A DNA stretch of 52,201 nt, from contig CAMRVD010000003.1 in the NCBI GenBank assembly GCA_947054085.1, positions 1 through 52,201 of the forward strand. The letters are read 5' to 3'. The DNA is from an uncultured Clostridia bacterium. Its GTDB lineage: Bacteria; Bacillota; Clostridia; Christensenellales; UBA1242. Below, piece after piece: positions 1 through 52,201 of this stretch. The number at the start of each line of letters is the position of its first letter. Positions within the stretch are counted from its first letter, which is position 1. The notes below the pieces were generated by a model that was not told the DNA's origin, ran no database searches, and saw only the letters and a program-made list of their open reading frames with translations. Both the position numbers and the translations under genes were made by a program.

Positions 1-66
1 TCCAACCAATTGGTTAAAGTAAAGTATTTATTAAAAATATGTTATATACTTAAATAGTGAGGTAAA

Positions 67-246
67 ATGGAAATATTTTCTGAAAGATTAAAAGCACTTA
101 GATTAGAACATAACTTAACCCTATCGGATTTAGCTAAAGCATTAAATGTAAGTGTTATTGCTGTATCTAGATGGGAAAATAAACAAAGAACTCCTAATAT
201 AGAAACTCTAAAAGATATTGCATTATACTTTAGTGTAAAGTTCTAA
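67..246 (+). pseudogene. XRE-family HTH regulator, apparently C-terminally frameshifted
   Basis: Not in ORF track (59 aa): MEIFSERLKALRLEHNLTLSDLAKALNVSVIAVSRWENKQRTPNIETLKDIALYFSVKF*. The +1 frame continues as NYLIGIES* (245-271), the usual XRE tail. Confidence 0.7.
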
Positions 247-318
247 TTATTTAATTGGAATAGAATCTTAATAATTTAAATAACAAAGCCAGCAAAAAAT
301 AGATGAAGAACAAGGCAC

Positions 319-374
319 AAAAAAATTCCCAAAGGGAGTTTACTTAATCGTAAATGACCGCATGGGAATTTTTT
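319..374. repeat. Hairpin element E1 (short form): AAATTCCCA stem around core GGAGTTTACTTAATCGTAAATGACC
   Basis: aaaaaaattccca...tgggaatttttt inverted repeat; core shared with E3, E4 and E5. Confidence 0.75.
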
Positions 375-423
375 ATTTCACAATTATTCGCTATTTTAAA
401 TTATAATAACGTGCAACCAAAAC

Positions 424-543
424 GCCAAAAAATAGTACAAGACGAGTGCTTGCAAAAAGCCAGCGATAGGAGCTTGACGATTACGTAAGTGACTAGTGCT
501 GGCTTTTATGCTAGTTTTGCAAAGTATTGTGCTATTTTTTTGC
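424..543. repeat. Hairpin element E2 (long nested form)
   Basis: Arms gccaaaaaatagtacaa / ttgtgctatttttttgc, mid-stem aaaagccagc/gctggctttt, core ggagcttgacgattacgtaagtgac. Confidence 0.75.
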
Positions 544-548
544 AATAA

Positions 549-674
549 AAAAGGCTAAAAATTGATGCAAGGCAAGTGCTCTATGTCTGCCCACGCGCGG
601 ATTTTACTATAACGTAAATGACAAGTGTGGGCAGGCATAAGAAAGCGTAGTATTGTATTAATTTTTAGCCTTTT
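549..674. repeat. Hairpin element E3 (long nested form); one outer arm lies in the acpP 3' coding end
   Basis: Perfect 15-bp arms aaaaggctaaaaatt (549-563) / aatttttagcctttt (660-674); mid-stem ctgcccac/gtgggcag; core ggattttactataacgtaaatgac. Confidence 0.85.
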
Positions 675-888
675 GAATATAAGTAACAATTTGAGCCACA
701 GTCTTAATCTCGGCTATCTTTTCGTCTGGGATAGAAATATTAAATTCGTCTTCTAAACTCATTAAAATTTCTACTAAATCTAACGAATCTGCCCCTAAAT
801 CGGTTGCTACATTGGTTTCTGGTGTAATCCTATTTTCGTCTACACCCAGTTGTTCTGCTAAAATCTTTTTAACTTTTTGTTCTACCAT
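658..888 (-). CDS. acpP: Acyl carrier protein
   Basis: 76 aa with the LGADSLDLVEILMSLEDEF phosphopantetheine site. Confidence 0.95.
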   Translation of the reverse strand: MVEQKVKKILAEQLGVDENRITPETNVATDLGADSLDLVEILMSLEDEFNISIPDEKIAEIKTVAQIVTYIQKAKN

Positions 889-960
889 TGGTTTTCCTCC
901 AAACTCTAGTAAAGATATTATAACAAAATAGCGTTACATATTGCAACTATTTTTTAATAG

Positions 961-2178
961 TTATGCCGCAAGAGATGTTACAGTAAAAGTAATTGTTTTT
1001 GTTGTATTACCTCTTAATACTACATACTCTACCGTATCGCCTAATGCTATACTATATTTTATTTCGTCGTAAATAAATTCTGTGTTAAAATTAATAAGTT
1101 TTTGATTATGTTTAACAGACACTAACAAGTCACCGGCCCTAAGACCTGCCCGAGCGGCATCACTACTATCTGATACACTGGTAACAACAACTTTGTTAAA
1201 ATCGTATATTTTACCATCAACAAATTGTTTATTACTACTTTCAACTGCCAAAGTATACCCAGCAGGTGCGTAGGCTAAATTTCTGCCAGAAATTATATTA
1301 TTTGCAATACTTATTGCTGTGTTAATATGTACTGCAAAGGCAACATTGTCTATTCCGTTATTGGTATTTTTAGATTCTACTATGCCAATTAAGTCACCAC
1401 TTTTATTAAATAGCCCACCACCGCTATTACCACTATTTATGGCTGTATCTATCTGAAGAGTACGTATTGTAATATTGCTATTTGTACTAACCATAATGTT
1501 ACTTCGGGAAATATGCCCAGTAGTTACAGCAAACCCAAAACCCTGAGGATTACCCACAGCAATTGCAACATCTCCAGTGCTTATATATGTACTATCTGCA
1601 ATAGTTGCCGCAACCGAAATTGTGGTTTTAAGTTGATCAGATGCTATTTTTACAACAGCTATGTCGTTTGCTGCACTATAGCCCACCACTTCGGCATAAA
1701 TAGGATTATAACTATCGATTAAAGCCACAAAAACCGCATTAGGATAAGAACTTATAACATGATGACAAGTAAGTATATAAGCTTCGCCATTGTGCTTATC
1801 TAAACTTATTATCACGCCCGAACCACGACTTGCAACATTAGTAAACATTTGGTTAAATGTAGGAATGTTATCTTTACTGAAGCTTCCGTTATTATTGCTG
1901 CCCCCTACACCAATACAAACAGCACTAAGCTTTGCTTTGTTTGCTGCAATCTCGCTTACAGAATCACTAGCATTAATGTAATAGTTTGCATAAATGGTAC
2001 TACTTGTTGGTTTTGTAAATAAAACCAACATTATAACCGCCGCCGTAATTACTAAAATTAAACTTACAACAAAAAATCCAGTAGTTCCTTTTTTTGAGCT
2101 ACTCTTAGACGCCACATTATTATAATCTCTGGTTATTGGCGTATTGTCGTATGGTATTTTTCTAGACGAATTACTCAT
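961..2178 (-). CDS. HtrA/DegP-like membrane-anchored trypsin-type serine protease with PDZ domain
   Basis: N-terminal TM; HHV, NDIAVVKI and GNSGGGLF catalytic motifs; C-terminal PDZ-like AARAGLRAGDLLVSV. Confidence 0.88.
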   Translation of the reverse strand: MSNSSRKIPYDNTPITRDYNNVASKSSSKKGTTGFFVVSLILVITAAVIMLVLFTKPTSSTIYANYYINASDSVSEIAANKAKLSAVCIGVGGSNNNGSFSKDNIPTFNQMFTNVASRGSGVIISLDKHNGEAYILTCHHVISSYPNAVFVALIDSYNPIYAEVVGYSAANDIAVVKIASDQLKTTISVAATIADSTYISTGDVAIAVGNPQGFGFAVTTGHISRSNIMVSTNSNITIRTLQIDTAINSGNSGGGLFNKSGDLIGIVESKNTNNGIDNVAFAVHINTAISIANNIISGRNLAYAPAGYTLAVESSNKQFVDGKIYDFNKVVVTSVSDSSDAARAGLRAGDLLVSVKHNQKLINFNTEFIYDEIKYSIALGDTVEYVVLRGNTTKTITFTVTSLAA

Positions 2179-2202
2179 TAATTACTCCGTTTTTAGATAT
2201 AT

Positions 2203-3594
2203 TTAATACTTTGGATATTTATTTTTAATTAACCTACGTCTTACCATTATAGTATACACTATAATAGCAGCAACAATCAATACAATAGCACTAACTACTA
2301 TTGTAATCCATGGCGAATTACCAGGCTTTGTTATAGTAATCTGATATTCTTTTGTATACTGCTGTTCGACGCCATTTCTACCAACAGTTGCAGTAACAGT
2401 AATTGTGGTTTTACCACGTTTTTTTGCTGTTACTAAAATATTTCCATCTTGCAAAGTTGCATCAGCAATTTTAGTATTAGAACTGCTTACTGTTACATTA
2501 TTTATATAGTTAGCATAACTACCTTTAACTAAAATATACTCACATGTACTACCAACTTGCATGTCCTTTATACCCGAATTTATATAAAATGGTACAAAAT
2601 TATTAACAACCACACTTAGAGGAGTGGTCTGCCATTGCCAAACGCCACTATCTGTATAAAGTGCTACTAAAAATTGATATGTGCCAGAATTTTCAAATTT
2701 ATAACTAAACCCATTATCTAGTAGCCTTTGACTTGTTTTTTTACCTGTTTCTGCCAATGTAATTTCTAAATTAAAATGATAATTATTGGGATTATATGTT
2801 AAATAATCAACTTCGCCAATTACTGCATATTTTAAAATGCTTTTTAAGTTAGAAATGTAATAGCTTTCGCCAGTACAATAACTATCAAGAAATTTGTAGT
2901 CGACTGCATAAACAAAATAATTTTGCTTTGCACCAAAGCTTATGACATCACTTTTAGCATCTGCTAAATAAGGTGCATAGAAATACGGTATACCCACAAC
3001 TTCGCTTTCCATTGCGGAAGCATCATAATTTATTTTTAAACCCGTTACCAAACCCAATTCGCCAGTTACTTCGGCGGCGGAAACTGGTAGTTCTAGTAGC
3101 ATCCAACCATATCTAACATGGCTGGTATCAGAAGTATGATCAATCTCGGTTCTAATTACATCAGAACTTATTTTCCAACTTAAATTAAAACCGTCACCAG
3201 TAAGAGACAAAACTAAATCTCTACTATAAACTTCTGTAAAATACACATACACAAACATTGATAAATTAGGGTTAATAAAAATATTATTAACTCCAAAAGT
3301 TTTATCTATCTTACCGTCTATTTTATTTGGCGAAATACTAGCACCTTCCATCATACGCTCGGCGTCAAAATCGAAAGGTCGAGTATGACGCAAAACTTCG
3401 GTTGTATCGGCATTTTCTACAATATTATATTTGCTTTGGTAATCGTCCTCGGATATAAAGTTTGGAGCAATTAAATACTGTTTAGTTTCCTCGCTAGTAG
3501 CGTAGGCGTAACGCGTGCTAGCAGACGCAAAAAGCCCAGCACCTAGTGGCACTGAAAGTACTAACGATAAAATTACTGCTAAAAACTTTTTCAC
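2203..3594 (-). CDS. Surface/membrane protein with Big_2-like Ig domain and C-terminal TM
   Basis: Signal peptide; SSSNTKIADATLQDGNILVTAKKRGKTTITVTATV; TM then RRRLIKNK; 24-bp gap to the htrA-like gene. Confidence 0.7.
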   Translation of the reverse strand: MKKFLAVILSLVLSVPLGAGLFASASTRYAYATSEETKQYLIAPNFISEDDYQSKYNIVENADTTEVLRHTRPFDFDAERMMEGASISPNKIDGKIDKTFGVNNIFINPNLSMFVYVYFTEVYSRDLVLSLTGDGFNLSWKISSDVIRTEIDHTSDTSHVRYGWMLLELPVSAAEVTGELGLVTGLKINYDASAMESEVVGIPYFYAPYLADAKSDVISFGAKQNYFVYAVDYKFLDSYCTGESYYISNLKSILKYAVIGEVDYLTYNPNNYHFNLEITLAETGKKTSQRLLDNGFSYKFENSGTYQFLVALYTDSGVWQWQTTPLSVVVNNFVPFYINSGIKDMQVGSTCEYILVKGSYANYINNVTVSSSNTKIADATLQDGNILVTAKKRGKTTITVTATVGRNGVEQQYTKEYQITITKPGNSPWITIVVSAIVLIVAAIIVYTIMVRRRLIKNKYPKY

Positions 3595-3628
3595 CTATAC
3601 TCCTTATTTTTTGCAAAAAACATTGCTT

Positions 3629-4300
3629 TTACTCTGGGATTTTCCAATCTATTGGAGGAATGTTATTTTCCTCCAAAAACTTATTACATTTACTAAAATG
3701 CTTACACCCAAAAAATCCACCATATGCAGATAGCGGGCTTGGGTGCACACTGGTTAGCACCAAATGTTTATTTTTGTCTATAAATTTAGTTTTGCTTATG
3801 GCATTACGCCCCCAAAGCATAAAAACAATTGGACTTTGCTGCGTGTTTACAATCTGTATAATTTTGTCCGTAAAAACTTGCCAACCATAAGCGGCATGGC
3901 TGTTTGGCTTGCCCTCTTCTACTGTAAGTACGGTGTTTAGCATAAGCACACCTTGATTTGCCCAGCTTTGCAGATACCCGTGTTTAGGCTCTATTATACC
4001 TAAGTCGTCCTCTATTTCTTTATAGATATTTTTAAGCGACGGAGGAATTGCCACACCTTTATTTACAGAAAAACAAAGCCCATGTGCTTGACCTTTACCG
4101 TGATAAGGGTCTTGTCCGAGCATTACCACCTTTATTTGCCCAAACGATGTAGTTTTTAACGCGTTAAATATTTTACCTCTAGGCGGATAAATATTTTTTG
4201 TGTTATACTCTTTGTCTAGCTTTGCTATCATTTCCAAAAAGTATGGCTTTTGCATTTCGGCTTCTAACTTTTCGTCCCACGAATTTTTAAAAAACTCCAT
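3629..4300 (-). CDS. ung: Uracil-DNA glycosylase
   Basis: [41 protein letters not shown] motifs. Confidence 0.97.
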
Positions 4301-4369
4301 AATTCACCTATACCAAGTGTAACATAAACTGTCAAAATTCTACAAATAAAATTTATAATTTAATAAAAA

Positions 4370-4390
4370 TCCACCCAATTCAAAGGTGGA
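4370..4390 (-). terminator. Intrinsic terminator after ung
   Basis: TCCACC/GGTGGA stem followed by T-tract on the minus strand. Confidence 0.6.
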
Positions 4391-4464
4391 AAACTCGATT
4401 ATTTGTATTTTAGTGGTTTAAGCTTTTAATTTATTTTATTGTTAAGTCTTAACAAAGATTGTTT

Positions 4465-5154
4465 TTACTTCCTATAACTTTTTAATTCTTCTTTTAAGTT
4501 AGCATCTATCCGATAACTGTCGCGACACTTGCTAATGGCTTTATTTTGTACAAATTTGCTTAGTGTTTGGCTTTTAATAAGCTTTAATGTTTGGTCTTTA
4601 AACTTTATTATACTAACGCTTATTAGCCAACTTGCCGCCATGTCTACATAGTAAGCGTGGTTTTTAATTATAGGCAGCAACTCTAAAACTTGGTCTATAC
4701 ATTCGGGTTTTAGATAGTAGCACATAAGCATAATCAGCCCCACGCGTGCCGTAAACTCGCTACTACTTGTTGCCATATTTAAAAAATCTTGAAAATATCT
4801 GTTGTCTTTATCCTTTTTAAAGACCTTTAAACTACTACAAGTTTGGTCACAAGTTGCCCAGTTGTCTATTCTGGCTATAAAACTTATTAGCATATTGTAG
4901 GCTAAATCTATATCTTTAACATGCCCCATAATAAACCCAGCAAGCAAAGTTTCTTCAAAATAATTATCTTTAAGTATGCTAAAATTGCCTTGCAAATCAT
5001 CATTTGCAAGAGTTTTAGCAAAATCTCTAAGCTCCCCTGTTCTTACACCCAAAATTTTTTGGTTTGTGTTTATTATTTTTTGCTGCCTGTCGCTCGCTAG
5101 TAACTTTTGATCTGCCAAACTTCTTAAATTATGTATAATTTGTTTATATTCCAT
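4465..5154 (-). CDS. DNA alkylation repeat (AlkD-like) protein
   Basis: GVRTGELRDFAKTL..., ATCDQTCSS, HEAT-like helices; start probably MEYKQIIHNL (track ORF extends to 5223). Confidence 0.8.
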   Translation of the reverse strand: MEYKQIIHNLRSLADQKLLASDRQQKIINTNQKILGVRTGELRDFAKTLANDDLQGNFSILKDNYFEETLLAGFIMGHVKDIDLAYNMLISFIARIDNWATCDQTCSSLKVFKKDKDNRYFQDFLNMATSSSEFTARVGLIMLMCYYLKPECIDQVLELLPIIKNHAYYVDMAASWLISVSIIKFKDQTLKLIKSQTLSKFVQNKAISKCRDSYRIDANLKEELKSYRK

Positions 5155-5213
5155 AAAATAATTATATCGCAACTTAAAGTAAATAACCAAATAAAAAAGC
5201 AATCTATGCAAAC

Positions 5214-5246
5214 AAAAAACCACAACCTATGGTTGTAGTTTTTTTA
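5214..5246 (-). terminator. Intrinsic terminator at end of ribosomal superoperon
   Basis: AAAAACCACAACC-TAT-GGTTGTAGTTTTTTT. Confidence 0.8.
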
Positions 5247-5272
5247 TAATTTATTTAATTCATTCCAATTAA

Positions 5273-5764
5273 TTAAACAAGTTCAACAATTGCAAGTTGT
5301 GCAGCATCACCACGGCGAACTGTTGTTTTAATAACTCGGGTATATCCACCATTGCGTTCTGCATATTTTGGTGCATAATCATCAAACAACTTTTCTATTA
5401 GCGGATGTTTTAATCCATTAGTTCGGGCAGCAAAGGCATCTTTCTTTTCGCCTTTTGCACGAACTTCTTGCCTGTCCTCTAGTATTGCTAGAAGTTTTCT
5501 TCTGGCATTAAGTTTTTTAGTACCGTCTTTGCTAACTTTTACTGATTTTTCCTTACCTTTTGCATCTTTTGTAACTTTTTCTTCAGTTACAACATCAGCG
5601 TAGCCGCTTTTAGCAATGGTAATGCACTTTTCTGCATATTTTGCAGCTTCTTTAGCACGGTCTAAAGTTGTTTCTATTTTGCCATACCAAAGAAGGTCAC
5701 TAGCAAGGTTACTAATTAAAGCTAATCTTTGATCAGTTGGTTTTCCTATCTTTTTATTGCTCAT
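5273..5764 (-). CDS. rplQ: Ribosomal protein L17 (with lysine-rich insertion)
   Basis: RNGGYTRVIKTTVRRGDAAQLAIVELV; position after rpoA. Confidence 0.96.
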   Translation of the reverse strand: MSNKKIGKPTDQRLALISNLASDLLWYGKIETTLDRAKEAAKYAEKCITIAKSGYADVVTEEKVTKDAKGKEKSVKVSKDGTKKLNARRKLLAILEDRQEVRAKGEKKDAFAARTNGLKHPLIEKLFDDYAPKYAERNGGYTRVIKTTVRRGDAAQLAIVELV

Positions 5765-5775
5765 TACCTTTCTCC

Positions 5776-6729
5776 TTATTCTTCTTTACTCTTAAGCCCA
5801 AGACCAAGGCTCTCTAGTTTATGAATAACTTCGTCTAGCGATTTGCGGCCAAGATTTTTAACTTTTAGCATATCGTCTTCGGTCTTTTTAATTAAATCTT
5901 CTACAGTATTAATACCTGCACGTTTTAAGCAGTTGTATGATCGAACAGATAAATCCATATCCTCTATGCTCATAACCATAAGTTTATGAACTTTATCTTC
6001 TTCGCGGCTAACAAGTAGACTTGTGTTTGCCATAGATTCTACAAGTTCAACAAACAAGTTTATATGGTCTACAAGTAATTTACTAGCAAGGCTGATAATT
6101 TCTTTAGCACTAGTTGTACCATTGGTAGTAACTTCTAAAACAAGCTTGTCGTAGTCTGTATTCTGACCAACACGGGTGTTTTCTACTTCGTAGCAAGCTT
6201 TGCGTACTGGCGAGAACATGCTGTCTATAGCAATAAAGCCAATAGGCAAACTCATGTCCTTATTTTTTTCTGCTGGCTCGTAGCCACGACCACGACCAAC
6301 AACAATTTCCATATCTAATTTAGCATCTGCTTCTAGAGTGCAGATATACAAATCAGGGTTAAGTACACTAACTTCGTCATCTGCAGTTATCATGCTAGCA
6401 GTAACAACACATGGACCTTCTGCCTTTAAGTGCAAGGTCTTTTTAAAGTTAGGATCTACAGAAGCGGTTTTTACAGCAAGAGTTTTCATGTTTAAAACAA
6501 TTTCTGTAACATCTTCTTTAGCACCTTTTAGTGTAGAAAATTCATGTTCTACACCTGCTATTCTAATATTAGTAACAGCAGCACCTGGAAGGCTAGAAAG
6601 TAAGCATCTACGAAGTGCATTACCAATAGTTACACCAAAACCACGCTCTAGTGGTTCTAGCACAAACTTAGCATAAGCTCCGCCGTTGTCTTCGATGCAT
6701 TCGATTCTTGGTTTTTCTATTTGCAACAT
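5776..6729 (-). CDS. rpoA: RNA polymerase alpha subunit
   Basis: LEPLERGFGVTIGNALRRCLLSSLPGAAV; alpha-CTD at C terminus. Confidence 0.98.
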   Translation of the reverse strand: MLQIEKPRIECIEDNGGAYAKFVLEPLERGFGVTIGNALRRCLLSSLPGAAVTNIRIAGVEHEFSTLKGAKEDVTEIVLNMKTLAVKTASVDPNFKKTLHLKAEGPCVVTASMITADDEVSVLNPDLYICTLEADAKLDMEIVVGRGRGYEPAEKNKDMSLPIGFIAIDSMFSPVRKACYEVENTRVGQNTDYDKLVLEVTTNGTTSAKEIISLASKLLVDHINLFVELVESMANTSLLVSREEDKVHKLMVMSIEDMDLSVRSYNCLKRAGINTVEDLIKKTEDDMLKVKNLGRKSLDEVIHKLESLGLGLKSKEE

Positions 6730-6749
6730 ATATTTGTTCTCCTATAGGA

Positions 6750-7373
6750 CTATTTAGAGTAAAGCTCGATAATTAAGTGTTCTGAAATTGTTAGGTCTAT
6801 ATCATCTCGATTAGGAAGTGCATTAACTTTACCAGTTAATTTTTCGCTATCAAACTCTAACCATTTTGGAACAATAACACGCGAATTTTTAACGCCATCA
6901 AATATAACTTTTTTGGTTTTATTTTCTTTAACAGCTATTACGTCACCTACTTTTACACTAAAAGAAGGTATATTAACGGTTCTACCATTTACTGTAATGT
7001 GTCCATGGTTGACAATTTGTCTAGCCTGACCACGGCTAACACCTAGTCCTAAGCGATAAACAACATTGTCTAGCCTACGTTCTAACAAACTTAGCATGTT
7101 TTCACCAGTTTTACCACGCATACGCTCTGCTTCTTCGTAGTATTTGTGGAATTGTTTTTCGGTTAGTGGGCCATAAGCTCTTTTAACTTTTTGTTTTTCA
7201 CGCAATTGAGTTAAATATTCTGTAGGTTTTTTACGAGTATTTGGGTGCATCCCAGGATTAACTGGACGACGCTCAAAGGCACATTTTTTAGTAAGACATC
7301 TTTCGCCCTTTAAAAATAGTTTAGCACCTTCTCTTCTACATAATCTGCAATCTGCATCAGTATATTTTGCCAT
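6750..7373 (-). CDS. rpsD: Ribosomal protein S4 (Cys-containing form)
   Basis: CRLCRREG...[17 protein letters not shown]4 domain. Confidence 0.98.
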
Positions 7374-7388
7374 TAATCTTCTCCTTAC

Positions 7389-7793
7389 CTAAATTCTTCT
7401 TGCCTTTGGTGGACGGCAGCCATTGTGTGGGATTGGTGATACATCACGAATTAGTGTAACTTCTAGTCCTTCGTTAGCAAGACTTCTTATAGCAGATTCT
7501 CTGCCATTACCTGGGCCTTTAACATAAACTTCTACACTTTTTAGTCCGTATTCTTTAGCAGCTTTAGCAGCTTTTTCTGCAGCTAGACCTGCAGCAAAAG
7601 GAGTACTTTTACGGTTACCGCGGTATCCAAGAGCACCAGCAGAACATGCAGCTAATGCATTACCTTGAACATCGGTAATGGTAACGATAGTATTGTTAAA
7701 AGATGATTGAACGTGTACAACACCTTTTTCGATATTGGTTGTAATTTTACGCTTTTTAGTTGTTTTTTTAGCGCCTGATTGTTGTTTTGCCAT
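7389..7793 (-). CDS. rpsK: Ribosomal protein S11
   Basis: [14 protein letters not shown]...[13 protein letters not shown]. Confidence 0.98.
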
Positions 7794-7810
7794 TTATCTA
7801 CCCTTCCCCC

Positions 7811-8176
7811 TTATTTCTTCTTAACCGAGCTATTTCTTGGACCTTTACGGGTTCTTGCATTGCTCTTTGTACTTTGTCCCCTTACAGGAAGACCTTTTCT
7901 GTGTCTGATTCCGCGATAGCTACCAATTTCTTGTAGAGCTTTAATGTTCATACCTACTTCTCTTTTTAGGTCGCCTTCTACAACTAAGTGTTTATCAATG
8001 TATTCACGGATTTTACCGGTTTCTGCCTCGGTTAAGTCTTTAACTCGAGTGTCTGGATTAATGCCGGTAGCATTTAAAATTTTGTTAGCAGTAACTCTGC
8101 CAACGCCGTAGATATAGGTAAGACCTATTTCTACTCTTTTTTCGTTTGGTAAGTCTACACCACCAATTCTTGCCAT
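7811..8176 (-). CDS. rpsM: Ribosomal protein S13
   Basis: [17 protein letters not shown]. Confidence 0.98.
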
Positions 8177-8186
8177 TGTTTTCCTC

Positions 8187-8369
8187 CAATAAAAATTGAT
8201 TTGTTTTTTGTTTAATTAACATTTGGAATGATAATGTTAATTGTTTTGCCCTTTTATTTAAGGGATTTTTGCCAGTATAAGCAAATTGGCTTTTGCCATT
8301 TATATTAACGTCTTGGGTAGAAAGACAATCTTTCTAAGCCGCCCCTCGAACATAATTTTCAAATTAATA
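8187..8369 (-). promoter_or_regulatory. Putative structured leader/regulatory spacer upstream of rpsM
   Basis: About 185-nt gap in an operon with mostly 10-20 nt gaps; hairpin aattaacatt/aatgttaatt (8214-8242) and further stems. Confidence 0.45.
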
Positions 8370-8486
8370 TTAACCCTGAACTTGTTTGTGTTTAGGGAAC
8401 TTACTGCAAATAACTCTTAGTTTGCCGTTTCTTTTTATAACCTTGCAATTTTCGCAAATAGGTTTTACACTTGGTCTAACTTTCAT
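8370..8486 (-). CDS. rpmJ: Ribosomal protein L36 (not in ORF track)
   Basis: [38 protein letters not shown], 38 aa. Confidence 0.97.
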
Positions 8487-8514
8487 TATTGTATCTCCTT
8501 ATCCTAATAATTTT

Positions 8515-8733
8515 TTATTTGCTTCGCCAAATAATTCTGCCACGAGTTAAATCGTATGGGCTCATTTCAAGTTTAACAGTGTCGCCTTCGTACACATGTA
8601 TAAAGTTTTTCCATAATTTACCCGAAAGGTACGCAGTTACAATATGCCCGCCTGCAATTTTTACTTTAAAAGTTGCTCCCGGCATAGCTTCTACTACAAC
8701 GCCCTCGGTTTCGATAACATCGTCTTTACTCAA
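8515..8733 (-). CDS. infA: Translation initiation factor IF-1 (TTG start, overlaps map stop)
   Basis: GVVVEAMPGATFKVKIAGGHIVTAYLSGKL...DLTRGRIIWRSK. Confidence 0.97.
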   Translation of the reverse strand: MSKDDVIETEGVVVEAMPGATFKVKIAGGHIVTAYLSGKLWKNFIHVYEGDTVKLEMSPYDLTRGRIIWRSK

Positions 8734-9487
8734 AATTACCCTCCATTTTTTGGGTTAAAATCTCCACTCCAGTTTCGGTTATAACCACAGTATTCTCGTA
8801 GTGGGCACTTGGTTTGCCGTCCTTTGTCCGTGCATCCCAGCCCTTTAGCGATAAGTCCCATGTACCAGCGTTTACCATTGGCTCTATAGCTATGGTCATG
8901 CCAGCTTTAAGTTTTATGCCTGTTCCAGCTAATCCGTACATTGGCACATAAGGGTCTTCGTGCATATGCCTGCCAATTCCATGCCCGCCCATACATCTAA
9001 CAACATTAAATCCATGTTTTTCGGCATGCTTTTGAACAGCTGCACCGATATCACCAAGCCTGCTGCCTTCTTTAAGGTTTGTTATAGCCTCGTAAAAGCA
9101 CTCTTTAGTGACATCTATAAGTTTTTGTTTTTCTTCGCTGATTTTACCTACAGCAAAAGTTCTTGCGGCATCGCCTTGGTAGCCTTTATAAATAGCCCCG
9201 CAGTCTATGCCAATAATGTCGCCTTCCTTTAAAATAATGTCGTCCGACGGTATGCCATGCACAACAACATCGTTTACGCTAGCACAAATACTAGCCGGAA
9301 AGCCCTCGTAATGTAAAAAAGATGGTTTTGCACCACGACTTATTATGTAGTCGTGGGCAATTTTATCTAACTGTTTGGTAGATACACCTGGCTTAACAAA
9401 TTCCCCCACTAGTTCTATTGCTCTAATGGTTATGTCGCCAGCCACCTTCATTTTTTCTATTTCTTTTTGGGTTTTAATAGTTACCAT
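8726..9487 (-). CDS. map: Methionine aminopeptidase type I
   Basis: GIDCGAIYKGYQGDAARTFAVG, GGHGIGRHMHEDPYVP. Confidence 0.97.
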   Translation of the reverse strand: MVTIKTQKEIEKMKVAGDITIRAIELVGEFVKPGVSTKQLDKIAHDYIISRGAKPSFLHYEGFPASICASVNDVVVHGIPSDDIILKEGDIIGIDCGAIYKGYQGDAARTFAVGKISEEKQKLIDVTKECFYEAITNLKEGSRLGDIGAAVQKHAEKHGFNVVRCMGGHGIGRHMHEDPYVPMYGLAGTGIKLKAGMTIAIEPMVNAGTWDLSLKGWDARTKDGKPSAHYENTVVITETGVEILTQKMEGNFE

Positions 9488-10140
9488 TAATATTCGCCTA
9501 AGCCTTTTAGATAATTATTTAAACCTTCGGTTATCTGATTTAATGCGTACTCTTTATTAATATTAGCATTAATTTCTATAACTAACCCCTTACTTCTGTA
9601 GTAATCTACAATAGGTAAAGTTTTTTCCTTAAAAGTTTGTAGTCTTTTAAGTATAGATTCCTCGGTATCGTCGTCTCTTACAACATACTTTGTACCACAA
9701 ACAGAACAATACTCGGGATCACCCGGATAGTTAATGTTATGAATATGGCTGCAATTAGGACATGTTCTTCTGCCCCCAATACGCTCTATAGCCGTTTTAG
9801 TTTCTATATTTAAATAAATAACTTTATCTATTTGCGTAATGCCTTCTAATAGTTTAGCTTGCTCCATAGTACGAGGAAAGCCGTCTAGAATAAATCCATT
9901 TTGGCAGTCGCTTTTAGATAGCCTATCTTTTAAAACCTCTACAGTAGTCTCGTCTGGAACTAAAGCTCCGGCATCAATAATAGTCTTAACTTTTTTGCCA
10001 AGCTCGCTGCCAGTAGCAATAATTCCCCTAAACAAATCTCCTGTAGAAATTGCAGGTATGTTATAAATTTTTGTAAGCTCTTCACATTGAGTACCTTTAC
10101 CAGAACCCTGAGCTCCCATTATTAATAGTTTCATACACAT
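9487..10140 (-). CDS. adk: Adenylate kinase (zinc-lid form)
   Basis: GAQGSGKGTQCEEL; DGFPRTMEQA; CPNCSH...CSVCG lid. Confidence 0.97.
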   Translation of the reverse strand: MCMKLLIMGAQGSGKGTQCEELTKIYNIPAISTGDLFRGIIATGSELGKKVKTIIDAGALVPDETTVEVLKDRLSKSDCQNGFILDGFPRTMEQAKLLEGITQIDKVIYLNIETKTAIERIGGRRTCPNCSHIHNINYPGDPEYCSVCGTKYVVRDDDTEESILKRLQTFKEKTLPIVDYYRSKGLVIEINANINKEYALNQITEGLNNYLKGLGEY

Positions 10141-10150
10141 TATCCTTTTA

Positions 10151-11446
10151 TTAAAGAATATTTTTATGACGCTTCATCATAAGTTGAGCATCTAATTGTT
10201 GACTAAATTCTAGAGCAACTGATACAACAATAAGCATACCAGTAGCTGTAAATGCGTTAAGTAAGCTTAATTGACCACCAGCAACTACTCTAAATAGCAC
10301 AGATGGAATTAAAGCTAAAAATGCTAAGAATATTGCACCAAATAAGGTGATACGTCTTGATACTCTGGTTAGATACTCAGTAGTTGGTTTACCCGGTCTA
10401 ATACCTGGGATAAATCCACCATTTTGTTGAATATTTAAGCTGACATCTGCAGGATTAAACTGCATTTGAGCATAGAAATATGCAAAAAATAGTATAAGCA
10501 ATGCTACAAATACAGAATATACTACCGAGCCTGTACCCATCCATTTGCCCCACCAAATTGCAAAGCCACTTTCTGGCCAAAACAATCCAACAATTAGTGA
10601 TGGAAAGCTTATAATTGCAGTTGCAAATATAATTGGCATAACGCCAGTGCCGTTAACCTTCATTGGGATAAACGAAGATTGCCCACCAAACATTTTGCGT
10701 CCTTTTACTTGTTTTGCATATTGAACGGGAATTTTTCGCTCTGCTCCGTCCACCCAAACTATTAATGCAAATAATAGTATTGCTAAAACCATAAATCCAA
10801 GTAGTTCCCACAAATAGCTAATGCTAGATGTAAACACACTAACGGTTGCGTTTGCAATAGACTGCATACTGGTAGAAAGTATACCAACGAAAATAATTAG
10901 TGATAACCCGTTACCAATTCCTTGAGCAGTGATTCTATCACCTATCCACATTGTAAAGCAAGTACCAGCAACAAGTAATACCATTACCATTGTACCAGTA
11001 AGCCATAATAGGTTTTCGCCAAAGATAGGTGATAATGTGTTCTTATAAGCAAGGACAATTCCTAGACCTTGAGCAATTGCAAGTAGTATTGCTACAATTT
11101 TGGTAGTTAAGTTAATCTTTTCTCTACCACTGTCACCCTCTTTGCTCCAACGCTCTAATTTAGGAATACCTACAGTTAATAGCTGTACAATAATTGATGC
11201 GTTAATGTATGGTGTAACGCCCAGTGCAAAAAATGCTGCGTTAGAAAGCGCACTACCTGTTACCGTATTAAGTAAACTAAGTAGTCCAACACTATCGTTG
11301 TCTATAATGCTTGCATAAGTTTCGGCATTAAGCCCCGGAACGGGCAACCAGCAACCAAGCCTATAAACAAATAGTAGTAGTAGCACAATAAGAATTTTCT
11401 TTCGTATATCCTTATCTTTTAGTGCACTTGCAAGCGATTTAAACAT
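10151..11446 (-). CDS. secY: Preprotein translocase SecY
   Basis: 10-TM protein, RIPVQYAKQ-like segment, GGFIPGIRPGKPTTEYL. Confidence 0.98.
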   Translation of the reverse strand: MFKSLASALKDKDIRKKILIVLLLLFVYRLGCWLPVPGLNAETYASIIDNDSVGLLSLLNTVTGSALSNAAFFALGVTPYINASIIVQLLTVGIPKLERWSKEGDSGREKINLTTKIVAILLAIAQGLGIVLAYKNTLSPIFGENLLWLTGTMVMVLLVAGTCFTMWIGDRITAQGIGNGLSLIIFVGILSTSMQSIANATVSVFTSSISYLWELLGFMVLAILLFALIVWVDGAERKIPVQYAKQVKGRKMFGGQSSFIPMKVNGTGVMPIIFATAIISFPSLIVGLFWPESGFAIWWGKWMGTGSVVYSVFVALLILFFAYFYAQMQFNPADVSLNIQQNGGFIPGIRPGKPTTEYLTRVSRRITLFGAIFLAFLALIPSVLFRVVAGGQLSLLNAFTATGMLIVVSVALEFSQQLDAQLMMKRHKNIL

Positions 11447-11889
11447 TATACCACCTCTACCGAGCCACCTGCAGCAGCAATTTTGCTTTGTGCAGATTCT
11501 GTAAATTTAGCAGCCTTAACAGTTAGATTTTTGGTTAAGTTGCCATTACCTAAAACTTTTAAACCATAAGGCTCAATTTTTGCAATCATACCTTTAGATT
11601 TTAAAAGTTCAGCGGTAACTACAGTACCGTTTTCTAGATTTTCTAGATCGCTAACGTTAATTGTAGTGTAAACTTTTCTCCAATTATTGGTAAAGCCTCT
11701 TTTTGGAAGCCTACGAATTAGTGGCATCTGACCGCCTTCAAAACCAGGACGAACGCCACCGCCACTACGAGCATTTTGACCTTTATGACCTTTACCAGAA
11801 GTTTTTCCAAGTCCAGAACCAGTACCTCTACCTAGTCTTTTGGTTTTTTGTGTAGAACCAGGTGCTGGTGATAATTCGTGTAATTTCAT
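11446..11889 (-). CDS. rplO: Ribosomal protein L15
   Basis: [25 protein letters not shown]. Confidence 0.98.
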
Positions 11890-11900
11890 ACCTTTCCTCC

Positions 11901-12371
11901 TTAAACTTCTTCTACTTTAACAAGATGCTTAACCACAAAAATCATACCTCTTGTGCAAGCGTTATCTGGTTTTATTGTGGTGCTATTAGTCTTTTTTAGT
12001 CCTAATGCTTCTAATGTTCTTGTTTGTTTTTGTAATCTACCATAACCGCTTTTAACTAAGGTAATTTTTAACATTTTGCCTTGTTTTTTTGCAGGTTTTG
12101 TTTCTGTTTTTACAGCTTTTACTTCGGTTTTAACTTCTGCTTTTGCGGTTGTTGTTTTAACAGCAGAAGCCTTTGCAGTTTCTACTTTAGCAGTAGCAAC
12201 CTTTTCAGTTGTTTTTGCTGCAGTAGTTTTGCTAGCTGCACTTTTAGCTGTAGTAGCCTTTGCTGTGCTAGCTGTTTTTGTAGTAGAAGTTTTAGCTGCA
12301 GGCTTTGAAGCTGTAGCTGATTTAGTTGCTGCAGTTTTGCTAGTTTTTGTTGTTGTTTTAGTTTCTGCCAT
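11901..12371 (-). CDS. rpmD: Ribosomal protein L30 with ~100-aa K/A/T-rich N-terminal extension
   Basis: C-terminal [27 protein letters not shown]30 domain; strong SD TAGGAGGAG before the long start. Confidence 0.93.
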
Positions 12372-12384
12372 TTATAAACTCCTC

Positions 12385-12990
12385 CTACCTAATTTCTTCT
12401 ACCGATTTGCCACGAATTGCAGCAATTTGCTCGGCACTTCTAAGATTTATTAGTCCGTCAAAAGTAGCCTTAACACAGTTTACAGGGTTGTTAGAACCAT
12501 AAGATTTGGTTGTAATATCCTTAATACCTGCCATTTCTACTACATCACGAACTGCACCACCGGCAATAACACCATTACCTTCCTTACTAGGCATCATAAG
12601 TATTTTTGTAGTTTCAAATCTACCTATAATTTCATGAGGAATAGTTGTACCATCTAACGAAATGTTTACAAGATGATGTTTTGCATCCATAGTTGCTTTT
12701 TCTATAGCTAGAGTTACTTCGGCTGCTTTGCCCATGCCAATACCAACTCTGCCATTGCGGTCGCCCACAACAACTACAGCGTTAAAACGCATTTTTCTAC
12801 CACCTTTAACGGTTTTAGAAATACGATTAACTGCAACCATTTTTTTATCTAGACCATCGCTGACTTTTTCCTGACGATCCTTTCTTGGGCGGCGTTCAAA
12901 CTTTTTACCGTTTCCACGATTTTGTTTTTCAGCTTTTGGCTTTTCTGTTGCTTCCTCGGTAGCAACTGCATTATTTTCTAATTCTGCCAT
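12385..12990 (-). CDS. rpsE: Ribosomal protein S5
   Basis: [27 protein letters not shown]. Confidence 0.98.
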
Positions 12991-12998
12991 AACGCCTC

Positions 12999-13367
12999 CT
13001 AAAACTCTAAGCCAGCGCTTCTTGCGCCTTCGGCTAGTTTTTGTACACGACCAGTGTAAATATATCCACCGCGGTCAAATACGACTTTTTTAATCTTTAA
13101 TTTTTTAGCACGGCTACCAACTAGTTTACCAACTTCGTATGCGATTTCGCTTTTTGTTTTGTTTTCTAGTTTGCCAGCAAGTTCTTTATCTAGGCTAGAT
13201 GCAGAGCATAAGGTTTTACCTTGCTCGTCATCGATAATTTGAGCATAGATATGAACTGTCGAACGATAAACATTAAGTCTAGGTTGCTCTTTGCTTCCGC
13301 TAAGAGTGTTTCTAATACGGTCATGTTTAGCTTTTCTATCTTGATTTTTGTTAGACTTTTTAAACAT
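12999..13367 (-). CDS. rplR: Ribosomal protein L18
   Basis: [24 protein letters not shown]...[12 protein letters not shown]. Confidence 0.98.
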
Positions 13368-13379
13368 ATCTTACTCTCC

Positions 13380-13931
13380 TTATTTCTTTTTAGCACCTTT
13401 TTTAATTTCTTTTCTTCTGACTGGTTCGTTTGTATAGTAGATACCATAGCCATGATAAGGTTCAACCTTTTTAAGCGATTTAATATCTGCTGCAAACTGA
13501 CCAACAGCAGTTTTATCTATACCAGATACTACAATTTCTGTCGCTGATGGACAAGTAGCAGTAATACCCTTTGGAATTTCGATGTTTACTGGATGCGAAA
13601 AACCAATATTTAAGGTAATTTTGTTGCCGCTAACTGCACATTTATAACCGATACCATTAATTGTTACCGATTTAGAATAACCTTCGGTAACACCTTTAAC
13701 CATATTAGCAATAAGTGCTCTGTATAAGCCATGTTTTGCTTTAACTTTATTTTCGTCATTTATTCTGGTTAATACAACGTGACCATTTTCTACATCAACA
13801 TTAATGCACGAAAAGTCTACCCATTGACGAAGCGATCCCTTAGGTCCGGTTACAATAACTTCGCCTTCGGTGTTTTTGTCTACTGTAACACCAGCAGGAA
13901 TAGTAATAGGAGCTCTACCAATTCTACTCAT
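13380..13931 (-). CDS. rplF: Ribosomal protein L6
   Basis: MSRIGRAPITIPAGV start preceded by AGGAGGAAAGCAA; C-terminal EPYHGYGIYY. Confidence 0.97.
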   Translation of the reverse strand: MSRIGRAPITIPAGVTVDKNTEGEVIVTGPKGSLRQWVDFSCINVDVENGHVVLTRINDENKVKAKHGLYRALIANMVKGVTEGYSKSVTINGIGYKCAVSGNKITLNIGFSHPVNIEIPKGITATCPSATEIVVSGIDKTAVGQFAADIKSLKKVEPYHGYGIYYTNEPVRRKEIKKGAKKK

Positions 13932-13942
13932 TTGCTTTCCTC

Positions 13943-14341
13943 CTACCATACATAGGCGAGAACTTCGCCACCTATGCCTAATTTTCTAGCATTTTTGTCG
14001 GTCATAACACCCTTAGATGTACTTACGATGGCAATGCCAAGACCAGATAAAACTTTTGGAAGTTCGTCTGCACCTGCATAAATTTTTAAGCCTGGTTTAG
14101 AGATTCTTTTAAGACCTGTTATAACTTTTTCGCCTCTTGTGCCATATTTTAGTTTAATAACAAGATCGGTAAACTTGCCATTTTGAACTTCTTCAAAGGC
14201 TGCAATATAGCCTTCGTCTAAAAGGATTTGAGCTATAGCTCTTTTCATTTTAGAAGTTTCCATTGTGCAAGTTTCGTGCTTAGCACCAAGTGCATTTCTA
14301 ACACGAGTTAGCATATCTGCAATAGGATCTGTAACTATCAT
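13943..14341 (-). CDS. rpsH: Ribosomal protein S8
   Basis: [39 protein letters not shown]. Confidence 0.98.
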
Positions 14342-14353
14342 TTTTATTCCTCC

Positions 14354-14539
14354 TTACCAGCTTGCCTTTTTTACTCCAGGAATTTCGCCTTTGTAGGCTA
14401 AATTTCTAAAGCAAATTCTGCAAATGCCATATTTTCTTAAAACAGCGTGTGGTCTGCCACAGATAGAGCAACGAGTATAAGCTCTGGTGCTAAACTTAGC
14501 AGGTTTTTGCTGTTTATTTACCATAGATTTTTTTGCCAT
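14354..14539 (-). CDS. rpsN: Ribosomal protein S14, zinc type
   Basis: [25 protein letters not shown]. Confidence 0.97.
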
Positions 14540-14557
14540 AATCTCTCCTTACTCCTC

Positions 14558-15109
14558 CTAAGCCTTTTTAAAAGGCATGCCTAACTTAGAAAGTAGGCTT
14601 CTTGCCTCGTTATCGGTGTTTGCAGTAGTTATAAAGCAAACATCAAACCCACGGATTTTTTCTATTTTGTCGTATACAATTTCTGGGAAAATTAGTTGTT
14701 CTTTAACGCCATAAGCATAGTTTCCTCTACCATCAAATGCATTAGGGTTTAAACCTCTAAAGTCACGCACTCTAGGAAGAGCAATTGCAATAAATTTATC
14801 CAAAAATTCGTACATTCTAGTGCCGCGTAATGTAACTTTAGCACCAATTTTTTGACCTTCTCTTAACTTAAAGTTAGCAACAGATTTTTTAGCTTTGGTT
14901 ACTACTGGTTTTTGACCAGCAATAGCCTCTAATTCTTCTACTGCTAAGTTAAAGCTTTTAGAGTTGTCTTTTACATCGCCCAAGCCCATATTAAGAACAA
15001 TTTTGTCTAGTTTTGGAACTTCGTTGATGTTTTTATAACCAAACTCACTTACAAGAGCAGGAACAATTTCGGTTTTGTATTTATTTTTTAAACGATTTAC
15101 TTCTGCCAT
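14558..15109 (-). CDS. rplE: Ribosomal protein L5
   Basis: [33 protein letters not shown]. Confidence 0.98.
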
Positions 15110-15112
15110 TTG

Positions 15113-15682
15113 TTACACTCCTCTTTGAGCTGATTTACCAGTTGTGGTAGATTTTTTAACCGAGCTAGCTTTTGTAGCTTTTACTTCGGTTGCAGCTTTA
15201 TTAGCTGTGGTTTTAGTAGTTTTGTTAGTAGTTTTTGCTGTAGTTTTAGTAGCAGCAGTTTTAGCAGAAGTACTGTTCACTTCTTCCTTAACTTCAGCGA
15301 CTGGAGCTTCTGTTTCTGCAGCTTTTACAGTCTTTTTGCTAGCTTTTTTTTCGACTTTTACTTGTCGATCGTCTAAGCTAGCACCGCACTTACATACTCT
15401 AACTTTTTTGCCTTCTACTACTTGGTTTTTTACCCTTGTAGCTTTGCCGCATTTTGGGCAAACTGGCATAACGTTAGAAACATGAATAGTGCCTTCTACT
15501 TTACGTATTTCGCTCTTATCTTGAGCACTTCTTGCTTTGTGTGCTTTAGAAACAATGTTTACACCTTCAACAACAATTCGGTTAGTTTTAGGAGAAACTT
15601 TAAGCACTTTGCCCATTTTACCAGCATCTTTACCAGTAATAACAACTACGGTATCGCCAGTTTTAACATTCATACTTGCCAT
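15113..15682 (-). CDS. rplX: Ribosomal protein L24 (zinc-ribbon form) with ~75-aa K/A/T-rich C-terminal extension
   Basis: KTGDTVVVITGKDAGKMGKVLKV; CPKCGK...CKCGA; tail KKASKKTVKAAETEAP... Confidence 0.95.
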   Translation of the reverse strand: MASMNVKTGDTVVVITGKDAGKMGKVLKVSPKTNRIVVEGVNIVSKAHKARSAQDKSEIRKVEGTIHVSNVMPVCPKCGKATRVKNQVVEGKKVRVCKCGASLDDRQVKVEKKASKKTVKAAETEAPVAEVKEEVNSTSAKTAATKTTAKTTNKTTKTTANKAATEVKATKASSVKKSTTTGKSAQRGV

Positions 15683-15693
15683 TTTTTATCCTC

Positions 15694-16062
15694 CTAAATA
15701 ACTTCTGGTGCTAGTGAAATAATCTTCATAAAATCTTTTTCACGAAGTTCACGAGCAATAGGTCCAAATATACGAGTGCCTTTTGGTTGTTTTTGGTTGT
15801 CTATAACAACAGCAGCGTTATCATCAAAGCGAATGGTAGAACCATCTATACGCTGAACTTCTTTATGAGTTCTAACAACAACGGCTTTTATAACATCGCC
15901 CTTCTTAACAGTTCCACCAGGGGTAGCACTTTTTACGCTTGCTACAATAATGTCGCCAACGCTAGCGTACCTACGCTTAGAACCACCAAGAACTTTGATA
16001 CACATAATTTCTTTTGCACCAGTGTTATCAGCAACTTTTAATCTGGTTTGTGGTTGTATCAT
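15694..16062 (-). CDS. rplN: Ribosomal protein L14
   Basis: [27 protein letters not shown]. Confidence 0.98.
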
Positions 16063-16080
16063 AATCTTATCTCTCCTTCG

Positions 16081-16344
16081 TTATTTGACCTTTTCGACTA
16101 TTCTTACTAATCTCCAACGCTTGTTTTTGCTAAGCGGACGAGTTTCCGATACTTCTACGGTATCTCCAATAGAACATTCGTTATTTTCATCGTGAGCAAC
16201 AAGAGTTGTAGTGTGGTTTTGAGTTTTTTTGTAAATTGGGTGTTTAACCTTGGTATGAACCTTTACAGTTATGGTTTTGTCCATTTTGTTACTAGAAACA
16301 ACACCAATTCTGGTTTTTCTTTCATTTCTCTCTACGTTTTCCAT
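16081..16344 (-). CDS. rpsQ: Ribosomal protein S17
   Basis: [16 protein letters not shown]...[21 protein letters not shown]. Confidence 0.98.
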
Positions 16345-16352
16345 ACTTCACC

Positions 16353-16622
16353 TTAACCTTTTATAGCCTTTTTAGCTGTAGATTTTTTAGCAGCTTTTAC
16401 TTGAGCGGTAGGAGCTTTGGCAATACCAAGTTCTCTTTCTCTAATAATAGTTTTAACTTTAGCAATATCCTTTTTGCAAGTTTTAAGTTGCATAGGGTTA
16501 GCCAAGCTATTGGTAGCGTGAGCGAAACGCAAGTTAAATAATTCCGATTTTAAACTTGCTAGTTTGTCTGCAAGCTCTACATCGGTCATACTTGCAAATT
16601 CGTTAGACTTCATATTATTCAC
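16353..16622 (-). CDS. rpmC: Ribosomal protein L29 with short K/A-rich tail
   Basis: [23 protein letters not shown]...ARVKT-like region, operon position. Confidence 0.96.
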
Positions 16623-17049
16623 CCTCCACTGTATTTTCTAGATCTGCACGGCTTGCAATTTTAACTTTGCAAGGTAGTTTGTGACAAGCTAAGCGAAGTG
16701 CTTCTCTTGCAACTTCTTCCTTAACTCCGCCAATTTCAAACATAACTCTGCCTGGTTTTACAACTGCAACCCAAAATTCTGGGTTACCTTTACCGCTACC
16801 CATACGGGTTTGAGCAGGTTTTTTAGTGATTGGTTTATCTGGGAATATTTTGATCCAAACTTTACCACCACGTTTTGTATACCTAGTCATAGCAACACGT
16901 GCTGCTTCTATTTGATTAGAAGTAATCCAGCAAGGCTCTTGAGCTACAATACCAAAATCACCGTAGTTAATTTTGTTACCTCGGGTAGCCTTACCAGTCA
17001 TTCTACCTCTTTGAACTTTTCTTCTTTTAACTCTTTTAGGCATCAACAT
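16615..17049 (-). CDS. rplP: Ribosomal protein L16
   Basis: [31 protein letters not shown]. Confidence 0.98.
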
Positions 17050-17710
17050 TTTTGTTTCCTCCTACATTTGAGGTTAGGTTGGTTTTACCTAGGATTTCGC
17101 CCTTGTAAATCCAAACTTTTACGCCAAGTTTACCATAGATATGAGCTTCTGCAAAGCCGTAGTCTATGTCAGCACGTAAGGTTTGTAGTGGAAGCGAACC
17201 TTCTTGATAAAACTCGCTACGAGCAATTTCTGCACCGTCTAATCTTCCACCAACCATAATTTTTACACCCTTAACGCCAGCTTTTTGACATCTAGAAAGG
17301 GCTTGTTTCATAGCTCTTCTAAAGCTTACACGAGCTTCTAGTTGAGCACAGATACTTTCTGCTACAAGTTGAGCATCTGTATCTGGAGATTTAATTTCTA
17401 CAACATTAACTGCAATGTCTTTTTTGGTAAGCTTATTTAATGATGCTTTAATAGCCTCTACTCCAGCACCCTTTTGACCAATTACCATACCAGGTTTACT
17501 AGTAAAAAGTGATACTGTAATTTTTTGTGCAGTTCTGTCGATAACTACTTTACTGATAGAATAGTTTTTGTAGTTTTTAGATACAAATTTACGAATGTCG
17601 CTGTCTTCTTTAATAAAGCTAGCCATATCGCCTTTATTAGCTATCCAGTTGCTAGTCCAAGCTTTATTAATACCAACTCTCATTCCGTTAGGATTAACTT
17701 TCTGTCCCAT
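17036..17710 (-). CDS. rpsC: Ribosomal protein S3
   Basis: [45 protein letters not shown]. Confidence 0.98.
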
Positions 17711-17719
17711 AATATCCTC

Positions 17720-18106
17720 CTAAGCCCTTACATCCAAAATCACTGTAATGTGACTGGTTCTTTTTAATATAGAATGAGCTCTGCCCTTGCTAACTGGCTG
17801 AAATCTTTTTAAAGTTTGTCCGCCATCTGCAAAAGTTTCTGCTACATATAGGTCAGCTTTGTTTAATCCAAGATTGTTTTCGGCATTAGCAGCAGCACTT
17901 TCTAATACTTTTAGCACAACTTCTGCACTTGTGTTAGTCATATTTTTTAGTATTGCTGCAGCATCAGCGTAGTCTTTTCCACGGATGACATCTAGTACAA
18001 CTCTAACCTTACTTGGGGCAATTCGTACATATTTAGCAACAGCTTTTGCACGTTTATCGCGATTAGCTGCAATTTTTTCAGCTTTTTGTCTTTGTCTGGT
18101 TGCCAT
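17720..18106 (-). CDS. rplV: Ribosomal protein L22
   Basis: RIAPSKVRVVLDVIRGK...GRAHSILKRTSHITVIL. Confidence 0.98.
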   Translation of the reverse strand: MATRQRQKAEKIAANRDKRAKAVAKYVRIAPSKVRVVLDVIRGKDYADAAAILKNMTNTSAEVVLKVLESAAANAENNLGLNKADLYVAETFADGGQTLKRFQPVSKGRAHSILKRTSHITVILDVRA

Positions 18107-18387
18107 TATTTTTTGCCTCCTGTAGTTTTAGCACCCTTATGACCTTTAAAGGTACGAGTTGGTGCAAATTCGCCTAGCTTGTAACCAACCATTTCTGAGG
18201 TAATGTATACAGGAACATGTTTTCTGCCGTCATGAACAGCTATAGTGTGTCCTATCATTTCTGGAACAATAGTTGATGCTCTAGACCAAGTTTTAATTGG
18301 TTGTTTTTCGTTAGCCGCATTAAGTGCATTAACCTTTTTAAGTAGGCTTTCTGCTACAAAAGGGCCTTTTTTAATACTTCTACTCAT
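18106..18387 (-). CDS. rpsS: Ribosomal protein S19
   Basis: [19 protein letters not shown]...[29 protein letters not shown]. Confidence 0.98.
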
Positions 18388-18398
18388 TGTCCATCCTC

Positions 18399-19226
18399 CT
18401 AGTTGATTCTCTTAACAATAAATTTGTTAGAACGATTTTTCTTTTTTCTTGTCTTTAAGCCAAGTGCAGGTTTACCCCATGGAGTCATAGGACCAGCGTG
18501 TCCTACTGGAGATTTACCTTCACCACCACCATGTGGGTGATCTACTGGGTTCATTACAGATCCACGAACGGTAGGGCGTACTCCCATATGACGTTTGCGA
18601 CCTGCTTTACCAAGGCTTACAATTTCATGTTCGGTGTTACCAATTTGACCAATTGTAGCACGACAGGTAACAGGAACTTTTCTCATTTCGCCTGATGGCA
18701 TACGTAAAGTTGCATATTTACCTTCTTTTGCCATGTACTGAGCACTGTTACCAGCACTACGAGCAATTTTTCCGCCACGTCCCGGTTGAAATTCGATATT
18801 ATGAACCACCGAACCAACTGGAATGTTTTCTAGTGGTAAGCAGTTACCAACTTTAATTTCTACACTAGAGCCACTCATAATTGTGTCTCCAACAGCTAGC
18901 CCTAAAGGTGCTAAAATATAACGCTTTTCGCCATCTACATAATGTAAAAGAGCGATATAAGCACTTCTGTTTGGATCGTACTCTATGCTTGCAACTTTTG
19001 CAGGGATATTATCTTTATTTCTTTTAAAATCTATAACTCTATACTTTTGACGGTTACCACCACCAATATGACGAACAGTTATTCTGCCATAGCTATTACG
19101 ACCACCAGATTTTTTAACGGTATCTAGTAAGCTTTTTTCTGGGGTTTTAGTGGTAATTTCTTCAAAAGAAGGAGTGGTCTTAAATCTTTGACCAGCGCTT
19201 GTCGGCTTAAATCTTTTTAATGCCAT
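18399..19226 (-). CDS. rplB: Ribosomal protein L2
   Basis: [37 protein letters not shown]. Confidence 0.98.
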
Positions 19227-19246
19227 AATTTCTCTCCTCTCTTTTA

Positions 19247-19537
19247 TTAAGATAAGCTATCAAAGAACTCTATAGATTTACTGTCTGCGGTTAGTTGAAC
19301 AATCGCTTTTTTGTAAGAACCAGTTAGTCCTTGATACTTTCCTTGTCTTTTAATTTTTCCGTAAACATTTGCGGTGTTTACACTTTTTACTTTTACTTTA
19401 AAAATTTCTTCTACAGCCTGTTTAATCTGAGTTTTATTAGCATTTTTTGTAACTTCAAATGTATATTTTTTGTTAGCAAAATCTGCATAAGTTTTTTCCG
19501 ACATAACAGGTCTAATTATAATATCTTGAGCAAACAT
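19247..19537 (-). CDS. rplW: Ribosomal protein L23
   Basis: [25 protein letters not shown]. Confidence 0.97.
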
Positions 19538-20154
19538 TATTTAAGTGCCTCCTCTATTTGTTTAAGAGCATCTTTTGTAACAACAACTTTGTCTGCTACT
19601 ACAACGTCGTAAGTATTAACTAGGTCAGCAGTTGTAACATTAACCTTATCTAGGTTGCCACTTGCTCTAACAACGTTTTCGTTAACGCCATTAGTTACAA
19701 CTGTAACGCGTTTTTCTAGTTTAAATGTTTCTAGAACACTCACCATGCTCTTTGTTTTTCCGTCAAGTTCTAGACTATCTAAAACAATAACATTTTTGTC
19801 TTCTAGTTGTTTAGATAGTGCACTAGTAAATGCTAATGCTTTTACTTGTTTGTTGATTTTTTTAGAAAAATCTCTTGGTTTTGGAGCAAATACAACGCCA
19901 CCATGTGTCCATTGTGGGCTACGGATAGAACCTTGACGAGCTCTTCCTGTACCTTTTTGCCTCCAAGGCTTGCGTCCACCACCACGAACTTCGGTTCTGG
20001 TAAGTGTACTTTTAGTTCCTTGTCTTTGGTTAGCAAGATAACTTACTACTACCTGATGGATTGTAGCTTCGTTATAAGGAACTTTAAACACAGAATCAGC
20101 AAGAGTTAATTTGCCAACTTCTTCGCCAGTTTGTTTATATACTTTAACCTGCAT
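19537..20154 (-). CDS. rplD: Ribosomal protein L4
   Basis: [40 protein letters not shown]. Confidence 0.98.
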
Positions 20155-20172
20155 TATTTTTTCCTCCTTGCA

Positions 20173-20799
20173 TTACGCTTTTACAGCCGAGCAGATTGTA
20201 ACAATGCTGCCCTTAGCGCCAGGAATAGCGCCTTTAACTAAAAGAAGATTACGCTCCTTGTCGACTTTTGCGATTTCTAGATTTTGAATAGTAACTTTTT
20301 CGTTACCATAATGTCCTGGCATGTGGTGATTTTTAATAACTCTAGAAATACTAGAAGACGCACCAATACTACCAACTGCTCTATGAACTGGTCCGTTACC
20401 ATGAGTCATTCTGTGACGTTGAGCATTCCATCTAACGATGTTACCAGTAAATCCACGACCACGAGTGTAGCCCGATACATCTACTTTGTCGCCAACGTTA
20501 AATACACTGCAAGTAACTGTTGCACCAAGTTCTAGATTAGTGTCTAACTTAAATTCTTTTAAATATTTTTTAGCAGAGATATTTGCTTTTTTAAAGTGAC
20601 CAGCTTGTGGTTTTGTAACTCTACTCTGTTTTTCGTCCACAAACGCAAGTTGAGTTGCATTGTAGCCGTCTTTTTCCTCTGTCTTTACTTGAGATACATA
20701 GCAAGGACCTGCTTCTACAACGGTAACAGGAATAACTGTGCCATTATCTGCAAATAGCTGGCTCATGCCAATTTTTTTGCCAAGTATAGCTTGTTTCAT
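20173..20799 (-). CDS. rplC: Ribosomal protein L3
   Basis: MKQAILGKKIGMSQLF; GRGFTGNIVRWNAQRHRMTHGNGPVHRAVGSIGA. Confidence 0.98.
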   Translation of the reverse strand: MKQAILGKKIGMSQLFADNGTVIPVTVVEAGPCYVSQVKTEEKDGYNATQLAFVDEKQSRVTKPQAGHFKKANISAKKYLKEFKLDTNLELGATVTCSVFNVGDKVDVSGYTRGRGFTGNIVRWNAQRHRMTHGNGPVHRAVGSIGASSSISRVIKNHHMPGHYGNEKVTIQNLEIAKVDKERNLLLVKGAIPGAKGSIVTICSAVKA

Positions 20800-20819
20800 T
20801 TAATTTTCCTCCTGTTTCC

Positions 20820-21128
20820 TTATAGTTTAATATTAATATCTACCCCCGCTGGCAAGTCGATTTTCATAAGTGAATCCACTGTTTTTGCCGATGGGTTAAA
20901 TATGTCGATAAGTCGTTTATGAGTTCTCATCTCAAATTGTTCTCTACTGTCCTTGTGTTTGTGTACCGATCTAAGGATAGTTACAACTTCCTTTTCGGTA
21001 GGCATAGGTACAGGACCAGATACCTTTGCGCCTGCTTTTTTAGCAGTTTCCACAATTCTTGCTGCCGCTTGGTCTACAAGGTTGTGGTCGTAAGCTCTTA
21101 GCTTAATCCTAATTTTTTGTGTTGCCAT
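20820..21128 (-). CDS. rpsJ: Ribosomal protein S10
   Basis: [30 protein letters not shown]...[10 protein letters not shown]. Confidence 0.98.
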
Positions 21129-21400
21129 AAATTTCCTCCATTATTATTTACCAGTTCTTTTTGCCTTGAGTGCTGCTACCTCCATAATCTAGCAAAAAGA
21201 TACTGTCGCCCCGCTCTCTTTGGCAGTGCAATTGTCCGCAAAAGTTATCCCTGTAGGTAGGTAACCTTCTGCTTCTTCCCTTTTAGCGTTTTGGTTTGCC
21301 CAACCGACTTGCTGTACATAAATGCAACTAAATAAGTTATAAATTATATACAAGTAGTATCGGTCAAAAGGGCATAATACCCCCTAGACGCTATAACAGC
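21129..21400 (-). promoter_or_regulatory. Long 5' leader of the S10/spc/alpha superoperon
   Basis: About 270 nt between predicted promoter and rpsJ; hairpin TCTTTTTGC...GGCAAAAAGA (21156-21200) just upstream of the start. Confidence 0.6.
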
Positions 21401-21406
21401 TTTTAT

Positions 21407-21435
21407 ATAATACTACACACACGGGTGCGTGTCAA
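21407..21435 (-). promoter_or_regulatory. Sigma-70-type promoter for rpsJ operon
   Basis: Minus strand TTGACA (21430-21435), 17-nt spacer, TATTAT (21407-21412). Confidence 0.85.
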
Positions 21436-21483
21436 GACTTTTTTACAAATTAATTTAAATTTTTTAATAATATTTTTTACATT

Positions 21484-21514
21484 AAAAAAGAGAGCAAATT
21501 TGCCCTCCTTTTTG
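21484..21514 (-). terminator. Terminator of the adhesin-like gene
   Basis: AAAAAGGAGGGCAAATTTGCTCTCTTTTTT on minus strand. Confidence 0.75.
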
Positions 21515-24500
21515 TTATACATTTGTCCTAGATACAGAAATATAAATTGTTACATTACTATTTGATGTTATATTCATAGACGCTTCAAAGTAGCCATTAG
21601 TACTTTCACTAGGATGAACCGAACCTAAACTACCGCTTCCACTACTTGTACCAGCTTTTAATGTATCATAAGTTTCTCCGCTACTACTTTCATCATAATA
21701 TAGTTTTTCTGCTCCAATTTTAAAGCTTTTAGGGAGCTCAACAGAATATACACCAGATGAATTTACTAACTCGTATAGATAATATTTTACACCGCCAATA
21801 GAGTAATATATTTTATAACTATTTGCAATATATTTATCTACCCTAAATGTAACAGTTATAGAATCTTTTACAAATACAGCAGTTATGGTCATATTGCTAG
21901 TTACTTTATTTGTACTCATACTCCAATTACTAAATTTATAACCCGTTTTAGCAGTCGTTGTTATAGTGTTTCCATTTACAAATAGAACACTTCCTGCGGT
22001 AGTTATAGATGTATTATATGGAACGCCTGTTACAGTAGTTTTACTAACAGTACCCATAACAGAGCTATTTGAAGTAATTGTTACTATATAAGTCAATTGT
22101 GTAAATACTGCAGTAATCGTCGCCTCTCCTGTAAGAGTAAATTGACCAGTGGTATAATTAGTTCCGTTTATATTCCAATGTGAGAATTTATAGCCAGTGT
22201 TTGCAACAGCGTAGAAGAGTTCGTCATCACCAGTTCTTAATTGAGAGCCACTAATTTGGAATACATCTCCATGTGCACCATTATACTCTAAGCTAGAACC
22301 TGTTTGACCATTAGTATCCCAATTTAAATACCCATAGTCTGCATGATTAACTTCGAACCATAGATCGTAGAATATCGGTGAAAAATTAGCTGTGATTGTA
22401 CGATCTTCTGCAATAACGCCACTAGTGTTACCACTCCAACTAGTAAATCTGTAACCTGTTTTAGGTGTTGCAGTAACCAAGTTATTATAATGTAAGCTAA
22501 TAATATTGTCTCTTATTACAATACTATCATAATCATCGTGACGTACTCTAAACGTTGCGGTAGATAAATTAGTGCCTCCTAAATACGGTCCGCCTATAGT
22601 ACCATAATTACTATTATTAACCTTAAATGTAATGGTATATAAACTAACAACTTCTGGTTCTATACTAATATAACCCGTAATTGTTCCACTACTTGGTACT
22701 CCACTAGAAATTACATATTTTGTATTGTCGTACTGAGCTCCGTAAATTTCCCAAGTAGAGCCATAAAGTATTTGATTATCATAAAAATCATATACATAGC
22801 CTTTATCTACGCCATTAATTTTTATACCAAATTTTACTCCAGAAACACCGTCACCTTTTTCTTCGCCATTTAGTATAGGGTTTAAGTCTACCGCATGCCT
22901 AGTATGCTCCATAACAAGGTAGTTGGTTTTACGAGTAATACTGGTTGTTCTACCTGCTGGTAAAGACAATACCGACAAGTACGTTTTAGCACTGCTAAGA
23001 TATGTGCTATTTGTGCTATAAGCAATATAACTACTTGCTTTATCACCATCGTCAAAGCTTGTTAATGTACTCTTTTGTACTGTATATGTTTTAGTAAGAG
23101 TAGTATTTACATTTATATAAATATTTTTGTTTAATCCAATTGCACCAGAGTTAGAACCGTTATTAGATGTAAAGTTAGAGTTTAAGTTGAATGTACCCTT
23201 TTCTATATAGATATTGGTTACATTTGCACGGTTTGTACTAATTGTTGCGTTACCGCTTATTGTAAAAGTACCATCAACAATTCTGATATTTTGAGTTCCC
23301 CAACTAGATTGGTTGTTAGTTATATACCCACCAGAAACATCTAATGCTCTATTAGAATATATTCCTCCGATAATACATTTTGTTGCGTCACCATTAGCGG
23401 TTATATTACCACCAGAAATTCTAGTAGTTCCCGCGTTATAAATTGCACCACCAGTTTCGGCATTGTTACCAGAGATTGTTCCGCCTGTTATAGTTAGCGA
23501 ACTTGTGTTATGTATTGCACCACCTCTTGTAGCAATATTGCCACTTATAGTACCTCCACTAATAGTTACACCTGTTGCTACAGATATACCAGCACCTTCT
23601 GAAGCCCTATTATTTTTTATTTCGGTAGTACCACTAATTGTTACAGTTCCATCAACTCTAATTCCACCACCAGCAGATGTACCAGTATTATTATTTATTT
23701 TACCCCCACTAATTTGGTTGCTGCCGGAGGTTTTAATCATCAACCCACCACCAACAGTAGCAGAAGAGTTGTAAGATATTTCACCACTAGTCATGTTTAT
23801 AACGCCATAGCTATACACACCGCCACCACTCCAGTCTGTAGTAGCATTATACTTAATGAGAACGCCTTTTATATTTAATTTATCGGTTGAGTCATTAGAA
23901 TATATTCCACCACCACCCGGTGCTAAGTTGTAACTAATCGATCCCCCATTAAGGTTAAGGGTTGCACCACCAGCACAACCTATACCACCGCCGGCATTAC
24001 TGCACCAGTTGCTTCGGGTACTTTCGGTTGCCGCACTTGTTACGTTTGCATTACCTATTGTTCCACCTGTAATAGTTAGGGTTGCACCTTTTATAAATAA
24101 ACCGCCACCCATATTGGTATACTCTAGCCCCAAGCCCGAACCATTTTGTGCTTTGTTGTTATAAATTTGACCGTCACTTATGTTAACAGCACTCTGTGCA
24201 TATATACCGCCACCACAACCAGAGCTGTTATTTTTAATTTCGCCACCGCTCATACTAAACGAACCAGTGCCAACGTATACTCCGCCACCTAGTTTAGTTG
24301 CAGAGTTATTTTCTATTATGCCAGATTTAAATATAACACTAGTTCCAGAGTTATATTGAATACCACCGCCATGTTCCGCTGTTTGGTTATTCTTAATTGT
24401 TACACCGTCAAAAGTGGTATCGCCATCGATACAAACACCACCTGCTCCACTATTAGCAGAGTTATAGGAAATTGTACCTCCACTAAAAACATTGCCAGCG

Positions 24501-26755
24501 GTTTTTACAATTATGCCACCACCCCAGCCGTTTGCACTGTTATGGTCTAGAGTTCCACCAGACATAGTTACTACACCAAAGGCGTAGATAGCTCCACCGC
24601 TTGCTGCACTTTTGTTGTATTTTGCCACAAATGGGTCGGTTATGTTTATTTTATCTATTGCACTTTCCGAAAATACGGCTCCTCCTGCTTGCATACTTAC
24701 ATTGTGTGCAATTGCTCCACTATGCAGGTTTAGTGTAGAGCCTTCCTTTATGTATATAGCCCCACCGTGCTCGCCCGATTTATTAGAAAAATCTGTACTT
24801 GTAGCACCTGTTGTTCTAGAGCTATCGCCAATTTCGCCACCAGTCATATTAATGGTAGCGTTGATTGAGTATATCGCTCCGCCATTGCCTTTTGCACTAT
24901 TTTCATGAATACTGCCTTGTTTAAGGTTTAACGTTCCGCCGTTTAAAAATATTGCCCCCGCTTCATCTGTCGAATTATTGCATGCAATTTCTGTACCGGC
25001 TATGTTTATCGTCGCTTCCCAGCCATGAATACCAGCACCCGCACTACCACTATTCCAGTCTATTAAACCACCATTTAAATTTACGGTTCCATTTTTTCCA
25101 ACAAATATTCCGCCACCATTACCTTCTGTTTCTCCATTGCTATTTTTTACTGCATTGTGATAAACATGGCCGCCATTCATGTTTAACACTCCATCTACGG
25201 TCATTCCGCCGCCATGTTTTTCGGTAACAGCATTGTTTTTTATCCAACCACTAGTTAATGTAAGTGTAGAGCCAGACTCGACAAAGATTCCTCCAGCAGT
25301 CTTGGCAATATTGTGCGAAATCATGGTTCCTTTTATCTCTACATTGCTAGCACTGGCAATACTAAGTCCGCCGCCTAAATTTGCTTTGTTACTGTAATTT
25401 TCTAGGTCGGCAATGGCATCACCACTATTATTTACTCCAATTACTCCACCACTAAAGGTGCCAGTACAAGATTCTAATCTTACACCGCCACCATTTTGCC
25501 CAGCAGTGTTATTACTAATTTCGCCACTAGTCATATTAATGGTAGAGTTGCTTGAGTATATCGCTCCGCCCATACAAGTAGCATAGTTGTTTTGCATTTT
25601 TATATTGCCACTAATATCTAGTTTTGATTCTCCAGCAATATACACAGCTGCACCATAAGCAGCGTAGCAATTTTTTATTGTTCCGCCAATAATAGTTGCT
25701 GTTCCGCCGCCAATATAAATTGCTCCGCCACCAGTGTCCTCAGCTTCCGAAAGCGACTGACAATTAATAAATTCACAACCAGTAACAGTTAAATTTCCTG
25801 TATTAGTTTTCACAGCACCGCCACTACCACTAGTAGTAAAGTTGGTAAATTTTAGATTTTCTAGTATCAGAGTACCGCCAGTTTGGTCTATTGCTCTTCC
25901 TGCCCTATATGTTTCGCCATTCAATTTAGGAGTATATTCCTTTATGGATTTTCCTCCGCTTAGGGTAAATGTTCCTTTATTTAATTTTAGTATTTGCCCA
26001 TTTTTTTCTGATGTGTCAGTTAGTGTTGCAGTTGATGCTAGGCTTGCAGACATTAGCAATGTGCTATTGTTGCTTGTTTGTTGTTCGCTATCCCCTATAC
26101 TAAACACGCAGTTCTCTACATTTAATGTTTGGCTGGTTCCTGTTACCAACTCGCCCAAGGTGTAGTTTGCATCCCCGCTGGTTTCTATCTCTACTTTTTT
26201 GTCACCATCGTCCACTACAGCCAACACTTTACCGTTATTGTATGTGGCAGATATGGTAGTTGCTATATTAGCCTTAGTAAAAGTGGCAGTTTCTGCATAA
26301 TCACATACAGACAATACACTGCGTGCAAAATTAGACGAACTTTGTTCGTCTTCTTTTATAAAGGTTATATTTAGTTCCCCTTTGGCATTAAATCCAAAAG
26401 TATTTGCTAATCCTGTTTTTGTAAAAGATAAGTTTAAATTAATATCCGAATCATGGGTATTTGGCAAATCATTTAATATAACATATGATGTTTTGTTGTT
26501 TACCATACTTGCGGCGTTATTGCAGGCATCGTCTGCATAAGTGCCGCACTCCTCTATCTCGGCGTAAACTTTGTTTCCATTTACAATATAATTGCCAGTG
26601 TATTCTTCTGGCATTACGTAGTTTAAACTATGGATAGTATTTTTACTGTTTGTTTTATTACAGTTTAAAGTTCCTATCCCTCCACCTAAGCACAATACAA
26701 GGGCAAATAGTATGCAAATTATACTAAGTTTACTTTTTTGTATTATTTTTAACAC
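21515..26755 (-). CDS. Large secreted beta-helix (Pmp-like GGAIY repeats) protein with three InlB-type repeats
   Basis: Signal peptide; many GGAIY/GGGI...NNSA units; then GYRFTSWSGNTSGVIAEDRTITANF-type repeats; no LPXTG seen. Confidence 0.85.
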   Translation of the reverse strand: MLKIIQKSKLSIICILFALVLCLGGGIGTLNCNKTNSKNTIHSLNYVMPEEYTGNYIVNGNKVYAEIEECGTYADDACNNAASMVNNKTSYVILNDLPNTHDSDINLNLSFTKTGLANTFGFNAKGELNITFIKEDEQSSSNFARSVLSVCDYAETATFTKANIATTISATYNNGKVLAVVDDGDKKVEIETSGDANYTLGELVTGTSQTLNVENCVFSIGDSEQQTSNNSTLLMSASLASTATLTDTSEKNGQILKLNKGTFTLSGGKSIKEYTPKLNGETYRAGRAIDQTGGTLILENLKFTNFTTSGSGGAVKTNTGNLTVTGCEFINCQSLSEAEDTGGGAIYIGGGTATIIGGTIKNCYAAYGAAVYIAGESKLDISGNIKMQNNYATCMGGAIYSSNSTINMTSGEISNNTAGQNGGGVRLESCTGTFSGGVIGVNNSGDAIADLENYSNKANLGGGLSIASASNVEIKGTMISHNIAKTAGGIFVESGSTLTLTSGWIKNNAVTEKHGGGMTVDGVLNMNGGHVYHNAVKNSNGETEGNGGGIFVGKNGTVNLNGGLIDWNSGSAGAGIHGWEATINIAGTEIACNNSTDEAGAIFLNGGTLNLKQGSIHENSAKGNGGAIYSINATINMTGGEIGDSSRTTGATSTDFSNKSGEHGGAIYIKEGSTLNLHSGAIAHNVSMQAGGAVFSESAIDKINITDPFVAKYNKSAASGGAIYAFGVVTMSGGTLDHNSANGWGGGIIVKTAGNVFSGGTISYNSANSGAGGVCIDGDTTFDGVTIKNNQTAEHGGGIQYNSGTSVIFKSGIIENNSATKLGGGVYVGTGSFSMSGGEIKNNSSGCGGGIYAQSAVNISDGQIYNNKAQNGSGLGLEYTNMGGGLFIKGATLTITGGTIGNANVTSAATESTRSNWCSNAGGGIGCAGGATLNLNGGSISYNLAPGGGGIYSNDSTDKLNIKGVLIKYNATTDWSGGGVYSYGVINMTSGEISYNSSATVGGGLMIKTSGSNQISGGKINNNTGTSAGGGIRVDGTVTISGTTEIKNNRASEGAGISVATGVTISGGTISGNIATRGGAIHNTSSLTITGGTISGNNAETGGAIYNAGTTRISGGNITANGDATKCIIGGIYSNRALDVSGGYITNNQSSWGTQNIRIVDGTFTISGNATISTNRANVTNIYIEKGTFNLNSNFTSNNGSNSGAIGLNKNIYINVNTTLTKTYTVQKSTLTSFDDGDKASSYIAYSTNSTYLSSAKTYLSVLSLPAGRTTSITRKTNYLVMEHTRHAVDLNPILNGEEKGDGVSGVKFGIKINGVDKGYVYDFYDNQILYGSTWEIYGAQYDNTKYVISSGVPSSGTITGYISIEPEVVSLYTITFKVNNSNYGTIGGPYLGGTNLSTATFRVRHDDYDSIVIRDNIISLHYNNLVTATPKTGYRFTSWSGNTSGVIAEDRTITANFSPIFYDLWFEVNHADYGYLNWDTNGQTGSSLEYNGAHGDVFQISGSQLRTGDDELFYAVANTGYKFSHWNINGTNYTTGQFTLTGEATITAVFTQLTYIVTITSNSSVMGTVSKTTVTGVPYNTSITTAGSVLFVNGNTITTTAKTGYKFSNWSMSTNKVTSNMTITAVFVKDSITVTFRVDKYIANSYKIYYSIGGVKYYLYELVNSSGVYSVELPKSFKIGAEKLYYDESSSGETYDTLKAGTSSGSGSLGSVHPSESTNGYFEASMNITSNSNVTIYISVSRTNV

Positions 26756-26987
26756 TTACTTTGCCCTCCTTTGTTGTTAGTTTGGTTTTGTTTGCTGGTT
26801 TTTAATCTAAATATATTTATATATTACTAAAAAAGTTTCAAAATAGCAAATAAAAAACGACCTTTTAATCGTTTAAATAGAATTAATTGTATAAAATAAT
26901 TTACCCATTTAAAAAAAATTAATAGCATAAGGAGCAGTCTAAAGAAAGATACAAGAGCTTAAAAATTAGATAAAATACAAGCAAAAT

Positions 26988-27040
26988 AAAAAAACAGGCT
27001 AGGATTTTACTTTAACGTAAATGACGTAGTCTGTTTTTTT
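26988..27040. repeat. Hairpin element E4 (short form) 3' of rplA
   Basis: aaaaaacaggcta...tagtctgttttttt around ggattttactttaacgtaaatgac. Confidence 0.8.
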
Positions 27041-27063
27041 AATTTTCTGCAATAGTTCGCAAA

Positions 27064-27753
27064 TTATTGGGCTCTATACATTACTTTAATGCCAGGTCCC
27101 ATAGTCCCTGCTACAGATATACTCTTAAAATAAGTACCTTTAGCAGCTTGTGGCTTAGCTTTTGCAAGAGCATCTATAACTGCATCGTAGTTTTCTTTAA
27201 GTTTGGCTGCACCAAAACTCTTTTTACCAATAACTACGTGGATAATACCAAATTTGTCTAGACGATACTCTACTTTACCAGCTTTGATATCTTTTAAAGC
27301 TTTTGCAACGTCTGCAGTAACTGTGCCGCTCTTTGGGTTAGGCATAAGACCGCGAGGTCCAAGAATACGTGCAATACGACCAACTAGTCCCATCATGTCT
27401 GGGGTGGTGATGCAGGCATCAAAACCTAACCAGTTTTCTTTAACGATTTTGTCGATCATATCTTCTGCACCAACAAAATCTGCGCCATTAGCTTTTGCAA
27501 TATCGGCTTTGTCGCCTTTTGCAATTACTAAAACTTTAACCGATTTACCAGTACCATTAGGAAGAACAACGCTTCCACGAACTTGTTGGTCTGCGTTTTT
27601 AGGGTCTACACCTAGTTTAACATGAAGTTCGATAGTTTCATCAAACTTAGCGGTGCAAGTTTCTACAGCAAGAGAAAGTGCATCTTCTACTTCGTATAAT
27701 TTTGTGCGTTCTACCTTAGCGGCAGCGTTTACATAATTTTTACCGTGTTTCAT
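27064..27753 (-). CDS. rplA: Ribosomal protein L1
   Basis: [30 protein letters not shown]. Confidence 0.98.
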
Positions 27754-27763
27754 ATGCTCCTCC

Positions 27764-28195
27764 CTATTCTTCTACTGTAATGCCCATGCTACGAGCAGTA
27801 CCTTTAACCATGCTTTCTGCAGCTTCTAAGCTCGCAGCATTAAGATCTGGCATCTTTGTTCTTGCAATTTCCGATACCTGAGCTTTGGTTAATTTTCCGA
27901 CTTTATCTTTGTTTGGTTTTGCGCTTGCAGCTTCTAGACCAAGAGTCTTTTTAATTAAAACTGCAACTGGTGGTGTCTTTAACTCGAAAGTAAAAGACCT
28001 ATCTTGGTAGATAGAAATAACAACGGGAATAGTTAAACCTGCATCTTTAGCAGTCTTCTCGTTAAATTCCTTAACAAACATGCCAAGGTTGATGCCAAAA
28101 GGTCCCAATCTAGAACCTACTGGCGGAGCGGCAGTTGCTTTGCCAGCTGGAAGCTGCATTTTTACAACGGCCTGAATTTTTTTGACTGGTGCCAT
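27764..28195 (-). CDS. rplK: Ribosomal protein L11
   Basis: [38 protein letters not shown]; true start internal to the track ORF. Confidence 0.97.
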
Positions 28196-28225
28196 ATAAT
28201 TCTCCTTTGCGTACGACGACGCAAT

Positions 28226-28263
28226 GTGGTGTAATTGATGCGCTAAAATTTCACATCTCCCAC
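28226..28263 (-). promoter_or_regulatory. Ribosomal protein L1-type mRNA binding site (L11-L1 operon leader)
   Basis: Minus strand GTGGGAGATGTGAAATTTTAGCGCATCAATTACACCAC: GTG/CAC and GATG/CATC pairing around an asymmetric GGA internal loop, just 5' of rplK. Confidence 0.6.
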
Positions 28264-28383
28264 TCATATATTACAAGGGATAAACCCTTAGTAACCAAAG
28301 TAATTTTTGCGAATATATTTTATTACATATACTCTACAAGTTGTCTTTTATAACAATGTTAGTTTTTATTAAAAACCATGCGT

Positions 28384-28447
28384 TAAGATCCATTCGACTA
28401 CATGTTAATGTGCTACCAGCACATGTAACATTCCGCTCAGGACGACG
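28384..28447. repeat. Palindromic repeat resembling the dispersed GTCATCCTGAGCG...CGAAGGATCTT family, with enlarged hairpin loop
   Basis: Minus strand CGTCGTCCTGAGCG-(hairpin ATGTTACATGTGCTGGTAGCACATTAACAT)-GTCGAATGGATCTTA. Confidence 0.55.
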
Positions 28448-28593
28448 CAGGGTTATTCATTGCCTTTTGTACAAAGCAAAAAGTAAGAATTTAATACTGG
28501 GCAATGCACATGATTATTAGACGCACGCGAATTTAGTAATCTAAAGAGCGTGGGCAAAAGCAAGCATATGCCGCATAGCGATAAGTGTAAGCC

Positions 28594-29118
28594 TTAAAGA
28601 ACTTCGATTTGGTCGAAGTCTAACTCCACCGGAGTAGGTCTACCAAACATTTCCACACTAACTCTGCATTTTTGGTTAGCAGCATCTACGCTTAAAACCT
28701 CGCCTACAAAGTTTTCTAATGGGCCAGATATAACTTTAATTTTGTCGCCAACATTAACTTTAATGTCGATAGTAACTTTTTCCAGCCTCATTCTACGAAT
28801 TTCTTCGTCGTTTAGTGGAAGCGGTCTTCCTGCAGGGCCAACAAAGCCCGTAACACCACGAGTGTTAACAATACTATGCCACAAGCTATCGCGATAACGC
28901 ATTTTTAGTAGAACATAGCATGGGTACATCTTGCGTTGAACAACTTTCTTTTTGCCATTTTTTTCTTCTATTACGTCTTCCATAGGAATACGTGCTTCGA
29001 TAATATCATCTTGAAGCCCTTGGTTTTCTACAAGCTTATTTATGCCCTCTACAACCATATTTTCGTAGCCTGTAAAGGTATGAATGATATACCATCTTGC
29101 TTCTTCTTTTTCTGCCAT
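28594..29118 (-). CDS. nusG: Transcription termination/antitermination factor NusG
   Basis: WYIIHTFTGYENMV; GVTGFVGPAGRPLPL; KOW region. Confidence 0.97.
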   Translation of the reverse strand: MAEKEEARWYIIHTFTGYENMVVEGINKLVENQGLQDDIIEARIPMEDVIEEKNGKKKVVQRKMYPCYVLLKMRYRDSLWHSIVNTRGVTGFVGPAGRPLPLNDEEIRRMRLEKVTIDIKVNVGDKIKVISGPLENFVGEVLSVDAANQKCRVSVEMFGRPTPVELDFDQIEVL

Positions 29119-29133
29119 AAATTTATCCTTTTA

Positions 29134-29415
29134 CTAAATATTCATTATTAGCGAAATTAGCCAGCTAAGTAAACTGTCTATTCCAAAAACGACCAAGCCA
29201 AAAACTAGCACAACAGCCAGAACCATTCCTGTGTTTTTAACAACAGCACCAAACTTTGGCCAAGTGACTTTTTTAAGTTCACTCATGGTTTCTTTAGTTC
29301 TGCTACGCTTAGGCTTAGAATTTTTAACCTTTTTGTTAGCTTTTTTATTTTTTGCTAAGGCTTTTTGGTTATTTTCTATGCCGAGTTCTTTAGTAGAAGC
29401 CTCTTTTTTAGCCAT
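29134..29415 (-). CDS. secE: Preprotein translocase SecE with Lys-rich N-terminus
   Basis: ELKKVTWPKFGAVVKNTGMVLAVVLVFG. Confidence 0.92.
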   Translation of the reverse strand: MAKKEASTKELGIENNQKALAKNKKANKKVKNSKPKRSRTKETMSELKKVTWPKFGAVVKNTGMVLAVVLVFGLVVFGIDSLLSWLISLIMNI

Positions 29416-29441
29416 ATTATGCTCCTTAATTTATGTTTAAA

Positions 29442-29591
29442 CTATTTTGTTTCTTTATGAGCTGTGTGTTTTTTGCAGAATGGACAATATTTATTTAGTG
29501 TAATTCTGTCTGGATCATTCTTTTTGTTTTTGTAGTTATCGTAATTGCGTTGTTTGCATTCTGTGCACTCTAATGTAATTTTAGTTCTCAT
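29442..29591 (-). CDS. rpmG: Ribosomal protein L33 (not in ORF track)
   Basis: [49 protein letters not shown], 49 aa. Confidence 0.96.
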
Positions 29592-29640
29592 TATTTTTCT
29601 CTCCAAAAAATTAACACCTCGACAATTCGGGTGCTAAGTA

Positions 29641-29669
29641 AATATAACATACATTAAATTGATTGTCAA
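29641..29669 (-). promoter_or_regulatory. Promoter for rpmG-secE-nusG-rplKA
   Basis: TTGACA (29664-29669), 17-nt spacer, TATATT (29641-29646) on the minus strand. Confidence 0.8.
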
Positions 29670-29751
29670 TAAAAAGGCTAAAATTTATTTAGTTTTTTTA
29701 TTACATAATCTTAGTGCTGATATAAATTAATAAAAGATACTACGACTCGTC

Positions 29752-29853
29752 GGAGCCCTTGTACTGGTTTATAGCAATTTTATTAATTAAAATTGCCTGT
29801 ATTGGTGCAAGGGCTCCTCCTCTTCCCCATACAGTTTAAATAAACTTATGGGG
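29752..29853. repeat. Two adjacent strong hairpins downstream of tsaD (E7)
   Basis: GGAGCCCTTGTAC/GTGCAAGGGCTCC with inner GCAATTTTA/TAAAATTGC (29752-29817); CCCCATACAGTTTA/TAAACTTATGGGG (29825-29853). Confidence 0.7.
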
Positions 29854-29930
29854 GCCCCGTAAACTATGACACTTGCATAAGTATTTCGCCTCTCTGGACG
29901 ACATAAGCGAATTCTCTTGCAATACACATA

Positions 29931-30962
29931 TTATAGTGGCAATGTAGACTGTGCTTCTAAAGTTAAAGGATCTGCAATATTTTTGTTGTTAACATAGTCA
30001 AAGTACCCGCGTGATGCTATCATTGCGGCGTTGTCGGTACAAAGCCCAATGCGTGGACAATAAACTTCTGCCCCAATTTTTGCCGCCTCTGCCTTCATAG
30101 TTTCGCGAAGTGCCGCGTTTGCCGAAACTCCACCCGCAAGCACAATTTTGTAGTAACCATAGTTTTTGCAAGCCTTTACGGTTTTTTCTACAACTTGATC
30201 AACTGCCTCTTTTTGAAAGGACGCACAAACATCGGGGATACTTACCACTTCTCCTCGCTGATCTGCGTTATGCAAGTAATTTATAACTGCGGTTTTAAGC
30301 CCGCTATAACTAAAGTTGTATCCGTTTTTGTCGTGAGGCTTTGTTATAAACTTTATACAAGGAGTGCCTAGTGCTGCTTGTTTTTGTATGTTTGGCCCAC
30401 CTGGATACTCTAGCCCACACTCGCGTGCAACCTTATCAAAGGCTTCGCCAATAGCGTCGTCGGTAGTCGTACCTATAAGCTTACGAGTTACAAAGTCGGT
30501 TTGCTCTACAAGTGCAGTATGACCACCAGACACAATTAAGCAAACAAACGGAGGCTCAAGTTGATTAAATTCTATATAATTTGCACAAATATGCCCCTCT
30601 ATGTGATTTACCGCAATAAGAGGCTTTCCAGTAGAATAAGCAAGAGCTTTTGCAAAGTTTACGCCAACAATTAACGCACCAAGCAAGCCTGCACCATAAG
30701 TTACAGCAATAGCATCGATATCTTTTAGTGTCATATTTGCACGATTTAGACATTCTGTAAGTGCTCCGTCTATGTTCATAACATGATTACGGCTAGCAAT
30801 CTCTGGCACAACACCACCATAGAGTTTATGAATATCTATTTGGCTTGCCACTACATTTGCAATAACCTCTCTGCCATTTTTTACTATAGCAATACCCGTA
30901 TCGTCACAGCTGCTCTCGATACCTAAAATGTATATGTCTTTATTATTTTTCTGCTCTTGCAT
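29931..30962 (-). CDS. tsaD: tRNA N6-threonylcarbamoyladenosine synthase TsaD
   Basis: GIESSCDDTGIAIV; NHIEGHICANY; SGGHTALV. Confidence 0.97.
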   Translation of the reverse strand: MQEQKNNKDIYILGIESSCDDTGIAIVKNGREVIANVVASQIDIHKLYGGVVPEIASRNHVMNIDGALTECLNRANMTLKDIDAIAVTYGAGLLGALIVGVNFAKALAYSTGKPLIAVNHIEGHICANYIEFNQLEPPFVCLIVSGGHTALVEQTDFVTRKLIGTTTDDAIGEAFDKVARECGLEYPGGPNIQKQAALGTPCIKFITKPHDKNGYNFSYSGLKTAVINYLHNADQRGEVVSIPDVCASFQKEAVDQVVEKTVKACKNYGYYKIVLAGGVSANAALRETMKAEAAKIGAEVYCPRIGLCTDNAAMIASRGYFDYVNNKNIADPLTLEAQSTLPL

Positions 30963-30976
30963 TTTTGTTTCCTTAA

Positions 30977-32068
30977 CTAATCATTTTTATTTTTAAAAAC
31001 CAGCATAGCACTAATAAAATCTGCAATTTCGCCATCTAAAACCGCAGTTGTATTACTAGTTTCGTACCCAGTTCGGTGGTCTTTTACCATATTATAAGGG
31101 TGCAATACATAACTTCGGATTTGACTGCCCCACTCTATTTTTTTGTCGCTACTTTTTTGGCTCATTTTTTCTTGTTCGCGTTTATTTTCCTCAAGTTCTA
31201 TAAGTTTACTTTTAAGCATTTTTAACGCAAACTCTTTGTTTTGCAGCTGGCTTCGCTCGTTTTGACACTGCACAACTATTCCTGTTTTTAAATGAGTAAT
31301 ACGAACTGCACTTTCGGTTTTATTTACATGCTGACCGCCAGCACCACCGCTACGATAAGTATCTATCTTAATATCTTCGGGCAAAATCTGAATATCAATT
31401 TTTTCTTCTATTATAGGCGTAACATCTACGCTTGCAAACGAAGTATGCCGGCGACTGTTTGCATCAAATGGCGAAATCCTAACAAGTCTATGTACACCCT
31501 TTTCGTTAATTAAATTTCCGTAAGCATGCTTTCCACTAAAAGAGATACTTACACTTTTAACTCCAGCACCTGTACCATAAAGTTTATCTACTTCTTTTAC
31601 TTTGTAACCCATAATTTCGCCATAGCGAATATACATGCGTTCTAGCATTTCTGCCCAATCCTGAGCCTCTTCGCCCCCTGCTCCCGAATGGATTTCCAAC
31701 ACACAATTACAGTTGTCCCATTTTCCTTTGTATAAAGTTTCTAAATGTAACTGATCGATCTTTTTTTTAATTTCTTGCAAACTCTCGATCACATTAAGTT
31801 CTGCCAACTCCGTTTCGCTAAAACTTTCCACGCAAAATTTTATATCGTTTATATTTTTAACAAGCAAATCTATTGTATCTAGTAGTTCCTGTGCAGATTT
31901 TTTTTGGGCAGCAAGTTTTACAGCCTTTTCTATATCTAAATAAAAGTCCTGATTGCTTTCTTTTTTAGTTATTTCGGCAAGTTCTTGCTTAATGTTATCT
32001 ACATTTATAGTCTTTAAAATTTCGTCTAGCTTATTTTGTATTTGCTTAAGAAGTTCCTTATAATCCAT
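30977..32068 (-). CDS. prfB: Peptide chain release factor 2, single uninterrupted frame
   Basis: SPFDANSRRHTSFASVDV (RF2 SPF), YRSGGAGGQHVNKTESAVRITH. Confidence 0.96.
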   Translation of the reverse strand: MDYKELLKQIQNKLDEILKTINVDNIKQELAEITKKESNQDFYLDIEKAVKLAAQKKSAQELLDTIDLLVKNINDIKFCVESFSETELAELNVIESLQEIKKKIDQLHLETLYKGKWDNCNCVLEIHSGAGGEEAQDWAEMLERMYIRYGEIMGYKVKEVDKLYGTGAGVKSVSISFSGKHAYGNLINEKGVHRLVRISPFDANSRRHTSFASVDVTPIIEEKIDIQILPEDIKIDTYRSGGAGGQHVNKTESAVRITHLKTGIVVQCQNERSQLQNKEFALKMLKSKLIELEENKREQEKMSQKSSDKKIEWGSQIRSYVLHPYNMVKDHRTGYETSNTTAVLDGEIADFISAMLVFKNKND

Positions 32069-32209
32069 AATTTAAATTATAACACCTTAAAAAACTTTTT
32101 ACAACAAAATAAAACATACAAATAAATTGATATTATTGCCAATAAACAATTTATAAATAAATGAAATTAAAAAAGTATATTAATATGTAGAAACTTTAAT
32201 TAAGGCTAT

Positions 32210-32237
32210 AAAAAATAGCCCTATTAGAGCTATTTTT
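32210..32237 (-). terminator. Intrinsic terminator after the 1206-aa gene
   Basis: AAAAATAGC/GCTATTTTT stem with U-tract. Confidence 0.7.
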
Positions 32238-32242
32238 ATTAT

Positions 32243-35200
32243 TTACATTTCCAGACTACTAATTTCGTAAGCTTTTTGTTTATTAATTTTAGCAAGTTCT
32301 TGTTCGTCAATAAGTTTTTGAATTTTTGTTATACGTTTATTTTCTCTTTCTATTTTGCCGGCTTCTCGTTTTTCATCTTTATTTAATAAAGAATTCTTTA
32401 TTGTAAATAATTTCCCACTAAACCTATCAAACAAACTAGGGTTTTCTATACGTTTTTTAAATTTTGCAATCTTTTTATTCGATTTATCAGCAATATTTTG
32501 ATTGTATTCTTTTATTGTTTGATTTTTTAACCAATTGCCATAATCTAAACAATTGTCGCCAATATCTAATATCAAAGCTTCTAAGTTAAGTTTATCGTAC
32601 TTTTCGCCTTTAATTGTACTTGAGCTGTAATCAAACGGTAAATATTTATTGGACGAATCTTTAACTTTACCTTTTAAATATTCCATTATTTTGCCAAAGG
32701 TTTGTGAACTTTTTACTTGATTTATATTACTTTTTTCGGTTATCCCAAATAATGCACAAAGATGTGCAGCTTCTCCTTTTTTAGTATCGTTAAAAGTATA
32801 AGCATCATTATTAGGGTTTGTTGTTGTTAAAACACTAAGAGTTCCCGCTACGTAATTGGCAATATTGTCTTTATTGAAAAATTTATTAGACAAAGCATTA
32901 ATCGAGTTTGTAACTACATTTCCGTAAGTAGTTTCGCCTTGTTTTATAGCCTCTGCAATTTGACCTTGAACTTTAGCTTTATTATCAGCTTTTTCCTTAT
33001 ACGTAGATAGTTCATCTCCTAGTTTTTCTGCAAAATTTTTGTAACCTATTTCGGATTTTGCATCTTTAAAACTCATTTTAGGAGCATCTATAAATGGATC
33101 TTTTGGTTTTGTGGTTGTGTAAAAATCGTATATTTTATCTACTGCATCATCCAAAGAAATTTGATTATCTTCGCTTGTTTTTTCTGTAATCTTTAAGTCG
33201 TCTATAAATTTTAGATCGTTATCTAAGACTGCATTTTTAATACAAAGCTTTGCAGCCTCCGGGGTAAATATGGTGGTCATTTCTTTAACAATAGCACCAC
33301 CCTTGTTACTTTCAAATTCGTCCCAAGATTTATTAGTAGTTTCTATTTTAGAGTTAATAATGTTAACAATTTCCTTATTAACATCTTCTGGAGATAATAC
33401 TATAAAGTCTTTTTCTCCTTTTAATGATATATTAGTTTCTACAATTTTTGTAATATCTTTTTCTTTATCTTTATTGTAAAAATCTGTTATAGATTTTACA
33501 CCATCTTTTATTAAGATTAATGATTCTTTCTTTTTATCTTCTGGTAAATTTTCGATAATTTCGTCAGAAAGCTCTAATTGATTTTTTACAAACTCGACAA
33601 TAGCATTGTTAATAACATTGTTATCAATAAACATACTAATATCATTGTCTACATAAGCTCGGTCGTTTTTGTGTTTTTCTTTAAAAGATGCAATAATATG
33701 CCTAAAACTAAAGTTGTTTTGTAGCCTTTCTGGCTTAAATTGACTATCTAAATTATTAAATGTATTTCTAGCTTCTTCTACTTGCTTTTTGTCTGCAGTA
33801 TTTTTGTCTACTAATTCCTTAACTCCACTATTAACCGCATTTAAAATTTCCGATGCGTTATAATTTTTAGTTCCCTCTAATGTTACATTTGGTATTTGTT
33901 TGTAATCGGCTGTTTCTTTGCTACCAAATTTGCCAAAAACATCGTAACTTCTTTTTACATTTATTTTATTGTTTATAAAGTTTTCAACCGACTTTGTAAA
34001 ATCGTCTGGTCTACGTTGATTAATTATATCTAATAGTTGCTTTGCTTCATTTTCTGCAGCATTTTTTTGCAATTTAATTACAGGTTCTCTTTTTTCTAAA
34101 TCTAATTTATTCCAACTTTCTAACAAGCCTATATCAGATACTAGGCCTTTATTTAAAGCATCGTTTAGATTGTAAGTATCATCTGCTAGGTTTAAAGTAA
34201 TAAAATTTTGTATATATTTTTTTACTAACTCGTCGGTTACATACTTATTTTCTTTTCCATCAACCTTTTTAAGGTTAGATTTTAAATTATCTAAAGCCTG
34301 CCATCCTGCATTTACCTGTGTTTGATCTTCTAGCTTTTGGTCGATAGTATCTATTAAGCTGTTGTAGTCGGACTGAGCATACTCTATATTTTTGTTTGAT
34401 TTATAGGTTTTAACATTATTTTCCAGCTTTTTAATTTCGCTAAATATTTTTTGTTTTGTTTTTCCGTCAGGCACTTTACCGTCTTTATACGCACCGTCAA
34501 GTAGACTCGCTAAGCTATTAACATTACTATTTATACCAAGGAGTGTATCATAATGAACATCCGAGCCGTTTTTTATTTCCTTTTTAGAAGATCTATTAAT
34601 ACCTATAGTATCGTAAATACTATCTAATATTAGCTCTTTACGTTGATGAGAATTTTCAAAATTAAACTGCCAATCGTTTTTACCACTCCAAAGGTCGTCA
34701 CCTTTAATTAATTTTTCAGTTTTGGATTTAACTTCGTTAGGGTGGTAAGAATCTTCGTCTTTTTTGCCGTCTGGTTGTTTATCTTTTTCCGTTGTAACCT
34801 TGTCTTTTTTGTCGCCGTCAGATGTATTTTCCTTTTCGTTTGGATTATTTGGTTCTGAATTTTCGTTTGTATTTTCGGTTTCTGCCTCGTAACCAACATT
34901 AATCCAATCGTTTTGCATCTCGGCAGCACCCTCTTCTAGTGCACGGATTGCTTCGGCATTTTTAGCCTCGTACGAATTTGTCATAGCATTATAATTATAA
35001 AGTTCTTTGCGGTTCTGTTTTTCTAGTTCGCGAGCCTTAGCTTTATGCTTCTTGCTTCCCTTAACCTTTTCGTCTCCGTCTATAATAGCTTTAGCTTTAT
35101 TTATTACATTATCTAATTTTTTAAATAAAATTCCACCGAATTTTCTTGCACCTTTATAAAGTGCATAAGTGCCAGCCACACCTATAGTCACAAGACCAAG

Positions 35201-35827
35201 CGAGCCTGTTGCAGCAAGACCTGCAATTCCGCCAAGTACAGACAAAACTGCAATCGCCGGAGAGGCAACAACAGAAACTGCAGCTACAGCCACAATACCT
35301 TTACCAATATATCCTAAATTACGATTTGCTTTTTGCCTACGGTTAATTTTAGCACTCTCTTTATATTCGGCAGCAGAAATCTTTACATTTTCGCGAGATG
35401 CTTCTACATTATTTTCGTGCTCTATTTTATATTTGTTATATTCGCTGGCTAAAATAGATGGATCATTAGATAATATATCCATACACTCTTCGCCCTTACC
35501 AGTAATGGTTTTGGCATTTTGGTAAGCATCTTGAAGTTCCTTAGTGGTTGGTTCACCAGTGTAATCAAGAACTAAATGATTTTTTTTAATAGCTGTTATA
35601 ATGTCCGAAATTTTAACCTTGCCATCTTTATTTGGTTTAAATAATTTTTTTTGTACGCCTTTTTTATAGGCATTAATAAACTTATAGACGATAGCATAGT
35701 CGTCTGCAGATTTCAATATATTAGATTTTACCTGCGGTTTAGATTCGGGCTTTGATTCAGGTTTAGGAGCTTCTTTAGAATCATCTTCTTCCCCTAGGGG
35801 TTTTTCCTTTTTATCTTCTTCAGCCAT
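32243..35827 (-). CDS. Large orphan protein with Gly/Ala-rich membrane segment and long charged alpha-helical C-terminal part
   Basis: Start MAEEDKKEKPLG with SD AGAGGTG (track ORF starts 35863); NLGYIGKGIVAVAAVSVVASPAIAVLSVLGGIAGLAATG; no recognised family. Confidence 0.8.
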   Translation of the reverse strand: MAEEDKKEKPLGEEDDSKEAPKPESKPESKPQVKSNILKSADDYAIVYKFINAYKKGVQKKLFKPNKDGKVKISDIITAIKKNHLVLDYTGEPTTKELQDAYQNAKTITGKGEECMDILSNDPSILASEYNKYKIEHENNVEASRENVKISAAEYKESAKINRRQKANRNLGYIGKGIVAVAAVSVVASPAIAVLSVLGGIAGLAATGSLGLVTIGVAGTYALYKGARKFGGILFKKLDNVINKAKAIIDGDEKVKGSKKHKAKARELEKQNRKELYNYNAMTNSYEAKNAEAIRALEEGAAEMQNDWINVGYEAETENTNENSEPNNPNEKENTSDGDKKDKVTTEKDKQPDGKKDEDSYHPNEVKSKTEKLIKGDDLWSGKNDWQFNFENSHQRKELILDSIYDTIGINRSSKKEIKNGSDVHYDTLLGINSNVNSLASLLDGAYKDGKVPDGKTKQKIFSEIKKLENNVKTYKSNKNIEYAQSDYNSLIDTIDQKLEDQTQVNAGWQALDNLKSNLKKVDGKENKYVTDELVKKYIQNFITLNLADDTYNLNDALNKGLVSDIGLLESWNKLDLEKREPVIKLQKNAAENEAKQLLDIINQRRPDDFTKSVENFINNKINVKRSYDVFGKFGSKETADYKQIPNVTLEGTKNYNASEILNAVNSGVKELVDKNTADKKQVEEARNTFNNLDSQFKPERLQNNFSFRHIIASFKEKHKNDRAYVDNDISMFIDNNVINNAIVEFVKNQLELSDEIIENLPEDKKKESLILIKDGVKSITDFYNKDKEKDITKIVETNISLKGEKDFIVLSPEDVNKEIVNIINSKIETTNKSWDEFESNKGGAIVKEMTTIFTPEAAKLCIKNAVLDNDLKFIDDLKITEKTSEDNQISLDDAVDKIYDFYTTTKPKDPFIDAPKMSFKDAKSEIGYKNFAEKLGDELSTYKEKADNKAKVQGQIAEAIKQGETTYGNVVTNSINALSNKFFNKDNIANYVAGTLSVLTTTNPNNDAYTFNDTKKGEAAHLCALFGITEKSNINQVKSSQTFGKIMEYLKGKVKDSSNKYLPFDYSSSTIKGEKYDKLNLEALILDIGDNCLDYGNWLKNQTIKEYNQNIADKSNKKIAKFKKRIENPSLFDRFSGKLFTIKNSLLNKDEKREAGKIERENKRITKIQKLIDEQELAKINKQKAYEISSLEM

Positions 35828-36057
35828 AACGCACCTCTTAAGACTAATTATTTTATAGCACAATTATACACTAACCTACTTATATTTGCAATACCTAAAG
35901 ATAAAAAAGTTTGCTTAAGCAATAGTATTATAAATTTTATATTAAGTACCTACTTATCTTTTATTTGCAATCAAAAATCCCAAACATATAGAGGTATGTT
36001 ATTAAAAGGCTTAACACTTACACTCCACCAACGGCAACAATTAGATGAAGAATAAAG

Positions 36058-36216
36058 AAAAACAGGCTAGGAGCTTACTACTCGCGGAGTCCCCTCAAAG
36101 TACTACTTTGTGGTTAAAAGGAAAACAAACACATAAAACTAAAAGCCACTTTAAAATTTTTTAAAGTGGCTAAAACTGTTGTGTTTGTTTGACGATAGTG
36201 ACGTCGTCTGCTTTTT
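36058..36216. repeat. Composite hairpin element E6: E4-like ends interrupted by an internal inverted repeat
   Basis: aaaaacaggctaggagcttac...gtgacgtcgtctgcttttt; inner IR aaaacaaacaca...tgtgtttgttt with aaaagccactttaaaa hairpin (36122-36190). Confidence 0.6.
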
Positions 36217-36247
36217 AGATATATTAGCGAAAACTATAAACAATAAT

Positions 36248-36372
36248 AAAAGGCAGAATTTGGCGTAATACGAGTGCTCGGCAAGTTTTAACGACGCGAT
36301 TTTACTTAAACGTAAATGAGCGAAGCTAAAGCTTGCCAGTAAAGCGAAGTATTACGCTAAATTCTGCCTTTT
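36248..36372. repeat. Hairpin element E5 (long nested form), abutting the secA stop codon
   Basis: aaaaggcagaatttggcgtaatac / gtattacgctaaattctgcctttt, ggcaag/cttgcc mid-stem, core cgattttacttaaacgtaaatgag. Confidence 0.85.
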
Positions 36373-39082
36373 ATTTCCCGCAGCAGTTTTTATACTTCTT
36401 CCCCGACCCACAAGGACACAAGTCATTACGCCCAACTGTTGTGGATTTTACTACAGTTTTAGGTTTTTGTTCCTCTTTTTTACCGGAAGTTGATGTTCTT
36501 AAATTTGCATTTGGAGTGGTTGATTTTTTTAAGCCAGAGTTTATTATATTTTTACGCTCGATAGTGATAATAGGCAAAGATAATAATATTTTTGCAACCT
36601 CTTCGCGTACCGAAGATATCATTTGGTCGAACATGTCGCCACCCTCGGCTTGGTAAACGATAACTGGATTTTTGTTACCATACCCACGAAGTCCAATGCC
36701 CATTTTTAAGTTGTCCATATCGTCGATATGTTCTATCCAACGCTTATCTAGATTATTTAAAAATACGTCGCGTTCGAACTGAGCAATATTAAGCCCGTTT
36801 TCGGTATTTTTAGCATATCTACTTTCGTATTTGCTTATAGCACGCGATTTAACAAGTTCCACCAGTTCTCGCTCGGAATATCTATTTAAAGTATCTGCAG
36901 TAATTAAGTTTGTTCCCGGTTCTAGTAAAAATTGCTCTAATTTTTTATTAAACTCGTCTATTGGTGCAGTTTCCGGGTCGTCGTAATCCAGCTCTGCAAC
37001 AGTTTCTTCGGCAAAGTCAGCAATCATTTCTAGTATTTTATCATGAATATCTTCGCCATTTAGTATTTTTTCACGCTCGGTGTAAACTTCGGCTCTTTGT
37101 TGATTTAAAACATTATCAAATTCAATTACATTTTTACGGGCCGAATAGTTAAAGCCCTCTACCTTTTTTTGTGCGGTCTCTACGTTATGCGAAAACAGTC
37201 GCCAGTTAATAGACATATCTTCGTCTACTTTAAAGATTTGTGCCATGCGTTTTAGCCTATCCGAGCCAAAAACACGCGATAAGTCGTCATCCGCGGATAT
37301 ATAGAATATAGAGCTACCGTTATCACCTTGCCTACCAGACCTACCCCTAAGCTGATTGTCTATACGCCTGCTTTCGTGACGTTCTGTACCAATAATCTTA
37401 AGTCCACCAAGAGCTATAACTTCTTGTTTTTCCTCGTCGGTTATAGCGGTAAATTTTTCTAGAGCTTTGGTGTATTCTTTTCGTGCTTCCTCCTCTATCT
37501 CGTTAGAAGTTGGAAAAAACGAACTTGCTATTTCTATAACTTCGTCCTCGTAGCCTTTCTTTTTAAGCTCTTGCTTTGCCATAAACTCGGGGTTTCCTCC
37601 AAGAAGAATATCTGTACCACGACCCGCCATGTTGGTAGCAATGGTTACCGAGCCAAGCTTACCGGCTTGAGCTATAATTTCCGCTTCCTTTAAGTGGTTT
37701 TTGGCGTTAAGCACATTATGAGGTATCCTTAGTTTTTTAAGTTCGTGACTAAGTTCCTCACTTTTTTCTACTGTAATTGTACCAACTAGTACAGGCTGAC
37801 GGCGATTATAGCAATCCTCTATATCTTTGCAAACAGCTTTAATTTTTGCCTCGTGACTAAAGTAAAAACTGTCGTTATAATCTATACGTTTTACTGGTTT
37901 ATTGCTAGGAATACTTACAACATCCAGCCCATAAATTTCTTTAAATTCGCTTTCTTCGGTTTTGGCAGTACCTGTCATTCCAGCAAGCTTAGAATACAAT
38001 TTAAAAAAGTTTTGAAGGGTTATTGTAGCCTGAGTTTTATTTTCTTCGTTAATTTTAACGCCCTCTTTTGCTTCGATAGCTTGATGCAAGCCGTCAGAAT
38101 ACCTTCTGCCCACCATAACGCGGCCAGTAAACTCGTCTACAATTAAAACTTCGCCGTCACGGACAATATAATCGTTGTCCTTTTTCATCATAAACCTAGC
38201 ACGAATGGCGTTATTTATGTTATGGTTTATAGCAAGGTTTTCTATATCTGATAAGTTGTCTATTTTATAAAAATTTTCGGCCTTAGTAATGCCAGTTTCC
38301 GATAGGTTTATAGACTTTTTTTGTTCGTCTATTTCTACATCGGTTTTAAGCAGTTTACTTGCAAAATTGCACGCTACTGTGTATTGGTCGCTACTCTCCC
38401 CTGTTGGACCGCTAATAATAAGGGGAGTACGAGCTTCGTCTATTAAAACGCTGTCTACCTCGTCTATAATGCAATAGGTAAGTCCACGCATAAACTGGTA
38501 CTTTTTAGATGGTGCCATGTTGTCACGCAAATAGTCAAAACCAAACTCGCTACTTGTACCATAAACAATATCGCAATTATATGCAGCGGCTTTTTCTTGT
38601 GGGTTTTGATTGCTATAAACAACACCTACAGTTAAGCCTAAGTACCTATGAATTTTACCCATCCACTCGGTATCACGTTTAGCTAGATATTCGTTTACAG
38701 TAACAATGTGTACACTTTTTCCGCTTAATGCATTTAAGTAAGCAGGAAGAGTACTTACCAATGTTTTACCTTCGCCCGTTTTCATTTCGGCAATACGACC
38801 TTGATGAAGAACTATGCCTCCTAAAAGTTGAACATGAAAATGCTTCTTTTTAAGCACACGGTATCCAGCTTCACGAACAACCGCAAAAGCATCAGGAAGT
38901 ATATCATCCAATGTTTCGCCGTTGCTTAGCCTTTGTTTTAAAACGTTGGTTTGATTTTTAAGTTCTTCTTCCGATAAAGCCGAATATTTTTCGTCCAATG
39001 CCTCTATTTTTGCAGCTATTTTCTCTAGTTTTTTTATTGCTTTATTATTGTCGTAATTTGCAAGTAATTTAAATAATCCCAT
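36371..39082 (-). CDS. secA: Preprotein translocase ATPase SecA
   Basis: MKTGEGKTLVSTLPAYLNAL; C-terminal CPCGSGKKYKNCCGK. Confidence 0.98.
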   Translation of the reverse strand: MGLFKLLANYDNNKAIKKLEKIAAKIEALDEKYSALSEEELKNQTNVLKQRLSNGETLDDILPDAFAVVREAGYRVLKKKHFHVQLLGGIVLHQGRIAEMKTGEGKTLVSTLPAYLNALSGKSVHIVTVNEYLAKRDTEWMGKIHRYLGLTVGVVYSNQNPQEKAAAYNCDIVYGTSSEFGFDYLRDNMAPSKKYQFMRGLTYCIIDEVDSVLIDEARTPLIISGPTGESSDQYTVACNFASKLLKTDVEIDEQKKSINLSETGITKAENFYKIDNLSDIENLAINHNINNAIRARFMMKKDNDYIVRDGEVLIVDEFTGRVMVGRRYSDGLHQAIEAKEGVKINEENKTQATITLQNFFKLYSKLAGMTGTAKTEESEFKEIYGLDVVSIPSNKPVKRIDYNDSFYFSHEAKIKAVCKDIEDCYNRRQPVLVGTITVEKSEELSHELKKLRIPHNVLNAKNHLKEAEIIAQAGKLGSVTIATNMAGRGTDILLGGNPEFMAKQELKKKGYEDEVIEIASSFFPTSNEIEEEARKEYTKALEKFTAITDEEKQEVIALGGLKIIGTERHESRRIDNQLRGRSGRQGDNGSSIFYISADDDLSRVFGSDRLKRMAQIFKVDEDMSINWRLFSHNVETAQKKVEGFNYSARKNVIEFDNVLNQQRAEVYTEREKILNGEDIHDKILEMIADFAEETVAELDYDDPETAPIDEFNKKLEQFLLEPGTNLITADTLNRYSERELVELVKSRAISKYESRYAKNTENGLNIAQFERDVFLNNLDKRWIEHIDDMDNLKMGIGLRGYGNKNPVIVYQAEGGDMFDQMISSVREEVAKILLSLPIITIERKNIINSGLKKSTTPNANLRTSTSGKKEEQKPKTVVKSTTVGRNDLCPCGSGKKYKNCCGK

Positions 39083-39199
39083 GATTGTCCCTTAATTTGT
39101 AAATTTTAATTATTATAACTTAATTTATAAAGTTTGTAAATCAATATGCTTTTAAGTTGGTTTATATTAGTCAAAAATTGTATATATTTTTAGCGAATA

Positions 39200-39916
39200 C
39201 TATATTTTTATTGGCGATTTTGCAAGCGTTAAACCATAAATATTTTTAGCTCCGGCATTCTTAAGCACTTTTGCACATGCAGACAAAGTACTGCCAGTTG
39301 TAAAAACATCATCTATAACCAAAATGGTACGATTTTTTACAAGCCACTTATCTATAATTTCAAAGGTATCCACCAAATTTTTTAGCCGAGCCTCGCGACC
39401 TAGATCCTTTTGCTGTGGAGTTTGTTTATTTTTTAAAAGAATATCGCTATAAACTTTGCCAGTAAGAGAACAAAACTCCTTAGCAATTTCGGCAGCATGA
39501 TTATAACCGCGTTTTTTAATACTAGTTATATGCGACGGAACTGGGCAAACCAAATCCACATCCCAATTTAAGGTTACATATTTGTCGTACAGAATTTTTG
39601 CAAATTTTTTTGCCAAATATTTTGCACCATTATTTTTAAATTTTAAAATTGCTCCAGAGGTTTGCTTATTGTAGTTAAAAACAGAGCTGTTTTGAGTAAA
39701 TATTCTATTTACATCCTTACATTCCACACAAACATCACAATTATCTTCCAAGTGTTCGCCGCAGATTTTACAATATTTTGGTTTTATATAATATTGTTTG
39801 CAACTATTGCATATGTTCCCATCTAAACTTTCGTTATTGCAAACAGGACAATAGCAACTTGGAAACAACACATCTTCGCCAAGGTTAATTAGATTGGTTA
39901 ATTTTAAAAGTTTCAT
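39200..39916 (-). CDS. ComF-family phosphoribosyltransferase
   Basis: CPVCNNES...CNSC, CKICGEHL zinc fingers; TILVIDDVFTTGSTLSACAKVLK. Confidence 0.92.
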   Translation of the reverse strand: MKLLKLTNLINLGEDVLFPSCYCPVCNNESLDGNICNSCKQYYIKPKYCKICGEHLEDNCDVCVECKDVNRIFTQNSSVFNYNKQTSGAILKFKNNGAKYLAKKFAKILYDKYVTLNWDVDLVCPVPSHITSIKKRGYNHAAEIAKEFCSLTGKVYSDILLKNKQTPQQKDLGREARLKNLVDTFEIIDKWLVKNRTILVIDDVFTTGSTLSACAKVLKNAGAKNIYGLTLAKSPIKI

Positions 39917-39917
39917 A

Positions 39918-40136
39918 TTATAGGCATAGCTCGTCTAAAGTAATATCAAAAAATCGAGCAAGTTTTAAAATTACCGATAAAGTTGGTTCTTTGTTACCAT
40001 TTTCGTATTCGCTTATTGCAGAGCGAGCAATACCAATAGAACTTGCAACCTGTGCCTGCGAATATTTTTTTCCCTGCTTATTATTCCCTGATCGTAAAAG
40101 TTTAAGATTACTGCTAAATTTTAGTTGACTTACCAT
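39918..40136 (-). CDS. XRE-family HTH regulator
   Basis: KYSQAQVASSIGIARSAISEYENGNKEPTLSVILKLARFFDITLDELCL; likely start MVSQLK. Confidence 0.88.
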   Translation of the reverse strand: MVSQLKFSSNLKLLRSGNNKQGKKYSQAQVASSIGIARSAISEYENGNKEPTLSVILKLARFFDITLDELCL

Positions 40137-40246
40137 AACGAATTCCTTAGTATTTAAATATATATTAGACAATTTTTTATTAAAAAGCAATAAAAATTTA
40201 ATCAGTAACATATATTTTACTATTTGCCTAATATACAAGGAAAATT

Positions 40247-41026
40247 ATGATAAATTATACTTTAGCAACATTTATGGACTGGCTTACCGAAAATTTACAA
40301 GCATTTGGGCCAGGTAAAGGGCTATTTTGCACTACCCATATAGTACTTATGGTGCTTCTTGGAATATGGGGGATTGCTTTTATATTTATAGCAAAAAAGT
40401 ACCCTAAATTTGCGGCTAAGTTTGGAGCAATCCTTGCAATAACCATGTCGACTTTACGAATAATCCGAATGATTATACAAGTAGCGTCTGGTAAATACAC
40501 TTTTGTAGAAGCTCTGCCTTGGCATTTGTGCCATATAATGTGCTTTGCACTAACAATTATTTACTTTATAAAATCTACAAGGTTTAGTTTGCCGGTATTG
40601 TTTTTGTCGGTGCTTGGCGGTGTGATGACCTTTATATTTGGCGATTACTACTACACAAATGTACTTACCTTTTATATGATCGAAAGCATCATTTTGCACT
40701 TCTGCTTGGTTGCTGTTGTTATATGTTATATTGCAAGCAAAAAGCCAAAGTACAATTGGGTAAGTGTACTAGAAGTCCCAATCTTTTTGGCAGTATTGTG
40801 TGGCTGGGCAAGCATTGGAAATGCAATATTTCCAGAACGCAATTTTATGTATTTAAAACAAAACGGCTTGCCTTTTAATTTGTTTGGCACTGCTCACTTT
40901 ATGTGGACATATCTAATAGTAGCAATTATTGTTGTGTCAGTAGTATTTGGTGTATATTTTTTAGTAAGATATTTAAAAAAGATGCATAATAGCAAACAAA
41001 AAAACATAAATAATATTGAAAAATAG
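40247..41026 (+). CDS. YwaF/TMEM164-like integral membrane protein
   Basis: Multiple TMs with EALPWHLCHIMCF motif. Confidence 0.7.
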   Translation: MINYTLATFMDWLTENLQAFGPGKGLFCTTHIVLMVLLGIWGIAFIFIAKKYPKFAAKFGAILAITMSTLRIIRMIIQVASGKYTFVEALPWHLCHIMCFALTIIYFIKSTRFSLPVLFLSVLGGVMTFIFGDYYYTNVLTFYMIESIILHFCLVAVVICYIASKKPKYNWVSVLEVPIFLAVLCGWASIGNAIFPERNFMYLKQNGLPFNLFGTAHFMWTYLIVAIIVVSVVFGVYFLVRYLKKMHNSKQKNINNIEK

Positions 41027-41066
41027 TTTTTATTATGCTAAACTAATTCTATAAGGAAGGATAAAG

Positions 41067-41501
41067 ATGTTAAAGATAATAGAATATTGTTTATATGGTT
41101 TGGTTGGTTTTATAGTACTGCTAACTATACTGGTTTCTTGCATAAAAGCTGCTAAAAGGCGTAAGGAAAAAAAGGATCAAGCATCTAGAGAAGTTGATGG
41201 CGTTGTAATAAAGCGTAATGTTCGTTATAGCGAAGATGCTACAATTGTAGATACCGACGGCGAACAAAATGTTAGTTATGTAAAGGACGATATTATATTA
41301 AGCCCACGAAAGATGGTAACCGTTAGCGCCAAAGGCGACTTAAAGCCTGGTAAATGGACAGTACTTAGTGCTTATGGTAACGAAGATACCTTTAATATCC
41401 GCATTGGCTTGTATGTAAAAGAATATAAACACGGTCAAGAGATTATTCTTGCCGAAGGCGACGAAATCTGCCCTACTAGCACAACGATAATTTTAAGATA
41501 A
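41067..41501 (+). CDS. Hypothetical protein with N-terminal TM and soluble beta-rich domain
   Basis: Uninterrupted ORF, SD AAGGAAGG, N-terminal hydrophobic segment. Confidence 0.75.
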   Translation: MLKIIEYCLYGLVGFIVLLTILVSCIKAAKRRKEKKDQASREVDGVVIKRNVRYSEDATIVDTDGEQNVSYVKDDIILSPRKMVTVSAKGDLKPGKWTVLSAYGNEDTFNIRIGLYVKEYKHGQEIILAEGDEICPTSTTIILR

Positions 41502-41531
41502 TTAAAAATGTAAACCATAAAGAAAAAAAGT

Positions 41532-41558
41532 AAAACCACCAAAACTTGGTGGTTTTTT
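41532..41558 (+). terminator. Intrinsic terminator
   Basis: AAAACCACCAA-AAC-TTGGTGGTTTTTT. Confidence 0.85.
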
Positions 41559-41597
41559 ATAGTATAAAAACTTTTGCATAATATTTTAAATTAAGTA

Positions 41598-41626
41598 TTG
41601 AAAACCTTTAAATAATATGTTATAAT
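41598..41626 (+). promoter_or_regulatory. Promoter upstream of the 41662 gene
   Basis: TTGAAA, 17-nt spacer, TATAAT. Confidence 0.75.
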
Positions 41627-41661
41627 GCATTTAATCTAATTCAAGGCAAGGAGGAAAAAAT

Positions 41662-42369
41662 ATGTCAGAATTATTAGAATATGGCTATGTGCCAAGTACA
41701 TCAGAATACGACAAGTATTTTGAAAAATTTAGGGCTTTTATGTCTGCAGATGTTTCCGCCAAAGCCAAAGAACAAGGTGCATGGGTTAGCGATAACTACA
41801 AAGGCAAAGGATACTTCCCTATGCGTTCTCCGCTGCCTGGGTCGTCTTATGGAGTCTCTTACGGCGACACTGATGGCACTCTAGCTTGGATCTTTGGTAC
41901 CCACCTCCACGCCGGCTTGCGTGTCGCTTTAAACCTAATCTATAATCCAGATAGTAGCCTTGTTAAAGGTTGCAAATATTTAAAGCAAACTTCTTTGGTA
42001 TGCGACGAAGAAACTGATGAAGATATAAAAGTAACCAGTACAGCACCAATTATTACTGTAGATGGCACTCAGTTTATTTGGCTAAACAAAGAGGATTGCG
42101 AAGTTGGAACAGCTAAAACAATGGAGCTATGGAGCTTGGAACTTGTAGAAAGGGCTGAGGCGTTTGACGTAGCAGGTGACCATAACGATTACGCAAAATC
42201 CGAAAAACTAAGAGCACAATGTAACCGCTTTGTTTGGGATTTAGCACAAAAAAATGCAGAATTTAAAGAACTACTAGTGCCAGTAAAAATATCTAGCGAA
42301 GATGACTACCAAACTGCAATACCACAACTACCAAAAGCTAAGGAGATACGGGCAGCCCAATGGTGTTAA
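41662..42369 (+). CDS. Hypothetical cytosolic protein (235 aa)
   Basis: SD aaggagg and a clear promoter; no recognised family. Confidence 0.8.
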   Translation: MSELLEYGYVPSTSEYDKYFEKFRAFMSADVSAKAKEQGAWVSDNYKGKGYFPMRSPLPGSSYGVSYGDTDGTLAWIFGTHLHAGLRVALNLIYNPDSSLVKGCKYLKQTSLVCDEETDEDIKVTSTAPIITVDGTQFIWLNKEDCEVGTAKTMELWSLELVERAEAFDVAGDHNDYAKSEKLRAQCNRFVWDLAQKNAEFKELLVPVKISSEDDYQTAIPQLPKAKEIRAAQWC

Positions 42370-42408
42370 AAGGTTAATAATAACATTTTAGATTTTTATC
42401 AATCATAT

Positions 42409-42437
42409 AAAAACCGCCAAAATTTGGTGGTTTTTTT
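42409..42437. terminator. Bidirectional terminator between convergent genes
   Basis: AAAAACCGCCAAAATTTGGTGGTTTTTTT. Confidence 0.8.
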
Positions 42438-42466
42438 ATCGCTCAATTAATTGGCTACAACAATTT

Positions 42467-43735
42467 TTACAACTCTTTAATAACCGAAATATCGTCAATT
42501 TTTACAAAGTGCGTAAAGTTGCAATTTTTTAGTTTTTCAAAAAATGCTTTGTAATTTTTAGGCTCTAAAAATGTAGATACTGCAGGTTGATCTTTAAAAT
42601 ATTTATTAATTAATGCATTTTTTGCGATTATAACTTCGGTTAATGTACAATTTTTATTATAAATCAAAGCAATTTTTATATCACAAACTTTTTTCCCGCT
42701 TTCTTTAAGTAGCATTACAACTGGGTCTAGTCCTATGCTATAGCCTACAGCCGGAACGCTATTTCCAACAAATTTTTCTAGCATTTTGTCGTATCTACCA
42801 CCGCCGCCTATAGCACGGTTAAAATTACCCGTAGTAGTATAACATTCAAACACCGTACCCGTATAGTAGCCTTGCCCACGAACAACAGTTATATCAAATA
42901 CCACATTAACTTCTGTAAATTGTTTAATAGTGGTTATTAAGTTTTGTAAATTGTCTGCGATTTCATCCATATTGCCATACTGGGTAAGTTCTTGTGGATT
43001 GCCGCTAGCCTGCAGACTTGATATAATTTCTAAAAGCTTACCTGCCATATTATCTATGCCACTTATTTCGCTAAAGTTTTTAGCAATTTCTGCAATAACA
43101 TTCTCTTTACCAATTTTGTCTAACTTATCTAAGCTAATGCAAACTTTGTTAACATCCTCTTCCTTAAAGCCAACATATTTTATTATGCTAGCAAGTGCCC
43201 TGCGGTCGTTGATTTTTAGCGTAATACTTTGTAGCCCTATATTTTTATAGGCAAGCATTGCAGCAATCAAAATTTCAGCTTCTGCAAAAATACTTTCGTC
43301 GCCCCAAATATCTATGTCACACTGAGTAAACTGGCGATTACGCCCGCGCTGAGGTTTTTCTGCCCTAAAACTTTCGTCTATCTGTATTGCTTTAAATGGC
43401 ATAGGTAGTTTTTCGCGGTTTCCTGCATAAAGACGCGCTAGTGGAACAGTTAAGTCGTATCTTAGACCCTCTTCGGTTATATCGGCTTCGGTTAAAGTAG
43501 GTTTATCTAGGTTAAGTTTTTCGCCACGCTTAACCGTTTTAAACATAAGCTTTTGGTTATCCCCACTATCGCCACTGGTTAGCAAATTTAAATTTTCTAG
43601 TATTGGCGTTTTAACCTGTAAAAAGCCATTTTGCTTAAATGTTTTAAGTATTTTATCTATAGCGTACTGCCTAAGCTCCATTTCGGCTGGTAAGTAATCT
43701 ACAGTTCCCTTTATTGGATTTGTATTAATTTTCAT
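42467..43735 (-). CDS. hisS: Histidyl-tRNA synthetase
   Basis: RYDLTVPLARLYA, RAEKPQRGRNRQFTQCDIDIWG, GGGGRYDKMLEKF. Confidence 0.9.
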   Translation of the reverse strand: MKINTNPIKGTVDYLPAEMELRQYAIDKILKTFKQNGFLQVKTPILENLNLLTSGDSGDNQKLMFKTVKRGEKLNLDKPTLTEADITEEGLRYDLTVPLARLYAGNREKLPMPFKAIQIDESFRAEKPQRGRNRQFTQCDIDIWGDESIFAEAEILIAAMLAYKNIGLQSITLKINDRRALASIIKYVGFKEEDVNKVCISLDKLDKIGKENVIAEIAKNFSEISGIDNMAGKLLEIISSLQASGNPQELTQYGNMDEIADNLQNLITTIKQFTEVNVVFDITVVRGQGYYTGTVFECYTTTGNFNRAIGGGGRYDKMLEKFVGNSVPAVGYSIGLDPVVMLLKESGKKVCDIKIALIYNKNCTLTEVIIAKNALINKYFKDQPAVSTFLEPKNYKAFFEKLKNCNFTHFVKIDDISVIKEL

Positions 43736-43767
43736 ATTTTTATTCCTTAAAATCTATTAATTATCTT

Positions 43768-44655
43768 TTAATTATCTATAAAATCTTCTACAAGTTTTTT
43801 AGCGGCACTAGTGTAGTCGCTATTGCCGTCTAGCCAAATTGTATAATCGTCTTTTTTAAACCAAGTGTCTTGACGTTTAGCATAATGACGCTCTTGCTTT
43901 AAAAGCTCGGCTCTAAATTCCTCGTAGCTTGTAAACTTGCCTAAAATGTAGTCGCTCGCAAGTTTAGCTTCTAGCCCAATTTTATCTAAAAATTCCTTGG
44001 TTGTACCGGTTTTTAGCAAGTTTTCCACTTCGCTGATTATATGCGGAAGCCGTGCATCCAATCGCTGCTCTATGCGGCTATAAATTTGCTCGCGGGTATA
44101 CCTTATGCCAATTTGCAAAGCTTTATATTTAGGTTGGCTTGGCTTTTTAAGACCGCTTCCTGCCATAACTTTTTCGAGCATTCTTATTAAATGGCGGATT
44201 GTAAGCTGATTATCTATATCCGTAACGCCATAATCATTTAGTTTTTGGGTAAGTTCGGCTTTGGTTAGCTTAGATAATTCATTCCGCGTATTTTCGTCTA
44301 CGCCGTTACTATCTAAGCTATAGCCCTCTACTACACTTCGTACATAAAGCCCCGTGCCGCCTACTAATATTGGTAATTTGTTTCGGCTAAGAATACCATC
44401 TATAGCCTTGTAAGCGTCTTCTTGATAACTTGCTAAATTGTAGCTTTGGTTAGTGTCTAGTATATCTATTAAGTGATGCTTTACTTGGGCTTGCTCTTGT
44501 TTAGTTACCTTGCCCGTGCAGTAGTCCATGCCCTTGTAAATTTGGCGGCTGTCGGCAGAAACAATTTCGCCATTATACTGTTTTGCTATTTTTATAGCTA
44601 GGTCGCTTTTGCCCGAACTGGTTAGCCCTACTACAGAAATAATTTTGTTTACCAT
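43768..44655 (-). CDS. miaA: tRNA dimethylallyltransferase
   Basis: VVGLTSSGKSDLAIKIA; SADSRQIYKGMDYCTGK; VGGTGLYVRSVV. Confidence 0.97.
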   Translation of the reverse strand: MVNKIISVVGLTSSGKSDLAIKIAKQYNGEIVSADSRQIYKGMDYCTGKVTKQEQAQVKHHLIDILDTNQSYNLASYQEDAYKAIDGILSRNKLPILVGGTGLYVRSVVEGYSLDSNGVDENTRNELSKLTKAELTQKLNDYGVTDIDNQLTIRHLIRMLEKVMAGSGLKKPSQPKYKALQIGIRYTREQIYSRIEQRLDARLPHIISEVENLLKTGTTKEFLDKIGLEAKLASDYILGKFTSYEEFRAELLKQERHYAKRQDTWFKKDDYTIWLDGNSDYTSAAKKLVEDFIDN

Positions 44656-44759
44656 TCGGTATCGCGTCCATCAATTTTTATGTCGTCATAAAAATCGAAA
44701 TACTTAGTATTTTTTTTATTTTTAGGTTTTATAACTTTTTTTTGCGTTTTTACTGCCAT
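44649..44759 (-). CDS. Candidate 36-aa small ORF overlapping the miaA start
   Basis: MAVKTQKKVIKPKNKKNTKYFDFYDDIKIDGRDTEW*; stop overlaps miaA ATG (TGGTAA/ATGGTA); no strong SD. Confidence 0.35.
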   Translation of the reverse strand: MAVKTQKKVIKPKNKKNTKYFDFYDDIKIDGRDTEW

Positions 44760-44928
44760 ACTAGCAATATAGCACATTTTAAAAATTATTAAAACAATAT
44801 TTAACAAAATAATTTGAATTTTATTACTATAAAGTGGTATATTAAAGTAAATAAACCTAGCATTTGCAAATAATTAATAAAACTTTAATTTTTACACAAT
44901 AAAAAATGCTTACCAAAAAGGAAATATT

Positions 44929-45150
44929 ATGAAAGTTATGTTAAACCCAGATAAAAAACAAGTAGAACTAATAAAAGAGGGGCTAAAACGCACTGGCGGA
45001 TACTGCCCATGCAAGGTAAAACTGCCCCAAAACAAATGTATGTGCGAAGAGTTCCGTAATCAGATTGCCGACCCCAACTTTTATGGCCTTTGCTACTGCG
45101 GCTTGTATTTAAAAACAAAGGATGAGGATATAAAGCCAACTACAAAGTAA
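44929..45150 (+). CDS. Ferredoxin-thioredoxin reductase catalytic (beta) domain-like protein, standalone
   Basis: GGYCPC...NKCMCEEF...GLCYCGLY Cys-pair pattern in 73 aa. Confidence 0.8.
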   Translation: MKVMLNPDKKQVELIKEGLKRTGGYCPCKVKLPQNKCMCEEFRNQIADPNFYGLCYCGLYLKTKDEDIKPTTK

Positions 45151-45286
45151 ATAATGAGTTTTTGTTACCCTAGCCCTTGCACTTCATGCAAACTAGGGTT
45201 TCTACAATAGACATTTGTTTTTTGTATATATTGCATATATGTTTCTCTCACGCCGAGGGCGAAACTCGGCAAATGCTTTTCCACTC

Positions 45287-46648
45287 TTACTGCTTAATGC
45301 TTAAGCAGACGAGCGTTTCTACATTAGCCGTTTGTGGAAACATATCGTACGGCTGAATAGTAGTAATATTGTAATACTCTTTTAAATAATTTAAGTCGCG
45401 TGCAAGGGTTGCGGGATTACAACTAACATAAATTATGGTTTTTGGCAAGGCTTCGTTTAGTGCATTTAACACTTTTTTATCGCATCCTTTGCGTGGTGGG
45501 TCTAAAACAACTACTAAATTTTTTATATTTTGACTTTTTAAGTTTTTTATAAGTTTTGGCAGTTCCTCTCCGCAGTCGCCACAAATATTTGTAAGGTTAC
45601 AAATATTGTTAGCTTTAACAAGATCGTTTGCGTTATCTATCGCCTCATTTACTATTTCGATAGCATATACTTGCTTACATTTTTTTGCCATTATGCCCGA
45701 TAGCACACCCGCCCCGCTATAGGCATCTATAACCACACTACTACTTTCTATATTATCTAAAACTTTGTTATACAGCATAGCTTTTACTTGGTTATTAACT
45801 TGCATAAAACTATGCGTATTTATGCTATAATCCAAATTAAACTCGTTTACTTTAAGTTCGCCAGTGCCGGCAATTACATAATCCGCATTACCTAGTATTA
45901 CATTATTATCCTTGTTATTTATATTTACAACAATATTAACTATTTTGTATTTTTGACCCAGTTTTTTATATAAATTTTGCAAATTAGCTATTTTATTTGT
46001 ACTAACTATTGTAAGTAAAATAATGCCCTTATATGTTCTACATACCAAATGTTTAACGCCTTTTTTGCTCTCGCTGTTATACGCTTTAAGCTCACTATTA
46101 TTTGCAAATTCCAAAAACGCATCTAATATAAACTTACACTCCTCTTGTAGTAGGCAATTATCTATTGGAACTATAGTGTGGCTTGATATTTTGTACATGC
46201 CGATAGCCATTTTGCCATCTATTTCTGAAATCGGAAAACTAAACTTATTGCGATAGCCGTACTCTTTAGGGCTGGCGATTACTTTTTGCACAGTAAAATC
46301 TAATTCTGCATACTTTTTTAAGCAATTTTTCACAAAATTTTGCTTATACACAAGCTGCTCAGCGTACTCCATGTGTTGCAGCTGGCAGCCTCCGCATTTT
46401 TTGTAGTATGGGCATGGCGGCGTTACTCTTTTTGAGCTACCTTCTATTATTTTTAGCACTTTGCCAATGGCATAATCTGATTTTACAAGTATTATTACTA
46501 TATCTACAGTTTCGCCTACAATTGTAAATGGAACAAACACGGTAAAGCCATTTATTTTAGCAATACCTTCGCCGTTATAACCATAATCGATTATTTTTAC
46601 GGTATAATTTTGATTTTTTTGCACAATATTTTGATTTTTTATGCTCAT
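45287..46648 (-). CDS. TrmA/RlmCD-family RNA (uracil-C5) methyltransferase with TRAM domain
   Basis: CPYYKKCGGCQLQHM; VVIDAYSGAGVLS; VLDPPRKGCD; YVSCNPATLARDL. Confidence 0.93.
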   Translation of the reverse strand: MSIKNQNIVQKNQNYTVKIIDYGYNGEGIAKINGFTVFVPFTIVGETVDIVIILVKSDYAIGKVLKIIEGSSKRVTPPCPYYKKCGGCQLQHMEYAEQLVYKQNFVKNCLKKYAELDFTVQKVIASPKEYGYRNKFSFPISEIDGKMAIGMYKISSHTIVPIDNCLLQEECKFILDAFLEFANNSELKAYNSESKKGVKHLVCRTYKGIILLTIVSTNKIANLQNLYKKLGQKYKIVNIVVNINNKDNNVILGNADYVIAGTGELKVNEFNLDYSINTHSFMQVNNQVKAMLYNKVLDNIESSSVVIDAYSGAGVLSGIMAKKCKQVYAIEIVNEAIDNANDLVKANNICNLTNICGDCGEELPKLIKNLKSQNIKNLVVVLDPPRKGCDKKVLNALNEALPKTIIYVSCNPATLARDLNYLKEYYNITTIQPYDMFPQTANVETLVCLSIKQ

Positions 46649-46783
46649 TTTTATTTTTTCCTATTTATTTTCTGCAAAATGCAGTTGATTAATTAAAATT
46701 TATTTAAAAATTTGGTTTTTTCTTTATTACAACAATTTTTATAAAGATAAAATATCATAAATTTAGATTTTTTGCAAGTTATG

Positions 46784-46813
46784 TTGACACTACTATGCGT
46801 AAATATATATAAT
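46784..46813 (+). promoter_or_regulatory. Promoter with -10 ending 6 nt before a likely leaderless ATG
   Basis: TTGACA (46784-46789), 18-nt spacer, TATAAT (46808-46813). Confidence 0.75.
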
Positions 46814-46819
46814 TGCAAT

Positions 46820-47695
46820 ATGAATTGTAATATATGCCCGCGTGCCTGCAATGTAAACCGAACAACAACTTTTGGCTATTGCGGCAAAGACGAATGTTTA
46901 CAAATAGCAAAAGTAATGCTTCACTATGGCGAAGAGCCTTTTTTAACCAAACACAATGGTGCAAGTGGAGCTATCTTTTTTGCTGGTTGCAACCTTAAAT
47001 GTATATATTGCCAAAACTACGATATTTCTAATGGCAGTGGCAAACCTGTAACCGTTGACAAATTAATAAATATTTTTAAACAACTAGAGACAGCCGGTGC
47101 AAATAATATAGACCTTGTTACCCCAACCCACTATGCTAAACTAATTTATACGGCATTAAAAAAGTACAAACCAAGCATTCCAGTTATTTATAACTGCGGA
47201 GGTTACGAAAGCGAAGACACCATTGTACAATTAGCAAAAGTTGTAGATATTTTTTTGTTCGATTTAAAGTATTACGACGACAATCTTGCAATTAAGTACT
47301 CCGCTGCTCCAAACTATTTTAGATACGCAGGTAGTGCTATCAAAAAAGCGGCAAGCCTTAAGCCAAACCAATTTATCAGTAAACAAATGGTAAGCGGTGT
47401 GGTTGTTCGCCACCTTTGTTTGCCAAGCCATATAAACGACAGCAAACAAATTTTATCATGGATAAGCGAAAATTTAGGTAATAGCACTTATGTTAGTTTA
47501 ATGAGCCAGTATGTTCCAATGTACAAAGCTAAAGACTATCCAGAAATTAACCGCACACTTAAGCCTATAGAATATAAAGTTGTGGTAAATCATGCTATAA
47601 AACTTGGACTTAAAAATGTATTTGTTCAAGATATTTCTAGTAGCACAACCGAATTTATTCCAGACTTTAACAACCCCGGCGATTTTAAATTTTAA
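46820..47695 (+). CDS. PflX-like (COG1313-type) radical SAM protein
   Basis: MNCNICPRACNVN; FFAGCNLKCIYCQNYDIS CxxxCxxC; track ORF starts upstream of the promoter. Confidence 0.85.
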   Translation: MNCNICPRACNVNRTTTFGYCGKDECLQIAKVMLHYGEEPFLTKHNGASGAIFFAGCNLKCIYCQNYDISNGSGKPVTVDKLINIFKQLETAGANNIDLVTPTHYAKLIYTALKKYKPSIPVIYNCGGYESEDTIVQLAKVVDIFLFDLKYYDDNLAIKYSAAPNYFRYAGSAIKKAASLKPNQFISKQMVSGVVVRHLCLPSHINDSKQILSWISENLGNSTYVSLMSQYVPMYKAKDYPEINRTLKPIEYKVVVNHAIKLGLKNVFVQDISSSTTEFIPDFNNPGDFKF

Positions 47696-47777
47696 ATAAT
47701 TTTAATTGCTAAAAAACGCAAAATATGCTATTTTATCTATAAAATGAATAATCTTTAATAGCATTTAGGAGGTTTTT

Positions 47778-48320
47778 ATGAGAATTTTTATTTGTGGTGG
47801 CGTAGACCAAGATATAAAGCCAATGTATCGTAAAGGTATAGAAAAACTTGCAGAAGGACTAATCAAGCGAGGACACTCTATAATACTAGTTGGGGCTAAA
47901 ACTGGTTGCATCGGCGATATGTATAATACATACCAAAAGTTGGGCGGAGTTGTAGACTTGCTTGTGCCCGATTGTTATGCAAGCGATGCAGATAATTTAT
48001 CGGCACGCTCTATTATTAGCGTTACAGGCTTACATATGTTACAACAAGTTGCAACAAAAAATAGCGAAGCAACAATAATTCTTCCTGGTGGTAACGGCAC
48101 AATGGCAGAACTTTATATGATAACTGACAATGTAAAAGCCGGCTTTGATAACGACCCAATTATTCTTTATAACATCAACGGCTTCTACGATTTTGTAAAG
48201 TCTACCAACGCATTTTTATTAGAAGCCGGAGCTATGAAACCGTTTCAAAACGCAAATTTTACTTTTTGCGATACTTACAAAGATATACTAAAATTAATAG
48301 ATAATTTAAATAAAAAATAA
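47778..48320 (+). CDS. LOG-family (lysine-decarboxylase-like) protein
   Basis: PGGNGTMAELY motif; SD AGGAGG. Confidence 0.88.
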   Translation: MRIFICGGVDQDIKPMYRKGIEKLAEGLIKRGHSIILVGAKTGCIGDMYNTYQKLGGVVDLLVPDCYASDADNLSARSIISVTGLHMLQQVATKNSEATIILPGGNGTMAELYMITDNVKAGFDNDPIILYNINGFYDFVKSTNAFLLEAGAMKPFQNANFTFCDTYKDILKLIDNLNKK

Positions 48321-48326
48321 ATAAGC

Positions 48327-48355
48327 AAAAGGCACCTATATAACTGGTGCCTTTT
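48327..48355 (+). terminator. Intrinsic terminator after LOG-family gene
   Basis: AAAAGGCACC...GGTGCCTTTT. Confidence 0.8.
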
Positions 48356-48381
48356 ATATATATTTTAGGTTTATTTATTTG

Positions 48382-48723
48382 TTATTGTTTAGATTTAGTA
48401 GCTCCGCAATGAGGACACTTGTTTTGGTTGGATGTATACGTACCTCCGCAGTATTGGCAAGTAACAGAACCATCCTTTCCTTTTTTAAAACTTTCTCCAA
48501 ATTTTTGAAAATTATCCGAAATCTTATTTATTATTTCCTCCTCGCCACCGTTTCGCATCCTTTTATGCATTTTAATTTGTTTTATAAAAATAAGTACCAT
48601 AATAGCGATAGTAATAAATATTATGGAACCCGTAAAAATTCCAAAAATAGAAAACATTCTTTTAGCTGAGGACAAACTTTGCATTTCGTTAAAATTTAAT
48701 AATATGTTAAAAAATGTATTCAT
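48382..48723 (-). CDS. Small membrane protein with C-terminal zinc ribbon
   Basis: One TM; CQYCGGTYTSNQNKCPHCGATK. Confidence 0.75.
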   Translation of the reverse strand: MNTFFNILLNFNEMQSLSSAKRMFSIFGIFTGSIIFITIAIMVLIFIKQIKMHKRMRNGGEEEIINKISDNFQKFGESFKKGKDGSVTCQYCGGTYTSNQNKCPHCGATKSKQ

Positions 48724-48820
48724 AATGACTCTCCTTAATTATTGTACTTAAAATTACCAGATAAGTCAATATTTTTATGCCAACTTACCACACTTATACA
48801 TAATTATAGATTAATCTTTA

Positions 48821-48849
48821 TTGACAAAAACGCGCGCATGTTATAAAAT
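48821..48849 (+). promoter_or_regulatory. Promoter for dnaD-like/dnaI-like pair
   Basis: TTGACA, 17-nt spacer, TAAAAT. Confidence 0.65.
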
Positions 48850-48945
48850 AATTTATATATTTACTAATGCAAAATTTTGGCAAAACAAAATTTAATGCAA
48901 AGTTTATAATTACAAAAGTAAATTTTAAATATTTTAGGAGGGGTT

Positions 48946-50391
48946 ATGGCATTTTGCGAATTTTCGTCGTCTATTATCAGAAACGGCAGCACGCTTGTAG
49001 ATAACGCTTTTATTAACGAATTTATGCCACAAGCCCCAGCGGAGTATGTAAAAGTATATTTGTATGGGCTAAGTTTATGCTCTGCTTCTAATCAGGATTA
49101 TAACGCCGCAGATAGCGCAGCAAGTTTTTTAAATATAACCGAAGAAGAATTACTTTCTGCCTACGAATATTGGCAAGACCTTGGGATTGTGCAAATAATA
49201 TCTAAAAACCCGTTGCAAGTAAAATACCTTATAGTAAGTAAACATTCGGGCAGTGCAAAAATACGCATTAAGGGTAAATATACTGATTTTAACAATCAAG
49301 TTCAAGGTATAATAACAGGCAGAATGATTAAGCCTATCGAATTTAACGAATATTACAATCTTATAGAAAGTTATAATTTTGAGCCCGATGCCCTTGTTAT
49401 GATTATAAAGTACTGCACTGTTTTAAAAAATGAAAACGTCGGATATCCTTACATTTTAGCAGTTGCTCATAGTTTTGCTCGAGATAATATTAAAAATACT
49501 TCGGCAGTGGAACAAAAAATGCTTGAACAAGAAAAATCTACCGCCGAAATTAAACAGGTTTTATCTGCTTTAGGAATAAAACGTCCTGCTGATATAGAAG
49601 AACGTAATACTTACTTAAAGTGGTCTAACAAATTTGGCTTTAGTCACGCTGTAATACTAGAAGTAGCAAAATCTTTAAAAAAGCAAGGCGGAATAAATAA
49701 GCTGGATAATCTGCTTACAAAATACTACGAACAACGATTATTTACCATTAAAGAAATTAATGAGTATTCCTTGCAACGTAGTCAAATGTTTGAAGCTGCA
49801 AAAAATGTATCTCGTAATTTAGGTTTGTATTATCAAAACCTCGACAATGTGGTAGAAACTTATATTGCACCATGGCTACAAATGGGCTATAACGACGAAA
49901 CCTTACTGCTTATTAGCAACTATTGTTTTAAGCATAGTTATCGCAGTTTAGAGGCTATGAACGATGTTGTTTTAAAATTTTATAAACTTGGGCTTGTAAC
50001 CGTAGAAGCAATTAATCAATACACAAACGAAATTTTGTATACAGATAGTGTAATTAAAGAAATTTTAGAAACATGCAAACTAGAACGCAGTGTTAATTCT
50101 AGTGATCGTGATTTTTACAAAACATGGACTACTCTTTGGGGGTTTGAAAAACCTGCAATTTTATGTATCGCAAAAAAATCCATTGGAACAATTGGGCCAA
50201 TGGCGTATATGAATAGGATTTTGTCTACTTTACATAACCAAAACAAACATAGTTTAAAGGACGCTCAAGATTACGTAATAAAAAATCAATCTAATGATGC
50301 CAAACCTAACGAACTCAAATATATGCAACGCTCATACTCTAAAGAAGAACTTGACGCATTGTTTGATAGTTTAGATGACATAGAGGTGTAA
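48946..50391 (+). CDS. DnaD/DnaB-like replication initiation protein with multiple DDBH2-like repeats
   Basis: YLKWSNKFGFSHAVILEVAKSL and DFYKTWTTLWGFEKPAILCIAKK...ILSTLHNQNKHSLKDAQDYV. Confidence 0.82.
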   Translation: MAFCEFSSSIIRNGSTLVDNAFINEFMPQAPAEYVKVYLYGLSLCSASNQDYNAADSAASFLNITEEELLSAYEYWQDLGIVQIISKNPLQVKYLIVSKHSGSAKIRIKGKYTDFNNQVQGIITGRMIKPIEFNEYYNLIESYNFEPDALVMIIKYCTVLKNENVGYPYILAVAHSFARDNIKNTSAVEQKMLEQEKSTAEIKQVLSALGIKRPADIEERNTYLKWSNKFGFSHAVILEVAKSLKKQGGINKLDNLLTKYYEQRLFTIKEINEYSLQRSQMFEAAKNVSRNLGLYYQNLDNVVETYIAPWLQMGYNDETLLLISNYCFKHSYRSLEAMNDVVLKFYKLGLVTVEAINQYTNEILYTDSVIKEILETCKLERSVNSSDRDFYKTWTTLWGFEKPAILCIAKKSIGTIGPMAYMNRILSTLHNQNKHSLKDAQDYVIKNQSNDAKPNELKYMQRSYSKEELDALFDSLDDIEV

Positions 50392-50392
50392 T

Positions 50393-51364
50393 ATGACAAA
50401 ACAAGAAATTATTAATCAATTAAATGCCATATATGCTTCTAGAAGAACTCGAGCAGAAACAATTGCACAAATAAATATAAATAAAGCAAGGCAAAATAAA
50501 GACTATTTCGAAGTTGAAAAAAGTATTAAAAGATTATCTTTTGAAGTTGGAAAAGCTGAGGCTTTTGGAAGCAAAGACCTAGCAAAACAAAAAAGTAAAG
50601 AACTTATTTTAGAGCGTATAAAAAGCGAAAAGATTCTTGCTAATATTGGTTTAAATAATGGAGATTTAGTACCTAAATATGCATGTAAAAATTGCTCAGA
50701 TACCGGCAAAATTAATGGTAAACTATGCGAATGCTATAAAAAAGAACTTTACAATATGCTTTTAAAAAATAGCGGAGCAAAAACCAATCTTGCAAGCTTT
50801 AAGGATTTTAATTTAAGTCTTATTACCGAAACTTCGCAAAAAGAACAGCTTAGCAAAATAAAAAACTTATTTTTGTCTTGGGTAGATAATTACCCAAAAG
50901 TAGATACTCATACTTTTTTATTTTGTGGCACAGCCGGTGTTGGCAAAACTTTTATGACCGAATGTATAGCAAAAGCCATGATTGACAAAGGCTACTTAGT
51001 TTCGTTTATATCTAGTTTAGGTTTAAACGAAAATTTTTTAAAGTATCACACTACTTTTGACCAAAATAAACAAAGTTTTTTTGATATGTTTTTAGAGCCC
51101 GAACTACTAGTTATCGACGACCTAGGAACAGAACAAATATTAAAAAATGTTACCATAAATTATTTAGTAGCTCTTTTAAACGAAAGAAACAATTTAAATA
51201 AAGCAACAATCATAACAACAAATCTTAATTTAAATGATATTTTAGAACGCTATGGCGAAAGAGTTTTTAGCCGAATTGCAAACAAAGCAGACAGCAAAAT
51301 GTTTATTATAAAAGGCGAAGACTTAAGGCTTAAAACTCCCCCTAAAAATAGCAATAAAAAGTAA
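50393..51364 (+). CDS. DnaI/DnaC-like helicase loader (AAA+ ATPase)
   Basis: FLFCGTAGVGKTFMTECIAKAM; LLVIDDLGTEQ; IITTNLNLNDILERYGERVFSRI. Confidence 0.92.
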   Translation: MTKQEIINQLNAIYASRRTRAETIAQININKARQNKDYFEVEKSIKRLSFEVGKAEAFGSKDLAKQKSKELILERIKSEKILANIGLNNGDLVPKYACKNCSDTGKINGKLCECYKKELYNMLLKNSGAKTNLASFKDFNLSLITETSQKEQLSKIKNLFLSWVDNYPKVDTHTFLFCGTAGVGKTFMTECIAKAMIDKGYLVSFISSLGLNENFLKYHTTFDQNKQSFFDMFLEPELLVIDDLGTEQILKNVTINYLVALLNERNNLNKATIITTNLNLNDILERYGERVFSRIANKADSKMFIIKGEDLRLKTPPKNSNKK

Positions 51365-51366
51365 CA

Positions 51367-51400
51367 AAACAAATCCTCTATTTTATAGAGGATTTGTTTT
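51367..51400 (+). terminator. Intrinsic terminator
   Basis: AAACAAATCCTCTA...TAGAGGATTTGTTT. Confidence 0.8.
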
Positions 51401-51428
51401 ATTTTGTATAAAAATTAAAAATTTAGCA

Positions 51429-52103
51429 CTAAATTAACATTTTAATTAAATATATAATAATTAGATGTGCAGGATAATATCCGTAAAATAGATATTTAAA
51501 TTTAAACTTTCCACGTTTGCCATTATAAAGTAAAATTGGTAACACAGCAAGCAAACTAAACCATTGCAATGGGTTAAATATGCTAAGCAATATTAGCCCT
51601 ACGCTAAGCATTATTATTTTTAGACTTCGTTTACTAAACAAACTTACAAGTGGTGCTAATAGAACTCCAATAAACCCATAATCTACCTTTACAAAAAATG
51701 TAAATATATAAATTACTGTTACTGCTAATAGTACGTAAACTATTCCCGTAACTTTCGCACTTGTATTATTGTCACTTATACTCTTTTTTATAAATTGAAT
51801 TAAATAAATTATAATTATAGACAAACTAAAGGTCAGCAAAATATTTAAGATATTGTCATTTGCTAAAAATATATTAATAAGCTGACAAGCCAGCCCTAAT
51901 CCTAGGATTGTAAAAAAATATCTATATTTATTTTTTGTATAAACACACCCTTCTGCGATAAAGTATGCATAAATTGGAAATGCAAGTCTGCCAATAAGCC
52001 TTAATATTAAAACATCCGGAAACAATATGTACCCTATATGATCTATAGTCATACTAACTAGAGCAATAAGTTTAATAAAATTACCAGAAAAAAATTTTAT
52101 CAT
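51429..52103 (-). CDS. TraX-family membrane protein
   Basis: IKLIALVSMTIDHIGYILFPD...RLIGRLAFPIYAYFIAEG. Confidence 0.88.
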   Translation of the reverse strand: MIKFFSGNFIKLIALVSMTIDHIGYILFPDVLILRLIGRLAFPIYAYFIAEGCVYTKNKYRYFFTILGLGLACQLINIFLANDNILNILLTFSLSIIIIYLIQFIKKSISDNNTSAKVTGIVYVLLAVTVIYIFTFFVKVDYGFIGVLLAPLVSLFSKRSLKIIMLSVGLILLSIFNPLQWFSLLAVLPILLYNGKRGKFKFKYLFYGYYPAHLIIIYLIKMLI

Positions 52104-52201
52104 GCTCTATATATATCATAATCACTTGTTTAATAACAACTAAAGCTAAAATATTTATAAATTTTTGTATAATTTGGGCAAATTTAAATTTTATGTAGAA
52201 T

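Follow-up and report, generated by a model that had tools for sequence, protein, structure and literature searches.

An ERIC-related palindromic repeat family in Clostridia and the hairpin at the acpP stop codon

Directly behind acpP, in the 52,201-nt stretch of DNA analysed here (the window), lies a long hairpin, E3, one arm of which is at the same time the end of the gene. This locus raises the question of whether the gene end was copied into the hairpin or the hairpin supplied the gene end. An earlier note on this DNA had proposed that the arm is templated on acpP, and the inverted match behind this proposal is exact: positions 549-563 (AAAAGGCTAAAAATT) are the reverse complement of 660-674 (AATTTTTAGCCTTTT), and the 15-nt arm covers the last acpP codons (K-A-K-N), together with two bases of the Q codon before them and one base of the stop. 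Its statement that half of the hairpin is coding sequence was also borne out, as shown by the gene-side arm in the list below. A search of the window with R1, a covariance model made from 37 Clostridia copies, returned exactly five copies, and the features are as follows.

549..674, + strand: E3 with arms, ERIC-like hairpin directly behind acpP; R1 match 558-667, 26.7 bits, E 2e-5
549..570, + strand: left, distal arm of E3, in which 549-563 inverts the acpP end exactly
653..674, + strand: gene-side (right) arm of E3; holds the acpP stop and the codons N, K, A and K
600..622, + strand: conserved core hairpin of E3, GATTTTACTATAACGTAAATGAC, 0 mismatches to the genome-wide core
547..552, - strand: U6 run after AGCC (acpP sense), terminator-like end of E3, from the sequence
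658..888, - strand: acpP, open reading frame of 76 aa ending YIQKAKN*; stop at 658-660, N, K, A and K at 661-672
296..400, + strand: E1, third tandem copy; R1 49.8 bits
424..543, + strand: E2 with its arms, in tandem and oriented alike; R1 431-537, arms 424-443/524-543
26961..27069, + strand: E4, right arm overlapping the rplA end (rplA ORF 27064-27753, minus strand); R1 24.7 bits
36245..36375, + strand: E5 with 27-nt arms, covering the secA stop (36371-36373) plus 2 nt of the codon before it; from the arm pair and R1

The full arm pair of E3 (549-570/653-674; 22 nt, 91% complementary) encloses the conserved core, and the acpP coding end reads AAAAGGCTAAA. The folding energy of the E3 + strand is -62.5 kcal/mol, whereas shuffles give -28.2 +/- 3.6 (z -9.5). 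The same situation had been claimed for E5 at secA, and rightly: the arms 36245-36271/36349-36375 (27 nt, 96% complementary) reach 2 nt past the secA stop. Overlap with a coding end is not confined to acpP, and is likewise seen at rplA (E4), aspS, gapA and others in the same genome.

Three further observations concern the surroundings of such copies. The stretch 36060-36215 adjoining E5, AAACAGGCTAGGAGCTTACT...GACGATAGTGACGTCGTCTGCTTTTT, resembles another copy split by a different hairpin and gave no R1 match; a fragment with the look of a decayed core, TTAGATTTTACTATGGCGTAAATTT, lies just outside the aspS copy (L005, 1390-1440); and at 21515-26755 the window holds a 1746-aa open frame with two 66-nt direct repeats (24818 and 25505) that are 88% alike.

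The repeat family and its relation to ERIC

Using R1, 34 copies of the ~105-nt hairpin with its conserved core were found in the genome of the window (own genome, 1.19 Mb). The core GATTTTACTnnAACGTAAATGAC gave 21 genome matches at ≤3 mismatches compared with 0 for a reversed-pattern control, and it is present in many Clostridia genomes too. R1 contains 27 pairs, 19 of which have double-sided changes; it also has tandem GA/GA mismatches and one G.U pair that hardly varies. In an Rfam search, no family was found at gathering score; a match to mir-214 (E 0.02) lay far under its gathering score and was taken as chance. In the bacterial family, 31 of 96 genomes are carriers with very uneven copy number, and sister species differ by as much as 0 to 25 copies; G092 has 25 and G021 16, compared with 0-12 in sisters. 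Outside Clostridia, R1 places were found in a Serratia genome (22), Arcobacter (10), Campylobacterales (2) and a Bacteroidaceae MAG (23), where it should be considered that the genomes are mostly MAGs, so that misassembly or contamination may affect individual loci, most of all in the Bacteroidaceae MAG. The loci sampled from that MAG (L375, L381, L387, L392 and L397) are mostly stop-anchored, and may come from contaminating Clostridia contigs.

The family is ERIC-related, because R1, built from Clostridia copies, also recovers the ERIC elements of E. coli and Serratia, and it is present in at least three bacterial phyla. The path to ERIC ran through a Serratia locus matched by the core pattern, which proved similar to the aceF-lpdA element of E. 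coli. R1 aligned with E. coli ERIC copies over their whole length, at 24-24.5 bits, and with other enterobacterial copies at 18-23 bits, while one of six loci was unmatched; in the control, 22 chance-core loci reached ≤15 bits and only at about positions 40-63 of R1. Common descent with ERIC is the simplest reading of these alignments, the alternative being convergence on a short hairpin motif.

ERIC repeats came to attention in about 1990 and, to our knowledge, have neither an identified mover nor a clear function. The present copies share with ERIC (IRU, RU-1) the long imperfect hairpin, the core GGAGYTTAC...GTAARTGAC, a similar length and multicopy occurrence, and the ERIC trait of a core palindrome in a long imperfect hairpin of ~127 bp is found here. 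They differ in three respects. First, ERIC has conserved TA-flanked terminal inverted repeats, whereas the arms here vary from copy to copy; the Serratia copies have uniform TATACCC...GGGTATA-type ends with 0 of 5 stop-anchored, in contrast to the site-specific arms of Clostridia-type copies. Second, ERIC is placed between genes without stop anchoring, whereas here the orientation is fixed and a stop lies within about 20 nt. Third, the described range of ERIC is Enterobacteriaceae and Vibrionaceae (PMC10969869), whereas copies were found here in Clostridia, Arcobacter, Campylobacterales and a Bacteroidaceae MAG. ERIC is reported to be fused to the 3' ends of genes that thereby lose their normal stop (PMC2759123) and to influence how stable mRNA is (PMC2229807), and a literature search, largely outside subscription journals, found no paper on ERIC relatives in Clostridia or Campylobacterota. 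ERIC is associated with a TA target-site duplication. When 109 copies were examined here, there was no general signal of target-site duplication; direct repeats of ≥10 nt surround 5 of them, some being tandem copies, and a 12-nt duplication occurs at ssb.

Orientation and anchoring at stop codons

The copies sit at stop codons in one orientation. In the pooled Clostridia sets, a gene 3' end lies ≤20 nt away on the right in 67 copies and on the left in 3 (own genome, 23 vs 0; genus g20, 24 vs 0; other Clostridia, 20 vs 3), with distance taken from the R1 right edge and genes being long open frames called mechanically; copies from the same genus are non-independent, and several of the tests in this study were designed after the sequences had been seen. 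Many of the unanchored remainder stand second or third in head-to-tail arrays. Anchoring in the same direction was found in 6 of 6 Arcobacter, 2 of 2 Campylobacterales and 4 of 5 Bacteroidaceae copies, compared with 0 of 5 in Serratia, so that 8 of 8 Campylobacterota copies are stop-anchored in fixed orientation. These copies (L374, L377, L380, L383, L386, L391, L396 and L401) lie ≤17 nt from stop codons, and the Arcobacter arms are site-specific. We know of no earlier report of stop-anchored copies in Campylobacterota. At rpsG, where the gene end is constant (TGG TAA), a copy or remnant starts at the stop in 14 of 15 species (the G076 copy is degenerate), and its arms are very different between species, yet paired. 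In two sister species whose gene ends are 92-97% identical, different subfamilies occupy the same stop codon (G021 L208, L212, L216 and L217; G101 L310, L330, L335 and L342), as if the elements had been exchanged.

Of the two strands, the element strand, which is antisense to the anchoring gene, is the better-folding one (for E3, -62.5 vs -43.2 kcal/mol), and its core stems hold more G.U than A.C (22 vs 7), which hints that the folded molecule is the element strand, as DNA or antisense RNA. Integron attC sites are also oriented hairpins that closely follow a stop codon, and there too the strand that folds is antisense to the gene. This is a works-like resemblance only, and here the centre is conserved, the ends are variable and the anchoring genes are housekeeping genes. 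Rickettsia palindromic elements (RPE) are likewise palindromic repeats and bring extra codons into genes (PMC2229807), as copies of the present family do, but they lie in frame within genes rather than at stop codons; we set the two apart by description, not by sequence. Finally, intrinsic (Rho-independent) terminators share with E3 the hairpin right behind the gene and the U6 run, but the 105-nt conserved interior distinguishes the family from them, and a GC clamp with a U-tract is absent from most copies. E3 itself has the form of an intrinsic terminator in the acpP sense. Terminator function as a rule for the family was rejected, a GC-rich stem with a U-tract occurring at background in the own genome.

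Direction of sequence flow at gene ends

The arms of each copy belong together. Outward complementarity was higher for own flanks than for mixed flanks in all three sets (means 11.9 vs 5.9, 13.6 vs 7.0 and 10.0 vs 4.3). Fully unique arms, in the sense of the earlier note, were nevertheless rejected for the own genome, because many of its copies share GGC-AAAAATT, and the outer arm has an own-genome consensus, in the gene sense about TTAAACGGCAAAAATTA. Most of the 15 nt at acpP conforms to the arm consensus derived from the other own-genome copies. With a weight matrix from the other 32 copies, whose columns were picked on an alignment that included E3, the acpP arm scored 10.5 bits, a value reached by 24 of 104,372 windows and by 60 of 200,000 composition shuffles.

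The acpP case is general, because the distal arm of a copy agrees better with the coding tail of its own gene than with swapped tails. When the own stop was kept for each copy, the match to own and swapped tails was 6.72 vs 2.56 in the own genome, 4.44 vs 2.71 in the sister genus and 5.38 vs 3.34 in Campylobacterota, with an excess in four of five sets overall. A contiguous-match count gave arms running into coding sequence in 15 of 47 copies vs 3.5 +/- 1.6, a count that misaligns E3 and others with the stop inside the arm.

At other genes, comparison of species with and without the element shows that sequence flowed towards the gene. The fusA tail is KKS* in six element-free species, and KKN*, RKN* or KRN* with an element-supplied TGA in five. 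For secA (CCGKQQ*/CCGKEQN* vs CCGK*) and gapA (YNVDHK* vs ASKDKK*), the tail was replaced and the stop brought by the element; another gene changed from EKLQK*/EKAQK* to EKQKNNSQ*; an ABC-F gene, whose tail and stop likewise come from the element, has EYMNSMS* vs EYMNF* and EYMLN*, two different truncations in sisters that are 97% identical over the compared stretch; and in the own genome several last codons became NTT before TAA. In contrast, the element did not supply everything everywhere, because the coding ends at aspS, ICILL*, PLF* and IN* are ancestral. The LTP* end of aspS is conserved in both relatives and matched by the distal arm with two mismatches; the ICILL* end TATTATAA, matched by the distal arms of three species, and the PLF* end TATTTTAG, matched by the distal arm there, are each found also in an element-free species (for PLF*, G109); and the IN* end, conserved without the element, reappears in the distal arm wholly or partly. 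Such matches are what templating or selection for pairing would give.

The idea that the arm was templated on acpP therefore survives only in part: distal arms do match their own tails, but acpP as the template is put in doubt by the arm consensus and by the tails overwritten elsewhere. For acpP, the arm consensus favours flow from element to gene, while the tail of a more distant element-free relative, FIDKAK*, keeps the reverse direction open.

Explanations for the acpP hairpin

The explanation that we find somewhat more probable than not takes E3 as a copy of a dispersed ERIC-related palindromic repeat, lying in one orientation with its right end at or inside the gene 3' end. Its family, orientation, stop anchoring and arm pairing are established, as is the overwriting of tails at other genes. 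Most likely, a large part of AAAAGGCTAAAAATTAA at the acpP end stems from the element and now encodes K-A-K-N-stop, because the outer arm has its own consensus in the own genome; the acpP tail would thus have been overwritten as at other genes. The outermost pairs vary by copy and fit the local sequence, and arm complementarity may be kept by selection for the hairpin, by template switching between the arms, or by both. Where a U run follows the gene, as at acpP, the composite hairpin can also act as an intrinsic terminator, whereas most copies are not terminator-like. Against this explanation, K-A-K is a plausible ancestral acpP tail, given FIDKAK* in the relative and an acpP length identical here and in G002; the weight-matrix columns were picked with E3 in the alignment; and the coding ends at aspS, ICILL*, PLF* and IN* are ancestral. 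The same genus offers only two other genomes, both with ~75% acpP identity and no element behind acpP, and the genomes compared yielded neither a recent jump nor an acpP allele from before the insertion.

Hairpin arms are known to arise, and to be preserved, through template switching (PMC8794818), and quasipalindrome-type repair after arrival of the element could have copied the acpP end in inverted form into the distal arm, the arms growing outward by repetition. This would explain the own-tail excess in four of five sets and the ICILL* and PLF* arms, which match ends present without the element; it also agrees with arm mismatches that show no clear preference (G.U 25 vs A.C 20 in two sets) next to core stems that do. 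We nevertheless consider it unlikely for acpP, where the arm fits the element's own consensus, and the AAATAACAAAAAAAGAGC arm common to loci L222, L223 and L226 at different genes indicates that arms can travel with the element. As a discriminator of selection and templating, the G.U/A.C asymmetry was dropped, the mismatches being too few.

It is improbable that an intrinsic terminator already lay over the acpP end, with the stem AAAAGGCT/AGCCTTTT, and received the element in its loop. An A-tract, AAAAGGCT...AGCCTTTTTT and U6 do surround E3, and the ordinary terminator in an element-free relative that the earlier note had named as the counter-case exists in kind: in G002, which belongs to the same genus, AAAAAATAGGC-GTTT-GCCTATTTTTTTT contains the acpP end and stop. 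Its arm letters, like those of G001, are however unlike those here. The ssb gene also speaks for this model: a site lacking the element forms a terminator whose loop holds the stop, and the occupied site has the 12-nt duplication; GATGTTGTCATA stands on both sides of the element in L207 (G021) and once in empty orthologues (L304, G101). Against it, no matching terminator was found at other empty sites, T5 after a GC clamp is about as common in the own genome as in the background (9% vs 8%), and in most of 15 species a copy separates rpsG from fusA, a place where no strong terminator is to be expected. Least probable of all is a selected structured RNA at gene ends with no mobile element, its stems drifting by compensatory change, which fits the strong core-stem covariation and the species-variable but still paired rpsG arms, but not the copy number jumps of 0 to 25 between sister species, the different subfamilies at one stop codon in close sisters, the overwritten tails, or a better-folding strand antisense to the gene.

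Returning to the preferred reading of E3 as a copy of the ERIC-related repeat, we tentatively raise a wider and rather doubtful one, namely a cross-phylum ERIC-related class that is stop-targeted and oriented and whose ends gain the inverted local gene end, with enterobacterial ERIC as a derived, unanchored branch. If so, each copy would build its own perfect arms from the host gene. Oriented, stop-locked relatives in Clostridia, Campylobacterota and perhaps Bacteroidota offer, whichever reading holds, a new handle on the mover and function of ERIC. In addition, the genus of G021, with 17 genomes, provides natural filled and empty sites, in which insertion, tail overwriting and arm correction may be read stepwise. 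These repeats are also a route to new C-terminal residues in essential proteins, including EF-G, SecA, GAPDH and perhaps acyl carrier protein.
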